Assembly (NCBI RefSeq): GCF_020991415.1
Contig: NZ_JAJMOY010000001.1
Location: 310,001-374,000 of the forward strand
DNA: 64,000 bases
Reading direction: 5' to 3'
Origin: Flavobacterium sp. ENC
Lineage (GTDB): Bacteria > Bacteroidota > Bacteroidia > Flavobacteriales > Flavobacteriaceae
Shown here: positions 1 to 64,000 of the stretch, one piece after another
Position numbering within the stretch: the stretch's first letter is position 1
How the letters are laid out: every line of letters begins with the position of its first letter
Notes under the pieces: generated by a model
Told to the model about the DNA's origin: nothing
Databases searched by the model: none
What the model saw: the letters and a program-made list of their open reading frames with translations, nothing else
Position numbers and translations under genes: made by a program

Positions 1-2821
1 CAGCTTTCACAAGATACAATCCTGTTGTGAGGTCTGTTACCGAAAACTGAAAATCTGCATTTCCATTCGTTACAAAACTTTTTACCAATTGCCCTGAAAC
101 AGAATATATCTGCACTTTTGATGTGGTTACATTTAAGGTAAAATAATCTGAAACCGGGTTTGGATACAGATTTACCATATTTCCTTTTTCAAAATCAGCT
201 ATTGCCAGACTTGCCTGTTTGTTACCGTAAATTCGGTATTCTCCTGCCGGAATATTTATCGGTGCTGCAGCATCAGTAACATTTATGGTGGTATTATCCA
301 TTAGATTATACCAGGTTCCTGTGTACTGAAAACCTGTTGCGACATTTTGAGCCGTCAGTCCAAAGTTGGCCAGAATCAACACATCTTTCAGTTGTGTTGA
401 CGCTAAATTTGCATTGGTGATTTTTATGTTGACACTTAACGAACTTGCATTAGCAATTGTCGGTGTTCCCAAAAATACCGGTTCTGTAGTTTTTAGCGTA
501 ATCATTTTAGCCCAGTCATTGTAGATTTTATTTCTGTTTGAATTCCCCAGCCAGTTCTCCACCCATTGCGGTTGCGGTTTTGTATCTAATTTACAATCTC
601 CCGAAATGGTTGCAGAAGCATCATTTACCGTACCATTATTACAGGTAAAAATTGAATCATCCCATCCTAATTCTCCAAAATGCCAGATCATTTTCGGGCC
701 CGGCACCAATAAAGAAACTGCTCCAATAGCAGACATTCTTGATAAGGCTGTATTTAATGTCTTCACATTGTACGTTCCGTTTGAAGCTCCGTATTGTATA
801 TTTTTATACATCAGGCGTTCTTCATCATGACTTTCTGCATAACCCATTAATCGATTAGCCGTAAAACCACGACTGCCGCTGGTCATTCTTGAAATATTGC
901 TCACATAGCCCATTGACAATTCATTATAGGGATCTGTCATTTTTCCCCACATCATAACTCCCTTGCTTGGAGTTTCATTCACTCTGTAATTGGCCCATTG
1001 CTGCTCTTCCGAATCTGAACCTAAATGTTCGAAAATCGTATAATGCGTAGGATCCAGGCTCCAGGAATAATCGGCATATTTTCTCAAAACATCAACTCTG
1101 TCCTGTTGGTAACCATTAGTACAGGGCTCATCACTGGCTGTACAGGCTTGTGTAAATCCTTTGGTCAAATCCCAACGGAATCCATCTATTTTGTATTCCT
1201 GAATCCATTGTTTGATCACACGGTCTACATAATTCTGCGTTTTTAGCGATTGATGGTTAAAATCTTCCCCAACGCTGTAAGTATGTTTGGCAACCATATT
1301 AAAATACGGATTTTCGGCTGTTGGCGAACCAAAACCATCTCCGTCAGGATCATTCATCCACATTCTCACCATCGGATTTCTTCCGAAGGCATGATTTAAA
1401 GCTACATCGAGAATAACTGCAATTCCGTTTTGGTGACATAAATCGATCAGCTCTTTTAATTTATCTGATGTTCCGTAAAATTTATCCAAGGCCATATGAA
1501 ATGAAGTATTATACCCCCAGCTTTCATTGCCTTCAAATTCCATTACCGGCATTAATTCGATCGCATTTATTTTAAGATTTTTAAAATAATCTATTTTATC
1601 AATCAAACTTTGATAATTTCTGGCAGCATCAAAATCGCGAACCAAAACTTCATACACGACCAATTTATCTTTCTCCGGTTTTGTAAAATTAGTCACCTGC
1701 CAATTGTAAGGCGCCTGACCTGTTTTAAGTACGGTAACTTCAAAATTTTGACCTGTCGGATAAACCGGCATATTCGGATAAGAAGCCGATGGAATTCCGG
1801 CATCATCATAAGGAGATAACACCAAAGTAGAATACGGATCAGCCGTTTTTACCAGGGAAGGTGAATTAGCAAGCGGTGTTGCATCAACTACCCAATATTG
1901 ATAGGTATTGTTTACTCCGGAAACCAAACCTGTAATTTCGAGCCAGAATTTCCCGGAAGTGGGATCTTTTTTCATGGCGTATGCCGATGAAGGCTGCCAG
2001 TTGTTAAAACTTCCTGCAACGTAAACAAAGTCTTTGAATGGTGCATCCAGAACCAATGTGGCTTTTGTAGCATCACCAGCATTATAGTTAATTCCATCCA
2101 CTAAACCGGCTGGCATTGCTGCTGAAACCGTATTTGGATTTACAATTACAGAGAACTTTTTAAGAATAGTTGTTGCTCCCTGGACGATAGTTAATTCATA
2201 GCTTTGATTGCTCGTGATGTTCGTGTGAGAATAGGAATAAGATGATGCAGCTGCATTGGTATTGATTGTCGTTCCGTTTGCTTTCAGGGTATAGCTTGCA
2301 GCACCATTTGTATTGGTCGCTGAAACAGTAAAATTGGAACCTGAAGCAATAATACTTGCGCTATTTTCGGCCGGAGCAGTTAAAGTGGCCTGAAAAGAAC
2401 CTACTTCAACAACAATATCCTGAGATTGTTTTCCTCCTGATCCGTCTTTTGCCTTAACCAGAAATCCCATCCTGCCGATTCCGCTTCTATTAAAATATAC
2501 TGACGGGACAAACGTTTTTGTATAGGTATCTGTTCCAGCATTATACGTGAATTTACTGGCTTCGTTTGAAGCCGTCCAGGAACCGTTTGAAGGGGAATCC
2601 ATTTGAGCGGCATCGTTTACATTATACGACCATGACCAAAGATATAAGGCATTGCCGGCAACACCCCAGGTACCTTCATTAATACTTGAACCATTAATTG
2701 TTATGGTAATAGAAGTGGTATCTTCAAAAGGTGACGGATTTATGGCGTATGTCACTGTTTGCTGTTGTGCAAAAATAGCCGTCGACAGCAAAAGGAAAAA
2801 TAAGAGTAAAGTTTTTTTCAT
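1..2821 (-). CDS. T9SS-secreted GH13 alpha-amylase, 3' end outside window
   Basis: The reading frame is open from an ATG at 2821 to the window edge, about 940 codons. It starts with a signal peptide (MKKTLLLFFLLLSTAIFAQ). Beta-sandwich modules follow, including an E-set/CBM48-like piece with FNNWQPSSAY. The GH13 barrel carries the four conserved regions: DVALNH (about residue 470), GFRWDLTKG with the nucleophile Asp (about 549), the acid Glu in IFEHLG (about 595), and ESHDEE (about 666). The tail LYPNPVSDYF...VYSVSG-like, reading IYSVSGQLVKSF, is a type A T9SS sorting domain, so the enzyme is probably exported across the outer membrane. It lies downstream of susE in the same direction, separated by a hairpin terminator, and would make the first cuts in extracellular starch. 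Function is confident; exact specificity (alpha-amylase or pullulanase-like) is not readable. Confidence 0.93.
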   Translation of the reverse strand, partial: MKKTLLLFFLLLSTAIFAQQQTVTYAINPSPFEDTTSITITINGSSINEGTWGVAGNALYLWSWSYNVNDAAQMDSPSNGSWTASNEASKFTYNAGTDTYTKTFVPSVYFNRSGIGRMGFLVKAKDGSGGKQSQDIVVEVGSFQATLTAPAENSASIIASGSNFTVSATNTNGAASYTLKANGTTINTNAAASSYSYSHTNITSNQSYELTIVQGATTILKKFSVIVNPNTVSAAMPAGLVDGINYNAGDATKATLVLDAPFKDFVYVAGSFNNWQPSSAYAMKKDPTSGKFWLEITGLVSGVNNTYQYWVVDATPLANSPSLVKTADPYSTLVLSPYDDAGIPSASYPNMPVYPTGQNFEVTVLKTGQAPYNWQVTNFTKPEKDKLVVYEVLVRDFDAARNYQSLIDKIDYFKNLKINAIELMPVMEFEGNESWGYNTSFHMALDKFYGTSDKLKELIDLCHQNGIAVILDVALNHAFGRNPMVRMWMNDPDGDGFGSPTAENPYFNMVAKHTYSVGEDFNHQSLKTQNYVDRVIKQWIQEYKIDGFRWDLTKGFTQACTASDEPCTNGYQQDRVDVLRKYADYSWSLDPTHYTIFEHLGSDSEEQQWANYRVNETPSKGVMMWGKMTDPYNELSMGYVSNISRMTSGSRGFTANRLMGYAESHDEERLMYKNIQYGASNGTYNVKTLNTALSRMSAIGAVSLLVPGPKMIWHFGELGWDDSIFTCNNGTVNDASATISGDCKLDTKPQPQWVENWLGNSNRNKIYNDWAKMITLKTTEPVFLGTPTIANASSLSVNIKITNANLASTQLKDVLILANFGLTAQNVATGFQYTGTWYNLMDNTTINVTDAAAPINIPAGEYRIYGNKQASLAIADFEKGNMVNLYPNPVSDYFTLNVTTSKVQIYSVSGQLVKSFVTNGNADFQFSVTDLTTGLYLVKA

Positions 2822-2844
2822 AATGTGGCTGATTGGTTAGTTGG

Positions 2845-2877
2845 ATTAAAAAAGGGCTACCTTATAGATAGCCCTTT
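2845..2877 (-). terminator. Hairpin between susE-like gene and amylase
   Basis: The sequence AAAGGGCTA (2851-2859) pairs perfectly with TAGCCCTTT (2869-2877). Read on the minus strand the hairpin is followed by a short T-run. It lies after the susE stop and before the amylase start, so it may partly terminate the susCDE message and lower amylase transcription. That role is inference. Confidence 0.65.
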
Positions 2878-2893
2878 ATATTTCAATAATAAA

Positions 2894-3991
2894 TTATTCC
2901 TGATTTGGAATCATTAAGTAGCTTCCGTCTAAATCATTGAAATAAATTACATATTTAGATTTTGCCACTGGTATATTATCACCTGTTCCGCCTCCTGAGA
3001 AAGCAGTATTACCTCCCCATGAAACATCCCATGCATTATTTGCTCTAAATTTAAGCTCTCCATCTTTTAAAGAAGTTACGCCTAAACTCCAAATATGATC
3101 ATTAAAAGCTGATTTTGTCATTGCCGTAGATGCATCCCAACCGCCTGCTGTACTACTACCAATAATACCAACTGTTGCAAATGTGTTTGCAGCAGAAGCA
3201 TCATAAGCTTCTAGTTTGTAAGTCAATTTTTGAACATCCATTGTAAATTTGTAATATCCATCTGCAGGAATAACAAAACTAGCCGGATCAGGATCAGATT
3301 CTGTTCCTCTATACGCTAATGTACCACTAGCACCTCCGTACATTGGAGCCCAATTACCAAGGTTTTTAATTGTTTTGAAAGCTCCTGCTTTAAAAAATCC
3401 TGTAAAAGTATATTCATTAGCATTTTTTCCGCTTCTAAATAAGATCTGATTTCCTTTATTGTTATCCCAGCCTGAAACTGTCGCATCCCCAACTAGATAC
3501 CATTCGTTAAAATTATAATTAACTTTTCCAGTATAAGGAGTTACACTAATTGTAACTGCCGTTTTAGCTAATTGAGGAACTCCTCCGGAAACACTTGAAC
3601 GAACTTTCACATCAAATAACGTTGCTACTTCTGTTGGTCCCCCAAGATCAATTGCTGCCTGATTTAAATCTCTGGCAAGTATTGACGCAGAAGTAGTATT
3701 TTTAGAAGTTGCAAGCGTTTTTGCAGCCGTAAAATCTCCTCCTTTTTTATCAATTAACAAAGTATATTCAACAACAACACTTCTTGAATATTTCGCAGCT
3801 GACCATTCAAATTTGCCAGCCTCCTCTGCAGGTTTGTCTGCATCCAGAATAAACTCTTTTCCAGCAGCAGGAGAAGTAATTTCCGGTATAGAAGTACCTT
3901 CTACAATTGGTCTGTTTTCTACATCATCAGCGTTACATGAAACCAGCAATACACCAATAAATGCGATTAAAATTTTATAACTATTTTTCAT
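2894..3991 (-). CDS. susE: SusE/SusF-like starch-binding outer membrane lipoprotein
   Basis: This 365-residue protein starts with a lipoprotein signal ending in LLVSC (Cys about 19), so it should be a surface lipoprotein. Residues about 35-150 form a SusE-type immunoglobulin-like domain (PEITSPAAGKEFIL, FEWSAAKYS, VVVEYTLLID). Two copies of the SusE/F carbohydrate-binding module follow; they begin around EWYLVGDATVSGWD and FATVGIIGSSTAGGWD. The family holds starch at the cell surface for SusCD and has no catalytic activity. It follows susD after about 20 bases, as in known sus operons. SusE versus SusF naming is by position; two C-terminal binding modules favour SusE. Confidence 0.9.
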   Translation of the reverse strand: MKNSYKILIAFIGVLLVSCNADDVENRPIVEGTSIPEITSPAAGKEFILDADKPAEEAGKFEWSAAKYSRSVVVEYTLLIDKKGGDFTAAKTLATSKNTTSASILARDLNQAAIDLGGPTEVATLFDVKVRSSVSGGVPQLAKTAVTISVTPYTGKVNYNFNEWYLVGDATVSGWDNNKGNQILFRSGKNANEYTFTGFFKAGAFKTIKNLGNWAPMYGGASGTLAYRGTESDPDPASFVIPADGYYKFTMDVQKLTYKLEAYDASAANTFATVGIIGSSTAGGWDASTAMTKSAFNDHIWSLGVTSLKDGELKFRANNAWDVSWGGNTAFSGGGTGDNIPVAKSKYVIYFNDLDGSYLMIPNQE

Positions 3992-4010
3992 TTTAATATT
4001 TTATAAGATG

Positions 4011-5639
4011 TTAGTATTGAGGATTTTGCTTTAATGTTGGATTTGCCTGAATGTTTCTTGCAGGAATTGGCATTAAATCTCTGTACGACTCAGTAGCATT
4101 CCCATTTACAGAACCACCTTTCCACTGCCAGATTTTAGATCCGCCTGTGAATTTTCCAAAACGAATCAAATCCGTTCTTCTGTGACATTCCCAAAACAAC
4201 TCTCTTCCTCTTTCATCCAAAAGGAAATCAAGTGTTAACTGAGGAATTGTAATAGTTTGTGCACCAGCTCTTGTTCTAATTTGGTTTACATACCCTAAAG
4301 CGGTATTAATGTTTCCGGTACTAGCACCTCTTACAGTTGCTTCAGCATACATTAAATAAGCATCTGTTAATCTGAACATTGGGAAATCGATATCAGGGAT
4401 ATCATTTCTTTGGGCAGCAGAACCATCAGCATTTTTATTGATATATTTTGTTACAGCATAACCATCTGTAAAAGTTCCAACATTATTAATATCTTTTGAC
4501 TGACCATCTGTATAAAATGTACCTCTTTTATCTCCGGTTCCGGTTTCGTCTGGAAAAAGATTTACAAACTCTCTACGAGTTCTAATCCCTTGCCATCCAC
4601 CGTCCATACCTCTTGAAGCCGCATTCATACTACCTCCAATAGAAGCGTGCATGATAAAACTCATTCCTCCACCAGTTGCTCTGATAGCATTACCATCTCC
4701 AACAATTGGAAAAATAAATTCACTTTGAGCACCATTTCTGTTATTATCCGCAGAGAATAAATAACGATAAGGAACATCTGCAAAAGTATATCCTGAACCA
4801 GTAATGATTTCGCTTAGTAATGTTGCAGCTTCGTTATTTCTTTCTACTCCTGTATAAACTTTAGAATTTAAATAAATTTGCGCCAATAAAAATTTAGCAG
4901 CTGTTTTATCAACTCTACCATATTCATTTTGTTTTGAAGCCACTAAACTATTGTCCAGGTCTTTCAATTCAGATTCGATAAAAGCAAAAACTTCTGCTCT
5001 TGATTTTTGTACCGGATAAAAGAATCCAACAGGGTCATTTTCTGTAGTAATTGGCACATTTCCGAACAAATCCATTAAGTTATAATAAGAGAACGCTCTT
5101 AAAAAACGGGCTTCAGCTCTAAATTTAGCGATATCAGCTTTTAGATTTGCATCAACGCCCCTTGCAGTTAATTTTTCATCGCTGGTTTGTCTTAAAAACT
5201 CATTGGCAACACTAATGTGATAAAATGCTCTTGAAAATGTTCCTTCCAAAAATTCATTGGCCGGAGCCCATGTCTGAGAATTCAAAGTTGGCAAAGTACC
5301 ATCGGCCCAGGCAATAATTGCCTCATCTGTTGTAAACTCCTGTGTTACAAAAAGTAATCTTAAATAACTACTAAAGTCTCCTCCAAGTCCTGCGATATCA
5401 GGGCTCTTTAATGGATCTCCAACAGTCCCGTCACCGTCATTTCCTCCCACATACAAACCTGCGTATAATTTTGCCAGTACTTGTTTGTAAGATCCGGGAT
5501 CCTGAAAAAAGGTTTCAGATAAAAATTCATCATCATCCTTTGGCGTCACATTTAAGTCGTCCGTACAGGAGGTAAGCGTCATACTTAATCCTAAAACGAA
5601 TAGGAAAAAATAAGATATATATTTAAATGATATTTTCAT
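4011..5639 (-). CDS. susD: SusD-like starch-binding outer membrane lipoprotein
   Basis: The chosen ATG at 5639 gives 542 residues and a clean lipoprotein signal (MKISFKYISYFFLFVLGLS, then TLTSC). A longer frame from 5690 would overlap susC and add 17 uncharged-poor residues without purpose. SusD hallmarks are visible: the RAEARFLRAFSYYNLMDLFG helix typical of TPR/SusD folds, and C-terminal DERGRELFWECHRRTDLIRFGKF. The protein forms the lid of the SusC channel and binds starch oligosaccharides at the surface. It begins 37 bases after the susC stop and is almost certainly co-transcribed with it. Confidence 0.95.
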   Translation of the reverse strand: MKISFKYISYFFLFVLGLSMTLTSCTDDLNVTPKDDDEFLSETFFQDPGSYKQVLAKLYAGLYVGGNDGDGTVGDPLKSPDIAGLGGDFSSYLRLLFVTQEFTTDEAIIAWADGTLPTLNSQTWAPANEFLEGTFSRAFYHISVANEFLRQTSDEKLTARGVDANLKADIAKFRAEARFLRAFSYYNLMDLFGNVPITTENDPVGFFYPVQKSRAEVFAFIESELKDLDNSLVASKQNEYGRVDKTAAKFLLAQIYLNSKVYTGVERNNEAATLLSEIITGSGYTFADVPYRYLFSADNNRNGAQSEFIFPIVGDGNAIRATGGGMSFIMHASIGGSMNAASRGMDGGWQGIRTRREFVNLFPDETGTGDKRGTFYTDGQSKDINNVGTFTDGYAVTKYINKNADGSAAQRNDIPDIDFPMFRLTDAYLMYAEATVRGASTGNINTALGYVNQIRTRAGAQTITIPQLTLDFLLDERGRELFWECHRRTDLIRFGKFTGGSKIWQWKGGSVNGNATESYRDLMPIPARNIQANPTLKQNPQY

Positions 5640-5676
5640 TTTGTTTGTTTTTAAATTTTTGATTTTCACGCTACTA

Positions 5677-8652
5677 TTAGAAATTGGCATTTACTCCAAA
5701 CAGGAAAGTTCTCGCTCTTGGGTAAACATTATTATCAATTCCGTTGAATCTTTCAGGATCTAAACCGTTATATTTCGTTAGAATGAAAACATTCTGAACA
5801 CCCGCTGTAAATCTTAAAGAAGCACTTTTGATGATTGTTTTGTCAAAAGTATATCCAAGTGTAACGTTATCTAATTTGATAAAAGAAGCATCTTTTACAA
5901 AATAATCAGACAAATAACGTGATGTTCCGTTATCTTCAAAAGTAAATCCGGTATTGTAGTAATCGGAGCTTACGTTAGATAAATCGGTTTGTCTTCTTAA
6001 TCCCGCATCAGAATACCCTAAGTTAGAACTTACGTTATCAAAAATTTTGTTTCCTACACTTGCTCTCCAGTTCATTGTAAAATCAAACTTTTTGTAGTTT
6101 AAAGTAGAGAACAAACCAAAAGTATAATCCGGTGCTGTTTTACCAGCTCTGTAACGGTCACCCGCATCAATTTTACCATCCGCGTTTCTATCCACATAAG
6201 CTCCTGCAATTGGTCTCTTATTGGCATCATATAGCTGCTCGTATACAAAGAATGAATTTGGCGCATATCCTACGGAGTTAATCAGGATTTTATTTCCGTT
6301 TCCACCGGCAATGTTATCTCCTGCTAAATACCCCTGAAAACCCGGAACCGTAATTCCTAATTCAGAAATATTCTGATCAATGTAAGTCGTATTAAAAGCT
6401 ACATTCCAGGTCAGATTATCCGTTTTAACAATATCAGAAGCAATACTAAACTCAACCCCTTTTGTTCTTACACTACCAATATTAAAGAAACCCTGATTTC
6501 TTAGGTTGGCACCATCAGGAACAGCAATATCTGCTAATAAATCGGTTGATTTTTTATCGAAATAGTTAATAGATCCTGTAACTCTGTCGTTGAAGAATCC
6601 GTAATCGATACCTAAGTTCATCTCCGCCAATTCTTCCCATTTGATATTTTCATTATATCCTTCAGGTCTTGCCGTAGAATAAACGGTATTACCAAAAATA
6701 TACTGCGAATTAATAGTTCCCAAAGTTACTCTTCGTAAATAATCGTATTGAGCAGAAATATCCTGCTGACCTGTTGTACCGTAACCAACTCTTAATTTTA
6801 CAGTTGAAAAAGTAGCATTATCTTTTAAGAAAGCTTCCTCAGAAAGGTTCCATGCAAAAGCACCCCCTGCGAAATTACCCCATCTGTTGTCTTCAGAAAA
6901 ACGCGAAGTTCCGTCTCTTCTGTAATTTAAAGTCAGTAAATATCTGCTGTCGTATCCTAAATTCAAACGTCCGAAGAACGATTGTAAGTTAACGTCCGGA
7001 TCAGTCGCAACATCCTCATTCGGATTTGGCTGTCTGGTTTCACCGGAAGAATATTTTTCTTTTTGAAACAATTGGTAGTTATAACCAGCAGTTGCATCAA
7101 TTTTAATTTTTCCTAAATCTTTAGTATAATTAAAATAAGCATTTAAGTTTTTGTTTTGAAGTGCATCCGTATAGCTGGAATAGTTTCCTAAATTTACGTA
7201 AGCAGGATCACTAAACGCTTTTGGCTGATATCCTAAAGCACTTTGAGTACTTACCTCAGTAAATCCGCTACTGTCAAATCTGTCAATCCCTGCTTCCACA
7301 ACAACTCTTAAGTCTTCAAAGAAATGCAGTTTGTAATCTAATCTTACATTACCCCATTTTCTTGTTGAAGTTGCTCTTCTGTTATCCTGGTTTAATCTTG
7401 CCACAGGATTTCTTGCCGGCAATAATGGTAAGTTTCCTGTAGGCTCCAACCATTCGAAGTAACCTCCGTAACGGGAACCTGCCTGGTAAACGGGCTGCGT
7501 TGGATCAAATCCGATAGCACTTCCGATTACAGCACCTTCATCCTGAAATTGGTTTTTACCAAAAGATAAATTTCCGCTAATATCAATTTTTAAGTGATTG
7601 TCGAAAAGAACCGGATTTAACGATAACGATGTCGTAGTTCTTTCAAAAGAAGTGTTTCTCAGGATTCCTGGATTATCAACATTTCCAACAGATAAACGTA
7701 CCGGTAATTTATTGAATAAAGAACCACTTACAGAGATATTGTTGTTGGTTGTTAAAGCTGTATGGAAAATTTCATCCTGCCAGTTTGTATTGGCAGTACC
7801 CAATAAAGCTTGTTGTGCCGCAGAACCTTTTGTTTTTACCAGTTCACGGTATTGATCTGCACTCATTACGTCAACCGTATTGGCTACTGTATTCACACCA
7901 ATCTGAGAACTGAAATTCACTTTTACAGCTCCTTTTGTTCCTTTTTTAGTCGTAATAACAATTACACCATTTGCAGCTCTTGATCCGTAGATTGCAGCAG
8001 CAGAAGCATCTTTAAGAACCGTAAATGATTCAATATCATTCGGGTCAATTGTAGAAAGGATACTTGTAGCCCCACTAGGAACCGCATTGCTCAAAGGAAG
8101 TCCGTCTAAAACGATTAAAGGCTCATTAGAAGCATTTAATGAAGATCCTCCACGAATTCTAATATCTGCTTTGGCTCCCGGAGCTCCTCCTCCAACAACA
8201 TTTACACCAGCAATACGACCGCTGATCAAACTTTCCGGAGTCACGTTAATTCCTTTATTAAATTCTTTAGCAGAAATTTGTGATACAGATCCTGTTGCGT
8301 CTTTTTTCTTAACAGTACCGTAACCTACTTGTACCACAACTTCTTTCAGCTGATTGGTATCTTCTTCTAAGGAAACACTTAAGGTTTGTTGGCCATTATA
8401 AGTTACAGTTGACGTTTTATACCCAATAAACGAAACAATAATTTTGTCTCCGTTTTTTACATTAGATAACTGAAATTTACCGTCAAAATCTGTTGATGTT
8501 CCGCCCGGAGCACCTTGTACATTTACATTTACTCCCGGAATTGGTTGTCCCGTTGCCAGATCGGCAACTGTTCCTTTTAAAGTACTTTGAGCTAGTACAG
8601 TAAACGGCAACAGTAAGAATAAAAATAACAACTTTTTGTAAATTGTTTTCAT
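5677..8652 (-). CDS. susC: SusC-like TonB-dependent starch oligosaccharide transporter
   Basis: The 991-residue protein has a signal peptide (MKTIYKKLLFLFLLLPFTVLA), an N-terminal carboxypeptidase-regulatory-like domain (about 25-100, with GYKTSTVTYNG), a TonB box region and plug (VVVQVGYGTVKKKDATGSVS; LIVLDGLPL; AAIYGSRAANGVI), and a large beta-barrel that ends in an aromatic residue (FLFGVNANF). Length and order match SusC/RagA receptors. It imports oligosaccharides through the outer membrane using TonB energy, paired with the SusD lid encoded next. It is the first gene of the minus-strand operon, and a candidate promoter lies about 65 bases upstream. Confidence 0.96.
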   Translation of the reverse strand: MKTIYKKLLFLFLLLPFTVLAQSTLKGTVADLATGQPIPGVNVNVQGAPGGTSTDFDGKFQLSNVKNGDKIIVSFIGYKTSTVTYNGQQTLSVSLEEDTNQLKEVVVQVGYGTVKKKDATGSVSQISAKEFNKGINVTPESLISGRIAGVNVVGGGAPGAKADIRIRGGSSLNASNEPLIVLDGLPLSNAVPSGATSILSTIDPNDIESFTVLKDASAAAIYGSRAANGVIVITTKKGTKGAVKVNFSSQIGVNTVANTVDVMSADQYRELVKTKGSAAQQALLGTANTNWQDEIFHTALTTNNNISVSGSLFNKLPVRLSVGNVDNPGILRNTSFERTTTSLSLNPVLFDNHLKIDISGNLSFGKNQFQDEGAVIGSAIGFDPTQPVYQAGSRYGGYFEWLEPTGNLPLLPARNPVARLNQDNRRATSTRKWGNVRLDYKLHFFEDLRVVVEAGIDRFDSSGFTEVSTQSALGYQPKAFSDPAYVNLGNYSSYTDALQNKNLNAYFNYTKDLGKIKIDATAGYNYQLFQKEKYSSGETRQPNPNEDVATDPDVNLQSFFGRLNLGYDSRYLLTLNYRRDGTSRFSEDNRWGNFAGGAFAWNLSEEAFLKDNATFSTVKLRVGYGTTGQQDISAQYDYLRRVTLGTINSQYIFGNTVYSTARPEGYNENIKWEELAEMNLGIDYGFFNDRVTGSINYFDKKSTDLLADIAVPDGANLRNQGFFNIGSVRTKGVEFSIASDIVKTDNLTWNVAFNTTYIDQNISELGITVPGFQGYLAGDNIAGGNGNKILINSVGYAPNSFFVYEQLYDANKRPIAGAYVDRNADGKIDAGDRYRAGKTAPDYTFGLFSTLNYKKFDFTMNWRASVGNKIFDNVSSNLGYSDAGLRRQTDLSNVSSDYYNTGFTFEDNGTSRYLSDYFVKDASFIKLDNVTLGYTFDKTIIKSASLRFTAGVQNVFILTKYNGLDPERFNGIDNNVYPRARTFLFGVNANF

Positions 8653-8717
8653 ACTTTTTGTTTAAATTAGTTTGAGTTTTTGATTGTTAGTTTAGTTTTT
8701 AATTTTACTTCGAATTT

Positions 8718-8746
8718 CAAAATTAGGAATTTATTAACATGCTCAA
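8718..8746 (-). promoter_or_regulatory. Candidate promoter of the sus operon
   Basis: Read on the minus strand, TTG (8746-8744) is followed after 18 bases by TAATTTTG (8725-8718). This matches the Bacteroidota consensus TTG-N17-23-TAnnTTTG exactly. Transcription would begin near 8712, leaving about a 60-base leader before the susC ATG. Confidence 0.55.
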
Positions 8747-8887
8747 CGACTTACAATTTTAATAGGGTTACGAAAACGTGATAGTGTTGAAAACTTTCTA
8801 TTTTTTGTAATCTTTTAAGTCAAAAATTATCAATTATAAAAATATTGGATACCTTTATTAACAATTAGATTTTTTTCAAATTAGTAT

Positions 8888-9919
8888 ATGAAACGTAAAA
8901 TAACCTTAAAACAGATTGCAAAGGAACTTGACGTATCGATTTCAACTGTCTCGAAATCACTGCGAAACAGTCTTGAAATCGGTGAAGAAACACGATTAAA
9001 AGTGCAGGCTTTTGCAAAGTTTTACAACTACAAGCCCAACAACATCGCCCTTAGTTTAAAAAATCGAAAAACCAAAAGTATTGGTATTATCATTCCGGAA
9101 ATTGTACATTATTTTTTCTCTACCGTAATCAACGGAATTGAACAGGTGGCCAACGAAAACGGCTACAGTGTTGTGATATGTTTATCGGACGATTCTTTCG
9201 ATAAAGAAGTCTTAAATATGGAAATGCTGGCCAACGGAAGCATTGATGGTTTTATTATGTCCCTTTCAAAAGAAACCCAGTACAAAGGTGATTTTCACCA
9301 CATTACCGAAGTCATCAATCAGGGAATGCCCGTAGTCATGTTCGATCGCGTCACCAACGATATTTTATGCGACAAAGTGATCATCGACGATAAAGCTGCC
9401 GCTTACGAAGCGGTCCAGAGCTTAATCGATAATGGCCGAAAAAAGATCGCCCTTGTGACCACTGTTGATTATGTAAGTGTCGGGAAATTACGTACTGACG
9501 GATACGAAAAAGCCTTATTAGACAACGGATTGCCTTTTAACGAAGATTTAATCATAAAAATTGAAGATGTCGATACCTGCGAAATCACAATCAGCCAGCT
9601 TTTACACGACAGGGCATTTGATGCTGTTTTTGCTGTAAATGAGCTTTTTGCCGTTACTATTATAAAAACTGCAAGCAAAATGGGACTTAAAGTTCCCGAA
9701 GACCTGGCCGTAATTGCTTTTACGGACGGAATTATCTCGAAATACTCCACGCCAAGTATTACAACCGTAAGCCAGAGTGGGGAAAAAATGGGAAACAAAG
9801 CGGCTAAAATGCTGATCGAAAGACTGGAAGCCGAACATAATGATGAGGAGGAAGAAAATGAAAATTATACCACCGAAGTTATCGAAACCCATTTGATAAA
9901 AAGAGAATCTACTGACTAA
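8888..9919 (+). CDS. LacI-family transcriptional regulator of the starch/maltose locus
   Basis: This 343-residue protein begins with a classic LacI helix-turn-helix (ITLKQIAKELDVSISTVSKSL), a hinge region, and a periplasmic-binding-protein-like ligand domain (KSIGIIIPEIVHYFFSTVINGIEQ; DGFIMSLSKET; AVFAVNELFA; TTVSQSGEKMGNKAAKMLI). It is divergent from susC and directly upstream of the permease-phosphorylase genes, so it most likely controls both arms in response to maltose or a related sugar. It is not the membrane-bound SusR type of Bacteroides. Target operators are not proven; a palindrome at 10055-10073 is a candidate. Confidence 0.92.
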   Translation: MKRKITLKQIAKELDVSISTVSKSLRNSLEIGEETRLKVQAFAKFYNYKPNNIALSLKNRKTKSIGIIIPEIVHYFFSTVINGIEQVANENGYSVVICLSDDSFDKEVLNMEMLANGSIDGFIMSLSKETQYKGDFHHITEVINQGMPVVMFDRVTNDILCDKVIIDDKAAAYEAVQSLIDNGRKKIALVTTVDYVSVGKLRTDGYEKALLDNGLPFNEDLIIKIEDVDTCEITISQLLHDRAFDAVFAVNELFAVTIIKTASKMGLKVPEDLAVIAFTDGIISKYSTPSITTVSQSGEKMGNKAAKMLIERLEAEHNDEEEENENYTTEVIETHLIKRESTD

Positions 9920-10054
9920 AAATCTTAAAATCAACCTTTTCTAAAGCCATGAATAATATTTGTGGCTTTTTTGTTAGGCTGTTTTAAAAAATAATTAATA
10001 CTTTTACGCCTGCTCAAAGCTTTTACTTTTACTTCGAAAAAATAAGTAAGTTTT

Positions 10055-10073
10055 GATAAGCAAAGCGCTTATC
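10055..10073. promoter_or_regulatory. Palindromic candidate operator upstream of the maltose genes
   Basis: GATAAGC (10055-10061) and GCTTATC (10067-10073) form a perfect 7-base inverted repeat with a 5-base centre. Inside it AAGCGCTT is itself a perfect palindrome with a central CG, a feature common in LacI-family operators. It sits 27 bases before the permease ATG and just downstream of AAGTTTTG (10048-10055), which matches the -7 consensus in 7 of 8 positions. Confidence 0.5.
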
Positions 10074-10099
10074 GTCTAATTAATTTCTTAATTACGATA

Positions 10100-11455
10100 A
10101 TGGAAAAGCGTAAATTAAGTTTCTGGGAAATTTGGAACATGAGTTTCGGATTCTTAGGAATACAAATGGGGTTTGCACTTCAGAATGCAAATGCCAGCAG
10201 AATTCTTCAAATTTTTGGTGCCGACGTACATGAACTTTCATGGTTCTGGATTATTGCTCCCCTAATGGGATTAATAGTGCAGCCTGTTATTGGTCATTAC
10301 AGCGATAAAACCTGGGGACGTTTCGGAAGACGAAAACCATTTTTTCTTGTTGGTGCTGTTTTAGCTTCAGTTGGATTAATTTTAATGCCTCAGGCTAATA
10401 TCTTCATTTCTGTCCTGCCTGCCTTATGGGTTGGAGCCGGAATGTTAATGATTATGGATGCTTCTTTCAACATTGCCATGGAGCCGTTTCGCGCTTTAGT
10501 TGGTGATAATTTAAGAACAGATCAGCGTACTGCAGGTTTTAGTATTCAAACTTCATTAATTGGCTTTGGAGCCGTAATTGGGTCGGCTTTGCCTTATGTT
10601 TTAACAAAATATTTTCATATTTCGAACAATGCCGCTCCTGGAAGCATTCCTTTAAATCTGAAATTATCTTTTATTATTGGAGCAGCCGTTTTAATAGGTT
10701 CTATTCTGGTGACACTTTTTACCACAAAAGAATACACTCCGGAAGAATTAGCCAATTTTGAAGATCCTCAAAGTGAAGTTGATGTTCCTTCTGAAGAAAA
10801 ATCAAAACTTACAGATATTTTTACAGACTTTGCAAAAATGCCAACAACAATGCGTCAGTTGAGCTGGGTACAATTTTTTTCCTGGTTTGGATTATTTGGA
10901 ATGTGGGTTTTTACAACTCCCGCTATTGCACATCATATTTACGGATTATCTTTGGATGATACTTCAAGTCAGCAATATCAGGACGCCGGAGATTGGGTTG
11001 GGATTTTATTTGGAGTTTACAACTTAGTTTCTGCTATTATCGCACTGTTTTTCCTGCCTTACATCGCTAAAAAAATTGGAAGAAAATCTACTCATGCACT
11101 TTCTTTAGTTATTGGAGGAATTGGATTAATCTCTATTTATTTCATGCCAAATGAAGACTGGGTTGTATTACCAATGATTTTAATTGGAGTCGCATGGGCT
11201 AGTATTCTGGCCATGCCATACGCTATTCTTGCAGGATCAATTGCGCCAAAAAAGATGGGAGTTTACATGGGAATCTTCAACTTCTTTGTCGTTATTCCAC
11301 AAATTGTAAATGCACTTATTGGAGGTCCAATTGTAAAATACCTTTATAATGGCGATGCAATCTATGCTTTAATTACAAGTGGAATTAGTTTTTTAATTGC
11401 CGCTCTTTTAGTCTACAAAGTAAAAGATGTAGATGATACTGTACAAAAATCATAA
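10100..11455 (+). CDS. MFS (GPH/SLC45-like) maltose/maltodextrin permease
   Basis: The 451-residue protein has about 12 hydrophobic segments. It shows GPH/SLC45-type signatures: MSFGFLGIQMGFALQNANASRI near the start, the loop GHYSDKTWGRFGRRKPF after helix 2, and a charged central linker (about 205-240). Homologues in flavobacterial starch loci are annotated as maltose or sugar transporters. Its position ahead of the phosphomutase and phosphorylase genes supports import of maltose through the inner membrane. Substrate is inferred from context. Confidence 0.88.
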   Translation: MEKRKLSFWEIWNMSFGFLGIQMGFALQNANASRILQIFGADVHELSWFWIIAPLMGLIVQPVIGHYSDKTWGRFGRRKPFFLVGAVLASVGLILMPQANIFISVLPALWVGAGMLMIMDASFNIAMEPFRALVGDNLRTDQRTAGFSIQTSLIGFGAVIGSALPYVLTKYFHISNNAAPGSIPLNLKLSFIIGAAVLIGSILVTLFTTKEYTPEELANFEDPQSEVDVPSEEKSKLTDIFTDFAKMPTTMRQLSWVQFFSWFGLFGMWVFTTPAIAHHIYGLSLDDTSSQQYQDAGDWVGILFGVYNLVSAIIALFFLPYIAKKIGRKSTHALSLVIGGIGLISIYFMPNEDWVVLPMILIGVAWASILAMPYAILAGSIAPKKMGVYMGIFNFFVVIPQIVNALIGGPIVKYLYNGDAIYALITSGISFLIAALLVYKVKDVDDTVQKS

Positions 11456-11475
11456 ATTAAGAATCCCCCCTTATA

Positions 11476-12129
11476 ATGAACAAAAAAGCATTCATATTCG
11501 ATCTTGATGGCGTAATCGTTGATACCGCTAAATACCACTTTTTGGCCTGGCAGAAAATAGCTAAGGCATTAAACATAAATTTTACACACGAAAATAACGA
11601 ATTGCTAAAAGGTGTAAGCCGCGTTCGTTCGTTAGATATAATTCTTGAATTAGGAAATGTTCAGGCTTCGCAGGAAGACAAAGACAAATGGCTGATTCAG
11701 AAAAATGAAGATTACTTATCTTATTTAGTTGACATGGACGAAAGCGAGATTCTTCCCGGAGTTTTTAAAATTCTGCAACTATTGAAAGAAAAAAATCAGG
11801 GAATTGCGTTAGGCTCTGCGAGTAAAAATGCCAGACCAATCCTTGAAAAAACCGGAATCCTTTCGTATTTCGATGTTATTGTAGACGGGAATGACGTCAC
11901 CAATGCCAAGCCGGATCCGGAAGTTTTCTTAAAAGCGGCTCAATTATTAAACATTGAACCCAAAAATGCAATAGTATTCGAAGATTCAGTTGCCGGAATT
12001 CAGGCAGCAAACATAGGAGAAATGGTGAGTGTAGGAATTGGTGAGGAAACAATTTTACATGAAGCTGATTATATTTTTAAAGATTTCACCGAAATCGACT
12101 CAAGCTTTATAGAGCAGTTAATGGGATAA
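11476..12129 (+). CDS. pgmB: Beta-phosphoglucomutase (HAD family)
   Basis: This 217-residue HAD hydrolase-fold protein has the nucleophile motif in FIFDLDGVIVDTAKYHFLAW, the cap-domain hinge with KGVSRVRSLDIIL typical of beta-phosphoglucomutases, GSASKNA, the lysine in NAKPDPEVF and the VFEDSVAGIQAA motif. It converts beta-glucose 1-phosphate to glucose 6-phosphate. Placement between the permease and the GH65 phosphorylase, which makes beta-glucose 1-phosphate, makes the assignment strong. It starts 21 bases after the permease stop. Confidence 0.94.
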   Translation: MNKKAFIFDLDGVIVDTAKYHFLAWQKIAKALNINFTHENNELLKGVSRVRSLDIILELGNVQASQEDKDKWLIQKNEDYLSYLVDMDESEILPGVFKILQLLKEKNQGIALGSASKNARPILEKTGILSYFDVIVDGNDVTNAKPDPEVFLKAAQLLNIEPKNAIVFEDSVAGIQAANIGEMVSVGIGEETILHEADYIFKDFTEIDSSFIEQLMG

Positions 12130-12274
12130 TTAGAAAATGTGTCAATGAGATAATGATCTTATCGACAAATTCTCTAATTAGCTTATTATTTCTGTTTTAT
12201 CTAATGTGAAAAAGTTATTAAAAACCAAGGCAATTATCTAATTATCAAATTGCCATATTATCTAATTTGAAAAA

Positions 12275-14581
12275 ATGAATCAAGATTATATAAAACCAGA
12301 CAACTGGTCCATCATCGAAGAAGGATTTGACCATGAAAGAGTAAAATCGTCGGAGAGTCTTTTTAGTATCGGAAACGGTGCTATGGGACAACGCGCCAAT
12401 TTTGAAGAAACGTATTCCGGTGAAACTTTTCAGGGAAGTTACATCGCCGGAATTTATTACCCGGACAAAACCAAAGTGGGCTGGTGGAAAAACGGTTATC
12501 CGAAATATTTTGCCAAAGTATTAAATGCACCCAACTGGATTGGAATTGACGTTGAAATCAATGAAGAAAATCTTGATTTGAATACGTGTACAGAAGTTAG
12601 AAATTTCCGCAGGGAACTGAATATGAAAGAAGGATGGTACCATCGTTCTTTCGAAGCTGTCCTGAAAAACGGAACTGAAATCGCCGTAAACGTGCGTCGT
12701 TTTCTTTCTTTAGACCTGGATGAAACGGGTGTCATTAAATTTGATATTACGCCTTTAAACAAAGATGCCAAAATTGTTTACAGACCTTATGTAGATGCCG
12801 GCGTTACCAACGAAGATGCCAACTGGGAAGAAAAATTTTGGGAACCCCTTGAAGTAAAAAAAGGGACCAATGAAGCTTTTGTAACCGCACAGACTTTTAA
12901 AACGCATTTCAAAGTAACCACTTTCATGCACAATACGATTTTTGCAAACGGAGAAAATGTAAACATTTCCCCTTCAACAATCGATTCAACAGCAGACAGG
13001 GTTCAGTATACATACGGAACGATTATTGCCAAAGGACAAACCTCATCCATTCAGAAAATTGGTGGGTATACGGTTTCCTTAAATCATGAAAATACTTTAA
13101 CCGCTGCCGAAAAAGCCATTAAAGCAGCTTTACATTTAGGATACGATACATTACTTCAGAACCAGATTGAGGCCTGGGGTAAAATCTGGGAGATGTCGGA
13201 TATTACGATCGAGGGCGATGTAAAAGCGCAACAGGGGATCCGTTTTAATATCTTCCAGTTAAACCAGACTTATTTAGGAAAAGACAGCCGATTGAACATT
13301 GGACCAAAAGGGTTTACCGGAGAAAAATACGGCGGATCTACTTACTGGGACACGGAAGCGTATTGCATTCCGTTTTACATGGCAACCAAAGATCAGCAGG
13401 TAGCCCGTAATTTATTGACGTACCGTTTCAACCAATTAGATAAGGCGATTGAAAATGCCAAAGATAATTTAGGTTTCAAAAACGGCGCCGCACTTTACCC
13501 GATGGTAACCATGAATGGCGAAGAATGCCATAACGAATGGGAAATCACACACGAAGAAATCCACAGAAATGGAGCGATTGCTTTTGCGATTTTCAATTAT
13601 TACCGTTACACCGGAGATTACTCGTATATTCCTGAAAAAGGATTAGAAGTCTTAATCGGAATTGCCCGTTTCTGGCACCAGAGAGCTTCTTTTTCGAAAG
13701 ACAAAAACCAATATGTGATTCTTGGAGTGACAGGTCCGAACGAATACGAGAATAACATTAACAATAATTTCTATACCAATTATATCGCAAAATGGTGTAT
13801 TGATTATGCTGCGGAACAAATTAAAAAGGTGGCTTCAGAATATCCTTCCGACCACAAACGCATTATAGAAAAAGTAAATCTTTCAGCTGCTGAAATCCAG
13901 GAATGGAAAAAAGTGGCCGACGATATGTATTTCCCAACTTCTGAGGAATTGGGGATTTATTTACAGCAGGACGGTTTCTTAGACAAAGATTTGGTTCCAG
14001 TAAAAGATCTGGATAAAGCACAGCGTCCAATCAACCAGAAATGGTCCTGGGACCGCGTTTTACGTTCACCATATATCAAACAGGCAGACGTTTTACAGTG
14101 TTTTTATTTCTTTGAAAGCCATTTCACTAAAGAAGAATTAAAACGTAACTTTGAGTTTTACGAATCCTTTACCGTTCATGAAAGTTCGCTTTCGCCTTGC
14201 GTGCATTCGATTCAGGCTGCCGCTTTAGACAAAATGGATATGGCGTATACATTCTATTTAAGAACTTCCCGTTTAGACTTAGATGATTACAACAAAGAAG
14301 TAGAAGAAGGCTGCCACATTACCTCCATGGCCGGAACCTGGATGAGTATAGTAGAAGGTTTTGGAGGAATGCGTGTTAAAAACGACCAGCTTCATTTTTC
14401 TCCGAAAATCCCAAAAGAATGGGAAGGGTATTCCTTTAAAATTAATTTCAGGAATCAAATTCTGAAAGTGGCTGTCAATCATAATGAAACGACTTTTACA
14501 GTAGACGGAGACCAGGATTTAACAATTGTAGTAAATGGAAAACCAATAGTGGCCCATAAACAACTTGTTCAGATTAATTAA
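12275..14581 (+). CDS. GH65 inverting phosphorylase, probably maltose phosphorylase
   Basis: The 768-residue length and fold features match GH65: N-terminal beta-sandwich (GNGAMGQRANFEETYSG), helical linker, (alpha/alpha)6 barrel with GGSTYWDTEAYCIPFYMAT, and the catalytic-acid region around ECHNEWEITHEEIHRNG. The C-terminal beta-sheet cap follows. The enzyme would phosphorolyse maltose (or kojibiose/trehalose) to beta-glucose 1-phosphate and glucose, feeding pgmB just upstream. No signal peptide is present, so it is cytoplasmic. Maltose is preferred as substrate because of the starch context. A 145-base intergenic space before it contains short inverted repeats but no clear promoter. Confidence 0.92.
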   Translation: MNQDYIKPDNWSIIEEGFDHERVKSSESLFSIGNGAMGQRANFEETYSGETFQGSYIAGIYYPDKTKVGWWKNGYPKYFAKVLNAPNWIGIDVEINEENLDLNTCTEVRNFRRELNMKEGWYHRSFEAVLKNGTEIAVNVRRFLSLDLDETGVIKFDITPLNKDAKIVYRPYVDAGVTNEDANWEEKFWEPLEVKKGTNEAFVTAQTFKTHFKVTTFMHNTIFANGENVNISPSTIDSTADRVQYTYGTIIAKGQTSSIQKIGGYTVSLNHENTLTAAEKAIKAALHLGYDTLLQNQIEAWGKIWEMSDITIEGDVKAQQGIRFNIFQLNQTYLGKDSRLNIGPKGFTGEKYGGSTYWDTEAYCIPFYMATKDQQVARNLLTYRFNQLDKAIENAKDNLGFKNGAALYPMVTMNGEECHNEWEITHEEIHRNGAIAFAIFNYYRYTGDYSYIPEKGLEVLIGIARFWHQRASFSKDKNQYVILGVTGPNEYENNINNNFYTNYIAKWCIDYAAEQIKKVASEYPSDHKRIIEKVNLSAAEIQEWKKVADDMYFPTSEELGIYLQQDGFLDKDLVPVKDLDKAQRPINQKWSWDRVLRSPYIKQADVLQCFYFFESHFTKEELKRNFEFYESFTVHESSLSPCVHSIQAAALDKMDMAYTFYLRTSRLDLDDYNKEVEEGCHITSMAGTWMSIVEGFGGMRVKNDQLHFSPKIPKEWEGYSFKINFRNQILKVAVNHNETTFTVDGDQDLTIVVNGKPIVAHKQLVQIN

Positions 14582-14596
14582 ATTACAATACTTTAA

Positions 14597-16723
<2,127 letters not shown>

Positions 16724-16732
16724 TTTTTTCAA

Positions 16733-16771
16733 AGGCAAGTAATCCTCCCCAAGATTACTTGTCTTTTTTTT
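16733..16771 (+). terminator. Rho-independent terminator after the GH97 gene
   Basis: CAAGTAATC (16736-16744) pairs with GATTACTTG (16753-16761) and is followed by TCTTTTTTTT. It should end most messages coming from the permease-pgmB-GH65-GH97 genes before the next GH13 gene. Confidence 0.85.
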
Positions 16772-16785
16772 AACTATATCTTTTT

Positions 16786-16843
16786 TGTCAGTTCGGGCGG
16801 AGTCGCGAACCTTTGCGGCATCCCGACTCCGCTCGAACTGACA
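16786..16843. repeat. Interspersed palindromic repeat (GGCGGAGTCG family)
   Basis: TGTCAGTTCGGGCGGAGTCG is followed after a short loop by its near-perfect reverse complement, ending at 16843. Half of a related element lies inside hemW at 34733-34782. The sequence can fold into a long hairpin and resembles intergenic palindromes spread through flavobacterial chromosomes. Confidence 0.75.
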
Positions 16844-16868
16844 ATGATGATACTTATATCTAAAAACT

Positions 16869-18740
16869 ATGAATACCCAAAAAACAACACACAATCATTC
16901 ATTCTACAAAATAATCCTTTTTATTTTATTATTTGCTGCTTCCGCGAAAGCACAAATCCAAAAAGTCGAACCACCATTTTGGTACGCCGGCATGAAAAAT
17001 CCGGAAGTACAAATTATGTTCTACGGAAAAAATATCGCACAGTACGAAGCCTCGGTTTCGAACAATGTGACAATCAAAAATGTAGAGAAAACAGAAAATC
17101 CAAATTACCTTTTCGTTACCATCGATACACAAAACCTAAAAGCTTCTGAATTGGTTTTTTCGTTTAAATTGAAAAATAAAGTCGCTTTCACACAAAAATA
17201 TTCGCTTAAGGAAAGAAGAGCCAATTCGGCAGACCGAAAAAGTTACGATGCATCAGATATGATTTACCTGATCATGCCGGATCGTTTTGCCAATGGAAAC
17301 CCTAAGAACGACAGTGATGCTGTATTGACCGAAAAAGCAAACCGCGCAGAACCGGGCGGACGCCACGGAGGCGATATCGAAGGAATCATCAAAAACTTAG
17401 ATTATATTTCGTCTTTAGGCGCCACAACAATCTGGAGTACGCCTTTATGCGAAGACAATGACAAACAGCATTCGTATCATACGTACGGACAATCTGATGT
17501 TTACAAAATTGATCCGCGTTACGGAACCAATGACGATTATGCCCGTCTTTCAGCAGAAATGCATAAAAAAGACATGAAACTGGTGATGGATTATGTTACC
17601 AACCACTGGGGAATTACCCATTGGATGATCAAAGACCTGCCCACAAAATCCTGGATCAATCAATTTGAAAATTACACGCAAACGCACCACAGACGTGAAG
17701 TGCTTACCGATATTCATGCTTCAAAATCAGATCAGGAAATTTGTGTTGACGGATGGTTTGTCCCTTCAATGCCGGATTTAAACCTAAGAAATCCGCTGGT
17801 GGCAAAATACCTCACACAAAACGCCATTTGGTGGATCGAATTTGCCAATCTTGACGGATTCAGAGTAGACACTTACAATTATTCTGATGCGACTGCAATG
17901 GCCAATTGGGCTAAAGCAATTACAACTGAATACCCCAACTTTAACATCGTAGGTGAAATCTGGATGCACAATCAGGCGAATTTAGCGTACTGGCAAAAAG
18001 ACAGTAAAATTGGGGCCATTGAAAACTACAATTCGAATTTGCCAAGCGTAATGGACTTTACCCTGCAGGATCAGATTGGTTCGGCTTTTAATGACGATAA
18101 TGCAAACTGGGATAACGGTATGATTAAATTCTACAATAATTTCGCTTTAGATTATTTGTATCCAAATACCAATAATATTCTGGTTTTTGCCGAAAATCAC
18201 GACACAGACCGCATCAATCATACGTATAAATATGATTTTACGAAATACAAACTGGTCATGACTTTACTGGCTACTGTTCGTGGAATTCCGCAATTGTATT
18301 ACGGTTCAGAAATTGGAATGGGCGGTGATAAAGGCAAAAGTGGCGACGCAGACATTCGTCAGGATTTCCCGGGCGGATGGGCCGGCGATAAAAATAATGC
18401 CTTAACCGCAGCAGGAAGAACCGCTGAACAGGCTAAATTTTTCGATTTTACCTCCAAATTATTCACTTGGAGAAAAACAAATGAAGCCGTTCATTTCGGA
18501 AAAATGACGCATTATATCCCGGAAAACAATACGTATGTTTATTTCAGATACACGGATGCCAAAACTGTAATGGTCGTTTTCAATAACAATGCAAAAGAGC
18601 AAACCGTTAAAACAAATCGCTTTAAGGAAAACATCAAAAACTTTAAATCAGGAAAAGATATCCTTACCGGAAAAACATTCGATTTAGCTACCGAGATTAC
18701 CTTAGAACCAAAATCGGCTGTTGTTTTAGAATTGGAATAA
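16869..18740 (+). CDS. Periplasmic GH13 neopullulanase/cyclomaltodextrinase, SusA-like
   Basis: The 623-residue protein has a signal peptide, then an N-terminal cyclomaltodextrinase-type beta domain (about 25-120, with PPFWYAGMKNPEVQIMFYG), the GH13 barrel (YLIMPDRFANG; MDYVTNHWG; nucleophile Asp in GFRVDTYNY; acid Glu in IVGEIW; AENHDTDRI) and a C-terminal beta domain. This architecture matches SusA, which degrades maltooligosaccharides and cyclodextrins in the periplasm. It lies after a terminator, so it may have its own promoter. A charge-rich start and hydrophobic IILFILLFAASAKA support export. Confidence 0.92.
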   Translation: MNTQKTTHNHSFYKIILFILLFAASAKAQIQKVEPPFWYAGMKNPEVQIMFYGKNIAQYEASVSNNVTIKNVEKTENPNYLFVTIDTQNLKASELVFSFKLKNKVAFTQKYSLKERRANSADRKSYDASDMIYLIMPDRFANGNPKNDSDAVLTEKANRAEPGGRHGGDIEGIIKNLDYISSLGATTIWSTPLCEDNDKQHSYHTYGQSDVYKIDPRYGTNDDYARLSAEMHKKDMKLVMDYVTNHWGITHWMIKDLPTKSWINQFENYTQTHHRREVLTDIHASKSDQEICVDGWFVPSMPDLNLRNPLVAKYLTQNAIWWIEFANLDGFRVDTYNYSDATAMANWAKAITTEYPNFNIVGEIWMHNQANLAYWQKDSKIGAIENYNSNLPSVMDFTLQDQIGSAFNDDNANWDNGMIKFYNNFALDYLYPNTNNILVFAENHDTDRINHTYKYDFTKYKLVMTLLATVRGIPQLYYGSEIGMGGDKGKSGDADIRQDFPGGWAGDKNNALTAAGRTAEQAKFFDFTSKLFTWRKTNEAVHFGKMTHYIPENNTYVYFRYTDAKTVMVVFNNNAKEQTVKTNRFKENIKNFKSGKDILTGKTFDLATEITLEPKSAVVLELE

Positions 18741-18744
18741 AAAC

Positions 18745-18785
18745 TTAACCGCAAAGTCCGCAAGGGCAATTGCAAGGTTCGCAAT
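18745..18785. repeat. Partial arm of the AACCGCAAGG repeat family
   Basis: TTAACCGCAAAGTCCGCAAGG matches the left arm of the repeat seen complete at 40259-40393. The matching right arm is not found nearby, so the copy looks partial. Confidence 0.5.
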
Positions 18786-18791
18786 ATTTTC

Positions 18792-18860
18792 TGCCACAGA
18801 TTACAAGATTAAAATGATTTTTTAAAATCTGAGTTAATCTTATAATCTGTGGCATTTTTT
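18792..18860 (+). terminator. Palindromic repeat (CCACAGATT family) acting as terminator
   Basis: TGCCACAGATTA at the left pairs with TAATCTGTGGCA at the right, with further pairing inside, and a T-run follows directly. It lies after the SusA-like gene and can serve as its terminator. Related copies occur at about 21453-21523 and 51788-51850. Confidence 0.7.
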
Positions 18861-18916
18861 TAAATTTTATACTTTCCTTTCTGTATCTTTAATATTCTGG
18901 CTTAAAATCAGTTTTA

Positions 18917-20506
18917 ATGAATAAAGACAATACTGCAAAAACACCTTTCGTATGGGAAGGAGCAAATGTTTACTTTTTACTTACCGATCGTTTTTATAAC
19001 GGAAACCCTGCTAACGATTTAAATTTCAACCGAACCAAAACTCCCGGAAAACTGCGTGGTTTTGAAGGCGGGGATATCATCGGAATTACTAAGAAAATCG
19101 ACGAAGGTTATTTTGATCTGTTAGGAATAAATGCCATCTGGCTTACGCCGATTGTAGAGCAAATTCACGATGGCGTTGACGAAGGCACCGGACTGAGTTA
19201 CGGATTTCACGGTTACTGGGCGAGAGACTGGACGGCTTTAGATCCTAATTTCGGAACCAAAGAAGATTTGGCTAATCTGGTTAAGAAAGCTCACGCAAAA
19301 GGCATCCGAATTGTACTGGATGGCGTGATCAATCATACCGGCCCCGTAACTCCAGAAGATCCGATCTGGCCGGAAGACTGGGTCAGAACGGGAATTGTCT
19401 GCGATTACAAATCATTCGAAAATACCACCATGTGTACTTTGGTCGATAATCTTCCGGATGTTAGAACCGAAAGTAATCAGGAAGTTGCACTCCCCTCTTT
19501 TTTAATCGAAAAATGGAAAAACGAAGGCCGTTACGAGAAAGAAATGGATTCATTGAATTCCTTTTTCAAAAGAACCGGCTATCCGAGAACCCCTAAATAT
19601 TACATTATAAAGTGGCTGACGGATTATATCCTGGAGTTCGGAATTGACGGCTACAGGGCCGACACCGTAAAACATACCGAAGAAATTGTCTGGGTCGATT
19701 TTAAAAAAGAATGCGAATATGCTTTTGAAACCTGGAAAAAACATCATCCATTAGAAGTTTTAGACCAAAACCCATTTTATACCATTGCCGAAGTCTACGG
19801 TTATGAAATCAGTGGTGGGGAGGATTATGATTTTGGAGACCGGAAAGTAAATTATTTTGAGCATGGTTTTAACAGCCTGATTAATTTTGAGTTTAAAGTG
19901 GATGCCCAAAACGATTATGAATTGATATTTTCCAAGTATTCAGAGAAACTTCAGAAGGACTTAAAAGGATACAGTGTTCTTAATTATATATCCTCTCACG
20001 ACGATCCTAACCCATTTGACGCACATCGGAACCGAACTTTTGAATCCGGAACCAAATTATTGCTTTCTCCCGGAATGTCTCAGGTGTACTATGGTGATGA
20101 ATCGGGCCGCGCACTGGTTATTGAAGGTACAGAAGGAGATGCAACCTTACGTTCTTTTATGAACTGGGATGATATTCAAAATAATTCCGAAACACAAAGA
20201 ATCCTTTGGCATTGGCAGAAACTGGGGCAATTCCGCAAAAATCATCCGGCAGTGGGCGCAGGAATCCACCAGCAGATTTCAGCAAAACCCTATGTTTTCT
20301 CCAGAAGTTATGCTAATGGAAGTTACGTTGATGAAGTTATAATTGGTTTAGATTTAGGAATTGGCGCTAAAGAACTTCCTGTTGACTCCATTTTCAAAGG
20401 CGGTACAAAACTAAAAGATGCCTTTTCCGGAAAAGAAACAACAGTTCAAAACGGAAAAGCAATCATCGATTCTGAATTTGGGCTTGTATTGTTGGAACTT
20501 GCTTAA
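18917..20506 (+). CDS. GH13 alpha-amylase family enzyme without signal peptide
   Basis: This 529-residue protein has no export signal, so it is probably cytoplasmic. The barrel shows YFLLTDRFYNGNPAND, GFEGGDIIGI, LDGVINHTGP, nucleophile Asp in GYRADTVKHT, acid Glu in IAEVYGYE, and ISSHDDPNPFD. A short C-terminal beta domain ends the protein. It would trim longer maltodextrins that reach the cytoplasm and supply shorter ones to GH65. It is the third GH13 enzyme of the locus, each apparently in a different compartment. Exact specificity is unknown. Confidence 0.88.
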   Translation: MNKDNTAKTPFVWEGANVYFLLTDRFYNGNPANDLNFNRTKTPGKLRGFEGGDIIGITKKIDEGYFDLLGINAIWLTPIVEQIHDGVDEGTGLSYGFHGYWARDWTALDPNFGTKEDLANLVKKAHAKGIRIVLDGVINHTGPVTPEDPIWPEDWVRTGIVCDYKSFENTTMCTLVDNLPDVRTESNQEVALPSFLIEKWKNEGRYEKEMDSLNSFFKRTGYPRTPKYYIIKWLTDYILEFGIDGYRADTVKHTEEIVWVDFKKECEYAFETWKKHHPLEVLDQNPFYTIAEVYGYEISGGEDYDFGDRKVNYFEHGFNSLINFEFKVDAQNDYELIFSKYSEKLQKDLKGYSVLNYISSHDDPNPFDAHRNRTFESGTKLLLSPGMSQVYYGDESGRALVIEGTEGDATLRSFMNWDDIQNNSETQRILWHWQKLGQFRKNHPAVGAGIHQQISAKPYVFSRSYANGSYVDEVIIGLDLGIGAKELPVDSIFKGGTKLKDAFSGKETTVQNGKAIIDSEFGLVLLELA

Positions 20507-20766
20507 CCGCAAGGTCGTTATCAAAACGTTTTCTTAAATTTATTGCTGGAATTTTTCGCTCGCAGATTTTGCAGATAACGCAGATCTTTTAGAATGCATT
20601 TAATAATCTGCGTATGAATTATTTTTTTTTATCTGCCTTATCTGCAAAATCTGCGTGAAACAAAAAACATTTTAATTCTTATCCCGATAGCTATCGTGAT
20701 TGGCAAACTTTTTTACAAAATCCTTGCGAACCTTGCGTAAAACTTTGCGACCTTTGCGGTTAAACT
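20504..20766. repeat. Nested palindromic repeats between GH13 and GDPD genes
   Basis: An outer pair, TTAACCGCAAGGTCG on the left and CGACCTTTGCGGTTAA on the right, encloses a second inverted pair (GCAGATTTTGCAGATAACGC against TATCTGCAAAATCTGCG) and a short palindrome around CCCGATAGCTATCG. One repeat family appears to have landed inside another. Confidence 0.75.
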
Positions 20767-20774
20767 TTTCAGAC

Positions 20775-21452
20775 ATGCTAAAAATAGCACATCGCGGTGC
20801 CAAAGCCTACGAACCCGAGAACACTTTAAAAGCCTTTCAAAAAGCATTAGATCTAAATGCTGACGGAATCGAACTCGACGTTCACCTAAGCTCCGACGGA
20901 CATGTGATCGTGATTCACGACGAAACCATCGACAAAATGACCAACGGAAAAGGCTTTGTAAATACACTATCTTTGCCCGAATTGAAATCGTTTTTAATTG
21001 AAGATCTATATGAAATTCCGACTTTAAAAGAAGTTTTTGATCTGGTAAACAAAAAATGCCTGATCAATATCGAATTAAAGAATGCAGATACTTTAACAAA
21101 AGTTGTCGCTTTAATCGATGAATATGTTTCCGGGAAAAACTGGAAATATGAACACTTTATTGTTTCAAGTTTTGACTGGAATGCTTTGCTGGAAGTTCAT
21201 AATTTAGATTCAAAAATTCCGATTGGCGTTTTGACAGAAACTGATCTTGATTTAGCTGTGGCTTTTGCCGAAACCATAAAAGCAAAAGCGGTTCATCCCT
21301 ATTATCATTTATTGAATCAGGAAAACACAGCAAAAATGCAGAAACAGGGATTTTTAGTTTTGCCCTGGACAGTAAATATCGGGGAAGACATTCAAAAAAT
21401 AAAAAAATTCAACGTCGACGGAATCATAACTGATTTTCCGGATAAAGTATAG
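20775..21452 (+). CDS. Glycerophosphodiester phosphodiesterase
   Basis: The ATG at 20775 gives 225 residues beginning MLKIAHRGAKAYEPENT, the standard GDPD start. The longer frame from 20700 runs through the repeat arm and is unlikely to be translated. Catalytic features include HRGAKAYEPENT, the acidic pair in GIELDVHLSSDGHVIVIHD, and INIELK. The enzyme hydrolyses glycerophosphodiesters to glycerol 3-phosphate and an alcohol. No signal peptide is visible, so it is likely cytoplasmic. It is unrelated to the starch genes upstream. Confidence 0.92.
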   Translation: MLKIAHRGAKAYEPENTLKAFQKALDLNADGIELDVHLSSDGHVIVIHDETIDKMTNGKGFVNTLSLPELKSFLIEDLYEIPTLKEVFDLVNKKCLINIELKNADTLTKVVALIDEYVSGKNWKYEHFIVSSFDWNALLEVHNLDSKIPIGVLTETDLDLAVAFAETIKAKAVHPYYHLLNQENTAKMQKQGFLVLPWTVNIGEDIQKIKKFNVDGIITDFPDKV

Positions 21453-21523
21453 AAAAAACAGCCACCGATTTCACAGATTAAAAGGATTTTAAAATCTGCG
21501 GAAATCATTTTAATCTGTGGCAA
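21453..21523. repeat. CCACAGATT-family palindrome
   Basis: GCCACCGATTTCACAGATTA on the left and TAATCTGTGGCA on the right form an imperfect inverted repeat with additional inner pairing around AAGGATTTTAAAATC. It fills the space between the GDPD and flavoprotein genes. Confidence 0.65.
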
Positions 21524-21570
21524 ATAAAAAATTAGTGCCAATTCTTGTAATCAATGGCAACCAAAAAAAT

Positions 21571-22779
21571 ATGATCAAAAATTTCGACATAATCATCGTT
21601 GGCGGAGGTGCTGCAGGCTTTTTTACAGCCATTAATATTGCAGAGAAAAATCCGAAACTCAAAATTGCCATTCTGGAAAGAGGAAAAGAAGTACTTTCTA
21701 AAGTCCGTGTTTCCGGCGGCGGAAGATGCAACGTAACACATGCCTGTTTTGAACCGGATGAACTGGTTAAATTTTATCCGCGTGGCGAAAAAGAACTTCG
21801 CGGGCCTTTTCATCAGTTTTGTTCGGGCGATACGATTGAATGGTTCGAAAAACACGGTGTGGAATTAAAAATCGAAGACGATGGCCGAATGTTTCCGGTT
21901 TCCAATTCTTCGCAAACCATCATTGACTGTTTTCTGGAAGCAACCGGAAAACTAGGCATTAAAGTCCTGACAGGACAAAGTGTACAATCGATTTTTAAAG
22001 CCGAAAATCACTGGAAAATTGATACCCAGGATGAAAATTATGCGACTGAAAAATTAGTGCTGGCCACAGGAAGCAACCCGAAAATATGGGAAATGCTGCA
22101 GACGCAGGGGCATGCTATTGTAAGCCCTGTTCCTTCTCTTTTTACATTCAACATCAAAGATTCCCGCATCAAAGAATTACCGGGCGTTGCGGCACAGGTG
22201 ACCGTAAACGTAAAAGATACCAAACTTGAATCAACAGGGCCTTTGTTAATTACGCACTGGGGAATGAGCGGTCCCGCAATTTTAAAACTTTCTGCCTGGG
22301 GTGCACGTATTTTACACGACAAAAATTACCAGTTTACCATCTTTGTCAACTGGCTGAATGATGTTGATACCGAAGATGCAGAAAAAATCCTGAAAGAACT
22401 AAAACAGGAACACGCCAAAAAAGCCGTTTCCAAAAAATCGCCTTTCGACTTTCCGAATCGTTTGTGGGAAAGCTTAGTTCTGGCTTCTGAAATTGAAGCA
22501 GAAACAAAATGGGCTGACTTATCTAAAATTCAATTGCAGCATTTAGCTTCGCAATTGACAAAAGCAACATTTCAGGTCAACGGAAAAAGTACCTTCAAGG
22601 AGGAATTTGTAACTGCCGGTGGTATCGACTTAAAGGAAATCAACTTTAAAACCATGGAAAGCAAATTACATCAAAACCTTTATTTTGCCGGCGAAATCGT
22701 CAATATTGATGCCATCACGGGCGGGTTTAACTTCCAGAACGCGTGGACAAGCGGATTTATTTTAGCCAATAACATTTAA
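21571..22779 (+). CDS. BaiN/HI0933-family FAD-dependent oxidoreductase
   Basis: The ATG at 21571 starts MIKNFDIIIVGGGAAGFF, giving 402 residues; the longer frame from 21517 begins inside a repeat. The N-terminal dinucleotide fold (GGGAAG) and VRVSGGGRCNVTHA, plus TGGFNFQNAWTSG near the C-terminus, are signatures of the HI0933/YhiN flavoprotein family. The family binds FAD; its physiological substrate is generally unknown, although some members reduce bile-acid intermediates. It is followed after 4 bases by a phosphatase gene, so the two are co-transcribed. Confidence 0.9.
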   Translation: MIKNFDIIIVGGGAAGFFTAINIAEKNPKLKIAILERGKEVLSKVRVSGGGRCNVTHACFEPDELVKFYPRGEKELRGPFHQFCSGDTIEWFEKHGVELKIEDDGRMFPVSNSSQTIIDCFLEATGKLGIKVLTGQSVQSIFKAENHWKIDTQDENYATEKLVLATGSNPKIWEMLQTQGHAIVSPVPSLFTFNIKDSRIKELPGVAAQVTVNVKDTKLESTGPLLITHWGMSGPAILKLSAWGARILHDKNYQFTIFVNWLNDVDTEDAEKILKELKQEHAKKAVSKKSPFDFPNRLWESLVLASEIEAETKWADLSKIQLQHLASQLTKATFQVNGKSTFKEEFVTAGGIDLKEINFKTMESKLHQNLYFAGEIVNIDAITGGFNFQNAWTSGFILANNI

Positions 22780-22783
22780 CAGA

Positions 22784-23431
22784 ATGACATTTAAAGGAAT
22801 TATTTTTGATTTAGACGGAACGCTCGTAAATTCATTGGAAGACATTTCAGATGCCATGAATACAGTACTTCAAAGCCTGAATCATCCTACTCATACGTAC
22901 GACACTTATCAATATTTCATCGGTAGTGGTTTACGAAATTTAGTAAGCAAGGCTTTACCTGCATTCAATAATAGTGAAGCTCAAATCGAAACTTGTTTTC
23001 AGGCCATGATCAATGAATATCGTACAACTTGCACGCTTAAAACAAAACCTTATCAGGGCATTGTTGAATTATTGGATCATTTGTCCTCCCGAAATATTAA
23101 ATTGGCTGTGTTCTCCAACAAAGCCGATGAACTGACCAAAAAAATAGCGACTGAAATATTTCCTGATTATTTTGATGCTGCAATTGGCCTGAGTACAGAA
23201 GCACTCAAAAAACCGAATCCGTTTGAAGCCATAGAAATAAGCAAAAAATGGAACTTAAAACCCGAAGAGATTCTTTTTGTCGGAGATTCTGATATAGACA
23301 TGCAGACCGCAATCAACTCCAATATGTTTCCCGTAGGGGTTTCGTGGGGGTATCGAACCAAAGAAGAACTGATCGCAAGCGGTGCAAAATGGGTATTGAA
23401 CGTTCCTTCTGATTTGATTCAGTTAGTTTAG
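22784..23431 (+). CDS. HAD-family phosphoglycolate phosphatase-like hydrolase
   Basis: This 215-residue protein has HAD motif I (GIIFDLDGTLVNSLED), a helical cap with YFIGSGLRNLVSKALP, motif II (VFSNKA), the motif III lysine in KKPNPFEA and motif IV (FVGDSDIDMQTA). It is similar in size and order to Gph phosphatases, which remove phosphoglycolate formed during DNA repair. The substrate is not certain, since HAD phosphatases are broad. It is coupled to the flavoprotein gene upstream. Confidence 0.88.
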   Translation: MTFKGIIFDLDGTLVNSLEDISDAMNTVLQSLNHPTHTYDTYQYFIGSGLRNLVSKALPAFNNSEAQIETCFQAMINEYRTTCTLKTKPYQGIVELLDHLSSRNIKLAVFSNKADELTKKIATEIFPDYFDAAIGLSTEALKKPNPFEAIEISKKWNLKPEEILFVGDSDIDMQTAINSNMFPVGVSWGYRTKEELIASGAKWVLNVPSDLIQLV

Positions 23432-23449
23432 GAAGTTTTCCAGTATTCA

Positions 23450-23512
23450 GTCGCAGTCGCAGTCACAATCTGGACAACTGTAAACTGTTAACTGAGACTG
23501 AGACTAAATTAA
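23450..23512. repeat. CAGTCGCAGTCG / GACTGAGACTGA inverted repeat
   Basis: A CAGTCGCAGTCGCAGTC stretch is followed by CTGAGACTGAGACT, which is close to its reverse complement. Similar short-period hairpins occur at 34532-34610, 45706-45790 and 46211-46250. Confidence 0.6.
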
Positions 23513-23585
23513 CAAGACTTTACAGATTCAATAAGTTTTCATTAAGACTATTCTAATAATTTTACTTTCAACTAAATACCAGTCA

Positions 23586-24332
23586 ATGAAAGTAAGCTTA
23601 CTTACCACAATTTCACTTTTTTCTTATCAGCTTTCTGTTTCTCAAACCGAAAAATTACTTCACGGAAAAGTAGTTTCCAATAACAATCCGCTTAACAAGG
23701 TAGAGGTTATTAATAAAACAGCCAAAACAAGTACCAGAACGAATGAGCTGGGACAATTTTCGATTCCGGTAAAAGAGAAAGACAGTATCTTATTTTTTTC
23801 TAAAGATTATTTTTTTACAAGGCTAAAAATAACTCAGCAAAATATTGATTACAACAATATTCTTGTCAATATGATTATAAAACCTGAGGAACTGGATGAA
23901 GTAGTCGTTACAGCTATAAAATTTGACAAAATAAACATCTCCCAACACGATATAGATACCATAAAATTTACCAAAGATGTCGGTTCGCTGCAAAAATATA
24001 CCGGCGTATATGACGGAACTATTACAAATGGTATGGACTTTGCGCGAATGGGAACAGGACTTTTAAATTTATTTAAAAAAGACAAAGACGAACTCAAAAA
24101 GAAATCTTCTGAAACTGTTTTCAAAAAACTCATAGCCGCTTCAATACCTCATGATTTTTTCATAAAAGATTTAAAATTAAAACCGGAAGAGGTAGATTTA
24201 TTTATTGAATTCTGTGATGCTGACGCAAGATCTGCAAAACTTATAGAGAACAATAATATACTAACCACAATGGATTTCTTATATGCTAAAAATGAAACAT
24301 TTAAAAAACTTAAAACTGAGACTAAAGACTGA
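23586..24332 (+). CDS. Exported protein with carboxypeptidase-regulatory-like domain
   Basis: The 248-residue protein has a likely signal peptide (MKVSLLTTISLFSYQLSVSQ) followed by a beta-sandwich like those at the start of TonB receptors (LHGKVVSNNNPLNKVEVINKTAKTSTRTNELGQFSI, about 25-95). The C-terminal half is helical and lysine-rich. Such orphan domains are common in Flavobacteria and are probably periplasmic. No partner gene is apparent and the function is unknown. Confidence 0.78.
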   Translation: MKVSLLTTISLFSYQLSVSQTEKLLHGKVVSNNNPLNKVEVINKTAKTSTRTNELGQFSIPVKEKDSILFFSKDYFFTRLKITQQNIDYNNILVNMIIKPEELDEVVVTAIKFDKINISQHDIDTIKFTKDVGSLQKYTGVYDGTITNGMDFARMGTGLLNLFKKDKDELKKKSSETVFKKLIAASIPHDFFIKDLKLKPEEVDLFIEFCDADARSAKLIENNNILTTMDFLYAKNETFKKLKTETKD

Positions 24333-24342
24333 AACTAAAAAA

Positions 24343-24819
24343 TTACCTGTTCAGCCACCATATACTGGCATTCAAAATTCCCGCAAAACTTACCCAGGCC
24401 ATATAAGGAATCAGTAAATAACCGGCCGTTTTATTGATTTTGACGAACTTTAAATAGGTTTCATAAATCATAAGCCATAGCAGTGCAATTTCTATTAAAG
24501 CCAGCATTGGGTTTTTTAATCCAAAGAAAAGGTATGACCAGATGGCATTCAATATCAGCTGAACTACAAAGAAGCCTAATGCTTTTTTTACTTCTTCATT
24601 TTGCTCTTTTATTTTATCCCACACCAATCCTGCAGCAACTGCCATCAAAACATACAGCAACGTCCAGACCGGCATGAAAATCCAATTGGGCGGATTAAAA
24701 GATGGCTTTAGAATGGTTGGGTACCAGGTTTCGACACTTGGTCTCGTCACAAGACTTGACGAATATCCTACCATCAGACACACTATTAGCGTTATTGCAA
24801 TTTTGGCTATTTTGTTCAT
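24343..24819 (-). CDS. tspO: TspO/MBR family tryptophan-rich sensory protein
   Basis: This 158-residue protein has five hydrophobic segments and the family's Trp/Pro-rich core (WYPTILKPSFNPPNWIFMPVWTLLYVLM). TspO proteins bind porphyrins and isoprenoid ligands in the membrane and take part in stress responses. It is convergent with the preceding gene and divergent from mvaD. Length is normal for the family. Confidence 0.93.
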   Translation of the reverse strand: MNKIAKIAITLIVCLMVGYSSSLVTRPSVETWYPTILKPSFNPPNWIFMPVWTLLYVLMAVAAGLVWDKIKEQNEEVKKALGFFVVQLILNAIWSYLFFGLKNPMLALIEIALLWLMIYETYLKFVKINKTAGYLLIPYMAWVSFAGILNASIWWLNR

Positions 24820-24954
24820 TTATTTAATTTTTAGTCAAAAATAATCAAAAATAAGAGTTAAACCATATAAGTTATTGAAGTTCATATTAGCAATTGGTTT
24901 GAGTTTGATGTTACATTTTCTTATATAACTTCTATGGTGAAATATTTTAAAAAC

Positions 24955-24962
24955 TATCTTTG
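24955..24962 (+). promoter_or_regulatory. -7 element of the mvaD promoter
   Basis: TATCTTTG matches the Bacteroidota -7 consensus TAnnTTTG and lies 17 bases before the mvaD ATG, so the leader would be only about 12 bases. No convincing -33 TTG is present. Confidence 0.5.
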
Positions 24963-24979
24963 CCAAAATTTTATATTTC

Positions 24980-26089
24980 ATGTTTACAGCAACTGATTTT
25001 ATTCCAAAAAAATATACTTCGACTATCGAAACCGGAAACTTTGAATGGAGTGCTCCCAGCAATATTGCATTAGTGAAATACTGGGGGAAAAAAGACAACC
25101 AGATTCCGGCCAATCCATCGGTGAGTTTTACTTTAAGCAATTGCAAAACCATTACGAAGTTAGGTTTTGCAAAGCGATATACTTCTGCTCCGCTGAGTGG
25201 GACAACAGCCGTTTTTTCGTTTGATTTACTTTTTGAAGGAAAAACAAAAGAAGATTTCAAACCTAAAATCCAGAAGTTTTTAGAACGAATTGAAGTTTAC
25301 CTTCCGTTCCTCAAAGAATATCATTTTACGATTGATACCCAAAATACGTTTCCACATAGTTCCGGAATTGCTTCTTCGGCGTCGGGAATGGCTGCTTTGG
25401 CCATGAATTTTATGAGTTTGGAAAAAGAGCTGAATCCTGAAATGACAGCAGAATATTTTTACCAAAAAGCGTCATTTTTGGCTCGTTTAGGTTCGGGAAG
25501 TGCCTGCAGAAGCGTAAAAGGAAATGTAGTGGTTTGGGGAAATCAGGCTAATATTGAAGGAAGTTCGGATTTATTTGGCGTTGAATTTCCGTATACCATT
25601 CACGATAATTTCAGGAATTACCAGGATACTATTTTATTGGTCGATAAAGGCGAAAAACAGGTTTCAAGTACCGTTGGACATGATTTAATGCACAACCATC
25701 CGTATGCCGAAAGACGTTTCGCCCAGGCACACGAAAATGTGGACCTTTTAATTTCGATTTTTGAAAGTGGCAATGTTGACGAATTCATAAAAGTGGTCGA
25801 AAGCGAAGCTTTGACTTTACACGCCATGATGATGACTTCGATGCCGTATTATATTTTAATGAAACCAAACACATTGCAGATCATAAATGCCATTTGGAAA
25901 TTCAGAACCGAAACGCAGATTCCGGTTTGCTTTACGCTGGATGCCGGTGCCAATGTCCACGTTTTATATCCCGAAAACGTTAGCGAAAAAGTACTTCAAT
26001 TTATTCAGGACGAATTAGTTGTATTTTGCCAGAATGGTCAGTACATTTGCGATGAAATTGGAGACGGATCTTTATTAATTGATAATTAA
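24980..26089 (+). CDS. mvaD: Diphosphomevalonate decarboxylase
   Basis: The 369-residue protein carries GHMP-fold decarboxylase signatures: SNIALVKYWGKKDNQIP near residue 25, the phosphate-binding FPHSSGIASSASGMAALA, and CFTLDAGANVHVLY. The enzyme converts mevalonate diphosphate to isopentenyl diphosphate with ATP. Flavobacteria use the mevalonate pathway, and a GHMP kinase lies just downstream. The stop codon falls inside an inverted-repeat arm that borders the next small gene. Confidence 0.93.
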   Translation: MFTATDFIPKKYTSTIETGNFEWSAPSNIALVKYWGKKDNQIPANPSVSFTLSNCKTITKLGFAKRYTSAPLSGTTAVFSFDLLFEGKTKEDFKPKIQKFLERIEVYLPFLKEYHFTIDTQNTFPHSSGIASSASGMAALAMNFMSLEKELNPEMTAEYFYQKASFLARLGSGSACRSVKGNVVVWGNQANIEGSSDLFGVEFPYTIHDNFRNYQDTILLVDKGEKQVSSTVGHDLMHNHPYAERRFAQAHENVDLLISIFESGNVDEFIKVVESEALTLHAMMMTSMPYYILMKPNTLQIINAIWKFRTETQIPVCFTLDAGANVHVLYPENVSEKVLQFIQDELVVFCQNGQYICDEIGDGSLLIDN

Positions 26090-26093
26090 CAAT
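26082..26093. repeat. Left inverted-repeat arm of the four-helix-bundle cassette
   Basis: ATAATTAACAAT here is repeated in inverted orientation as ATTGTTAATTAT at 26475-26486. The two arms bracket the four-helix bundle gene. This arm overlaps the mvaD stop codon. Confidence 0.6.
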
Positions 26094-26117
26094 TGTCAAT
26101 TAATAATTAGTAACTTT

Positions 26118-26468
26118 ATGGAAAAGAAAAACATTATTAAAGAAAAATCTTTTGCTTTTGCAATTGACATTGTGAACCTTTATAAAGTCTTGATTGACAA
26201 AAAAGAATTTGTTTTGTCCAAACAGTTTTTACGTTCAGGAACATCAATTGGTGCAAATGTAAGAGAGTCTGAGCATGCTCAAAGTAAAGCAGATTTTATC
26301 CATAAATTATCAATTTCATTAAAAGAAGCAAACGAAACAGAATATTGGCTAGATTTGTTATACGAAACAAAATATCTTTCTGATGTCGAATTTCAAAATA
26401 TTAAACCTAAAATCATAGAATTATTAAGATTGCTTACGAGTATCATAAAAACTTCTAAAAACATATAA
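26118..26468 (+). CDS. Four-helix bundle protein (S23/IVS-like)
   Basis: From the ATG at 26118 the protein has 116 residues. It shows the family's typical pattern: KSFAFAIDIVNLYKVL, SKQFLRSGTSIGANVRE, QSKADFIHKLSISLKEANE, TEYWLDLLYE. This family includes proteins encoded in intervening sequences of 23S rRNA genes and the Avd accessory proteins of diversity-generating retroelements; most copies have no known role. Here it lies between two mevalonate-pathway genes and is bracketed by inverted repeats, which suggests insertion as a cassette. A longer in-frame start at 26079 would overlap mvaD and is unlikely. Confidence 0.88.
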   Translation: MEKKNIIKEKSFAFAIDIVNLYKVLIDKKEFVLSKQFLRSGTSIGANVRESEHAQSKADFIHKLSISLKEANETEYWLDLLYETKYLSDVEFQNIKPKIIELLRLLTSIIKTSKNI

Positions 26469-26474
26469 TTATCC

Positions 26475-26486
26475 ATTGTTAATTAT
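26475..26486. repeat. Right inverted-repeat arm of the four-helix-bundle cassette
   Basis: ATTGTTAATTAT is the exact reverse complement of 26082-26093, and adjoining bases are also similar. It ends 13 bases before the GHMP kinase ATG. Confidence 0.6.
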
Positions 26487-26498
26487 TCATTTTCAATT

Positions 26499-27437
26499 AT
26501 GAAAGGACCCTTATTTTACTCAAAAATATTACTCTTTGGAGAATACGGAATCATCCGCGACTCTAAAGGACTTTCTATCCCTTATAATTTTTATAATGGT
26601 GCTTTGAAGAAAACCGAAAATCCTTCGGCTGAAGCAATCGCATCAAACGCAAGTTTACAACGTTTTGTAATTTATCTTGAGACGTTACAAACAGAACAGC
26701 CCGAACTGGTTACTTTTGATTTGTCTTCCCTAAAAAATGATGTTGAAACAGGCATGTATTTCGATTCAAGTATCCCGCAAGGATATGGGGTTGGAAGCAG
26801 CGGTGCACTTGTTGCTGCAATTTATGATAAATATGCGGCTAATAAAATTACGGTTTTAGAGAACTTAACCCGCGAAAAACTATTACAGTTAAAAAATATA
26901 TTTTCTCAGATGGAGAGTTTTTTCCACGGAAAAAGTTCTGGTTTAGATCCTTTAAACAGTTATTTAAGTATTCCGATTTTAATCAACTCTAAAGATAATA
27001 TTGAAGCAACCGGAATTCCGACTCAGAGTTTTGACGGAAAGGGTGCTGTGTTTTTATTAGATTCAGGAATTGTTGGTGAAACGGCTCCGATGGTAAACAT
27101 TTTTATGGAAAACCTGAAAGACAAAGGTTTCCGTACGATGCTTAAAAACCAATTTGTAAAATATACAGATGCCTGCGTAGAAAACTTTTTGCATGGTGAC
27201 ATGAAGTCGTTGTTTACCAATACCAAAAAACTTTCCAAAGTTGTTTTAAACAATTTCAAACCAATGATCCCGGAGCAATTTCACGGAATCTGGCAGCATG
27301 GTATTGATACTAATGATTATTACTTAAAACTTTGCGGCTCAGGAGGAGGCGGTTATATTCTTGGTTTTACAGAAGACCTGGAACGTGCTAAAGTTTCCCT
27401 TAAAGATTACAAACTTGAAGTTGTTTACCAGTTTTAA
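26499..27437 (+). CDS. GHMP kinase, probable mevalonate kinase
   Basis: The 312-residue protein begins GPLFYSKILLFGEYGIIRDSKGLSIPY, the substrate-binding start of mevalonate kinases. It has the ATP loop IPQGYGVGSSGALVAAIY, then SGLDPLNSYLS and a C-terminal GSGGGGYILGFT motif. It phosphorylates mevalonate or a later intermediate. The position after mvaD supports a mevalonate pathway role; phosphomevalonate kinase is the main alternative. Confidence 0.88.
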   Translation: MKGPLFYSKILLFGEYGIIRDSKGLSIPYNFYNGALKKTENPSAEAIASNASLQRFVIYLETLQTEQPELVTFDLSSLKNDVETGMYFDSSIPQGYGVGSSGALVAAIYDKYAANKITVLENLTREKLLQLKNIFSQMESFFHGKSSGLDPLNSYLSIPILINSKDNIEATGIPTQSFDGKGAVFLLDSGIVGETAPMVNIFMENLKDKGFRTMLKNQFVKYTDACVENFLHGDMKSLFTNTKKLSKVVLNNFKPMIPEQFHGIWQHGIDTNDYYLKLCGSGGGGYILGFTEDLERAKVSLKDYKLEVVYQF

Positions 27438-27552
27438 ATTGTAATTTTTCTTCTAATTAGCCGTTACTGTAAATAGTATTACTACTGATTTTCCTTTTTA
27501 ATTTGCTACTTTGTCTGATTTTTTTTATTAAAAAATAACCCGTTAACCCAAA

Positions 27553-28509
27553 ATGTTAAGCAGAAAGAATAAAATTTTAGCGATGAAAGTTATTAGTTTA
27601 TTCTCTGTAGTGAGAGGTTATAACATTCCCATTATTGTTTTAGCACAGTATTTATCGGCTATTTTTATCTTGGCTCCCGACAAAAGAGCTTTAGACATTT
27701 TACTTGATTTCAAATTATTTCTGATTGTCTTTGCCTCAGCAATTACAATTGCTTCCGGATACATTATCAATAATTTTTATGACAGTCAGAAAGACCTGAT
27801 CAACAGGCCCAACAAATCAATGCTGGACAGGCTGGTGAGTCAGAAAACTAAATTATCGGTATACTTCACTTTGAATTTCATGGCTGTATTAATGGCCCTT
27901 ATTGTTTCCTGGCGTGCTTTTTTATTCTTTTCCGTTTATATTTTCTTAATTTGGTTTTACTCACATAAAATAAAAAAATACCCGATTATTGGTAATTTAA
28001 CTGCGGCTTTACTGGCTGTAATTCCGTTTTTTGCCATCTTACTCTATTTTTACAACAAAATATCCTTTGAAGAAATTGAAGATCACATGAGCCATTTTGC
28101 AGTGATTTCAGCACATGCAATGTTCTTGTTTTTATTGCTTTTGATTCGCGAAATGATAAAAGATCTTGAAAACCTGAAAGGCGACCTTGCAAACAATTAC
28201 AAGACCATTCCGATATTATACAATGAAACAACTTCAAAACAAATCATTACGGTTTTAACCTTTTTGACGATTTTTCCGGTTTATATCCTGATTAATATTT
28301 ACGATGTGGGCTTTATGGATATCTATTTTTATGTCTGTTTTGTTGTAATGCTTTTTTTTCTTTTATATCTCTGGAAATCAAACTCAAAAGAACAATATTT
28401 ACTACTTCACAATGTATTGAAATTCCTGATCGTTTCCGGGGTTTTCTGCATTGTTTTAATCAATCCGAGTGTTTTGTGGCATGGCAAGAGTCTGCTGTTG
28501 AGATCTTAA
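27553..28509 (+). CDS. UbiA-family prenyltransferase, geranylgeranylglycerol-phosphate type
   Basis: This 318-residue polytopic protein has about eight or nine hydrophobic segments and a UbiA-type prenyl diphosphate site (YIINNFYDSQKDLINRPNKS). A second acidic site reads REMIKDLENLKGDLANNYKT. In Flavobacteria such proteins are annotated as geranylgeranylglycerol-phosphate geranylgeranyltransferase-like. Placement beside mevalonate genes supports a prenyl-lipid role. Its true acceptor is unknown. Two alternative starts exist; an ATG at 27583 (MKVISLFSVVRGYN) may be the real one. Confidence 0.85.
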   Translation: MLSRKNKILAMKVISLFSVVRGYNIPIIVLAQYLSAIFILAPDKRALDILLDFKLFLIVFASAITIASGYIINNFYDSQKDLINRPNKSMLDRLVSQKTKLSVYFTLNFMAVLMALIVSWRAFLFFSVYIFLIWFYSHKIKKYPIIGNLTAALLAVIPFFAILLYFYNKISFEEIEDHMSHFAVISAHAMFLFLLLLIREMIKDLENLKGDLANNYKTIPILYNETTSKQIITVLTFLTIFPVYILINIYDVGFMDIYFYVCFVVMLFFLLYLWKSNSKEQYLLLHNVLKFLIVSGVFCIVLINPSVLWHGKSLLLRS

Positions 28510-28519
28510 TTTAGTATCG

Positions 28520-28587
28520 ACAGAGATTTTCAAATTCACACAAAACTGCATAAGGTTCGCTACATATCTTTATGAATCTCTGTGTAA
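28520..28587. repeat. ACAGAGATT-family imperfect palindrome
   Basis: ACAGAGATT near 28520 and AATCTCTGT near 28576 form the arms of an imperfect hairpin between the prenyltransferase and pseudouridine synthase genes. A longer copy of the family lies at 33868-33966. Confidence 0.5.
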
Positions 28588-28655
28588 CTATACCCAAAAA
28601 ACAATAGCTACTAATCTAAGAACAATGAACTTAGGATTATTTAGCAAGAATAAAC

Positions 28656-28663
28656 TATCTTTG
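28656..28663 (+). promoter_or_regulatory. -7 element upstream of the pseudouridine synthase
   Basis: TATCTTTG matches TAnnTTTG. It lies between two possible ATG codons (28625 and 28682), which indicates that 28682 is the real start. Confidence 0.5.
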
Positions 28664-28681
28664 CACAAATTACAGAATTAT

Positions 28682-29590
28682 ATGAACAATAAGGAAGGCA
28701 ATAATAACAGAGGCGGATCGAGACCAAATAGCTCCAGATCAAACTCTAACAAGCCAAAACCTGCCATGCAAAAGCGTGCTCAAGGGCCGAAAAAAGTGAA
28801 ACCTGCTGTGAAAGCAGCTGAAGAAGAAGCGGCACAAAAAATTAAGAAACAAAATCAGGCGCCAAAAAGACAAAAAGCTGCAGACGAAATTCGTCTGAAC
28901 AAGTACATCTCAAATTCTGGTGTATGCTCGCGTCGTGATGCCGATATATACATTCAGTCCGGTAACGTTAAAGTGAATGGTGTCCCGGTTACTGAAATGG
29001 GATATTTAGTGAAATTAAATGATGTTGTAAACTTTGACGGTGTTGTTCTGACTCCTGAAAAGAAAGAATACATCTTATTGAACAAACCTAAAAACTTTAC
29101 AACTGCCTTAGACGAAGGTCAGGAATACCGTAATGTGCTGGAATTAGTTCGTGGTTCAACTACCGCTAAAATTGCCCCTATTGGCAGAATGGATAAAAAC
29201 ACAACCGGTTTGTTGCTGTTTACCAATGATACGGATATGATTCGTAAGTTCACATTACCGAATCAGAAATCATCTAAAATTTATCAGGTTTCTTTAGATA
29301 AAAATCTAAAATTTGAAGATTTGGAAAAAATCAGCAAAGGTCTTGTTCTTGACGGACACCGTGTTTTTGTTGAAGAAATCAGTTATATTGAAAAAGAAGC
29401 GAAAAGTGAAGTGGGTCTTAAATTACGTTCATCTAATGTAAAGGTCGTACGTGCAATTTTCGAAAACTTTGAGTATGATGTTTTACGTATAGATCGTGTT
29501 TCTTTTGCCGGTCTTACCAAAAAGAATTTACCACGTGGTAACTGGCGTTTTCTGACGGACCAAGAAGTTATTAATTTGAAAAACGTTTAA
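28682..29590 (+). CDS. RsuA/RluB/RluF-family pseudouridine synthase
   Basis: From the ATG at 28682 the protein has 302 residues. A basic, low-complexity, probably disordered N-terminal tail (about 75 residues rich in Asn, Lys and Ala) precedes an S4 RNA-binding domain (IRLNKYISNSGVCSRRDAD). The catalytic domain has the active-site Asp in IGRMDKNTTGLLLFTND. The enzyme isomerises a uridine in rRNA, most likely 23S. The long tail is common among Flavobacteria. A promoter -7 box inside the upstream alternative reading supports this start. Confidence 0.92.
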   Translation: MNNKEGNNNRGGSRPNSSRSNSNKPKPAMQKRAQGPKKVKPAVKAAEEEAAQKIKKQNQAPKRQKAADEIRLNKYISNSGVCSRRDADIYIQSGNVKVNGVPVTEMGYLVKLNDVVNFDGVVLTPEKKEYILLNKPKNFTTALDEGQEYRNVLELVRGSTTAKIAPIGRMDKNTTGLLLFTNDTDMIRKFTLPNQKSSKIYQVSLDKNLKFEDLEKISKGLVLDGHRVFVEEISYIEKEAKSEVGLKLRSSNVKVVRAIFENFEYDVLRIDRVSFAGLTKKNLPRGNWRFLTDQEVINLKNV

Positions 29591-29613
29591 TAAACGATTC
29601 AAATCAATCATAC

Positions 29614-29650
29614 AAATCCTGTTTTACTGCTGTAAAATGGGATTTTTTAT
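29614..29650 (+). terminator. Terminator after the pseudouridine synthase
   Basis: AATCC and GTTTTAC pair with GTAAAA and GGATT around a short loop, followed by TTTTTTAT. It lies 24 bases after the stop codon. Confidence 0.7.
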
Positions 29651-29672
29651 TTAAGAATATTTGTTGAAAATA

Positions 29673-30272
29673 CTAAAAGAAGTTGTGTCCGAAAAGTGTA
29701 AAGATTGATCTTCCCAAGTTGGCCTGATTTTTATCATCTACTGATTCGTAACACGAAAAACCAAGTATAATTTTAATTCCGGGATGAATACTATTCAGGA
29801 TATCTCTTTTTTGTTCTTCCAGTAGTAGTTTTAAACTGTCTAAAAGCTGGATATTGTTTTTCAGATACGAAACGACTAATAGTGCTGAAAAATTTAAAAT
29901 TTCCCTTGCTGTTTCGCTTTTGATTCCGACTTCATTTGAAATCATTTCTGAAATTCTTCCTTTTTTGTTGGTGAAAATTTCTTTTAGCAAATCATTCCCT
30001 TCTACTCGATAACAATCATCTACGGAAAGAATTCTTCCGGAAGCAAAATCAACTTCGCCATAAAATGTTGAATTGTCGCCAATCAGTGAAATAATTTCTT
30101 TATAAAAACCCGACTCCTCTGATTTATTATACAATCCCATCAGCACTGTTCCTATTGAAACATCAATTCCTTTTATTAGAAGGGCATCATTTTCAAAATA
30201 AAATTTATTCAGCTTTGAAACAACATTGGAAGATATAAAACGTCTAAGTTCAATTTGTAGGTTTGGAGTCAT
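29673..30272 (-). CDS. DUF937-like protein
   Basis: This 199-residue soluble protein has repeated helical segments and the DUF937 pattern (ISSNVVSKLNKFYFENDALLIKGIDVSIGTVLMGLYNK; ISEMISNEVGIKSETAREILNFSALLVVSYL). Proteins of this group are often found as single genes in Flavobacteria and their role is unknown. No signal peptide or catalytic motif is visible. The next gene on the same strand is about 280 bases upstream, so it is probably transcribed alone. Confidence 0.75.
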   Translation of the reverse strand: MTPNLQIELRRFISSNVVSKLNKFYFENDALLIKGIDVSIGTVLMGLYNKSEESGFYKEIISLIGDNSTFYGEVDFASGRILSVDDCYRVEGNDLLKEIFTNKKGRISEMISNEVGIKSETAREILNFSALLVVSYLKNNIQLLDSLKLLLEEQKRDILNSIHPGIKIILGFSCYESVDDKNQANLGRSIFTLFGHNFF

Positions 30273-30554
30273 GATATTTAATTTTTAGAAATTATTTAAA
30301 TCCATTCAAAATAATCGACAAAGTGGGGCTTTTAATCGTTTATCAGGATAAAAATATAAAATATTTTAACATTTCCAAAAGATCAGTTAAAAATTTCCTT
30401 AAGCATTTATGACGTATTTAACATCAAATTCTAAAAGTCTCAATGAACATAACCCTTTCGTAATCAAAAACAAATAAAAAAAATTAAAAGAAATTTAAAA
30501 TATTTTTCAAAAAAAATAAAAAAATAAGAAAAAGCTTAAACCTAAAGTGAAATT
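30273..30554. other. AT-rich intergenic region
   Basis: This 282-base stretch between the DUF937-like and DUF456 genes is very rich in A runs. I see no gene, no RNA and no convincing palindrome. It should hold the promoter of the DUF937-like gene on the minus strand. Confidence 0.5.
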
Positions 30555-31055
30555 TTAAAACAATACACTTCGGTTTTGCCACACTATACTGATAAAAATA
30601 CCGACAAAAATGATACAAAAGAGGAAATTAATAAAACTGGAAGCCAAAAATCCGAGTAAGGATCCCGTTGCAGCTTTTAGTGCCCTGCGATGATTTTGAG
30701 AATCATAGATAAGTTCTCCTATAAAAGCCCCGACAAATGGACCAATAATTACACCAAAAGGAATCGGAGAAAGAATCCCAACTATTAGACCAATATTGGT
30801 GCCCCAGACTCCGTAAGAACTGCCTCCGAACTTCTTAGTCCCTTTTGCCGGAATCACATAATCCAGAATCGTAATAACTACTGTTATTAAAAGTGTAATC
30901 CCTAAAACCCAATAATTATTTTCAACTGCTTTTGTTAAATACAACAATAATAAACCTACCCAACAACTGGATAATCCCGGTAAAACCGGCATAAAACTGC
31001 CGAATACACCAACAATCATGCAAACAAAACCAAGTACTAGCAATACTGAATCCAT
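30555..31055 (-). CDS. DUF456 family membrane protein
   Basis: From the ATG at 31055 the protein has 166 residues with Gly/Pro-rich membrane segments (GVFGSFMPVLPGLSSCWVGLLLLY; KKFGGSSYGVWGTNIGLIVGILSPIPFGVIIGPFVGAFIGEL), characteristic of DUF456. Glycine-zipper-like helices suggest membrane packing, but the role is unknown. A longer frame from 31088 adds an unlikely basic/aromatic extension. Confidence 0.88.
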   Translation of the reverse strand: MDSVLLVLGFVCMIVGVFGSFMPVLPGLSSCWVGLLLLYLTKAVENNYWVLGITLLITVVITILDYVIPAKGTKKFGGSSYGVWGTNIGLIVGILSPIPFGVIIGPFVGAFIGELIYDSQNHRRALKAATGSLLGFLASSFINFLFCIIFVGIFISIVWQNRSVLF

Positions 31056-31214
31056 ACGAAAAAAATATTTTTTTATAAGACAAAACAAAATTGCTGTTTA
31101 AAACAATAATGTCTTTCAGAAAGCTACGAAGAATATCTGTAATACAAAGGTTCTCAAAAAAAATAATTGTATTTTTATACCATAATTAATTTAGTTCAAT
31201 TCAACATCATAATC

Positions 31215-31700
31215 TTGAAGCAGTTCCCTCTTTTTTTAGTCGTATTACTTTTAAATTCTTGTCAATATTTTGAGAAGCAGGTTCCGTCTGAAAAAGAATT
31301 ATTACAAAAAGAACTGAAATCGATTAACTGGAAAGAAGTAGATGAATTTCCGTCTGTCGCCGATTGCGAAAAAATAGCAGACAAAAAACTGCGTCAGCAC
31401 TGTTTTTTTGAAAAAATGGCACAGCTTATTCAGGAAAAACTGGATGTAGATTCCTTGTCTATTCTTTATCCTGAACTGGATACTATTGAGGTAAAAGTAA
31501 CCGTATTTCCTAACGCTACAATGAAATTCGAGCCACAATTCCCAAAAGATTCCGTTGCTTATGACACTATTAAAATCGACAGCATCCTTCATGCACGCCT
31601 GGTTGATTTTCCAAAAGTAAATCCTGCTATCAAACGCGGAGTTCCGGTAAAAACCCAGTTTATTCTTCCGGTAATTATCAAAGAAAAAAGTACGAAGTAA
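31215..31700 (+). CDS. Small lipoprotein of unknown function (TTG start)
   Basis: No ATG occurs in the 5' part of this frame. A TTG at 31215 gives MKQFPLFLVVLLLNSCQYFEK, a textbook lipoprotein signal with Cys 16, and a 161-residue protein. An upstream TTG at 31167 would place a hydrophobic extension before the signal, which is less likely. The mature part has DCEKIADKKLRQHCFFEKMAQLIQEKL and resembles the energy-transducer-like proteins whose C-terminal region follows the TonB fold in Flavobacteria, but the relation is weak. The function is unknown. Confidence 0.7.
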   Translation: MKQFPLFLVVLLLNSCQYFEKQVPSEKELLQKELKSINWKEVDEFPSVADCEKIADKKLRQHCFFEKMAQLIQEKLDVDSLSILYPELDTIEVKVTVFPNATMKFEPQFPKDSVAYDTIKIDSILHARLVDFPKVNPAIKRGVPVKTQFILPVIIKEKSTK

Positions 31701-31787
31701 ATTTCTGAAAACTTTTAAGTTTGAAGTTTTTAAGAGTATTCGGTTTTCTTTACGCAACCTTTGAAGCATTTCTTCTTAGATAAAAAG

Positions 31788-32891
31788 CTATACTCTAAAG
31801 TTTCGCCCCTTCCATTTGTAAGAACCAAACAAACTGTACAAAGCAACAGCCGAACTGAAGAAAGGGTAAAACAAACTATTTAAAACCAAGCTCTTAATTG
31901 GTCTGCGTGTTAAAAATTGATTGGTGACATACAACAAGCCAAAATCAATTATGAATTTTGAAACGGCATATAAAATCAAAAGTTGCCATGACCAGATCCC
32001 AAAAATCGCAAATACAGTTCCGATTACGAAACTCAAATTTGCAAAGAAAACTATCAGTCCCAACACTTTTCCAAAGATGCTTTGATAGGAACTTGTTTTC
32101 GCCGCCCACCGTACCCTTTGGTAAAATAGTGATTCCCAGTCCTGGGTTGGTTTTGTTTTTACAATCGTTTCTTCTGATTTTAAATAATGCATCAGGTTTT
32201 GGTCTGAATTTGCAACTTTTTGGAGTAAAAAAACGTCATCTCCGCTTGCAATAGCATTGTTTCCTTCAAAACCATTCATTTTTTCAAATAATGATTTGGT
32301 ATAAGCAAAATTTGCCCCATTGCACATAAAAGCTTTTTTTATTCCAAAGCTCCCAATGGTTGCGCCCTGCAGGCTCGTTAAATCTAATTGCTGAAAATGA
32401 TGCAAAAACGAATTGTTGGCCTCATAAGTAACAGCACCGGCAAGCATAGAAACTTCGTTTTCCTGAATGTAATTATCAAAAGTTAACAACCAATTTGAAT
32501 GAACGGTACAATCTGCGTCGGTGGTAATCACCCAATCTGTTTTTACGTGTTTCATTGCCGTGGAGATGGCATCTTTTTTAGGAGATTTCGAAACCCTGAT
32601 AGTATCAATGATCCTAACTTGGAATTTAGAATTTGGAATTTGGAATTTTTCCGCAGATTCATCATCCACTAAAATGACTTCAAATAAATCAGCCGGATAA
32701 TTCAGTTTTGAAAAACTTTTTAAAAGGTGGGGCAAATTCTCCGCTTCATTTCTGAAAGGAACAATAATGGTGAAACTCGTTTGTGGCTCCAGATTCGTAT
32801 TTGCATATTTTTTTACTTTGAAAAAACCATAAATCAGTACGCCAATCGTAATGATGTAAACGGCTAATATGAGGAATAAGGCCAGATTCAT
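31788..32891 (-). CDS. Family 2 glycosyltransferase, membrane-anchored
   Basis: This 367-residue protein has an N-terminal membrane helix, a GT-A domain (FTIIVPFRNEAENLPHLLKS; VILVDDESAE; WVITTDADCTVHSNWL with the metal-binding DAD; ASGDDVFLLQK) and the QRVRWAAK motif, then two to three C-terminal membrane helices. It transfers a sugar to a lipid or polysaccharide acceptor at the inner membrane. It overlaps the next upstream gene by 4 bases, so the two form an operon. The acceptor cannot be read from sequence. Confidence 0.9.
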   Translation of the reverse strand: MNLALFLILAVYIITIGVLIYGFFKVKKYANTNLEPQTSFTIIVPFRNEAENLPHLLKSFSKLNYPADLFEVILVDDESAEKFQIPNSKFQVRIIDTIRVSKSPKKDAISTAMKHVKTDWVITTDADCTVHSNWLLTFDNYIQENEVSMLAGAVTYEANNSFLHHFQQLDLTSLQGATIGSFGIKKAFMCNGANFAYTKSLFEKMNGFEGNNAIASGDDVFLLQKVANSDQNLMHYLKSEETIVKTKPTQDWESLFYQRVRWAAKTSSYQSIFGKVLGLIVFFANLSFVIGTVFAIFGIWSWQLLILYAVSKFIIDFGLLYVTNQFLTRRPIKSLVLNSLFYPFFSSAVALYSLFGSYKWKGRNFRV

Positions 32892-33832
32892 TTTACAGTT
32901 TTCGCTTTAAAATTCAGCACATAATAACTGCCTAAAATCACCGGTAAAACGACATTTAAAAACCACATCAAAGTCGAAATAAAAACGACAATCCATTCAT
33001 TAACGCCTAGAATTCCAAAGAAATAGACCGCAACACTTCCTTTAACTGCAAAATCCAGAAACTGAAAAGTGGGCAGCGATGAAGCCAAAAAATATACTAC
33101 TGCAATCGTTGCGATTAGCGTAAAATAGGGTAGTTCAACATCAAAAGCCAAAAACAAAAAGTAATATTGATGTGAAAAAACCAAGTAACGGCAAGTGCCT
33201 AAAACTATATTTTTCTGATGAACCGGCTTTGGAATTTCATTGATTTTATGAAGCAGTTTTTCTATCGAATATACCTTGATTTTAATCTTTTTCAAAGAGA
33301 ACAAAATGCCGAAGAACAAAAAGAAAACGACAAATAAAATGGCAACGGTTTGAGGTGTAATTACATTGTATTTGGCATTAAAATACAGCAAACCGAAAAC
33401 ACCAAAAATCACCGTTAGGATCATCTGGATTCCGTTACAGATCAGATTGAGAAAAACCACTTTCTTTGCTTCTGCTTTGGGATAAAACAATGCTTTTCCG
33501 GCGTACTCTCCGACTCCGTTTGGTGTAAAAATTCCGGCGGTTAAAGCTGCCAGAACCTGTCTGGTGGCTTCTCCTATTGAAATTTCGTGAATTACCCTGA
33601 CCAGATTCTGCCATTTCAAAATTTCAAAATACCGGTTTAAAACACTCAAAAGCAGAATAAAGGCAATTCCTGAAACAGACTGGTTTTTACGAAATAAAGT
33701 GATAAATTTCTGCCAGTCGAGTTTATCGTTGTGTGCCAGCTGATTGTAAATAAAATAAAATGCACCGCCAACAATCAAAAGTTTGACCAGAAGAACAAGG
33801 AATTGTTTAGCTTTGTGGGGAATTGAAATCAT
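32888..33832 (-). CDS. UPF0104/lysylphosphatidylglycerol synthase TM-like protein
   Basis: This 314-residue membrane protein has about eight hydrophobic segments and the family's central region AALTAGIFTPNGVGEYAGKALFYP. Members contain the flippase-like part of MprF without the synthase part, and are often paired with glycosyltransferases. The downstream glycosyltransferase overlaps it by 4 bases, so a joint role in moving or building a lipid-linked sugar is plausible inference. Confidence 0.85.
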   Translation of the reverse strand: MISIPHKAKQFLVLLVKLLIVGGAFYFIYNQLAHNDKLDWQKFITLFRKNQSVSGIAFILLLSVLNRYFEILKWQNLVRVIHEISIGEATRQVLAALTAGIFTPNGVGEYAGKALFYPKAEAKKVVFLNLICNGIQMILTVIFGVFGLLYFNAKYNVITPQTVAILFVVFFLFFGILFSLKKIKIKVYSIEKLLHKINEIPKPVHQKNIVLGTCRYLVFSHQYYFLFLAFDVELPYFTLIATIAVVYFLASSLPTFQFLDFAVKGSVAVYFFGILGVNEWIVVFISTLMWFLNVVLPVILGSYYVLNFKAKTVK

Positions 33833-33867
33833 GCTGCAAAGTAAAGCAAACTATTGCGAAAAAGCTA

Positions 33868-33966
33868 TTTCACAAAGATTCACAAAGTAACCTCAAAGTT
33901 ACACAGAAAGATTAAAACAAACTTAGTGAATCTCTGTGACTATTTGGTGAAACTTTGTGTAACCCT
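33868..33966. repeat. TTCACAAAG/CTTTGTGTAA palindromic repeat
   Basis: The left half (TTCACAAAGATTCACAAAG, then AAGTTACACAG) is complementary in order to the right half (CTTAGTGAATCTCTGTGAC, then AACTTTGTGTAA). It fills nearly the whole space before ruvC and belongs to the family seen at 28520-28587. Confidence 0.65.
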
Positions 33967-33976
33967 CTAATAAAAA

Positions 33977-34531
33977 ATGACAAAAGAACGCATCATATTA
34001 GGCATTGACCCCGGAACAACAATTATGGGTTTCGGACTGATTAAAGTCATCAATAAAAAAATGGAATTCCTTCAGCTGAACGAATTGCAGCTTTCTAAAT
34101 ATGACAATCATTACCAGAAGCTTAAAATTATTTTTGAACGTACCATAGAATTAATCGAAACGCATCATCCCGACGAGATTGCCATCGAAGCCCCTTTCTT
34201 TGGTAAAAACGTGCAATCGATGCTAAAGTTAGGCCGTGCGCAAGGTGTCGCCATGGCAGCGGGACTTTCCAGAGATATTCCGATTACGGAATACGAACCT
34301 AAAAAGATCAAAATGGCCATTACCGGAAACGGAAACGCCAGCAAAGAACAGGTTGCCAAAATGCTGCAACAGCTTTTAGGATTAAAAGAACTACCGAAGA
34401 ATCTCGATTCCACCGATGGTCTTGCAGCAGCAGTCTGTCATTTCTTTAACTCCGGAAAAATCGTTGCGGGAAAAAGTTACACCGGCTGGGATGCTTTTGT
34501 GAAACAGAATGAAGAACGAGTGAAAAAATAG
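33977..34531 (+). CDS. ruvC: Holliday junction endonuclease RuvC
   Basis: This 184-residue protein has the RNase H-fold catalytic acids in ILGIDPGTTIMGFGLI, AIEAPFFGKN and the C-terminal DSTDGLAAAVCHF. Residues PITEYEPKKIKMAITGNGNASKEQV form the DNA-contact region. The enzyme resolves Holliday junctions with RuvAB. It is a full-length family member. The gene is followed by a hairpin repeat and hemW. Confidence 0.97.
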   Translation: MTKERIILGIDPGTTIMGFGLIKVINKKMEFLQLNELQLSKYDNHYQKLKIIFERTIELIETHHPDEIAIEAPFFGKNVQSMLKLGRAQGVAMAAGLSRDIPITEYEPKKIKMAITGNGNASKEQVAKMLQQLLGLKELPKNLDSTDGLAAAVCHFFNSGKIVAGKSYTGWDAFVKQNEERVKK

Positions 34532-34610
34532 TTTTCAGTCGCAGTCGCAGTTGGCAGTTTTACTGAGACTGAGACTGAGACTGAGACTGAAAACCGAGAC
34601 TGAAAACTAA
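34532..34610. repeat. CAGTCGCAG / CTGAGACTGAGA hairpin repeat
   Basis: CAGTCGCAGTCGCAG near 34536 is followed by several copies of the hexamer ACTGAG. The halves are roughly complementary and can form a hairpin. It fills the ruvC-hemW gap. Confidence 0.65.
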
Positions 34611-34613
34611 AAA

Positions 34614-35768
34614 ATGAGCGGAATCTACATCCACATACCCTTCTGCAAACAGGCTTGCCATTATTGCGATTTTCATTTTTCGACTTCCATGAAGAAAAAA
34701 GAGGAAATGGTTTTGGCTCTCGCCAAAGAAATCGGGATGCGCAAAAGCGAGTTTGAGCTTCCCGACTCCGCCCAAAGTGACAACACCATTGAAACCATTT
34801 ATTTCGGCGGTGGAACACCTTCTGTATTGACAAATGAAGAAATCAATTTTTTAATTTCAGAAGTTTATAAAAATTACAACGTCTCCGAAAATCCGGAGAT
34901 TACGCTTGAAGCCAATCCCGATGATTTGTCGGCAGAACGAATTCTTGAATTATCGAAAAGCCCGATAAATCGTTTAAGCATTGGAATTCAGTCTTTTTAT
35001 GAAGAGGATTTAAAGATGATGAATCGTGCTCATGATGCCACAGAAGCAATAAATTGCCTGACAGAAGCGACAAAATATTTTGACAATATTTCACTGGATT
35101 TAATTTATGGAATTCCGGGAATGAGCGATGAAATGTGGGAACAGAATATTGAAACAGCATTGAGTTTCGGCATTCCGCATATTTCGAGTTATGCCTTGAC
35201 GGTGGAACCAAAAACGGCTTTAAGAAAACTTATCGATACCGGAAAGATTGCCGAACCACAAGATGATGTGGCTTCTAATCATTTTATGATTTTGGTGGAA
35301 ACGCTTGAGAAAAGTGGTTTTATTCATTACGAATTATCGAATTTCGGAAAAGAGAATTACTTCTCCAAAAACAATTCCGCTTATTGGCTGGGAAAAAAAT
35401 ACATCGGAATCGGGCCTTCGGCACATAGTTATGATGGTCTAAAAAGAGGCTGGAATATCGCCAATAATTCACTTTATATAAAATCAATTCAGGAAAACGT
35501 ATTGCCTATTGAAACTGAAACGCTATCAAAATCAGATCGCTATAACGAATATATCATGACAGGACTACGAACTATCTGGGGCGTTTCTCTCGAAAGAATT
35601 GAAACTGAATTCGGACCTGACTATCTGATTTATCTGAATAAACAAACTCGGAAATTTCTTGATGACGATTTACTTTTTATTGAAAATAATATCCTTAAAC
35701 CAACCGCAAAAGGAAAATTTTTAACGGATGGAATTGCTTCAGATTTATTTTATCTAAATTTGGAATAG
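34614..35768 (+). CDS. hemW: HemW-like radical SAM protein (heme chaperone)
   Basis: This 384-residue protein has the radical SAM cluster motif in IPFCKQACHYCDF (CxxxCxxC), then YFGGGTPSVL, ANPDDLS and RLSIGIQSF. It lacks evidence of true coproporphyrinogen oxidase function; the family is now viewed as a heme-trafficking chaperone. Residues about 41-57 (ending ELPDSAQSDN) are encoded by half of an intergenic-type palindromic repeat (34733-34782), just before the conserved TIETIYFGGG. The reading frame remains open, so the gene probably tolerates the insert. Confidence 0.93.
   Translation: MSGIYIHIPFCKQACHYCDFHFSTSMKKKEEMVLALAKEIGMRKSEFELPDSAQSDNTIETIYFGGGTPSVLTNEEINFLISEVYKNYNVSENPEITLEANPDDLSAERILELSKSPINRLSIGIQSFYEEDLKMMNRAHDATEAINCLTEATKYFDNISLDLIYGIPGMSDEMWEQNIETALSFGIPHISSYALTVEPKTALRKLIDTGKIAEPQDDVASNHFMILVETLEKSGFIHYELSNFGKENYFSKNNSAYWLGKKYIGIGPSAHSYDGLKRGWNIANNSLYIKSIQENVLPIETETLSKSDRYNEYIMTGLRTIWGVSLERIETEFGPDYLIYLNKQTRKFLDDDLLFIENNILKPTAKGKFLTDGIASDLFYLNLE
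34733..34782. repeat. Half palindrome repeat inside the hemW reading frame
   Basis: CGGGATGCGCAAA and CCCGACTCCGCCCAAAGTGACA match the reverse complement of the 16786-16843 element (CGGGATGCCGCAAA; CGACTCCGCCCGAACTGACA). The length keeps the hemW frame. Confidence 0.65.
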
Positions 35769-35776
35769 CTACGTTT

Positions 35777-35872
35777 AACCGCAAGGAACGCAAAGTTTTA
35801 CGCAAGGGACACAAGGAAATTTTAAATAAGCCTTTGCGAACTCTGCGTAAATCCTTGCGAACTTTGCGACTA
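35777..35872. repeat. AACCGCAAGG-family palindromic repeat
   Basis: AACCGCAAGGAACGCAAAG and GTTTTACGCAAGG on the left are matched by CTGCGTAAATCCTTGCG and CGAACTTTGCG on the right. It forms a long imperfect hairpin just after hemW. Confidence 0.7.
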
Positions 35873-35944
35873 CAACAAGTAAGTTAAATCTTTCAAAAGA
35901 TATTAAATTCTACTGCTGTTTTATTAGATTTGAAAAAAAATAAA

Positions 35945-36322
35945 ATGACAGAGAATGAATTATCAAAAGTTGTCTTTAATTGTTCTTTAAAAGTCCATCA
36001 GACTTTAGGACCCGGTTTATTAGAAAGTGCGTACGAAGAATGTTTATATTATGAACTAAAAAAAACCGGATTAGAAATTGAAAAGCAAAAACCTTTACCT
36101 TTAATTTACGAAGAAGTAAGGTTAGATATTGGATATCGATTAGACATTATCATTGAAAATAAATTAATTTTGGAAATAAAAGCTGTTGATGCTTTAAATG
36201 AAATTCATTTTGCCCAGTTATTGACCTACTTAAAACTAACAAATTGCAAGTTAGGTTTATTAATCAATTTCAATGTTGCTTTAATAAAAAATGGTATTAG
36301 AAGAATTGTAAACAATCTTTAA
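35945..36322 (+). CDS. GxxExxY family protein
   Basis: From the ATG at 35945 the protein has 125 residues with the family name motif (GPGLLESAYEECLYYEL), then KQKPLPLIYEEVRLDIGYRLDIIIENKLILEIKAVDAL and a C-terminal LLINFNVALIKNGIRRIV. The D...E-x-K pattern (DIII...LEIK) resembles PD-(D/E)xK nuclease folds, and this is how the family is usually viewed, but activity is unproven. The gene lies between palindrome arms and looks like a cassette inserted after hemW. An earlier ATG at 35930 is also possible. Confidence 0.88.
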   Translation: MTENELSKVVFNCSLKVHQTLGPGLLESAYEECLYYELKKTGLEIEKQKPLPLIYEEVRLDIGYRLDIIIENKLILEIKAVDALNEIHFAQLLTYLKLTNCKLGLLINFNVALIKNGIRRIVNNL

Positions 36323-36372
36323 CAAAAACGTAGCGCCCTTTGCGTAAGCCCTGGCGAACCTTCCGGTTAGAA
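36321..36372. repeat. Degraded right-hand AACCGCAAGG repeat arm
   Basis: GCGCCCTTTGCGTAAGCCC and GGCGAACCTTCCGGTT resemble the reverse complement of the left arm at 35777-35815. The GxxExxY gene therefore sits between inverted arms of one family. Confidence 0.5.
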
Positions 36373-36375
36373 ATC

Positions 36376-37161
36376 ATGATAGCAAAAATAAACAACTTCG
36401 AAATCGACTTATCAAAACCAATCGATATCTCGATTCCTTTAACGAATACAGACGAGAATCCGATAGCCTGGTACATTGAAAAACCGGTTATTGAACCTGT
36501 AGTTTTTGGTGAATGGATCGGAAAAGTCTCCGAAGGAAAATCTTCAACGAACTTTAATAATATCTTTTTCAATCCACACGGGCACGGAACACACACGGAA
36601 TGTCTGGGGCATATTACCAATGATTTTTACAGTATTAATGAATCCCTGAAACAGTTTTTCTTTTCCGCAAAACTCATTACTATTGCACCTGAAAAAATCG
36701 GAGATGATTTCGTGATTACCAGGGAACAGATTTCTACTTCGCTTAATGCGACAAAAAACTCAGCTTCACTCAATGGAAAAACCGAAGCTTTAATAATCCG
36801 AACACTTCCGAATCAAAAAGAAAAAAAATCCAGAAAATATTCGAATACGAATCCGCCTTATTTGTCGGAAGAAGCGGCAATTTTCATTCGTGAAAACGGA
36901 ATTCAGCATTTACTAATCGATTTGCCAAGTGTTGATAAAGAGCATGACGAAGGAAAATTACTGGCCCATAAAGCATTCTGGAATGTAAAAGACACCTTGC
37001 ATCTAAATTCTGATGCACGTTTAAATGCAACGATTACCGAAATGATTTATGTTCCCGATGAAACACAGGATGGGGATTATATCTTAAATTTACAAATTGC
37101 TTCGTTTGAAAATGATGCAAGTCCAAGCAAGCCGATTTTATATTCTGTAGTATTTTTTTGA
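36376..37161 (+). CDS. Cyclase family protein (kynurenine formamidase-like)
   Basis: From the ATG at 36376 the protein has 261 residues. It shows the family's zinc motif in NPHGHGTHTECLGHI and a downstream LLIDLPSVDKEHDEGKLLAHKAFW region. The longer frame from 36340 runs through a repeat arm and is not credible. Members hydrolyse amides such as N-formylkynurenine or act as isatin hydrolases. No tryptophan-catabolic neighbour is present, so the substrate is open. Confidence 0.88.
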   Translation: MIAKINNFEIDLSKPIDISIPLTNTDENPIAWYIEKPVIEPVVFGEWIGKVSEGKSSTNFNNIFFNPHGHGTHTECLGHITNDFYSINESLKQFFFSAKLITIAPEKIGDDFVITREQISTSLNATKNSASLNGKTEALIIRTLPNQKEKKSRKYSNTNPPYLSEEAAIFIRENGIQHLLIDLPSVDKEHDEGKLLAHKAFWNVKDTLHLNSDARLNATITEMIYVPDETQDGDYILNLQIASFENDASPSKPILYSVVFF

Positions 37162-37224
37162 CGATTACTGATTATTTTATTTAATTTGTATTTTTTTTAC
37201 ACTTACCAATAAAATATTTTGAAA

Positions 37225-38280
37225 ATGAAGAAGAGACAAAACTTTGGCCAGATTCAGCGAAAAACTATTGCCGTCAGTTTGTTCCTGCTCTTTTTTTGTC
37301 TCCCTTTTACAAAATCTTACAGCCAGAAAAAGACGGAAAAAGACACAGCAAACTTTATTTATTATCCGGATAAAATAATGATTCGGGCAAACTTAAGCAC
37401 GCAAAGTGACAGTTATTTGTTAAATGACAAAAAAGGACCCAATTTAAATCTGGAAACGAACAACAGTTACAAACTATTCCTCAATATCGATTATAAATTT
37501 ATAGGGTTCAGCTACGGATTTTACCCGAAATTTTTTGGAGGAAACAAAGACGAAAATTTAAAAGGGAAATCTTCATTTTCAGATTACAATTTTCGGTTCT
37601 TTTTAGGAAGATGGCTTCAGACAGTTCAATACAGTAAAACAAAAGGCTATTACGTCTCTAATATGTCTGATTTTTCACCTGACTGGGTCGAAGGGAAAGA
37701 TCCTTATCTTCAGTTTCCGGATTTTAAAACAATACAGTTCGGAATGTCAACATCTTATATTTTTAATCCTAAGTTTTCGCTTAAAAGTATTACGTCGCTT
37801 ACCGAATGGCAAAAGAAGAGTGCGGGAAGTTTTGTTCCGTCCTTAATTTACAACTACAATACCATCAAATCAAAAATAAATGATCTTGACGGCAAACAAA
37901 AAGAATTTGACCTTCGACTGGCTGCGGGCTATTATTATAATTTCATCATCTGGGATCGATTTTATATTGCACCCAATTTATCCCCATCGCTTGGTGTGAA
38001 ATTCTCCAGGGACAAGAGTACAACTGCCGGTGTTACAACTATTGAGAAAAATACGTACTTCACCAGAAATCTTGACGGTGGCATCAAAATAGGCTATAAC
38101 AGCAGTCGTATACTTTGCGGAGCAAGTTTAAACTTTAGCAGCAGTTCGTATAACGAAGATAAATCTACCCGTATTTCTAATGACAAAGTCTACGGATTAT
38201 TGTATTTTGGCTATCGTTTTGATGCGCCCGATTTTGTTAGAAAACCAATTGAAAAAATTGACGGCAAAATTAAAATGTAA
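37225..38280 (+). CDS. DUF4421-like outer membrane beta-barrel protein
   Basis: The ATG at 37225 begins a 351-residue protein with a signal peptide (hydrophobic VSLFLLFFCLPFTKSYSQ). The mature region has alternating polar/aromatic strands (YKFIGFSYGFYP; FRFFLGRWLQTVQYSKTKGYYV; KIGYNSSRILCGASLNFSS; YGLLYFGYRFD) typical of Bacteroidota outer membrane barrels, and resembles DUF4421. The function is unknown. It is probably transcribed alone. Confidence 0.78.
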   Translation: MKKRQNFGQIQRKTIAVSLFLLFFCLPFTKSYSQKKTEKDTANFIYYPDKIMIRANLSTQSDSYLLNDKKGPNLNLETNNSYKLFLNIDYKFIGFSYGFYPKFFGGNKDENLKGKSSFSDYNFRFFLGRWLQTVQYSKTKGYYVSNMSDFSPDWVEGKDPYLQFPDFKTIQFGMSTSYIFNPKFSLKSITSLTEWQKKSAGSFVPSLIYNYNTIKSKINDLDGKQKEFDLRLAAGYYYNFIIWDRFYIAPNLSPSLGVKFSRDKSTTAGVTTIEKNTYFTRNLDGGIKIGYNSSRILCGASLNFSSSSYNEDKSTRISNDKVYGLLYFGYRFDAPDFVRKPIEKIDGKIKM

Positions 38281-38319
38281 TAAATACTAAAAAGCCTTAA
38301 AGTTTGTTTAGCTATTGTA

Positions 38320-38739
38320 ATGCAAAAAATCATGAATCAGATTACCGTTTCGACCGATAAAAACAAACTTGATGTTCCGTTTATACAAAACTTTTTAAAA
38401 GATATTTACTGGGCAGCGCCAAGAACGATCGAAGAAGTTCAGACTGCAATTAATGCTTCGGTTTGTTTTGGAATTTACCGGAACGATAAACAGATTGGCT
38501 TTGCGCGTGTGATTACCGATTATGTGGTTTTCGGATATGTGATGGATGTTTTTATTAGCGAAGAACATCGTGGCAAAGGGTATTCGTCTGTCCTAATCGA
38601 AAATATGATGAACGAACCCATTTTAAAAGACCTTAAAATCTGGAGACTGGCCACCACAGATGCGCATTTTTTATATGAGAAATTTGGCTTTAAATTATTA
38701 GAACATCCTGAAAAAATGATGGAAAAAAAATTACTATGA
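38320..38739 (+). CDS. GNAT family N-acetyltransferase
   Basis: This 139-residue protein has the GNAT acetyl-CoA site in VFISEEHRGKGYSSVLIE and the C-terminal ATTDAHFLYEKFGFK. It transfers an acetyl group from acetyl-CoA to an unknown amine. It overlaps the next gene by 4 bases, which starts a three-gene operon. An internal ATG at 38332 is an alternative start. Confidence 0.9.
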   Translation: MQKIMNQITVSTDKNKLDVPFIQNFLKDIYWAAPRTIEEVQTAINASVCFGIYRNDKQIGFARVITDYVVFGYVMDVFISEEHRGKGYSSVLIENMMNEPILKDLKIWRLATTDAHFLYEKFGFKLLEHPEKMMEKKLL

Positions 38740-39098
38740 AAACAATAATCAAACTGGAAGAATTAGGTTTATTTATTTTGGGAATTTATTTATTCAGTCT
38801 CTTAAATTATCAATGGTGGTGGTTTTTAGTTCTGATCTTGGCTCCCGATTTGTCAATGCTGGGCTATCTCTTTGGAAATAAAAGCGGTGCCTTTTTCTAT
38901 AACTTTTTTCACCATAGGGGAATTGCTGTTTTAGTTTATTTGTCTGGAATTTATTTCCAAACTGAAATTTTGAAATTGGCCGGAATTATTTTATTTTCAC
39001 ACTCCGCCATGGATCGTATGTTTGGTTATGGATTAAAATTAGTAACCGGATTTCAGGATACACATTTAGGTAAAATTGGTAAAAACAATACAGTATGA
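38736..39098 (+). CDS. DUF4260 family membrane protein
   Basis: This 120-residue protein has four hydrophobic segments and the family's APDLSMLGYLFGNKSGAFFYNFFHHRG and HSAMDRMFGYGLK motifs. Function is unknown. It overlaps the neighbouring genes by 4 bases on both sides, so the three genes are translationally coupled. Confidence 0.88.
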   Translation: MKTIIKLEELGLFILGIYLFSLLNYQWWWFLVLILAPDLSMLGYLFGNKSGAFFYNFFHHRGIAVLVYLSGIYFQTEILKLAGIILFSHSAMDRMFGYGLKLVTGFQDTHLGKIGKNNTV

Positions 39099-39466
39099 AT
39101 TTAGAAACGTTTTACGAATATTGTCTTTCGAAAAAAGGAACGACCGAACATTTCCCGTTTGATGAAGACACGCTGGTTTTTAAAGTGGGCGGAAAAATGT
39201 TTGCTCTATCATCTCTATCGCAATGGGAAAAGAACGAACCTTCGGTAAATTTAAAATGCGACCCGGATCGTGCACAGGAGCTAAGAGCCGAATATGAAGA
39301 GATAAAACCGGGTTTTCATATGAGTAAAGTGCACTGGAATACGATAGCGCTAAACGGAAATCTGCCGGCAAAATTTGTAAAAGAATTAATAGACCATTCG
39401 TACGAACTGGTTTTCAAAAGTTTGACGAAGAAAATTCAAAATGAAATTATTGAATTAGAAAATTAG
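39095..39466 (+). CDS. MmcQ/YjbR family protein
   Basis: This 123-residue protein matches the MmcQ/YjbR (CyaY-like fold) family: FPFDEDTLVFKVGGKMFALSSL, VNLKCDPDRAQELRAEYEEIKPGFHMSKVHWNTI. The family is thought to bind DNA or small ligands, but its role is not established. It ends the GNAT-DUF4260-MmcQ operon. Confidence 0.9.
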   Translation: MNLETFYEYCLSKKGTTEHFPFDEDTLVFKVGGKMFALSSLSQWEKNEPSVNLKCDPDRAQELRAEYEEIKPGFHMSKVHWNTIALNGNLPAKFVKELIDHSYELVFKSLTKKIQNEIIELEN

Positions 39467-39478
39467 GCATTACATTTG
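39450..39478 (+). promoter_or_regulatory. Promoter of the PH/SHOCT protein gene
   Basis: TTG (39450-39452) and TACATTTG (39471-39478) are separated by 18 bases and match the Bacteroidota consensus. The start lies about 65 bases before the downstream ATG and overlaps the end of the MmcQ gene. Confidence 0.6.
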
Positions 39479-39550
39479 CATCGTTAGAAAAAAAACTTAG
39501 CCACTCAGTCCCGATAGCTGTCGCGATTGTAACTTAGCAAATTATACCCC

Positions 39551-40255
39551 ATGAAAGAACAATTTAAAAAGTTTTTAAACGAAGAACAAGATCCTAAAGC
39601 GATTGAAAAAATCACTTCAAAACTCAATGATTTATTGATGAAAGGTGAAGAAGTCGGATATATCGCGGTTCAGAAAAAACCGGCAATAACTGTTTTTCCT
39701 GATAGTATTGTATTAACAAACAAAAGAATTATTATTTGTAAACCTAAAAATTTAGGTCTTTCAATGGACTTTACAGATTATACCTGGGATGAAATCGTAG
39801 GTACTTTTGTAAAAGAAAACATTTTAGGTTCAGAGTTCTCTTTTTCTACGAAAACAGATATTCAGGCTTCTATAGATTATATCCCTAAGATTCAGGCCCG
39901 TAAAATTTTTACGTATGCTAAAGAACAACTGGATATCTTAAAAAACCCAACTGTCGCAACTCCCGTTGTGGAAGCTGTTCAGACAGAAGAAGTGGAAACG
40001 GAAGACGAAATCGAAGAAGTGGAAACAGAAGAAGTAACCAGTTTTGCAGAAATTATGCCGGCTACTACTCCATCTTACACGGAAACTTTTGAGCCGATTC
40101 AGCCTCAGGCTCCAACCGGAGATCGTAAATTAAGCGAATTATCGAAAGAAGAACTTTTTGATAAATTACAGAATTACAAAAAGCTACTGGATAACGGTTT
40201 GATTATGCAGGGCGAATACGATACATTCAAAAAAGAAATTTTAAGCTATATGTAG
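39551..40255 (+). CDS. PH domain protein with C-terminal SHOCT motif
   Basis: This 234-residue cytoplasmic protein has an N-terminal bacterial PH-like domain (about 25-135; VIYI-like beta strands such as SIVLTNKRIIICKPKNLGLSMDFTDYTWDEI), an acidic low-complexity linker with repeated Glu/Thr/Val (about 140-190), and a C-terminal short helical SHOCT motif (KLSELSKEELFDKLQNYKKLLDNGLI). Such proteins are common but poorly understood; SHOCT motifs mediate oligomer contacts. The function is unknown. Confidence 0.85.
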   Translation: MKEQFKKFLNEEQDPKAIEKITSKLNDLLMKGEEVGYIAVQKKPAITVFPDSIVLTNKRIIICKPKNLGLSMDFTDYTWDEIVGTFVKENILGSEFSFSTKTDIQASIDYIPKIQARKIFTYAKEQLDILKNPTVATPVVEAVQTEEVETEDEIEEVETEEVTSFAEIMPATTPSYTETFEPIQPQAPTGDRKLSELSKEELFDKLQNYKKLLDNGLIMQGEYDTFKKEILSYM

Positions 40256-40258
40256 CAT

Positions 40259-40393
40259 TTAACCGCAAGGGACGCAAGGTTTTACGCAAAGCACGCAAGA
40301 AAAAACCATAAAAAACATCCTATTAATTAGGATGTTTTTTTATATAAACTTTTGCGAACACTGCGTAAAACCTTGCGTCCCTTGCGGTTAATT
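40259..40393. repeat. Complete AACCGCAAGG palindrome enclosing a terminator
   Basis: TTAACCGCAAGGGACGCAAGG at the left and CCTTGCGTCCCTTGCGGTTAA at the right are perfect reverse complements, with GTTTTACGCA/TGCGTAAAAC continuing the pairing. A small hairpin sits in the centre. This is the best-preserved copy of the family in the window. Confidence 0.85.
40310..40341. terminator. Bidirectional terminator between convergent genes
   Basis: AAAAAACATCC (40310-40320) and GGATGTTTTTT pair across TATTAATTA. Runs of A on the left and T on the right let it terminate transcripts from both directions, fitting its place between the convergent PH-protein and DUF4407 genes. Confidence 0.8.
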
Positions 40394-41494
40394 CTATAAA
40401 GTAGCCTTCTGTTTTTCTACAAAACTATTGGACTGGAGTTCTAATAAATCTGCTGCGTTTTTACGCTGCAAATCATACAGGTTCTTATCTTCTGCGATAT
40501 CTGCGTAAACCCTGTCGTGCATTTCAGCGCTGGTTTTAACCAATAAATCACGTTGGTATTTATTCTGTGCTAAAGTAGCTTTTACTGCTGTTTCGGCTTC
40601 TTCCTGTTTGAAATCAAATTCGCCTTTCGGAGCTAATAGTTTCGCAATAATCGGAGAAGTCTCAATCGCCAGAAACAATAACATAATAAAGAAGGATGGA
40701 AGCCAAGGCAATTTGTCCAACGCATTAATTCTTGCCATTAAACCATCGAAACCTTCTATGATGGGCTGTGTCTGCGATACTTTTTTATCTAAATCGGCCT
40801 GAAGCTGTTTTCCTGTTTTTTCTTTCTCAGCTATTTTTGCTTCGTTAGCCGCCTTTAGCGCTGCAAATTCTTTTAGGGAAGCGTCGTGCTTTTCGCGTTT
40901 TTCTTTATAAACGGGACCTTTTCCTAATTTTTTAGTTCCTGCAGTACCTTCCGCTTCTGTGATATAAGTGGAGTATAAAGCATTTACTTCCTTCTCTTTT
41001 TTCAGGATATCACTTTTCAAAGCTGCGATCTCCGCTTTATTCTTGTCTAAGTCTGATTTGAAATAATTACCCACCTGTTTTTTGTTGGCCAGTTCCATTT
41101 CATTTTTTTCTTTCAGTAAAACCGTATTGATTTCTTTTTCGAAAATTTTAATTTCCAATGGCTTCGAAATAACGATGGCAATAATAACCGCCAGCATAAT
41201 ACGCGGCGTAGCCTGAAGAAATTCATCAAAAAAACGATCTCTTTTTTTAATCGTCGAAACGATAAAGCGATCTAAATTGAAGATTAATAAACTCCATACA
41301 AATCCGAAAATCAAGGCCGGATAAATAGAGTCAAAAACAGTAAAAAGCGCATAAGCACTGGCTAAGAAAGCCATAACCGCAGTAAAAAAAACAGTGGCGC
41401 CAATACCTACATATTTGGTTTGTTCCCCTTCTGAACAGCCGTCCAGCAGGTCTCGGTCGACTCCTGAACAAAGGATAAAAAATTGTTTTAACAT
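40394..41494 (-). CDS. DUF4407 family membrane protein
   Basis: This 366-residue protein starts with a soluble segment containing CSGVDRDLLDGCSEGEQTKY. Two close membrane helices follow (about 28-80), then another (about 95-115), a long coiled coil (about 125-250, Lys/Glu/Ala-rich) and a fourth helix (PSFFIMLLFLAIETSPIIAKLL). This is the standard DUF4407 arrangement. The function is unknown. Confidence 0.88.
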   Translation of the reverse strand: MLKQFFILCSGVDRDLLDGCSEGEQTKYVGIGATVFFTAVMAFLASAYALFTVFDSIYPALIFGFVWSLLIFNLDRFIVSTIKKRDRFFDEFLQATPRIMLAVIIAIVISKPLEIKIFEKEINTVLLKEKNEMELANKKQVGNYFKSDLDKNKAEIAALKSDILKKEKEVNALYSTYITEAEGTAGTKKLGKGPVYKEKREKHDASLKEFAALKAANEAKIAEKEKTGKQLQADLDKKVSQTQPIIEGFDGLMARINALDKLPWLPSFFIMLLFLAIETSPIIAKLLAPKGEFDFKQEEAETAVKATLAQNKYQRDLLVKTSAEMHDRVYADIAEDKNLYDLQRKNAADLLELQSNSFVEKQKATL

Positions 41495-41760
41495 GATTGA
41501 TGATTTTTGATTGATGATTATTTCGTCAGTTCGCCCTTCGGGCTCGTGTGATAGGGCAAATTTAGCGCCAAAAATTTAATTCTGACGTAAATACTTGATT
41601 TGTTTTTACTTGAGAGTGTAAAATTCATTTTTTATTAAATGTTATTTTAACATTAATCTATTTCTAATGTTGGCCAGGAATCATAACACTATGTTAATTT
41701 TCTTTAATGACTTTAGTAACATTAAGGTTCTAGTTTCGCAAAAAAGAAACTAAACACACA
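41495..41760. other. Intergenic region upstream of the phytase-linked receptor
   Basis: The gap holds a short palindromic fragment near 41523-41555 (GTCAGTTCGCCC...GGGCTCG) and an AT-rich stretch. TAGTTTCG near 41730 matches the -7 consensus in 7 of 8 positions and may serve the downstream receptor gene. Confidence 0.35.
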
Positions 41761-44571
41761 ATGAAAAAAAATTATTTAGTAGTAACATTCATGCTTTTGA
41801 CCCTTGCCGGTTATGCTCAAAAGGCCATAATATCAGGAAAGGTATTAGATGCTGATGATAAACTTCCCTTGCCGGGAGCAATGATTCAGATTGTAGGGGA
41901 AAACAAATACACGGTTTCCGATTACAATGGTCGTTTTGAATTGCTTAACATAAATGTCGGCACCTACCAGGTTTTAGTAAAATATATTGGTTATACGTCA
42001 ATAACACATGAAATAACAGTTGAACAAGGAAAAAATAATGTACTTGACTTTGTCCTTAAAGCTTCAGGAACTGAATTGAATGAAGTGATTGTCGGAGACA
42101 TCTTAAAAGGTCAGGCCAAAGCCTTAAACCAACAAAAAAACAATAAAAATATCGGAAACGTAATTTCTTCTGATCAGGTAGGCCGTTTTCCTGATGCCAA
42201 TGTCGGAGATGCCTTAAAACGTGTTCCGGGGATAACGATGCAAAATGATCAGGGTGAAGCGCGTAATATCATCATAAGAGGTTTAGCACCTTCTCTGAAC
42301 TCGGTTACTTTAAATGGCGACAGAATTCCATCTGCTGAAGGAGACAACAGAAATGTACAAATGGATTTAATTCCGTCTGATATGATTTCGACTATCGAAG
42401 TGAACAAAACCCTGACTTCAGATATGGATGCGGATGCTATCGGGGGTTCTGTAAATTTAATTACCAGAGCCACTCCGAACGGCGAAAGAATTTCTGCTAC
42501 TCTTGCCGGAGGTTATTTACCTATACGCGAAAACGCAAGCTACACCGCAGGTTTAGTATACGGAAACCGTTTTTTTGACAACAAATTAGGGGCTGTTTTC
42601 AGCGGATCTTATAATAATGTAGATTACGGTTCAGACAACGTCGAAAACGAATGGGTAAAAGATGAATTTGGAAATGAATATTTACAAGCTTCAGAAGTTA
42701 GAAAATACGATGTACAGCGTATTCGCCGCAGCGGATCTGTTGCTTTAGATTATAAATTTGATGAAAACAACACCATTTTTGCCAATGCTATTTATAACTG
42801 GAGAGATGACCGGGAAAATCGCTTCAGAACAACTTATGATGATATCGAACCGATTTACAATGGTGAAACCATTACCGGTTTTGAAGGTCGTGTAAAACGC
42901 CAGACAAAAGGCGGAGTTGACAACAGCAGAAACAAAAACAGAAGACTGGAAGATCAGCGTGTGCAGAATTATTCTATTCGCGGAGAGCATTTAATCAACT
43001 CGAAATTAGATCTGGACTGGTCGGCAAATTACGCCAAAGCTAGAGAATACCGTCCGGGTGAACGTTATATCGAATACCGTCAGAAAGGTTTGGAAATCAA
43101 CGAAAACTTATCTGATTTAAGATTTCCTTTATTAACGACAACCGGAGAATCTGTCGAGGATTTCAAATTTGATTCCGTAACAGAAAATACAGATGATACG
43201 AGCGAAAGTGAATTTGGAGCCAAAGTAAACATCCGTTTTCCGTTTACGATTATTCCTTCTCAGAAAGGAAGGCTAAGAACAGGACTTAGACTTCGTTTAA
43301 AAGAAAAAAAGAGAGATAATATTTTCTTTTCCTACGAACCAACGGGTGATGGAATGGAATTGTTATCAGAAGTTCCAACAAGTTATTTTGATGGTAAAAA
43401 CTTTAATCCGGGCAGCAAATATGTTCCGGGGACCTTTGCTTCTGCAAGTTTTTTAGGAAGTCTTGATTTGAATAACGCAACTTTATTTGATAAAGAAGCT
43501 GATGCTGCTGAATATTTGGCGGTAAACTATAATGCCAAAGAAAACATTTATGCGGCTTATGTAAGATGGGATCAGGATTTTAATGATAAATTATCAATGG
43601 TATTGGGTTTCCGTGTTGAAAATACGCATATTGACTATACCGGAAATCGTGTCTTAGACGAAGAAGAATTAGAAAGTACAATCAACACGACCAATTCATA
43701 TACTAACGTATTACCAAGCATCTCGTTCCAATATAATGCTACGAAAGATTTAGTTTTAAGAGCGGCGGCTACAACCGCTTTAGCAAGACCAAACTATTAC
43801 GCCCTGGCTCCTTACGTTAACAATATTGCTGCCGATAAAGAAATTACTGCCGGAAATCCGGACCTTGACGTAACGTATTCCTATAATTATGATTTCATGG
43901 CAGAAAATTATTTCAAATCTGTCGGATTAATTTCAGGAGGTGTTTTCTACAAAAAATTAAATGACTTCATTTACAACTACAGCGACAATCAATATACGGA
44001 TGCAAAATTTGCCAATGATTTTCCAAATCAGGCCAATCCAATTCCGGCGGGTGAAAACTGGTCATTTGTACAATCCAGAAACGGGGATACTGTTGATGTG
44101 TATGGTTTTGAAGTGGCATTTCAGCGTCAGTTGGATTTCCTTCCGGGAAAATTCCTGAAAGGTTTTGGAATCTACCTGAACTACACCTACACCAAATCTA
44201 AAGCAAAAGGAATCGCCGATGAAGACGGAAACGAAAGAAACAACATCAGCCTTCCGGGTACCACTCCTCATATGTTTAACGGATCGTTATCGTGGGAAAA
44301 CAAAAGATTCTCTGCCAGAGTTTCGACCAACTTTACTTCTGATTATTTAGATGAATTAGGTTCAGAGTCTTACAAAGACAGCTACTATGACAAACAGCTT
44401 TTTGTTGATGCCAATGCTTCTTTCAAAATCACACCGAAATTGCGTCTTTTTGCAGAAGCCAATAATTTAACCAACCAACCGTTGCGCTACTATCAAGGTA
44501 TCGAAGCGCATACCAAACAAGCAGAATACTATCAGGCCAGATATAATTTTGGATTGAAATTCGACTTGTAA
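41761..44571 (+). CDS. TonB-dependent receptor linked to phytase
   Basis: This 936-residue protein has a signal peptide (MKKNYLVVTFMLLTLAGYAQ), a carboxypeptidase-regulatory-like domain (about 22-105), a plug (VSSDQ-like: NVISSDQVGRFPDANVGDALKRVPG; IIIRGLAPSLNSVTLNGDRIP; IEVNKTLTSDMDADAIGGSVNLITR) and a C-terminal barrel ending in FGLKFDL. The plug type is that of the single-component TIGR01782-like receptors, not SusC. It has no SusD partner. The phytase gene follows after 65 bases, suggesting uptake of phytate or its products. Confidence 0.93.
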   Translation: MKKNYLVVTFMLLTLAGYAQKAIISGKVLDADDKLPLPGAMIQIVGENKYTVSDYNGRFELLNINVGTYQVLVKYIGYTSITHEITVEQGKNNVLDFVLKASGTELNEVIVGDILKGQAKALNQQKNNKNIGNVISSDQVGRFPDANVGDALKRVPGITMQNDQGEARNIIIRGLAPSLNSVTLNGDRIPSAEGDNRNVQMDLIPSDMISTIEVNKTLTSDMDADAIGGSVNLITRATPNGERISATLAGGYLPIRENASYTAGLVYGNRFFDNKLGAVFSGSYNNVDYGSDNVENEWVKDEFGNEYLQASEVRKYDVQRIRRSGSVALDYKFDENNTIFANAIYNWRDDRENRFRTTYDDIEPIYNGETITGFEGRVKRQTKGGVDNSRNKNRRLEDQRVQNYSIRGEHLINSKLDLDWSANYAKAREYRPGERYIEYRQKGLEINENLSDLRFPLLTTTGESVEDFKFDSVTENTDDTSESEFGAKVNIRFPFTIIPSQKGRLRTGLRLRLKEKKRDNIFFSYEPTGDGMELLSEVPTSYFDGKNFNPGSKYVPGTFASASFLGSLDLNNATLFDKEADAAEYLAVNYNAKENIYAAYVRWDQDFNDKLSMVLGFRVENTHIDYTGNRVLDEEELESTINTTNSYTNVLPSISFQYNATKDLVLRAAATTALARPNYYALAPYVNNIAADKEITAGNPDLDVTYSYNYDFMAENYFKSVGLISGGVFYKKLNDFIYNYSDNQYTDAKFANDFPNQANPIPAGENWSFVQSRNGDTVDVYGFEVAFQRQLDFLPGKFLKGFGIYLNYTYTKSKAKGIADEDGNERNNISLPGTTPHMFNGSLSWENKRFSARVSTNFTSDYLDELGSESYKDSYYDKQLFVDANASFKITPKLRLFAEANNLTNQPLRYYQGIEAHTKQAEYYQARYNFGLKFDL

Positions 44572-44593
44572 TAATCAATTTATATAATTCTTA

Positions 44594-44625
44594 AATTAGA
44601 CAGGGCTTAACCGCTCTGTCTAATT
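44594..44625. promoter_or_regulatory. Hairpin between receptor and phytase genes
   Basis: AATTAGACAG (44594-44603) and CTGTCTAATT (44616-44625) are perfect reverse complements. No T-run follows, so it may adjust stability or read-through of the message, not end it. Confidence 0.55.
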
Positions 44626-44636
44626 GCATTAAAATA

Positions 44637-45698
44637 ATGAACCAAATGAAAAATAAATCAAAACTGTCATTTTTACTTTTAGGTGTTTTATTCGTTTCCT
44701 GCAAAGAAGACAAGTTAGCTCCCATTGCAAAAAATGCCGTAAAACCAACTGTCGTTACACAAACTTTACCTCACGATACTGATGATCCCTCCATCTGGAT
44801 TCACCCGACAGATCCTTCAAAAAGTATAATTGTAGGGACTGACAAAGACACTGACGGTGGTTTGTACGCTTTTGATCTGAACGGAAAAATTCTAAAAAAA
44901 TCAATTGCGTTAAAAAGACCGAACAATGTTGATATCGCTTACGGCTTAGTAATTGACGGAAAAAAAACAGACATTGCCGTTACTACAGAGCGCGAAAGCA
45001 ACAAAATCAGAATTTTCAGCCTGCCGGATTTAGAACCAATTGACAATGGAGGAATTGCTGTTTTTGAAGGCGAAGCATTACGCGACCCGATGGGAATCGC
45101 ATTATACACAAGACCAAGTGATAAAAAGATTTTCGCTATTGTGGGCAGAAAATCAGGGCCTTCAGGAAGTTATTTATGGCAATACGAACTTTCAGGTACC
45201 GGAAAAGGGGCCACTGCAAAAGTGGTTCGAAAATTTGGAGCCTACAGCGCAAAAAAAGAAATCGAAGCGATTGCAGTGGACAACGAATTGGGAACCGTTT
45301 TATATTGCGACGAACAATTTGGAATCAGGAAATACAAAGCTGATCCTGCTTTAAACGATAATAAAGAAATAGCTCTTTTCGGAAAAACAGGTTTCAAAGC
45401 CGATAATGAAGGAATCGCGATTTACAAAAAGACCGATTCTACAGGTTATATTTTAGTATCGAACCAACAAGCCAATACTTTTATGGTATATCCGAGAGAA
45501 GGGGCAAAAGGGAATCCGAACAATTATCCGTTACTGGCAGAAATCCCAACATCCACAATCGAATGTGACGGAGCGGATGTAACCAGCCTTAATTTAGGCG
45601 GGAAATATAAAGACGGCCTTTTCGTAGCCATGAGCAACGGAATGGTTTTTCAGTATTACGCCTGGGATTTGATTCAGGCACGTATCGATAAGGAGTAG
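44637..45698 (+). CDS. Beta-propeller phytase, lipoprotein
   Basis: This 353-residue protein has a lipoprotein signal (LSFLLLGVLFVSC), and the six-bladed propeller motifs of 3-phytases: DTDDPSIWIHPTDPSKS near the start, IVGTDKDTDGGLYAFDLNGK, ERESNKIRIF, and EAIAVDNELGTVLYCDEQFGIRKY with acidic calcium ligands. The enzyme releases phosphate from phytate using calcium. It follows a TonB receptor gene. ATGs at 44637 and 44646 are both possible; the second begins closer to the signal peptide. Confidence 0.92.
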   Translation: MNQMKNKSKLSFLLLGVLFVSCKEDKLAPIAKNAVKPTVVTQTLPHDTDDPSIWIHPTDPSKSIIVGTDKDTDGGLYAFDLNGKILKKSIALKRPNNVDIAYGLVIDGKKTDIAVTTERESNKIRIFSLPDLEPIDNGGIAVFEGEALRDPMGIALYTRPSDKKIFAIVGRKSGPSGSYLWQYELSGTGKGATAKVVRKFGAYSAKKEIEAIAVDNELGTVLYCDEQFGIRKYKADPALNDNKEIALFGKTGFKADNEGIAIYKKTDSTGYILVSNQQANTFMVYPREGAKGNPNNYPLLAEIPTSTIECDGADVTSLNLGGKYKDGLFVAMSNGMVFQYYAWDLIQARIDKE

Positions 45699-45705
45699 TT
45701 TTTAG

Positions 45706-45800
45706 TCGCAGTTTTTAGTCGCAGTCGCAGAGTTCAGTCGCAGTCGCGGTATTCAGTTTTCAGTTTTTTAACTGAGACCGAAAACTGCATACTGCGACTG
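45706..45800. repeat. CAGTCGCAG / GACTGAAAAC hairpin repeat
   Basis: Copies of AGTCGCAGT precede an inverted copy containing ACTGCGACTGAAAAC. The family also occurs at 23450, 34532 and 46211. It begins directly after the phytase stop. Confidence 0.6.
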
Positions 45801-46210
45801 AAAACCCAAAATCTATCAGGCTGAGCGAAGTCGAAGCCCCCACAACGTAAAGCCCTTCGACTTCGCTCAGGGTGACATCGAAACAGAGACTGAAAACTGA
45901 GACCGAAAACTGAGACCGAAAACCCAAAATCTGTCAGGCTGAGCGAAGTCGAAGCCCCACAACAAAAGCCCTTCAACTTCGCTCAGGGTGACATCGAGAC
46001 AGAGACTAAAAACTGAGACCGAAAACCCAAAATCTGTCAGGCTGAGCGAAGTCGAAGCCCCGCAACGTAAAGCCCTTCGACTTCGCTCAGGGTGACATCG
46101 AGACAGAGACTGAAAACTGAGACCGAAAACCCAAAATCTGTCAGGCTGAGCGAAGTCGAAGCCCCGCAACGAAAGCCCTTCGACTTCGCTCAGGGTGACA
46201 TCGAGACAGA
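45801..46210. repeat. Array of four tandem palindromic units
   Basis: Four near-identical units begin at 45801, 45919, 46022 and 46126, with periods of 118, 103 and 104 bases. Each contains CTGAGCGAAGTCGAAG and its perfect reverse complement CTTCGACTTCGCTCAG, then GGGTGACATCGAGACAGAG. Units could each fold into a hairpin. Translation of either strand gives repetitive, serine- and valine-rich text that is not a real protein. Confidence 0.85.
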
Positions 46211-46254
46211 GACTGAAAACTGAGACCGAGACTGAGACTGAGACTGAGACAAAA

Positions 46255-46283
46255 AAAAAGCTGTTCATAACGAACAGCTTTTT
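46255..46283. terminator. Bidirectional terminator downstream of pckA
   Basis: AAAAAGCTGTTC (46255-46266) pairs perfectly with GAACAGCTTTTT (46272-46283) around a 5-base loop. A run of A on one side and T on the other serves both the minus-strand pckA and any plus-strand message from the phytase side. Confidence 0.85.
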
Positions 46284-46305
46284 CAAGTTTGAATTAGTAA
46301 TTTCC

Positions 46306-47910
46306 TTATTCTGTAATCGGTGCGCCGGCCAAAATTTCGGCATTGGCAAACTCTTCAAATTTGGCAAAATTCGCTTTGAATTTCTGAGCCAGTTCAATTG
46401 CTTTTTTGTCGTATAAATCTTTGTCTTCCCAGGTGTTTCTTGGATTCAGAATCTCGCTTGGAACATTCGGACAGCTTTGTGGTTTTGCAATTCCAAAAAC
46501 GGCATGGTTTTTAAATTCTACATTGTCCAGTTCACCGTTTAGTGCAGCAGTAATCATCGCACGGGTATATTTCAATTTCATACGCGTTCCGATTCCGTAT
46601 GCACCACCAGTCCAACCGGTATTAATCAACCATACTTTTACATCTGCATCTTTCATCTTTTTAGTCAGCATTTCTGCATAACGTGTTGGGTGCAAAGGCA
46701 TGAATGGTGCTCCAAAACAAGCGGAGAAATTAGGTTGTGGTTCTGTAACTCCTGCTTCAGTTCCGGCAACTTTAGCCGTATATCCTGAGATAAAATGGTA
46801 AGCGGCCTGACCCGGAGTCAGTTTTGAGATTGGAGGCAAAATTCCGAAAGAATCTGCCGTTAGGAAAAATATATTTTTAGGGTTATGTCCGATAGAACCC
46901 GGCTGAATATTGTCGATATGTGTGATTGGGTAACTTACACGTGTATTTTGAGTGATCGAAACATCATCGTAATCCACTTCGTTTGTTCCCGCTTTGAAAA
47001 CCACATTTTCTAAAAGCGCCCCTTTTTTGATCGCTCTAAAAATGTCCGGCTCGTTTTCTTCCGTTAAATTAATAACTTTAGCATAACAGCCACCTTCAAA
47101 ATTAAAAACGGTATTTTCAGCAGTCCATCCGTGTTCATCATCACCAATTAACTTACGGGCAGGATCTGCCGATAAAGTTGTTTTTCCTGTCCCTGACAAT
47201 CCGAAGAAAATCGCCGTATCTCCTGCTTCACCCACATTGGCGCTGCAGTGCATTGGTAATGTATTTTTGAAAACCGGTAAAATGAAATTCAAAGCAGAAA
47301 AAATTCCTTTTTTCATTTCTCCCGTATACCCCGTTCCACCGATAAGGGCAATTTTTTTGGTAAAATCCAGAATCGCAAAATTAGACTGGCGTGTTCCGTC
47401 TACAGCAGGATCTGCCATAAAACTCGGAGCACAAATTACCGTCCATTCCGGAGTAAAGTTGGCTAATTCTGAATCTTCAGGTCTTAAAAACATATTATAA
47501 CAAAACAAATTAGACCATGCCGTTTCGGTTACTACACGAACATTTAATCTGTAATTGGCATCAGAGCAAACGTAAGAATCTCTGACAAATACTTCTTTAT
47601 GAGATAAAAACTGAGTTACTTTATTGTATAACTTTTCAAAAGCTTCCGGTGAAAATGGAATATTTACATTTCCCCACCAAACTTTATCTTCTGTAATGCT
47701 GTCTTTTACGATAAAACGGTCCTGTGGAGAACGTCCTGTAAATTCGCCCGTATTAATTGCCAACGCTCCCGTAGAGTTCTCAACACCCTGGCCTGCCTGC
47801 AAAGTAATCGCATGCAATTCATCTGCTGATAATTGATAGCGAACTGTTGCATTTTCAATTCCTAGTTCTTTCAACGAAATCGATTGCGTGAAAAGTGTGT
47901 TAGTGTCCAT
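46306..47910 (-). CDS. pckA: ATP-dependent phosphoenolpyruvate carboxykinase
   Basis: This 534-residue protein has the PEPCK signatures: GEFTGRSPQDRFIV, MHCSANVG, the kinase loop FFGLSGTGKTTLSADP, LIGDDEHGW and RVSYPITHIDN. It converts oxaloacetate and ATP to phosphoenolpyruvate, CO2 and ADP, linking the TCA cycle to gluconeogenesis and, in Bacteroidota, CO2 fixation. Length is typical of bacterial ATP-type enzymes. It is transcribed alone with a -7 box 38 bases upstream. Confidence 0.97.
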   Translation of the reverse strand: MDTNTLFTQSISLKELGIENATVRYQLSADELHAITLQAGQGVENSTGALAINTGEFTGRSPQDRFIVKDSITEDKVWWGNVNIPFSPEAFEKLYNKVTQFLSHKEVFVRDSYVCSDANYRLNVRVVTETAWSNLFCYNMFLRPEDSELANFTPEWTVICAPSFMADPAVDGTRQSNFAILDFTKKIALIGGTGYTGEMKKGIFSALNFILPVFKNTLPMHCSANVGEAGDTAIFFGLSGTGKTTLSADPARKLIGDDEHGWTAENTVFNFEGGCYAKVINLTEENEPDIFRAIKKGALLENVVFKAGTNEVDYDDVSITQNTRVSYPITHIDNIQPGSIGHNPKNIFFLTADSFGILPPISKLTPGQAAYHFISGYTAKVAGTEAGVTEPQPNFSACFGAPFMPLHPTRYAEMLTKKMKDADVKVWLINTGWTGGAYGIGTRMKLKYTRAMITAALNGELDNVEFKNHAVFGIAKPQSCPNVPSEILNPRNTWEDKDLYDKKAIELAQKFKANFAKFEEFANAEILAGAPITE

Positions 47911-47947
47911 AAATTTTGTTGTTGTGTGTGTTTCTTTTTTTAGTGAA

Positions 47948-47955
47948 CAAACATA
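47948..47955 (-). promoter_or_regulatory. -7 element upstream of pckA
   Basis: Read on the minus strand this is TATGTTTG, a perfect match to TAnnTTTG. Transcription would begin about 30 bases before the start codon. A matching -33 TTG at normal spacing was not seen. Confidence 0.4.
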
Positions 47956-48113
47956 ATTACTTTGATTCTAAGCTTTTATACTCAAAACATGAATTGTTAT
48001 ATTTTTTATCAATACAGATAAAAACCAATAAAAATTCACATAAGTAATCTTATATGTTATTTATGAGACAAAATTAAAGATTAATTTTTAGATAGAATTT
48101 TTTATTCGGGATT

Positions 48114-48500
48114 TTATGATTTTTTCTTCAAAATAGTAGCAAATAACACCAACCATGCAAGAATTAATAAAAATCCTCCTAAAGGTGTTGCGAATACGAT
48201 AATTTTTGAGTCAAAAACAGTGTACTCTTTGGTCACTAATAAATAGATAGATCCGCTAAACAGCACCACACCGGCAACTGCAAGAGTATAGATGGTCTTT
48301 AAGGTTTTTTCAGCAATATCTTTTCGGGTCGATAGAAAAAACAGAAAAAAAGCGTGGTACATCTGATAACGGACGCCAACTTCAAAAGTATTTAATTGTT
48401 CAACCGATAGCCATTTTTTAAGTAAATGGGCTCCGAAAGCGCCCAAAATAATAGCTAACATCCCGATAAAAGCACCTGTTAAAACAATTTTTCTTTTCAT
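48114..48500 (-). CDS. DUF423 family membrane protein
   Basis: From the ATG at 48500 the protein has 128 residues with four membrane segments and DUF423 features (GMLAIILGAFGAHLLKKWLSVEQLNTFEVGVRYQMYHAF). A TTG-initiated form at 48518 is less likely. Function is unknown. It lies divergent from the saccharopine dehydrogenase-like gene. Confidence 0.9.
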   Translation of the reverse strand: MKRKIVLTGAFIGMLAIILGAFGAHLLKKWLSVEQLNTFEVGVRYQMYHAFFLFFLSTRKDIAEKTLKTIYTLAVAGVVLFSGSIYLLVTKEYTVFDSKIIVFATPLGGFLLILAWLVLFATILKKKS

Positions 48501-48646
48501 GTTTTCTATGTTTTTCAATATTAAGACAAAAATACTTCAAAACCATTTAAAAAAGTTTTCTCTTTTCGAAAATCTTTTGCAGTAACGGGAATTTGTTCGT
48601 TTTATTCTTAAAATTAAAAATAAATGATTTTTTTTGAACAATCCGA

Positions 48647-48692
48647 TTGTTATATTTATAACATTTTAATATATTTGTGTTATAAATATAAA
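48647..48692 (+). promoter_or_regulatory. Promoter with paired palindromic operators
   Basis: TTG (48647-48649), a 20-base spacer and TATATTTG (48670-48677) form a consensus promoter. Two palindromic sites of form GTTATAnnTATAAC flank the -7 box: an exact one at 48649-48662 and one with a terminal mismatch at 48679-48692. The two are arranged so that 48650-48663 and 48678-48691 are perfect 14-base reverse complements. This arrangement suggests repression by a dimeric regulator. Confidence 0.7.
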
Positions 48693-48694
48693 AC

Positions 48695-50059
48695 ATGAGA
48701 AGCATTTTAATTATTGGAGCTGGTCGTTCTGCCTCTTCGCTGATCCGTTATTTACTTTCCAAATCAGAGAGTGAAAATCTACACCTTGTTGTAGCCGACT
48801 TATCGTTAGCCCTGGCAGAAAAAAAGACGCAGCAACATCCGAATGCCACCCCAATAGCTTTAGACATATTTAATATTACCGAAAGAAAAGAAGCAATAGA
48901 AAAAGCGTCTATTGTCATATCAATGCTTCCCGCACATTTACATATTGAGATTGCCAAAGACTGTATCCAATTCGGAAAACACCTTGTCACCGCTTCTTAT
49001 ATAAGTGATGCCATGCAGGCCTTAAATGAAGAAGCCAAAGAAAACAACCTGATTTTCATGAACGAAATTGGTCTTGACCCCGGAATAGACCATATGAGTG
49101 CCATGAAGGTCATTGATGAAATCAGGGTAAAAGGCGGAAAAATGCTGCTTTTTGAATCTTTTTGCGGCGGATTGGTCGCTCCTGAATCCGACAATAATTT
49201 ATGGAATTATAAATTTACATGGGCACCCCGAAACGTAGTCTTAGCAGGACAGGGAGGCGCCGCCAAGTTTGTTCAGGAAGGTACTTACAAATACATTCCG
49301 TATTGCAATTTATTCCGAAGAACTGAATTCCTTGAGGTGGAAGGTTACGGAAAATTTGAAGCGTACTCGAATCGGGATTCGCTAAAATACCGCTCTATTT
49401 ACGGATTAGATGATATCCTGACGTTATACAGAGGAACCATCAGAAGAGTGGGTTATTCGAAAGCCTGGAATATGTTTGTGCAGCTTGGAATGACGGATGA
49501 CAGTTATATCATGGAAGATTCCGAAAACATGAGCTATCGCCAGTTTGTAAATTCTTTTTTACCGTATCATCCCACCGATTCTGTTGAAATCAAGACCCGA
49601 TTAATCTTAAAAATTGATCAGGACGATATTATGTGGGACAAACTTCTGGAACTGGATTTGTTCAATCCGCATAAAAAAGTAAATTTATCAAATGCCACTC
49701 CGGCTCAGATTTTAGAAAAAATACTTTCCGACAGCTGGACATTAGAGCCAGACGACAAAGATATGATTGTCATGTACCACAAATTCGGATACGAAATCAA
49801 CGGCGAGAAAAAGCAAATCGATTCTAAAATGGTTTGCATCGGAGACGATCAGACCTATACCGCGATGGCAAAAACAGTCGGTCTACCGGTTGCCATGGCT
49901 ACTTTATTGATTTTGAATGGAAAAATCACAACCCCCGGCGTTCAGCTTCCGATAAACAAAGAAGTGTATCTGCCTATTTTAAAAGAATTAGAAGAGTATG
50001 GTGTTGTTTTCAACGAACAGACCATGCCTTACTTTGGATATAATCCGGACTTGTTTTAG
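48695..50059 (+). CDS. Saccharopine dehydrogenase family protein
   Basis: This 454-residue protein starts with a Rossmann site (SILIIGAGRSASSLIRYLL) and contains NEIGLDPGIDHMSAMKVIDE, the substrate-domain motif of saccharopine reductases and lysine-ketoglutarate reductase/saccharopine dehydrogenases, plus FESFCGGLVAPESDNN. It would act in lysine catabolism or a related amino acid step with NAD(P). The leader is only about 12 bases, and paired operators suggest tight control. It is transcribed alone and closed by a strong terminator. Confidence 0.88.
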   Translation: MRSILIIGAGRSASSLIRYLLSKSESENLHLVVADLSLALAEKKTQQHPNATPIALDIFNITERKEAIEKASIVISMLPAHLHIEIAKDCIQFGKHLVTASYISDAMQALNEEAKENNLIFMNEIGLDPGIDHMSAMKVIDEIRVKGGKMLLFESFCGGLVAPESDNNLWNYKFTWAPRNVVLAGQGGAAKFVQEGTYKYIPYCNLFRRTEFLEVEGYGKFEAYSNRDSLKYRSIYGLDDILTLYRGTIRRVGYSKAWNMFVQLGMTDDSYIMEDSENMSYRQFVNSFLPYHPTDSVEIKTRLILKIDQDDIMWDKLLELDLFNPHKKVNLSNATPAQILEKILSDSWTLEPDDKDMIVMYHKFGYEINGEKKQIDSKMVCIGDDQTYTAMAKTVGLPVAMATLLILNGKITTPGVQLPINKEVYLPILKELEEYGVVFNEQTMPYFGYNPDLF

Positions 50060-50106
50060 TCCGGATTTATTTATTTTTTTTGAGAATTTTTTTAGTTTTT
50101 AATTTT

Positions 50107-50142
50107 ATCCGCTTCTAAAGTTTTTAGAAGCGGATTTTTTTA
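50107..50142 (+). terminator. Terminator after the saccharopine dehydrogenase-like gene
   Basis: ATCCGCTTCTAA pairs with TTAGAAGCGGAT across a short loop (50107-50135) and is followed by TTTTTT. Confidence 0.88.
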
Positions 50143-50146
50143 TTTT

Positions 50147-51373
50147 TTACTTATCGTTTTTAATTGTTATTGGTAAAGCATATGTTACCCGCACAGGCTT
50201 ACCTTCCTGCGTCGCCGGATTCCATTTTGGGGAAAGTTTTAAAACTCTTGTTGCTTCATCACCTAAGCCATTTCCTAAATCTTTTATAATTTTTATTTCA
50301 GACAAACTTCCGTCTTTTTCAACCATAAACTCCATTAATACTTTTCCCTCTATTTTGTTTTTGGATGCTTCTGCCGGCATTTTGAAATTTTTACCAATAA
50401 ATTTGTAGAATTCGACCATTCCACCCGGGAATTCGGGGCCTTTTACACTAGTAGTATCGTAGCTAATAGCAAATCCTTCCTTCAATTTTGGGGAACTTTT
50501 TTCTGTCTGAGCGATTGTTCTGCTGCTAAAAACAAGCAACAACAAAGTACCCACAATGCTTACGGTACATATTTTCAATACTACTTTAATCGGAGATTCT
50601 TTTTTGGTCATCATAAGTAAACGTTTTTTAGTTATTAGATAATTGATGTTACTCGCCAGAGCAACCGTATTTTTATTCAAAGCAAAATCAAGCAATAGCT
50701 TTTGATAATTTTCAACTGATTTGAACTGAACATTTACCGCTTCATCAGCCAAAAATTCATGATTGAGTTTGATGGCTTTTTTATAGAAGACAAGCAATGG
50801 ATTAAACCAAAAGACGATTTGCAGCATCTCGATAAAAAGAAGATCCAAAGTGTGTTTTTGCTGTAAATGCGCTTTTTCATGCGCTATTAATTCTGATGGA
50901 ATTTTACCTTTTTCGAATTCCTCTTTATTGATGAAAATCGTATTCAAAAAGGAGTGTGGCAAAACAGTTTCCTGTAGCAACACTATTTTTTCATCATTTA
51001 TTACCAGTACTTTACTTCTCCTGGTTTTTTTATAAAATGAATAGAGATTTACAAAAAAACGAATAGCGAATAAGCTGACTATGAAAACATAAATCGAAAG
51101 GATTAAACCGATTATAAAATCATTTACTGAGATGGAGCTTAGGTTTTCAGTACCTTTTTGAATCACCAGTTCATTCAGCTGAACAATTCCGGTTTCATTC
51201 GAAATAACCGATTGAAATGAAACAAGCTGAAGGGGAATAACCAAACTAAAAAACAGGCTCAAAAGTAAATACGCCCTGTTGAAACGAAGCATTTTTTCGT
51301 TTTCCAGCCACAATTTATATACCGCATAAAAAACAAAAAGCAGTATTCCGGATTTTAAAAGATAGGTGATCAT
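50147..51373 (-). CDS. BlaR1-like M56 metallopeptidase with TonB-like C-terminus
   Basis: This 408-residue membrane protein has four N-terminal hydrophobic segments, the zinc-metallopeptidase HExxH in LIAHEKAHLQQKHTL, and a C-terminal TonB-like domain (PEFPGGMVEFYKFIGKNFK; GKVLMEFMVEKDGSLSEIKIIKDLG). It overlaps the BlaI-type gene by 4 bases. In known systems the peptidase, once activated, leads to cleavage of the BlaI repressor and derepression of target genes. The TonB-like tail is typical of Bacteroidota versions. The signal is unknown; no beta-lactamase lies nearby. Confidence 0.9.
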   Translation of the reverse strand: MITYLLKSGILLFVFYAVYKLWLENEKMLRFNRAYLLLSLFFSLVIPLQLVSFQSVISNETGIVQLNELVIQKGTENLSSISVNDFIIGLILSIYVFIVSLFAIRFFVNLYSFYKKTRRSKVLVINDEKIVLLQETVLPHSFLNTIFINKEEFEKGKIPSELIAHEKAHLQQKHTLDLLFIEMLQIVFWFNPLLVFYKKAIKLNHEFLADEAVNVQFKSVENYQKLLLDFALNKNTVALASNINYLITKKRLLMMTKKESPIKVVLKICTVSIVGTLLLLVFSSRTIAQTEKSSPKLKEGFAISYDTTSVKGPEFPGGMVEFYKFIGKNFKMPAEASKNKIEGKVLMEFMVEKDGSLSEIKIIKDLGNGLGDEATRVLKLSPKWNPATQEGKPVRVTYALPITIKNDK

Positions 51374-51741
51374 TTTTTCTTTTTTTGAATTTGCGAATCG
51401 ATTATTTTTCTAAGTTCTTCCAATTCAGAAGTGCTAAGATTGGTTTCGGTCGTAAAAAACGAAGCAAACTGCGAGGCCGAATTATTAAAGAAATTGCTAA
51501 TCAGTCCGTTGACGTGTTTGGAAAAATAAACCGTCTTTTCGACCAAAGGATAATATTCCCTTGAATTCCCGAATTCATTATAAGCTACGAATTTCTTGTC
51601 GATCATTCGTTTCAGCAAAGTCGCGACTGTAGTCGTTGCCGGTTTTGGATCGGGATACGCTTCAAGCAAATCTTTCATAAAAGCCTTTTCAAGCTTCCAC
51701 AGATGCTCCATTAATTGTTCTTCTGAGTTTGATAATTGCAT
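51370..51741 (-). CDS. BlaI/MecI/CopY family transcriptional repressor
   Basis: This 123-residue protein has the Penicillinase_R winged helix (SNSEEQLMEHLWKLEKAFMKDLLEAYPDPKPATTTVATLLKRMIDKKFVAY). It would repress its own operon and perhaps others, and be released by the M56 peptidase encoded with it. Neither beta-lactam nor copper genes are adjacent, so the trigger cannot be named. Confidence 0.93.
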   Translation of the reverse strand: MQLSNSEEQLMEHLWKLEKAFMKDLLEAYPDPKPATTTVATLLKRMIDKKFVAYNEFGNSREYYPLVEKTVYFSKHVNGLISNFFNNSASQFASFFTTETNLSTSELEELRKIIDSQIQKKKK

Positions 51742-52208
51742 TTTTTGAGGTTCTAAGGTTCTGATTTACTAAGTTTTTGAGTTTTTTTTGCCACTAATTA
51801 CACGAATTTTCGCGAATTTTTATTTTGCCACAGATTAATTGATTTCAATGATTTAATGTATGTTTTATTTTTTTTACTCTACACTTATAGTTGTTGCTCT
51901 ACAAATGTAGAGATTAATTTTTAATGTGCAAGAGAATTTTAGAAAAAAGGTTTTTTTAAGGTACAAAGAGGCAAAGGTGCTAAGGTTTTTTCTTAGGTCC
52001 TGAGGTTTTCTTTTGAGGTTCAGTAGGCAGGTGCAAAGAGGCAGAGGCTCAAAGGAACAAAGGCTTTTTTGAGAGGCAAAGGTGCATAGATGCAGAGGTA
52101 CAAAGGTTTTTTCAATAGCCCCCAGCTTTAGCTGGGGGTTTACAATAGTGCAGAAGAAAATGGCTTTAGCCAAATAATTAACCCGAAGATTAAAAATTTC
52201 GATTAAAG
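51742..52208. other. Gene-free region of repeats
   Basis: The stretch holds a CCACAGATT-family fragment (51788-51850), repeated AAAGGTGCAAAGAGGCA-like words (51955-52110) with inverted counterparts at 52262-52316, and a perfect CCCCCAGC/GCTGGGGG hairpin near 52121-52139. The only open frame, on the minus strand, is repeat-derived and repetitive in composition, so I do not call a gene. Confidence 0.7.
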
Positions 52209-52238
52209 CAAAAAAAAACTCCGGCTAAAAGCCGGAGT
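52209..52238 (-). terminator. Terminator of the M20 dipeptidase gene
   Basis: ACTCCGGCT (52218-52226) and AGCCGGAGT (52230-52238) are perfect reverse complements. On the minus strand the hairpin is followed by a run of T. It lies about 80 bases after the dipeptidase stop. Confidence 0.85.
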
Positions 52239-52317
52239 CTCTATAATTTAAAACACATACGGTGCCAAAACCTTTGCACCTTTGCTCCTATGTTCCTTTG
52301 CACCTTTTTCCAAAAAC

Positions 52318-53706
52318 CTATTTCGAAAGCTCTACAAAATACTTATAAAACAACGGAATCGTTTCAATTCCTTTCAGGTAATTAAAGATTCCGAAATGCT
52401 CGTTTGGCGAGTGAATCGCGTCACTGTCCAATCCGAAGCCCATAAGGATGGTTTTGCTTTTTAATTCTTTTTCGAACAAAGCTACAATTGGAATACTTCC
52501 ACCGGAACGAACCGGAATTGCCGGAACTCCGAAAGTTTCCGTATACGCCATGTTTGCCGCTTTGTACCCAATACTGTCAATTGGCGTTACATAGCCCTGT
52601 CCTCCGTGGTGAGGCGTCACCTTTACAGTAACTCCTGACGGTGCAATGCTTGTAAAATGTTTTGTGAAAAGTTCTGTGATTTCATGCCAGTCCTGATTTG
52701 GAACCAAACGCATCGAGATTTTAGCGAAAGCTTTGCTTGCAATAACCGTTTTGGCACCTTCACCCTGATATCCGCCCCAGATTCCGTTTACGTCTAACGT
52801 TGGACGAATCGAGTTGCGTTCGTTGGTTACGTATCCTTTTTCACCATAAACATCGTTTAGCGCCAAGGCATTTTTATATTTTTCCAAACTGAAAGGCGCT
52901 TTTGCCATTTCAGCTCTTTCTTCAGTAGATAATTCCTGAACGTTATCGTAGAAACCCGGAATCGTAATATGATTGTCTTCATCATGAAGTGAAGCGATCA
53001 TTTTTGCCAGAACGTTAATCGGATTCGCTACTGCTCCACCGTATAAACCGGAATGTAAATCACGATTCGGCCCCGTAACTTCTACCTCAACATAACTCAA
53101 ACCACGTAAACCTGTCGTGATTGACGGCTGTTGGTTCGAAATCATTCCGGTATCTGAAATTAGAATCACGTCGTTTTTCAGTTTTTCCTGATTGCGTTCT
53201 ACGAACCAGGCCAAACTTGCCGAACCTACTTCTTCTTCGCCTTCAATCATGAATTTTACGTTACAAGGCAATGTATTGGTTTGCACCATTAGCTCTAAAG
53301 CTTTTACGTGCATGTACATTTGTCCTTTGTCATCACAGGCACCACGGGCAAAAATAGCGCCTTCCGGATGAATTTCCGTGTTTTTGATTACGGGTTCAAA
53401 TGGTGGCGATGTCCATAATTCGATTGGATCCGGTGGTTGTACATCATAATGTCCGTATACGAGAACGGTAGGCAGATTAGGGTCGATTATTTTCTCTCCG
53501 TAGATGATTGGATACCCCGGAGTATCGCAAATTTCGACAAAATCGCAGCCTGCTTTCGATAAACTTTCCTTTACAGCTTCGGCCGTGTCAATAACATCTT
53601 GCGAATATGCGGTGTCGGCACTTACCGACGGAATTTTTAATAATTCGATCAACTCATTGATAAAGCGATCTTTATGTTGTTGAACGTAAGATTTTATATT
53701 TTCCAT
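52318..53706 (-). CDS. M20 family metallodipeptidase
   Basis: This 462-residue protein shows the M20 metal ligands: His in LVYGHYDVQPPDP, Asp in GACDDKGQMYMHV, Glu pair in IEGEEEVGSAS, Asp in LISDTGM and a C-terminal His in DAIHSPNEHFG. A dimerisation lid is inserted in the middle (about 190-310). It hydrolyses dipeptides in the cytoplasm. Length and motif order match the PepV/CNDP-type dipeptidases. It has a -7-like TATTTTTG at 53736-53729. Confidence 0.93.
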   Translation of the reverse strand: MENIKSYVQQHKDRFINELIELLKIPSVSADTAYSQDVIDTAEAVKESLSKAGCDFVEICDTPGYPIIYGEKIIDPNLPTVLVYGHYDVQPPDPIELWTSPPFEPVIKNTEIHPEGAIFARGACDDKGQMYMHVKALELMVQTNTLPCNVKFMIEGEEEVGSASLAWFVERNQEKLKNDVILISDTGMISNQQPSITTGLRGLSYVEVEVTGPNRDLHSGLYGGAVANPINVLAKMIASLHDEDNHITIPGFYDNVQELSTEERAEMAKAPFSLEKYKNALALNDVYGEKGYVTNERNSIRPTLDVNGIWGGYQGEGAKTVIASKAFAKISMRLVPNQDWHEITELFTKHFTSIAPSGVTVKVTPHHGGQGYVTPIDSIGYKAANMAYTETFGVPAIPVRSGGSIPIVALFEKELKSKTILMGFGLDSDAIHSPNEHFGIFNYLKGIETIPLFYKYFVELSK

Positions 53707-53771
53707 TTATTTAATTTTTACAGAAATTCAAAAATACAAAAAATAGAATTAATATTTTTTTGCAAAAATGC

Positions 53772-53801
53772 TTTGAAATTTAGAAGTTATGTTTATCTTT
53801 G
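53772..53801 (+). promoter_or_regulatory. Promoter of tRNA-Leu
   Basis: TTTG (53772-53775) and TATCTTTG (53794-53801) with an 18-base spacer match the Bacteroidota promoter consensus exactly. The tRNA begins 14 bases later. Confidence 0.8.
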
Positions 53802-53814
53802 CACCCACAATTGA

Positions 53815-53896
53815 GCGGATATGGTGAAATTGGTAGACATGCCAGACTTAGGATCTGGTGCCGCAAGGCGTGTAGGTTCGAGTCCTATTATCCGCA
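53815..53896 (+). tRNA. tRNA-Leu, anticodon TAG
   Basis: The 5' GCGGATA pairs with TATCCGC at the 3' end, followed by discriminator A. The anticodon stem CCAGA/TCTGG encloses CTTAGGA, so the anticodon is TAG (reading CUA/CUG codons). A variable arm and the GGTTCGAGTCC T-arm are present, as expected for a class II tRNA. CCA is not encoded. Confidence 0.95.
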
Positions 53897-53899
53897 CTT

Positions 53900-53935
53900 A
53901 AGGAGATACTATTAAACAGTATCTCCTTTTTTTTT
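53900..53935 (+). terminator. Terminator of tRNA-Leu
   Basis: AAGGAGATACT pairs perfectly with AGTATCTCCTT (11 bases) across ATTAAAC and a T-run follows. It closes the tRNA unit, and accessory DNA starts just beyond it. Confidence 0.92.
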
Positions 53936-53956
53936 GACAATAAAAATCTATGACAC

Positions 53957-53971
53957 AAACAGTTACTGTTT
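53957..53971. repeat. Short palindrome at the left edge of accessory DNA
   Basis: AAACAG and CTGTTT are separated by TTA. The site lies between the tRNA terminator and the recombinase module and could be part of a recombination site, but no direct evidence supports that. Confidence 0.4.
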
Positions 53972-54008
53972 AGTCATTTTAGTTCGATTTTTTTTACTGT
54001 TTAAAATC

Positions 54009-54020
54009 CTTACAGTCGTA
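54009..54020. repeat. Left direct repeat flanking the recombinase module
   Basis: CTTACAGTCGTA here matches CTTACAGGCGTA at 55859-55870 (11 of 12 bases). Both are preceded by TTTAAAATC. The copies bracket the small gene and the serine recombinase. Confidence 0.5.
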
Positions 54021-54028
54021 AGAACTAT

Positions 54029-54250
54029 TTAAAAACCTTTGTTTATGGTGGTTTTATGGCATTTTTCCAAAGTTCGATTTCTCTTTAGAGTTCCGGCGTT
54101 TTTCGCATCTTCAGGCTTATTGCGATTTTTCGATATCAGATAAAGAAAGTCTAATATAACAGCCGCTTCACCATCATCCACCTCGATGCCATTTTTCGCT
54201 AACATCGCTATTGCCCTGTTAACTGAAATCCTTCTATCTATAAAATTCAT
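54029..54250 (-). CDS. Small companion protein of the serine recombinase
   Basis: From the ATG at 54250 the protein has 73 residues, with ISVNRAIAMLAKNGIEVDDGEAAVILDFLYLISKN followed by a basic tail. It overlaps the recombinase stop by about 17 bases, so the two are translated together. I recall similar short proteins following recombinase genes in Bacteroidota mobile elements, but I cannot name the family. A helical, possibly DNA-contacting accessory role is a guess. A GTG two codons earlier is an alternative start. Confidence 0.75.
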   Translation of the reverse strand: MNFIDRRISVNRAIAMLAKNGIEVDDGEAAVILDFLYLISKNRNKPEDAKNAGTLKRNRTLEKCHKTTINKGF

Positions 54251-55733
54251 ATTCACTGTTTTTTTTGTTTTTTTTTGATGTTAATATTTTTGATAGTGCA
54301 CCGTTCAATTCCAAGGAAATGTTTCCTGTTTGGAAATCAACCTTAACAGGTGGAATTAGATTGACAAGATATTTTTTATTTGCTGTATCCAAACTTGAGA
54401 AACCTTTAAAGATATCTACAAATGGTTTGCTTGCCAATTGGCTTTGCTCTTCAATACTCTTTAATTTGATATTGATGTCCTGCAGCTCACTTTTCAAGCA
54501 TTTAGAATTGGCCAGGCTCTCTTTTTTTAACTCGCTATAATCATCATATTTCAGTGTATCCACTACAAATAACTTCCGGGCTTTGGAAAGGATTGAATTC
54601 TCCTCATTTAGCTTTATTGTCACCATATTTCGGTCATGTAAGTACTTTGCTTTTTGTGAATTTGTATTACAGTCTTCTAAAATAATTTTTAATAACCCAA
54701 TTGCTCCATTTGAAAGCACAATCTGTTGCAGCTTGCGTTGGTAACAATCATTGAGGAAAGGGGCGCTAATTCTTGTTTTACATCTTCCCTGACAATGATA
54801 GTATGAATACTTTTTTGTAGATCCTTGGGAAAAGCTTCCGCTTAGTTTCCTTCCGCAAAGAGGGCATGTTAAAAATCCCCTTAGAAAAAATGTCGATTTG
54901 AGAATATCAGTTTTAGCAGTAACTTTTCTTTTTGTATTAATGATATGCTGGACTTCATAAAACAATGTTTCCGATATCAATGGATCGTGGGTTCCTTTTA
55001 CCATTTGCTGTTCTTCTGAATTGAATTTTACCGGGATAAGTCCACAGTAAACGGGATTATGTATGATCCTGAAAAAATGCGATCGGGAACATTTCAAGCC
55101 TTTATCATAGGCCATATTGCGGATTTTCTCTATTTTATGGATATTTTTTGCAAGCTGATGGAAAGCCCAGCTTATAATTTCTGCATCGGGCTGTTTAGGA
55201 GCAATAATTTTTCTGCCGTCAACAAGCGTCATATTGATATATCCTATAGGAGCTTTATTAGGGTACCTGCCCATTAGTTTTGCCCGACGAATACCATTTG
55301 CCGTATTTAGAGCCCTCCTGCTGTTTTCTGCTTCCGGTACAGATAGGTAAACGGCAAGCATGACCGTACTTTCAGGAACAGAAAAATCTATAGGTTGATC
55401 AATAGCCATTGCTGTGGTCCTGTGTTTTCGAAGTATTCCTATCATCTCATAGGCAAGTTCAATATTTCGGCTAAACCGATCCCATTTTATGAAAAGTATA
55501 CTCTTGCCTTCCTTTGACTTGTTTTTAATTACTGTTATTAACTTTTTCCATTCAGGCCTGTTGAAGTTTTTGGCTGAGAAGTCCTCGCGATAAATACCTT
55601 TTACCTCTATATTGTTGAATGCACAATATTTTAATAACCGGTCTTCCTGTTCGGGCAGGGAATATCCTTTCCTTTTTTGCTCGTCTGTACTGACCCGGAT
55701 ATATAAATAGGCCGATTTAGTCTGATCATACAT
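54234..55733 (-). CDS. Large serine recombinase
   Basis: This 499-residue protein has an N-terminal resolvase domain with catalytic Ser15 (YLYIRVSTDEQKRKGYSLPEQ) and KWDRFSRNIELAYEMI. A recombinase domain follows (about 160-280), then a zinc ribbon (CPLCGRKLSGSF...YYHCQGRC) and a C-terminal coiled-coil region, as in large serine integrases. It should integrate or excise the surrounding element at short att sites. A Shine-Dalgarno AGGAGG lies upstream but is best placed for out-of-frame ATGs at 55759/55756; the ATG at 55733 is the only one that keeps the catalytic domain. Confidence 0.93.
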   Translation of the reverse strand: MYDQTKSAYLYIRVSTDEQKRKGYSLPEQEDRLLKYCAFNNIEVKGIYREDFSAKNFNRPEWKKLITVIKNKSKEGKSILFIKWDRFSRNIELAYEMIGILRKHRTTAMAIDQPIDFSVPESTVMLAVYLSVPEAENSRRALNTANGIRRAKLMGRYPNKAPIGYINMTLVDGRKIIAPKQPDAEIISWAFHQLAKNIHKIEKIRNMAYDKGLKCSRSHFFRIIHNPVYCGLIPVKFNSEEQQMVKGTHDPLISETLFYEVQHIINTKRKVTAKTDILKSTFFLRGFLTCPLCGRKLSGSFSQGSTKKYSYYHCQGRCKTRISAPFLNDCYQRKLQQIVLSNGAIGLLKIILEDCNTNSQKAKYLHDRNMVTIKLNEENSILSKARKLFVVDTLKYDDYSELKKESLANSKCLKSELQDINIKLKSIEEQSQLASKPFVDIFKGFSSLDTANKKYLVNLIPPVKVDFQTGNISLELNGALSKILTSKKNKKNSEYEFYR

Positions 55734-56297
55734 ACCTTGATTTTTAAATTTAACATCATAAATTCCTCCTAAGGGCAGACACCTTTTTTTAAAGATTATT
55801 CATTTTTACAACTATACTTGTGATAATTTGAATACAGCTTGCTTTTTAAAATCTAAATCTTACAGGCGTAGATGAGAATTTTCATGTTGTTATTGCAAGG
55901 CACGGAATAATTTAAATTTTAGTATACTTCACTGCCCAATCAAAAGCTAGGCTTTTAGTAGCTAGTCCCACACTACCACTTGAACAGCATATTGTGGAAG
56001 GTGATTTTAAGATTATCTGTATGATTGGAATTATTTACTTGCTAATTCTGAGCCAGTATGAAGAAGAAAATACAATTGATTTTCAAACATCATATAACCT
56101 ATAAAGTATTGATTTTCAATAGTCAAATTTACAATAAAATACTAAAACAGCAAACAGTGCGGTACGTCATCTTTCCTTCATCTTAGACTAGAAAACAATT
56201 CAATCATAAAAAAAATGGCAATATTTTATTTAACTTTAATGGTCGTAATAAAGGTTCAGAAACTTTTTATTTTACTCCATATTTATGAATAAGCGGT
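55734..56297. other. Gene-free region between recombinase and composite transposase
   Basis: The first 30 bases hold the recombinase leader with AGGAGG on the minus strand (55765-55770). The right direct repeat CTTACAGGCGTA lies at 55859-55870. The rest is AT-rich with no open frame of note and no clear terminal inverted repeat for the downstream gene. TATTTATG near 56278 matches the -7 consensus in 7 of 8 positions. Confidence 0.5.
55859..55870. repeat. Right direct repeat flanking the recombinase module
   Basis: CTTACAGGCGTA is an 11-of-12 match to 54009-54020, in the same orientation, with TTTAAAATC a few bases upstream in each. This is a candidate half of an att pair. Confidence 0.5.
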
Positions 56298-59200
56298 ATG
56301 AAACCGAACTGGAAAATATTACAGGCCATGCAGTATTGTCCATACAAAGCATGGCAGATAAACAGGGATCCTGATTCTGAATTGGAGACACCGCAGCTAT
56401 CCTCTGCAAAAATTTCAGCCATAGATAAAATTGCATTGACAGCAGATGCTTTCTTTTTATCCGAGGATACAGGTGAAAAAGTGAGCCATTTAAATATATT
56501 GAAAGGAAAAGAAAACCTTTTAATCCAAATTAAACCTTCAATAAAAGCAGAAAAGCTGCTTGCCGATACAAAAAGGATTCTTGACAGCGATGCACCTGCC
56601 TTTTATAAAAACAAGCACTGTCCCGAATGCCAATTCTGGAAAACCTGCCATCAGAAGCTAAAAGAGAAAGACTGCATCAGTCTTCTAGGGAGCATCTCCC
56701 CTAAAATTATCGAACGATACCACAAGAAAGGTATCTTTACAGTCCTGCAATTATCCCATCTGTTCCGTCCAAGAAGGCGCAGCCGACGCAAGCCGAAAAT
56801 TGCTTCCAATTACCTATGGGAGCTTAAGGCACTGGCGATACGTGAACAGAAGACCTATGTTATGTATACGCCCGATATTGAAGATATATCAGAAGCCATA
56901 TATTTAGATTTTGAAGGCCTGCCTGATGAAAGATTTATTTATCTGATTGGAGGAATAGTCCATTTCGCGGATAAGCCTGATGAAACATTTTCTTTCTGGG
57001 CTGATAGCAGGGAAAACGAAAAGGAGATATTCCGAAACCTGTTTCGGCTTTTGAACCAATATCCTGACCTTCCTATCTACCATTATGGAAGCTATGAAAC
57101 CAAATCGTTAAATGCTATTGTGCAAAGGTACGGCACACCTTTTAAGCAGGAATTTATCGGTCTCCAAAAAAGGATGGCAAACCTGCTTTCCTACCTGAGA
57201 ACTTCCGTATATCCGCCAATCTACAGCAATGGGTTGAAAGAACTGGCGCATTTTCTCGGTTACGGCTGGACAGAAAATATCGATGGACTGCAAAGCATCG
57301 TCTTACGAAAGCAATGGGAAGAAACTAAAGATCCCGGTATAAGGGAAAAGTTGACCCATTATAATCTTGAAGACTGCCAGGCATTGGAAATAGTGTGCGG
57401 CTGGCTTCATGATCTTACAATTAATGCAAATCCTGACAATGTACTTGCAGTGGCTTCCATGAAAAAGCTAAGCCCTTATAAATTCCAGGCAAATCTGAAT
57501 TTTGGAGAAGATTATGATATGATCAGCAAGGCCGCTTATTTTGACTACCAGCAGACAAAGATCTATTGGCGCAATAAGAAAACAGCTCCCTTTATATCTA
57601 ATACTTCTGAAAAGGAATCAAGCATACATCCCGGCAAAGGCGTTATGGGCTGGCAGCCCGGAAAGGCGAATGAAGTTATAATTGCAAAGCCACTGCAAAA
57701 CTGTCCCGGATGTGGGTCTTCTAAAGTTTATTATCTCAAAAACACGATGCGGTCTTTCAAACAGACCGATATAAAATTTACCTCATCAGGTGTACGCCGT
57801 CATGTTGTCGAATATAAATCAACTCAAGGTAAGTGTGGCAAATGTGGAATAAAATACAATAATGCCATCCTCAAACGAATGCGATATGGAAACAACCTTT
57901 TGGCATTAATAACTCAAATGTATATAAGCTACCATATAAGCAGCAACATGATTGCGAAAATGATAATGGATCAATACCATATCTGGATAAGCCCCATGTA
58001 TGTAGTGAGCAGAAAATATAAATGGTGGCTCCAGTGGCAGCCCGAAGTAGATTACTTATGGAAAATTATATTAAAGAGCCCTGTAATCCATATTGACGAA
58101 ACTACAGTAAAGCTGACAAAAGACACGGGCTATGTTTGGGTATTTGCAACATCGCATACCGTATTTTATCATTTTACATTAACCCGCGAAACGGAATTTC
58201 TAAAACAATGGCTAAAGGATTACAATGGCATTATTATCACCGATTTCTTCCCTGGATACGATGCGCTGAAGCTTCAGCGGCAAAAGTGCCTGATACACCT
58301 TATCAGGGATTTGAATGATGACCTCCATAAGAATCCATTTGACGAAGGATACAAAAATCTTATGGATGCCTTCAGCGAGCTGTTAGTTAAGATAATTGCT
58401 ACGATAGACAAATTCGGCCTCAGTCACAAGCACCTTCAAAAGCATCTGAGAAATACCGAGGATTTTTACAAGACCTATCTTTCCATCGAATACAGAGGTG
58501 AGCTCTCCCTAAAATACTCTAAGCGCTTGAAAAAGCATTGGGATGAATTATGGGTCTTCCTCAAACATGACGATATCCCATGGAATAACAATAATGCTGA
58601 GGCCGCAATCAAGGCATTTGCACAGCACAGACATAATGTGAATGGCAGGATTCGTGAAGGAAAGCTCATCGAATACCTTAAGATGCTTAGCCTTGCCCAG
58701 ACATGTCGGTATAGAAACATTCCGTTTCTTGACCTTTTACGTCACAAGGCGGGTCTTTGGGAGAATGTCCCGCCAGATTATTTGCCTCCTTTTTTGCCAT
58801 TTCTCCAAGCCCGGTTATATGTCCGCCGGTTAAAATTTACCCGGAAGGGACAATGGAATGAATGGATAAAATCAGGAAAGCGGCCGATTTTTATACCCGC
58901 ATCGCCCAATTCAACCTATAAAAAGACTGGATGGACCGACTGGCACGACTGGCTTGGCTTCAAATTCCTCCCATTTGAAAAGGCCAGGACTTATATGAGA
59001 AGATTAGGTTTAAAGAATCGCGATGAATATTGGGCATGGCTGCGAAGTGACAAAAGACCAAGCACAATTCCCTATTCTCCTGAAAAGGAATATAAGCGCA
59101 CAGGGTGGATTGATCTTGGCGATTGGCTGGGTACCGGCAACACAGGAAGGCAACGAAAGAAAAGAATGACCTATGACCAAGCCAAGACATATATCCAAGC

Positions 59201-59531
59201 AGTCGGAATTAAAACACAGCATGAATTCTTTGCATGGAGGAAAACGGACCAGCGTCCCGATACGATGCCTCCCGACCCAAATAAAGTTTATTTTGAATTT
59301 GAAGGCTGGGGTGTATTTTTGGGTACCGGTAGGATTGCCAACCAGAATAAAAAATACCGTAGTTATGAAGAAGCAAAAACGTTTCTTAAACCTCTACGGA
59401 TTACTTCCGCAAAGCATTTCAGGGAATTATGTGCATTAGGAATAATTCCAACAGATATACCTAACAGTCCTTATGCATTTTACTCTAAACAAAAAACATG
59501 GATAAGCTTTCCTGATTTCTTTGGAAAATAG
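56298..59531 (+). CDS. Composite RecB/Cas4-like - DEDD exonuclease - IS66 transposase - integrase-repeat protein
   Basis: This single 1077-residue frame joins four modules. First, residues 1-125 resemble the TM0106-type RecB/Cas4 start, with Cys14 and Cys108-x2-Cys111-x5-Cys117, the iron-sulfur pattern of AddB and Cas4; a clear nuclease D-ExK motif is not visible. Second, residues 195-370 form an RNase H-like exonuclease (YprB/TM0106 type): D204-F-E206, YHYGSYE and YNLED359. Third, residues 450-825 form an IS66-type transposase with a zinc site (C469xxC472, C513xxC516) and D600, D649, E768. Fourth, residues 830-1077 hold four repeats of about 60 residues of the phage-integrase repeat type (KRPxxIPxSP, GWxDxxDWLG). 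No IS66 helper genes or terminal inverted repeats are seen. Activity is unknown; it could be mobile, or a domesticated effector. Confidence 0.85.
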   Translation: MKPNWKILQAMQYCPYKAWQINRDPDSELETPQLSSAKISAIDKIALTADAFFLSEDTGEKVSHLNILKGKENLLIQIKPSIKAEKLLADTKRILDSDAPAFYKNKHCPECQFWKTCHQKLKEKDCISLLGSISPKIIERYHKKGIFTVLQLSHLFRPRRRSRRKPKIASNYLWELKALAIREQKTYVMYTPDIEDISEAIYLDFEGLPDERFIYLIGGIVHFADKPDETFSFWADSRENEKEIFRNLFRLLNQYPDLPIYHYGSYETKSLNAIVQRYGTPFKQEFIGLQKRMANLLSYLRTSVYPPIYSNGLKELAHFLGYGWTENIDGLQSIVLRKQWEETKDPGIREKLTHYNLEDCQALEIVCGWLHDLTINANPDNVLAVASMKKLSPYKFQANLNFGEDYDMISKAAYFDYQQTKIYWRNKKTAPFISNTSEKESSIHPGKGVMGWQPGKANEVIIAKPLQNCPGCGSSKVYYLKNTMRSFKQTDIKFTSSGVRRHVVEYKSTQGKCGKCGIKYNNAILKRMRYGNNLLALITQMYISYHISSNMIAKMIMDQYHIWISPMYVVSRKYKWWLQWQPEVDYLWKIILKSPVIHIDETTVKLTKDTGYVWVFATSHTVFYHFTLTRETEFLKQWLKDYNGIIITDFFPGYDALKLQRQKCLIHLIRDLNDDLHKNPFDEGYKNLMDAFSELLVKIIATIDKFGLSHKHLQKHLRNTEDFYKTYLSIEYRGELSLKYSKRLKKHWDELWVFLKHDDIPWNNNNAEAAIKAFAQHRHNVNGRIREGKLIEYLKMLSLAQTCRYRNIPFLDLLRHKAGLWENVPPDYLPPFLPFLQARLYVRRLKFTRKGQWNEWIKSGKRPIFIPASPNSTYKKTGWTDWHDWLGFKFLPFEKARTYMRRLGLKNRDEYWAWLRSDKRPSTIPYSPEKEYKRTGWIDLGDWLGTGNTGRQRKKRMTYDQAKTYIQAVGIKTQHEFFAWRKTDQRPDTMPPDPNKVYFEFEGWGVFLGTGRIANQNKKYRSYEEAKTFLKPLRITSAKHFRELCALGIIPTDIPNSPYAFYSKQKTWISFPDFFGK

Positions 59532-59644
59532 TTGAGTTAATGAAATCCCTACTCATCCAAACGTAGCAGGAATTTCCGCTAACTCAAACTACACTATTTG
59601 AACTACTCGAAAAAGTTTATTATATCTCGAAGGTATATCATTCA

Positions 59645-59935
59645 TTATACTATTGACATTCTGAAAATAGTGCATTGGCCTTCAGAAAGTAAAAAAAGGT
59701 CATTCCCTTTCATTTTAAAGCAAACATCATCGATGCAATGCGTACCTTCGGCTTTCGGGAACCATAGGATTTCGTAATAATTGTGGCGATGCGGTTCACT
59801 CGTAACAGGGTACTTTTCGGGATGGTACGCGATATGGAACTGGTCTTTATAGACTACAGTCCTATTCACATGGTCAACGCGAACTATTTCCTGTTTTTTT
59901 CATTTGGCATAATTTCCTTGGTAAAGGTAACGATT
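59645..59935 (-). pseudogene. Remnant of an AraC-family regulator
   Basis: The minus-strand frame from about 59869 reads VYKDQFHIAYHPEKYPV, EPHRHNYYEILWFPKAEGTH and GNDLFLLSEGQ, the cupin-like sensor start of AraC regulators. It stops after about 75 residues at 59645, where the rest of the sensor and the helix-turn-helix are missing. Upstream, an ATG at about 59915 begins MPNEKNRK and then loses frame near a run of A, so the 5' end is also frameshifted. The break lies about 110 bases downstream of the composite transposase. Confidence 0.7.
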
Positions 59936-60276
59936 ATTCACAGACATTTAAAAGCTAAACTATGGTTTCATATATCAAGGATTTCGTCTCTTTTACCTAT
60001 AAGTGATTGACATCTAATCTGCTTTGCCATTGCCCATAGATTCACTGTTGCTACTCCTAAGATATAAGAGCGTCAATCAATGCCTTTTGCTTAACCATAT
60101 AGGCTGTAATTGAAGAAGTTCTAAAGAATATCTTTCAGACAGTTATAGAATAAATAAAACTTCAAGTTGATGAACAAATTCATGAAGTATAATAAATACT
60201 TTACTTGCTATAACTAATGACGGTGGTGTATATGAATATTTACGAACACAAAATGCTGATATTAATAGAGAAATAT
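59936..60276. other. Gene-free region before the AbiE operon
   Basis: I see no gene, tRNA or strong hairpin in this stretch. It may hold degraded sequence from an earlier insertion. The promoter of the AbiE operon begins at its right end. Confidence 0.5.
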
Positions 60277-60307
60277 TATATTTGCGTAACACTACACATT
60301 GTGTAGT
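60277..60307 (+). promoter_or_regulatory. AbiE promoter with palindromic operator
   Basis: TATATTTG (60277-60284) matches the -7 consensus. Directly downstream, ACTACACATTGTGTAGT (60291-60307) is a perfect 8-base palindrome around one central base, covering the expected transcription start. Known AbiEi antitoxins repress their own operon by binding inverted repeats at the promoter, so this is a likely AbiEi operator. Confidence 0.75.
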
Positions 60308-60329
60308 AAATAGCAAACAAAATATATAC

Positions 60330-61139
60330 ATGTCTGAAGCTGTTGTTACATATAATTATCTTGATGAATATTTAGATGAATTAAGGTCTAAAGGAAGATA
60401 TGCATTTACATTAGACGAAGCTAAAGAAAGATTTCCTGTATCTGATAAGGCACTTAATCAAAACCTGTACCGATTAAAAAAGAAGAAGAAGATTGTTCAG
60501 GTCAGAAAAGGTTTTTATACATTACTTCCTGCCGAATACTCACATCAGGGAATAATCCCGGTAAATATGTTCATCGATGACATGATGAAGGCATTGGGGA
60601 AAAATTATTACGTTGGGCTGGTTTCTGCCGCCGCACTTCATGGTGCTGGACATCAGCAGCCAATGGAAACGTTTATAATTACCGAAAGACCGGCACTCCG
60701 GGATATTAAAAACAAGAAGCTGAAGCTGAATTTCTTCATCAAAAATGAATGGAATAAAGAAGATGTCAACGAAATCAAAACTGAGGCAGGTTATATGAAT
60801 GTTTCATCTCCTGAGCTGACGGCTTTAGATTTATTATACTATGCTGAAAGTATTGGTATGAATAGGATATTGACTATTCTTGAAGAATTAGTAGAGGCAA
60901 TAAGACCTACCAGCTTAAAAAAGACCGCAAAATACTACTCCCAAACTGCTGCAATACAAAGACTTGGATATCTTTTGGAGGTCGAATTAGAAAATGAAAA
61001 ATTAGCCGAAATATTATATAGAATAATTGCAGATAGAATAGGCGTAAATATTCCGCTTATGCCAGGGAAAGATAAAATTGGCGAAACAAATCCCAGATGG
61101 AAGATTATCAGGAACGTTGAAATCGAAAGTGACCTATGA
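60330..61139 (+). CDS. abiEi: AbiEi-type antitoxin and autorepressor
   Basis: The ATG at 60330 gives 269 residues. The N-terminal winged helix (FTLDEAKERFPVSDKALNQNLYRLKKKKKIVQVRKGFYTLLP) is the AbiEi DNA-binding part. The C-terminal half (YYVGLVSAAALHGAGHQQPMETFIITERPALRDI) is the AbiEi antitoxin domain. In type IV toxin-antitoxin systems this protein neutralises AbiEii without direct binding and represses the operon. Its stop overlaps the toxin start as ATGA. An upstream TTG start at 60282 would lie inside the -7 element and is rejected. Confidence 0.9.
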   Translation: MSEAVVTYNYLDEYLDELRSKGRYAFTLDEAKERFPVSDKALNQNLYRLKKKKKIVQVRKGFYTLLPAEYSHQGIIPVNMFIDDMMKALGKNYYVGLVSAAALHGAGHQQPMETFIITERPALRDIKNKKLKLNFFIKNEWNKEDVNEIKTEAGYMNVSSPELTALDLLYYAESIGMNRILTILEELVEAIRPTSLKKTAKYYSQTAAIQRLGYLLEVELENEKLAEILYRIIADRIGVNIPLMPGKDKIGETNPRWKIIRNVEIESDL

Positions 61140-61927
61140 TACCAAGGCGATATATACAAGAATGGAAAGCAAATGCGCCTTGGCCGGATGATTCTCAGGT
61201 AGAGCAAGATTTGGTAATAGAGAGGGCTTTAGTCGAAATATTTTCCGATCCCTTTTTAAGTGAGCATCTTGCATTTCGCGGTGGTACGGCTTTGCATAAG
61301 ATATTCTTAAAGCCACAGGTCAGGTATTCAGAAGATATAGACCTGGTACAAATCAAGGCTGGCCCTATTAAGCCGATACTGGAAGAACTGGGGAAAGCAC
61401 TGGCATTTTTGGGAATGAAAAGAACAACAAAGCCGCGGGCGCACAACAACACGGTCGTTTACAAATTCGAAACAGAAATTGCTCCGATTATTACGATGCG
61501 CTTAAAAATTGAAATCAATTGCAAAGAGCATTTCACGGTATTAGGATTGCAAAAAGTGCCGTTCGAGGTAAAAAGCGGTTGGTTTTCGGGTCAGTGTGAA
61601 ATCAATACTTACCAGTTAGAGGAATTACTCGGCACAAAAATGCGGGCGTTATACCAACGCCGAAAAGGACGTGATCTATTCGATTTAGAACATGCATTGG
61701 CAAATGTGAAAATTGATGGTGATAAGCTCATTCATTGTTACAAAGAATACATGAAGTTTTCTGACGGTGAACCACCAACACAGAAGATGTATATCGCCAA
61801 TATGGATTTGAAGATGAAAGACGACGAATTCATGCAGGATATTTATACGATCCTTCGCCCTGGTGTAGAGTATGATAATGTTGCAGCTTATGAAGTTATA
61901 AAAAAAGAATTATTGGAGAAAATTTAA
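61136..61927 (+). CDS. abiEii: AbiEii-type nucleotidyltransferase toxin
   Basis: This 263-residue protein has the nucleotidyltransferase motif GG49-50 in AFRGGTALHK followed by S65-x-D67-x-D69 (RYSEDIDL), and the later KGRDLFDLEHAL motif (about 177-188). It is the DUF1814/AbiEii family, which adds nucleotides to RNA (tRNA in studied relatives) and blocks growth in phage infection. All key residues are present, so the toxin is probably active. It is coupled to the antitoxin by a 4-base overlap. Confidence 0.92.
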   Translation: MIPRRYIQEWKANAPWPDDSQVEQDLVIERALVEIFSDPFLSEHLAFRGGTALHKIFLKPQVRYSEDIDLVQIKAGPIKPILEELGKALAFLGMKRTTKPRAHNNTVVYKFETEIAPIITMRLKIEINCKEHFTVLGLQKVPFEVKSGWFSGQCEINTYQLEELLGTKMRALYQRRKGRDLFDLEHALANVKIDGDKLIHCYKEYMKFSDGEPPTQKMYIANMDLKMKDDEFMQDIYTILRPGVEYDNVAAYEVIKKELLEKI

Positions 61928-61928
61928 G

Positions 61929-63596
61929 ATGAATAAAGAAACTACTTTACCTACACTCTGGACTTCAGCAAAATTAGTTGATATTTCACATATTAATATG
62001 GGACAATCACCTCCATCAAGTACATATAATACTCAACAAATCGGGTTGCCATTTTTTCAAGGAAAGACGGAATTCGGCAGCTTTTACCCGAATATAAATA
62101 AATATTGCTCAGAGCCCTTAAAAATTGCGGAAAAAGATAATATTTTAATTTCTGTTAGAGCGCCTATTGGCCCTACTAATATTGCACCTGAAAAGTCATG
62201 CATAGGTCGCGGATTAGCAAGTATCAACGGATATGGTGGTATACCAAATCGGTTTATCTTATATTATCTAAGATATATTGAAAAGGATTTAGTAAATCTT
62301 GGGACAGGATCAACTTTCCAAGCAATATCAAAGAAAAATTTAGAAGATTTGTTGGTCGTAGTACCACCCCTTTCAGAACAACATGAAATTGTTGAAAAGA
62401 TAGAAGAACTTTTTAATGAATTGGATTTGGCTGAAAAAATGTTTTTAAAAATTCAAAAGAAGATTAAAATTTATAAACAAGTTATATTACGAACGGCTTT
62501 TAATGGAGAATTAACTCAAAAAGAAAGAGACGCAAGCTTATCAACTTCCGCTTTCGATTACCTAACAGAAATTGCAAAAAACAGAAAAGATAAATATGAT
62601 CAAGCGCAAAAAACTGGTAAAAAATTAAAGAAAGATTTCGATTTCGAATTTGACTACAATCCTAATATCTCACGGTGGGCAATTGCTAAGCTTGACAAGT
62701 TAATTTCAATCAATGCTAGAGTTGGCTGGAAAGGTCTTAAAAAAGAAGAATACACAAAAGAAGGCCCATTATTCCTTTCCGTACATTGCTTAAATTATGG
62801 AAAGTATGTTGAGTTTAAAGATGCATACAATATCACAGAAAAGCGTTATGAGGAAAGCCCAGAAATAAAATTAGCTGTCAACGATGTTCTATTATGCAAA
62901 GATGGGGCAGGCATTGGAAAAATAGGAATTGTAAAGCAATTAAACGAAAAAGCTACGATAAATTCATCTTTAGCGATAATACGCGGAAAAGAAGCTTTTT
63001 TACCGGACTACCTATATTATTTATTTCTTGGCCCACAATTGCAGGCGCTTGTTAATGAACGGATTTCGGGAAGTGCAATTCCACACCTTTTTCAAAAAGA
63101 CATTCGTGAGTTCAGATTAAATGTTCCTCCTCCAGAGGAACAGCAACAGATTATACATGAAATTGAATATAGGTTTACAATTGCAGAAAAGCTGGAAGAA
63201 ATAATTTTATTAAACCAGAAAAGGATTTCAACTTTTAGAAAAAAAATATTGCAGAATGCTTTTTCCGGTCAGCTAATTACTTCTGATCCAAATGGAGAAA
63301 GCGCAGAACTATTGTTACAGAAAATTGCTTTAGAAAAAACCGAATATTTTAAGAAGCAAAAACTGATTGAGAAGCAAAAACCAGTAAAAAGGAAAATAAT
63401 GGTAGAAAAAAAGACAATAATTGAAATATTGAAAAGTTCCCAATCTCCTATTTCGGCTGAGGAAGTATGGTTACAATCAGAGCATAAGGACAAGATCGAA
63501 AACTTTTATGCTGCCTTAAAGCTAATTCAAAATGATATAATTGCAGTAAAAAAAGGTTCTCAATCACTTTTATCCTTAAAACATGAGAATAGATAA
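61929..63596 (+). CDS. hsdS: Type I restriction-modification specificity subunit (HsdS)
   Basis: This 555-residue protein has two target-recognition domains (about 5-140 and 250-395), each followed by a helical conserved region (PPLSEQHEIVEKIEELFNEL; PPPEEQQQIIHEIEYRF) and AFNGELT / AFSGQLI, the standard S-subunit repeat. The two domains would read the two halves of a bipartite DNA site. A C-terminal extension (about 480-555) looks like a small winged helix. It starts 1 base after the toxin stop and overlaps the ATPase by 14 bases. No methylase or restriction subunit lies in the window. Confidence 0.92.
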   Translation: MNKETTLPTLWTSAKLVDISHINMGQSPPSSTYNTQQIGLPFFQGKTEFGSFYPNINKYCSEPLKIAEKDNILISVRAPIGPTNIAPEKSCIGRGLASINGYGGIPNRFILYYLRYIEKDLVNLGTGSTFQAISKKNLEDLLVVVPPLSEQHEIVEKIEELFNELDLAEKMFLKIQKKIKIYKQVILRTAFNGELTQKERDASLSTSAFDYLTEIAKNRKDKYDQAQKTGKKLKKDFDFEFDYNPNISRWAIAKLDKLISINARVGWKGLKKEEYTKEGPLFLSVHCLNYGKYVEFKDAYNITEKRYEESPEIKLAVNDVLLCKDGAGIGKIGIVKQLNEKATINSSLAIIRGKEAFLPDYLYYLFLGPQLQALVNERISGSAIPHLFQKDIREFRLNVPPPEEQQQIIHEIEYRFTIAEKLEEIILLNQKRISTFRKKILQNAFSGQLITSDPNGESAELLLQKIALEKTEYFKKQKLIEKQKPVKRKIMVEKKTIIEILKSSQSPISAEEVWLQSEHKDKIENFYAALKLIQNDIIAVKKGSQSLLSLKHENR

Positions 63597-64000
63597 AGTC
63601 CATATAAAATCAACATTTAAAAATCTTGACAATTTCGAAATTGATTTTGATGAAACTTCAATGGAAACTGTTTTGATTGGACTAAATGCTACCGGCAAGT
63701 CAAATTTTTTCGAAGCATTAGTAATAATTTTTCGTGATTTAGATTTAGAACGAGACCCCGAGCCAGCATTTACTTATTTTATAAAATATAAATGTAAAAC
63801 TTATGATATTGAGGTTTCTTTCTCCACAACTACAGGATATTCATTTATTGTAGATAATGTGAAATTACGCTCTAAAAATGAATTTTTTAAAAGCAAAGAT
63901 GATTACCTGCCACGACATGTATTTATATATTATTCAGGAACAAGTGACAGGTTAAAGAATCTTTATTCGGAACATGAAAAAAGATACTATTCTGAGATAA
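63583..64000 (+). CDS. AAA family ATPase, 3' end outside window
   Basis: The frame from the ATG at 63583 is open to the window edge (139 codons). It begins MRIDKVHIKSTFKNLDNFEIDF and has a Walker A in VLIGLNATGKSNFFEALV. This pattern is that of SMC-like/RecF-like and OLD-type ATPases, which often act in phage defence. It overlaps the end of hsdS by 14 bases, so the two are co-translated. Walker B and any nuclease domain would lie outside the window. Confidence 0.85.
   Translation, partial: MRIDKVHIKSTFKNLDNFEIDFDETSMETVLIGLNATGKSNFFEALVIIFRDLDLERDPEPAFTYFIKYKCKTYDIEVSFSTTTGYSFIVDNVKLRSKNEFFKSKDDYLPRHVFIYYSGTSDRLKNLYSEHEKRYYSEI

Follow-up and report, generated by a model that had tools for sequence, protein, structure and literature searches.

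Why does a small gene framed by inverted repeats lie between two genes of a mevalonate operon, and is it, as a preliminary description proposed, a cassette able to spread? The window, i.e. the whole 64,000-nucleotide stretch of Flavobacterium sp. ENC DNA that was analysed, carries on its forward strand an mvaD-like gene of the diphosphomevalonate decarboxylase family (24980–26089; PF22700, E = 4.6e-34; TIGR01240, E = 2.6e-43, under the curated cut-off) and a GHMP or mevalonate-kinase-like gene (26499–27437, forward strand; PF00288, E = 1.1e-6; TIGR00549, E = 4.8e-17, under the cut-off), after which comes a UbiA-type prenyltransferase gene. The small gene between them encodes 116 amino acids (26118–26468, forward strand; ATG at 26118–26120, stop codon at 26466–26468). 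It had been described as IVS-like, and this was borne out by matches to PF05635 (E = 4.9e-30, 104.3 bits against a curated cut-off of 33.8) and TIGR02436 (E = 4.5e-32, 110.5 bits against a curated cut-off of 24), which place it in the four-helix-bundle (FHB) family of 23S rRNA intervening sequences (IVSs), or S23 type. Relatives of the protein with solved structures are the five-chain entries 2rld (E = 2.7e-40) and 2gsc, and the gene showed 97% identity to its counterpart in Flavobacterium sp. LC2016-23. It is the sole gene between the arms, PF05635 is its only Pfam match, and the element contains no transposase gene. The element is located between the mvaD and kinase genes and not inside a 23S rRNA gene; an Rfam search of positions 25500–35500 gave no match.

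Inverted arms of at least 12 bases, the left one supplying the mvaD stop codon, had also been described, and both points were confirmed. ATAATTAACAAT was found at 26082–26093 and its exact reverse complement at 26476–26487, and the TAA of mvaD (26087–26089) falls within the left arm. Longer, imperfect arms of 26 nt with 81% complementarity were observed at 26077–26102 and 26466–26491. These arms are arrays of words of about 7 bases. The left array (26072–26110) contains AATTGAT, AATTAAC, AATTGTC, AATTAAT and similar words and also forms a hairpin by itself, and the right array (26466–26498) contains similar words in inverted order and terminates at the kinase start codon. The inverted-arm score, defined as the best local match between the 150 bases upstream of a gene and the reverse complement of the 150 bases downstream, was 29 for the mvaD copy; of 706 open reading frames (ORFs) in 864 kb of its genome, 12 scored at least as high, one of them being the copy itself.

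An S23-type ORF lying between inverted arms could be an element that acts at the RNA level, in which the arms would pair in the transcript, RNase III would cut the stem and the FHB segment would be freed from the mvaD–kinase mRNA. For the IVS of Coxiella, RNase III cleavage of a 28-bp stem has been reported from in vitro work (PMC4990558). In the single prediction made for the mvaD copy, however, the arms were unpaired with each other, the left arm folded on itself, and the fold as a whole (z = −1.24) was equalled by 12 of 100 shuffled sequences; the prediction thus gives no support to a long stem between the two arms in the RNA of this copy. Pair-specific compensation between the arms was likewise not supported: among 49 mvaD-junction loci, no pair-specific co-variation was detected, and the left arm matched its own partner better than right arms taken from the other loci in only 26 (p = 0.14). 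In the same set, the inverted orientation beat the direct one in 44 of the 49 loci. We regard release of the segment from the mRNA as quite improbable.

The junction was compared in 30 loci, namely our own and those of 29 fetched congeners. The FHB gene was present in five of them (our own and 4 of the 29 congeners) and absent from the other 25 congeners; the empty version of the junction for which the preliminary description had proposed to look thus exists, and the gene is not a constant occupant. Among the 30 loci, the junction measured about 560 bases with small ORFs in five, was about half as long (about 290 bases) and had a single small ORF in four, and spanned 2–83 bases in 16. The small ORFs of the 560-base form included a ParE-type toxin gene in both of the two junctions tested. 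By eye, one empty junction (L024) terminated in left-arm words, and several others had right-arm-like words beside the kinase start.

Another possible explanation is that the FHB gene simply belongs to the mevalonate operon as an ordinary small gene that is conserved there, its AT-rich flanks being incidental. In line with this, among the best 80 FHB loci retained, all of them from named genomes, 48 were at the same junction, the genera given in their titles including Mariniflexile, Tamlana, Lutibacter, Gramella and Christiangramia, and, in 49 loci, the distances of FHB followed those of mvaD (r = 0.782) about as the kinase distances did (r = 0.786). The patchiness among congeners contradicts this explanation, and 21 other place clusters were found to contain genes of the same subfamily with similar arms; accordingly, we give it very little credence. 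The shared junction and the tracking of mvaD distances also led us to reject a recent hop into the mvaD–kinase pair. Because of these two observations, the mvaD copy is, as judged from sequence comparison, an old resident with near-vertical inheritance and not a fresh insertion, and its patchy distribution suggests repeated loss at this junction. For this copy, then, the proposal of a recent mobile insertion did not hold.

A search for other genomic copies with similar arms had been suggested, and the genome was found to have 11 PF05635 genes in all. Ten of them had inverted-arm scores of at least 28, compared with 14 of 706 ORFs in 864 kb (two of these 14 being FHB genes); the eleventh, L004, scored 21. 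The family was present in 60 of the 61 genomes searched, our own included. For a survey with 200-base flanks, 177 loci, which were the best matches and not a random draw, were reduced to 173 by removal of 4 duplicates and to 170 by removal of 3 without flanks. Scores of at least 28 were obtained for 149 of the 170 in the inverted and for 42 in the direct orientation, and the inverted score exceeded the direct one in 155. When arms of different loci were mispaired as a control, only 10 of 117 loci exceeded the 99th percentile (4 of 121 were dropped for short flanks). This control yields few because related loci share words, and we therefore relied on the ORF null, on the comparison with the direct orientation and on the coupling of word to protein. 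At mvaD and at several other sites, the arms extend from the stop codon of the preceding gene almost as far as the start codon of the next one, so that a cassette could sit inside an operon such as mvaD–kinase.

The arms of the family are periodic. After 5 of the 149 high-scoring loci were left out for short arms, periodicity beyond 95% of 100 shuffles was observed in 140 of the 144 testable loci. The best step was 7 in 109 of the 144 arms, 8 in 18, 6 in 11, 10 in 4 and 11 in 2; with at most six examples inspected per step, step 6 was found in close relatives of L006, step 8 in those of L001 and step 10 in those of L002. The period is largely kept across the family, and the word varies.

The word varies in a regular manner. 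Within our genome, the arms differed among copies but resembled each other within a protein subfamily. In a Mantel test on the 149 loci (21 of the 170 with arm scores below 28 being left out), similarity of protein and similarity of word were correlated with r = 0.80, and r was still 0.71 when only the 9857 pairs from different places were considered (p = 0.001, the floor of 999 permutations). Because places were distinguished by translated flank matches, some of the pairs scored as lying at different places may in fact share a place in distantly related species. The 75 L007-type loci fell into 22 place clusters, and their mean word similarity between places was 0.55 against 0.13 to other subfamilies; for the 30 L006-type loci in 14 place clusters, the corresponding values were 0.39 and 0.12. 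CAG/AGT words were seen by eye in the arms of 29 of these 30, L246 being without word arms, and, as the protein diverged, the L006 words drifted with it, starting from CAGTCT/CAGTCG and arriving at AGTGTTC and AGATTGC. L007-type loci beyond Bacteroidota retained AATTGAC-like words, e.g. L107 of Citrifermentans bremense, and L117 of Oscillatoria sp. had long arms of TCAACTG-like words. Furthermore, the L005 element proved to have a second copy in the same genome, L004, which is broken by one internal stop and has similar arms. The flanks of L004 did not match L164, which is collinear with L005; hence the two copies are at unrelated places. On this comparative evidence, the arms belong to the element, and the word follows the subfamily rather than the place. 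They do not have the fixed terminal inverted repeats of insertion sequences and are not fixed transposon ends, because the words change from subfamily to subfamily.

Similar words were also found without a gene. Within the window, a hairpin of CAGTC words (34532–34613, no strand assigned) takes up all of the intergenic space, from stop codon to start codon, between ruvC and hemW, and the RNA fold of 34525–34620 had an energy of −35.6 kcal/mol (z = −6.19). Of 20 relatives, 5 had a CAGTC hairpin in the same gap and 2 (G102 and G065) an L006-type FHB cassette; in 12 the gap was occupied by a hairpin made up of other words, and in the remaining one by a different insertion. A second site lies between genes that we take to be nuoC and nuoD: an AATTGAT hairpin was present in our genome, and a short gap without a hairpin was observed in all 20 relatives. 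A short AT-rich stretch has given way to the gained hairpin here. At a third site, an FHB cassette was present in G015 and G006 and absent from our genome and, by collinear alignment, from G008. When two occupied sites were compared by eye with their empty counterparts, no evident target-site duplication was seen. The polarity of the L165/L175 case was not clear. These differences in occupancy among relatives, together with the presence of L004 and L005 at two places, support the proposed capacity to spread for the family.

The words of the ten arm types of our genome were searched outside genes, with reversed words as the control. For five types, 2–16 true matches were obtained with a clean control (true/reversed: L001 10/0, L003 16/0, L006 12/0, L007 3/0 and L008 2/0), as is expected of the dispersed hairpins of a REPIN–RAYT system. 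The excess was weaker or absent for L005 (2/0), L009 (2/1), L010 (4/2), L002 (8/5) and L011 (13/13); for L002 and L011 the control is uninformative because their words read alike backwards. In 121 genomes, the CAGTC pattern CAGTYNCAGTYNCAGT gave 904 matches against 19 for its reversed control, and the AATTRAY pattern AATTRAYAATTRAYAATT gave 703 against 129. The counts per genome, which include the arms of FHB genes themselves and were compared without phylogenetic correction, were associated with the gene. The 17 genomes with an L007-type FHB of at least 73% identity had a median AATTRAY count of 13, compared with 1 for the remaining 104 genomes (p = 1.4e-8); for the reversed control, p was 0.34. 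The median CAGTC count was 37.5 in the 8 genomes with an L006-type FHB of at least 77% identity, 1 in the 33 with 54–72% identity, whose arms have other CAG words, and 1 in the remaining 80. The last group includes G026 and G136, which have partial or broken matches and CAGTC counts of 1 and 2.

These distributions could also be read the other way round, with the hairpin coming first: AT-rich repeat hairpins would be spread by slippage or another agent, and the FHB gene would be an idle guest in their loops, like the S23 ORFs in extended 23S rRNA helices. The words far outnumber the genes, since our genome has 138 CAGTC matches (overlapping within arrays; none for the reversed control) and 11 FHB genes, and CAGTC counts of at least 20 occurred in five genomes without a matching FHB (G004, G075, G086, G106 and G137). 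Different types of word occupy one site at ruvC–hemW, and IVSs are reported to replace rRNA tetraloops (PMC4990558). On the other hand, a guest of random hairpins would not be expected to have words that track its subfamily at different places, nor would L004 and L005 be expected to share arms at different loci. A search of 18 gene-less repeat stretches for decayed FHB genes found none (best E = 0.045). On balance, we consider a hairpin-first origin unlikely, and favour a joint spread of the cassettes that carry the gene and the hairpins that lack it.

PF05635 matches were also found in 27 plasmid and 2 phage records. Of eight plasmid loci opened, seven (from Bernardetia, Treponema, Euhalothece, Anabaena, Planktothrix and two from Nostoc) had inverted-arm scores of 45–72 and words of about 7 bases, as judged by eye, all of them different; frames of a similar kind, with words of their own, are thus present at plasmid loci in other phyla. 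In Treponema (85 vs 45) and Planktothrix (87 vs 59) the direct score exceeded the inverted one, both orientations being present. The eighth, from a Monoglobus plasmid, gave orientation scores of 26 and 27, with the gene end mis-set in this scoring. Some of these loci are inside other operons: according to the annotation, the Anabaena gene lies between cas2 and cas1 and that of Planktothrix between drmD and pglX.

The REPIN–RAYT system consists of dispersed intergenic hairpins and a rarer gene with matching flanks, and its partner protein is a Y1 (HUH) tyrosine transposase. The FHB family likewise pairs dispersed hairpins with a rarer, flank-matching gene, but the gene in the frame belongs to PF05635 and not to the Y1 transposases, and the FHB words vary with the period largely kept. 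By analogy, the best reading of the FHB family may be a REPIN–RAYT-like logic without its transposase. The preliminary description had suggested that foreign help might be used. As an obligatory resident helper, neither a reverse transcriptase nor a Y1 transposase was supported: the RVT_1 profile had no match in our genome, and the Y1_Tnp profile had none in G004, G076 and G077, all of which have FHB copies. The three Y1_Tnp matches of our genome were elsewhere than in an FHB frame. FHB proteins are not known to have a catalytic site.

Short tandem 7-base words between genes are known in cyanobacteria as STRRs. Intergenic TAACTGA heptamers were described from Beggiatoaceae, cyanobacteria and Bacteroidetes (PMC4679880); like the FHB arms they are 7-base tandem words between genes with a patchy distribution over phyla, but they were described as direct and not inverted repeats. 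The abstract of that paper states that no mechanism of their transmission is evident, and the terms 'S23', 'four helix' and 'intervening' are absent from its main text. BrickBuilt, a MITE of Porphyromonas gingivalis with a 23-base tandem unit and small inverted ends (PMC4596501), is likewise an intergenic tandem repeat of Bacteroidetes, and its abstract mentions no FHB gene. A protein likeness to Avd of diversity-generating retroelements has also been proposed: homology was suggested between Avd (4DWL) and the PF05635 structure 2GSC (PMC10053308). In our profile search with FHB, the Avd structures were not matched, and, as mentioned above, our genome has no RVT_1 match.

The nearest described elements are the S23 ORFs in 23S rRNA IVSs. 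Those of Leptospira and Coxiella (PMC4990558) encode the same protein family, PF05635, within inverted sequences; the FHB cassette differs from them in being outside the rRNA gene, in having subfamily-specific tandem word arrays as arms and, for the mvaD copy, in a predicted fold that leaves the arms unjoined. Mobility had been proposed earlier for these IVSs, and their proteins were stated to have no known function (PMC4990558). In titles and abstract openings of published, mostly open-access papers, we found no report tying FHB/S23 genes to short tandem repeat arms. Taken together, these findings point to FHB cassettes and gene-less hairpins as an overlooked family of small spreading elements.

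We consider it fairly probable that the mvaD feature is a long-resident member of such a widespread family of small intergenic cassettes, which spreads with gene-less hairpins. The frame with its inverted and periodic arms, the coupling of the word to the protein subfamily at different places, the dispersed gene-less hairpins and the differences between occupied and empty sites are read directly from the sequences compared; the working of the element can be outlined as follows. Each cassette has an S23/IVS-type FHB gene in the middle and an array of short tandem words on either side, the two arrays being inverted relative to each other; the words are mostly 7 bases long, with lengths of 6, 8 or 10 in particular subfamilies. 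The FHB protein may bind its own word array, as an RNA hairpin or as single-stranded DNA, and may promote the copying or upkeep of that array. The spread of gene-bearing cassettes would then go along with that of gene-less hairpins, on the pattern of RAYT genes and REPINs. The cassette at the mvaD junction is now inherited near-vertically and has probably been lost repeatedly. More tentatively, and with considerable doubt, FHB proteins might in general write or maintain arrays of a fixed step, usually 7, whose word drifts alike in both arms; they might then be the agent behind the heptamer arrays of Bacteroidetes, cyanobacteria and others, and the 23S rRNA IVSs might be a special case caught in an rRNA helix. 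A protein family tied to its repeat word from place to place, with a step that stays mostly constant as the word changes, would thus offer one testable answer, recognition by each protein of its own word, both to the function of S23 proteins and to the origin of the arrays.

Two plasmid loci carry a four-helix-bundle gene within other operons. On an Anabaena plasmid (L322, 1024-3115), the gene is framed by arms of short tandem words and flanked by cas2 and cas1, and on a Planktothrix plasmid (L325, 1-3318) it is flanked, according to the annotation, by the defence-system genes drmD and pglX. When L006, a copy in the genome of Flavobacterium sp. ENC, was compared with locus L161, the left neighbour gene was found to be shared, whereas the four-helix-bundle gene was in the opposite orientation and the right neighbours differed. 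These differences suggest a rearrangement at the arms.

Further hairpins without the gene were observed in the window at 20561-20655, 40259-40391, and 51958-52298. Their words include GCAGAT, CGCAAGG, and CAAAGG, part of which differ by eye from the arms of the four-helix-bundle genes in the same genome. Dense hairpins were also present elsewhere in this genome (C1:438119-439350, C1:400195-400455, C12:5051-5432, and C12:243293-243589), with the words CACGAATT, AATCTGC, and CGCAAAG; by eye, none of these matched the arms seen in this genome.

At the mvaD-kinase junction of the congener locus L028, about a dozen TAATTGA heptamers make up an enlarged left arm, a sign of array expansion in 7-base steps. 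In five other relatives (L015, L020, L027, L030, and L031), the junction holds approximately 560 bases with small ORFs; a ParE-type toxin gene was found in both of those tested (L015 and L020), and the reading frame of L027 is apparently broken. Four further relatives (L018, L019, L023, and L026) have a single small ORF there. The mvaD-kinase junction is a hot spot for small cassettes.
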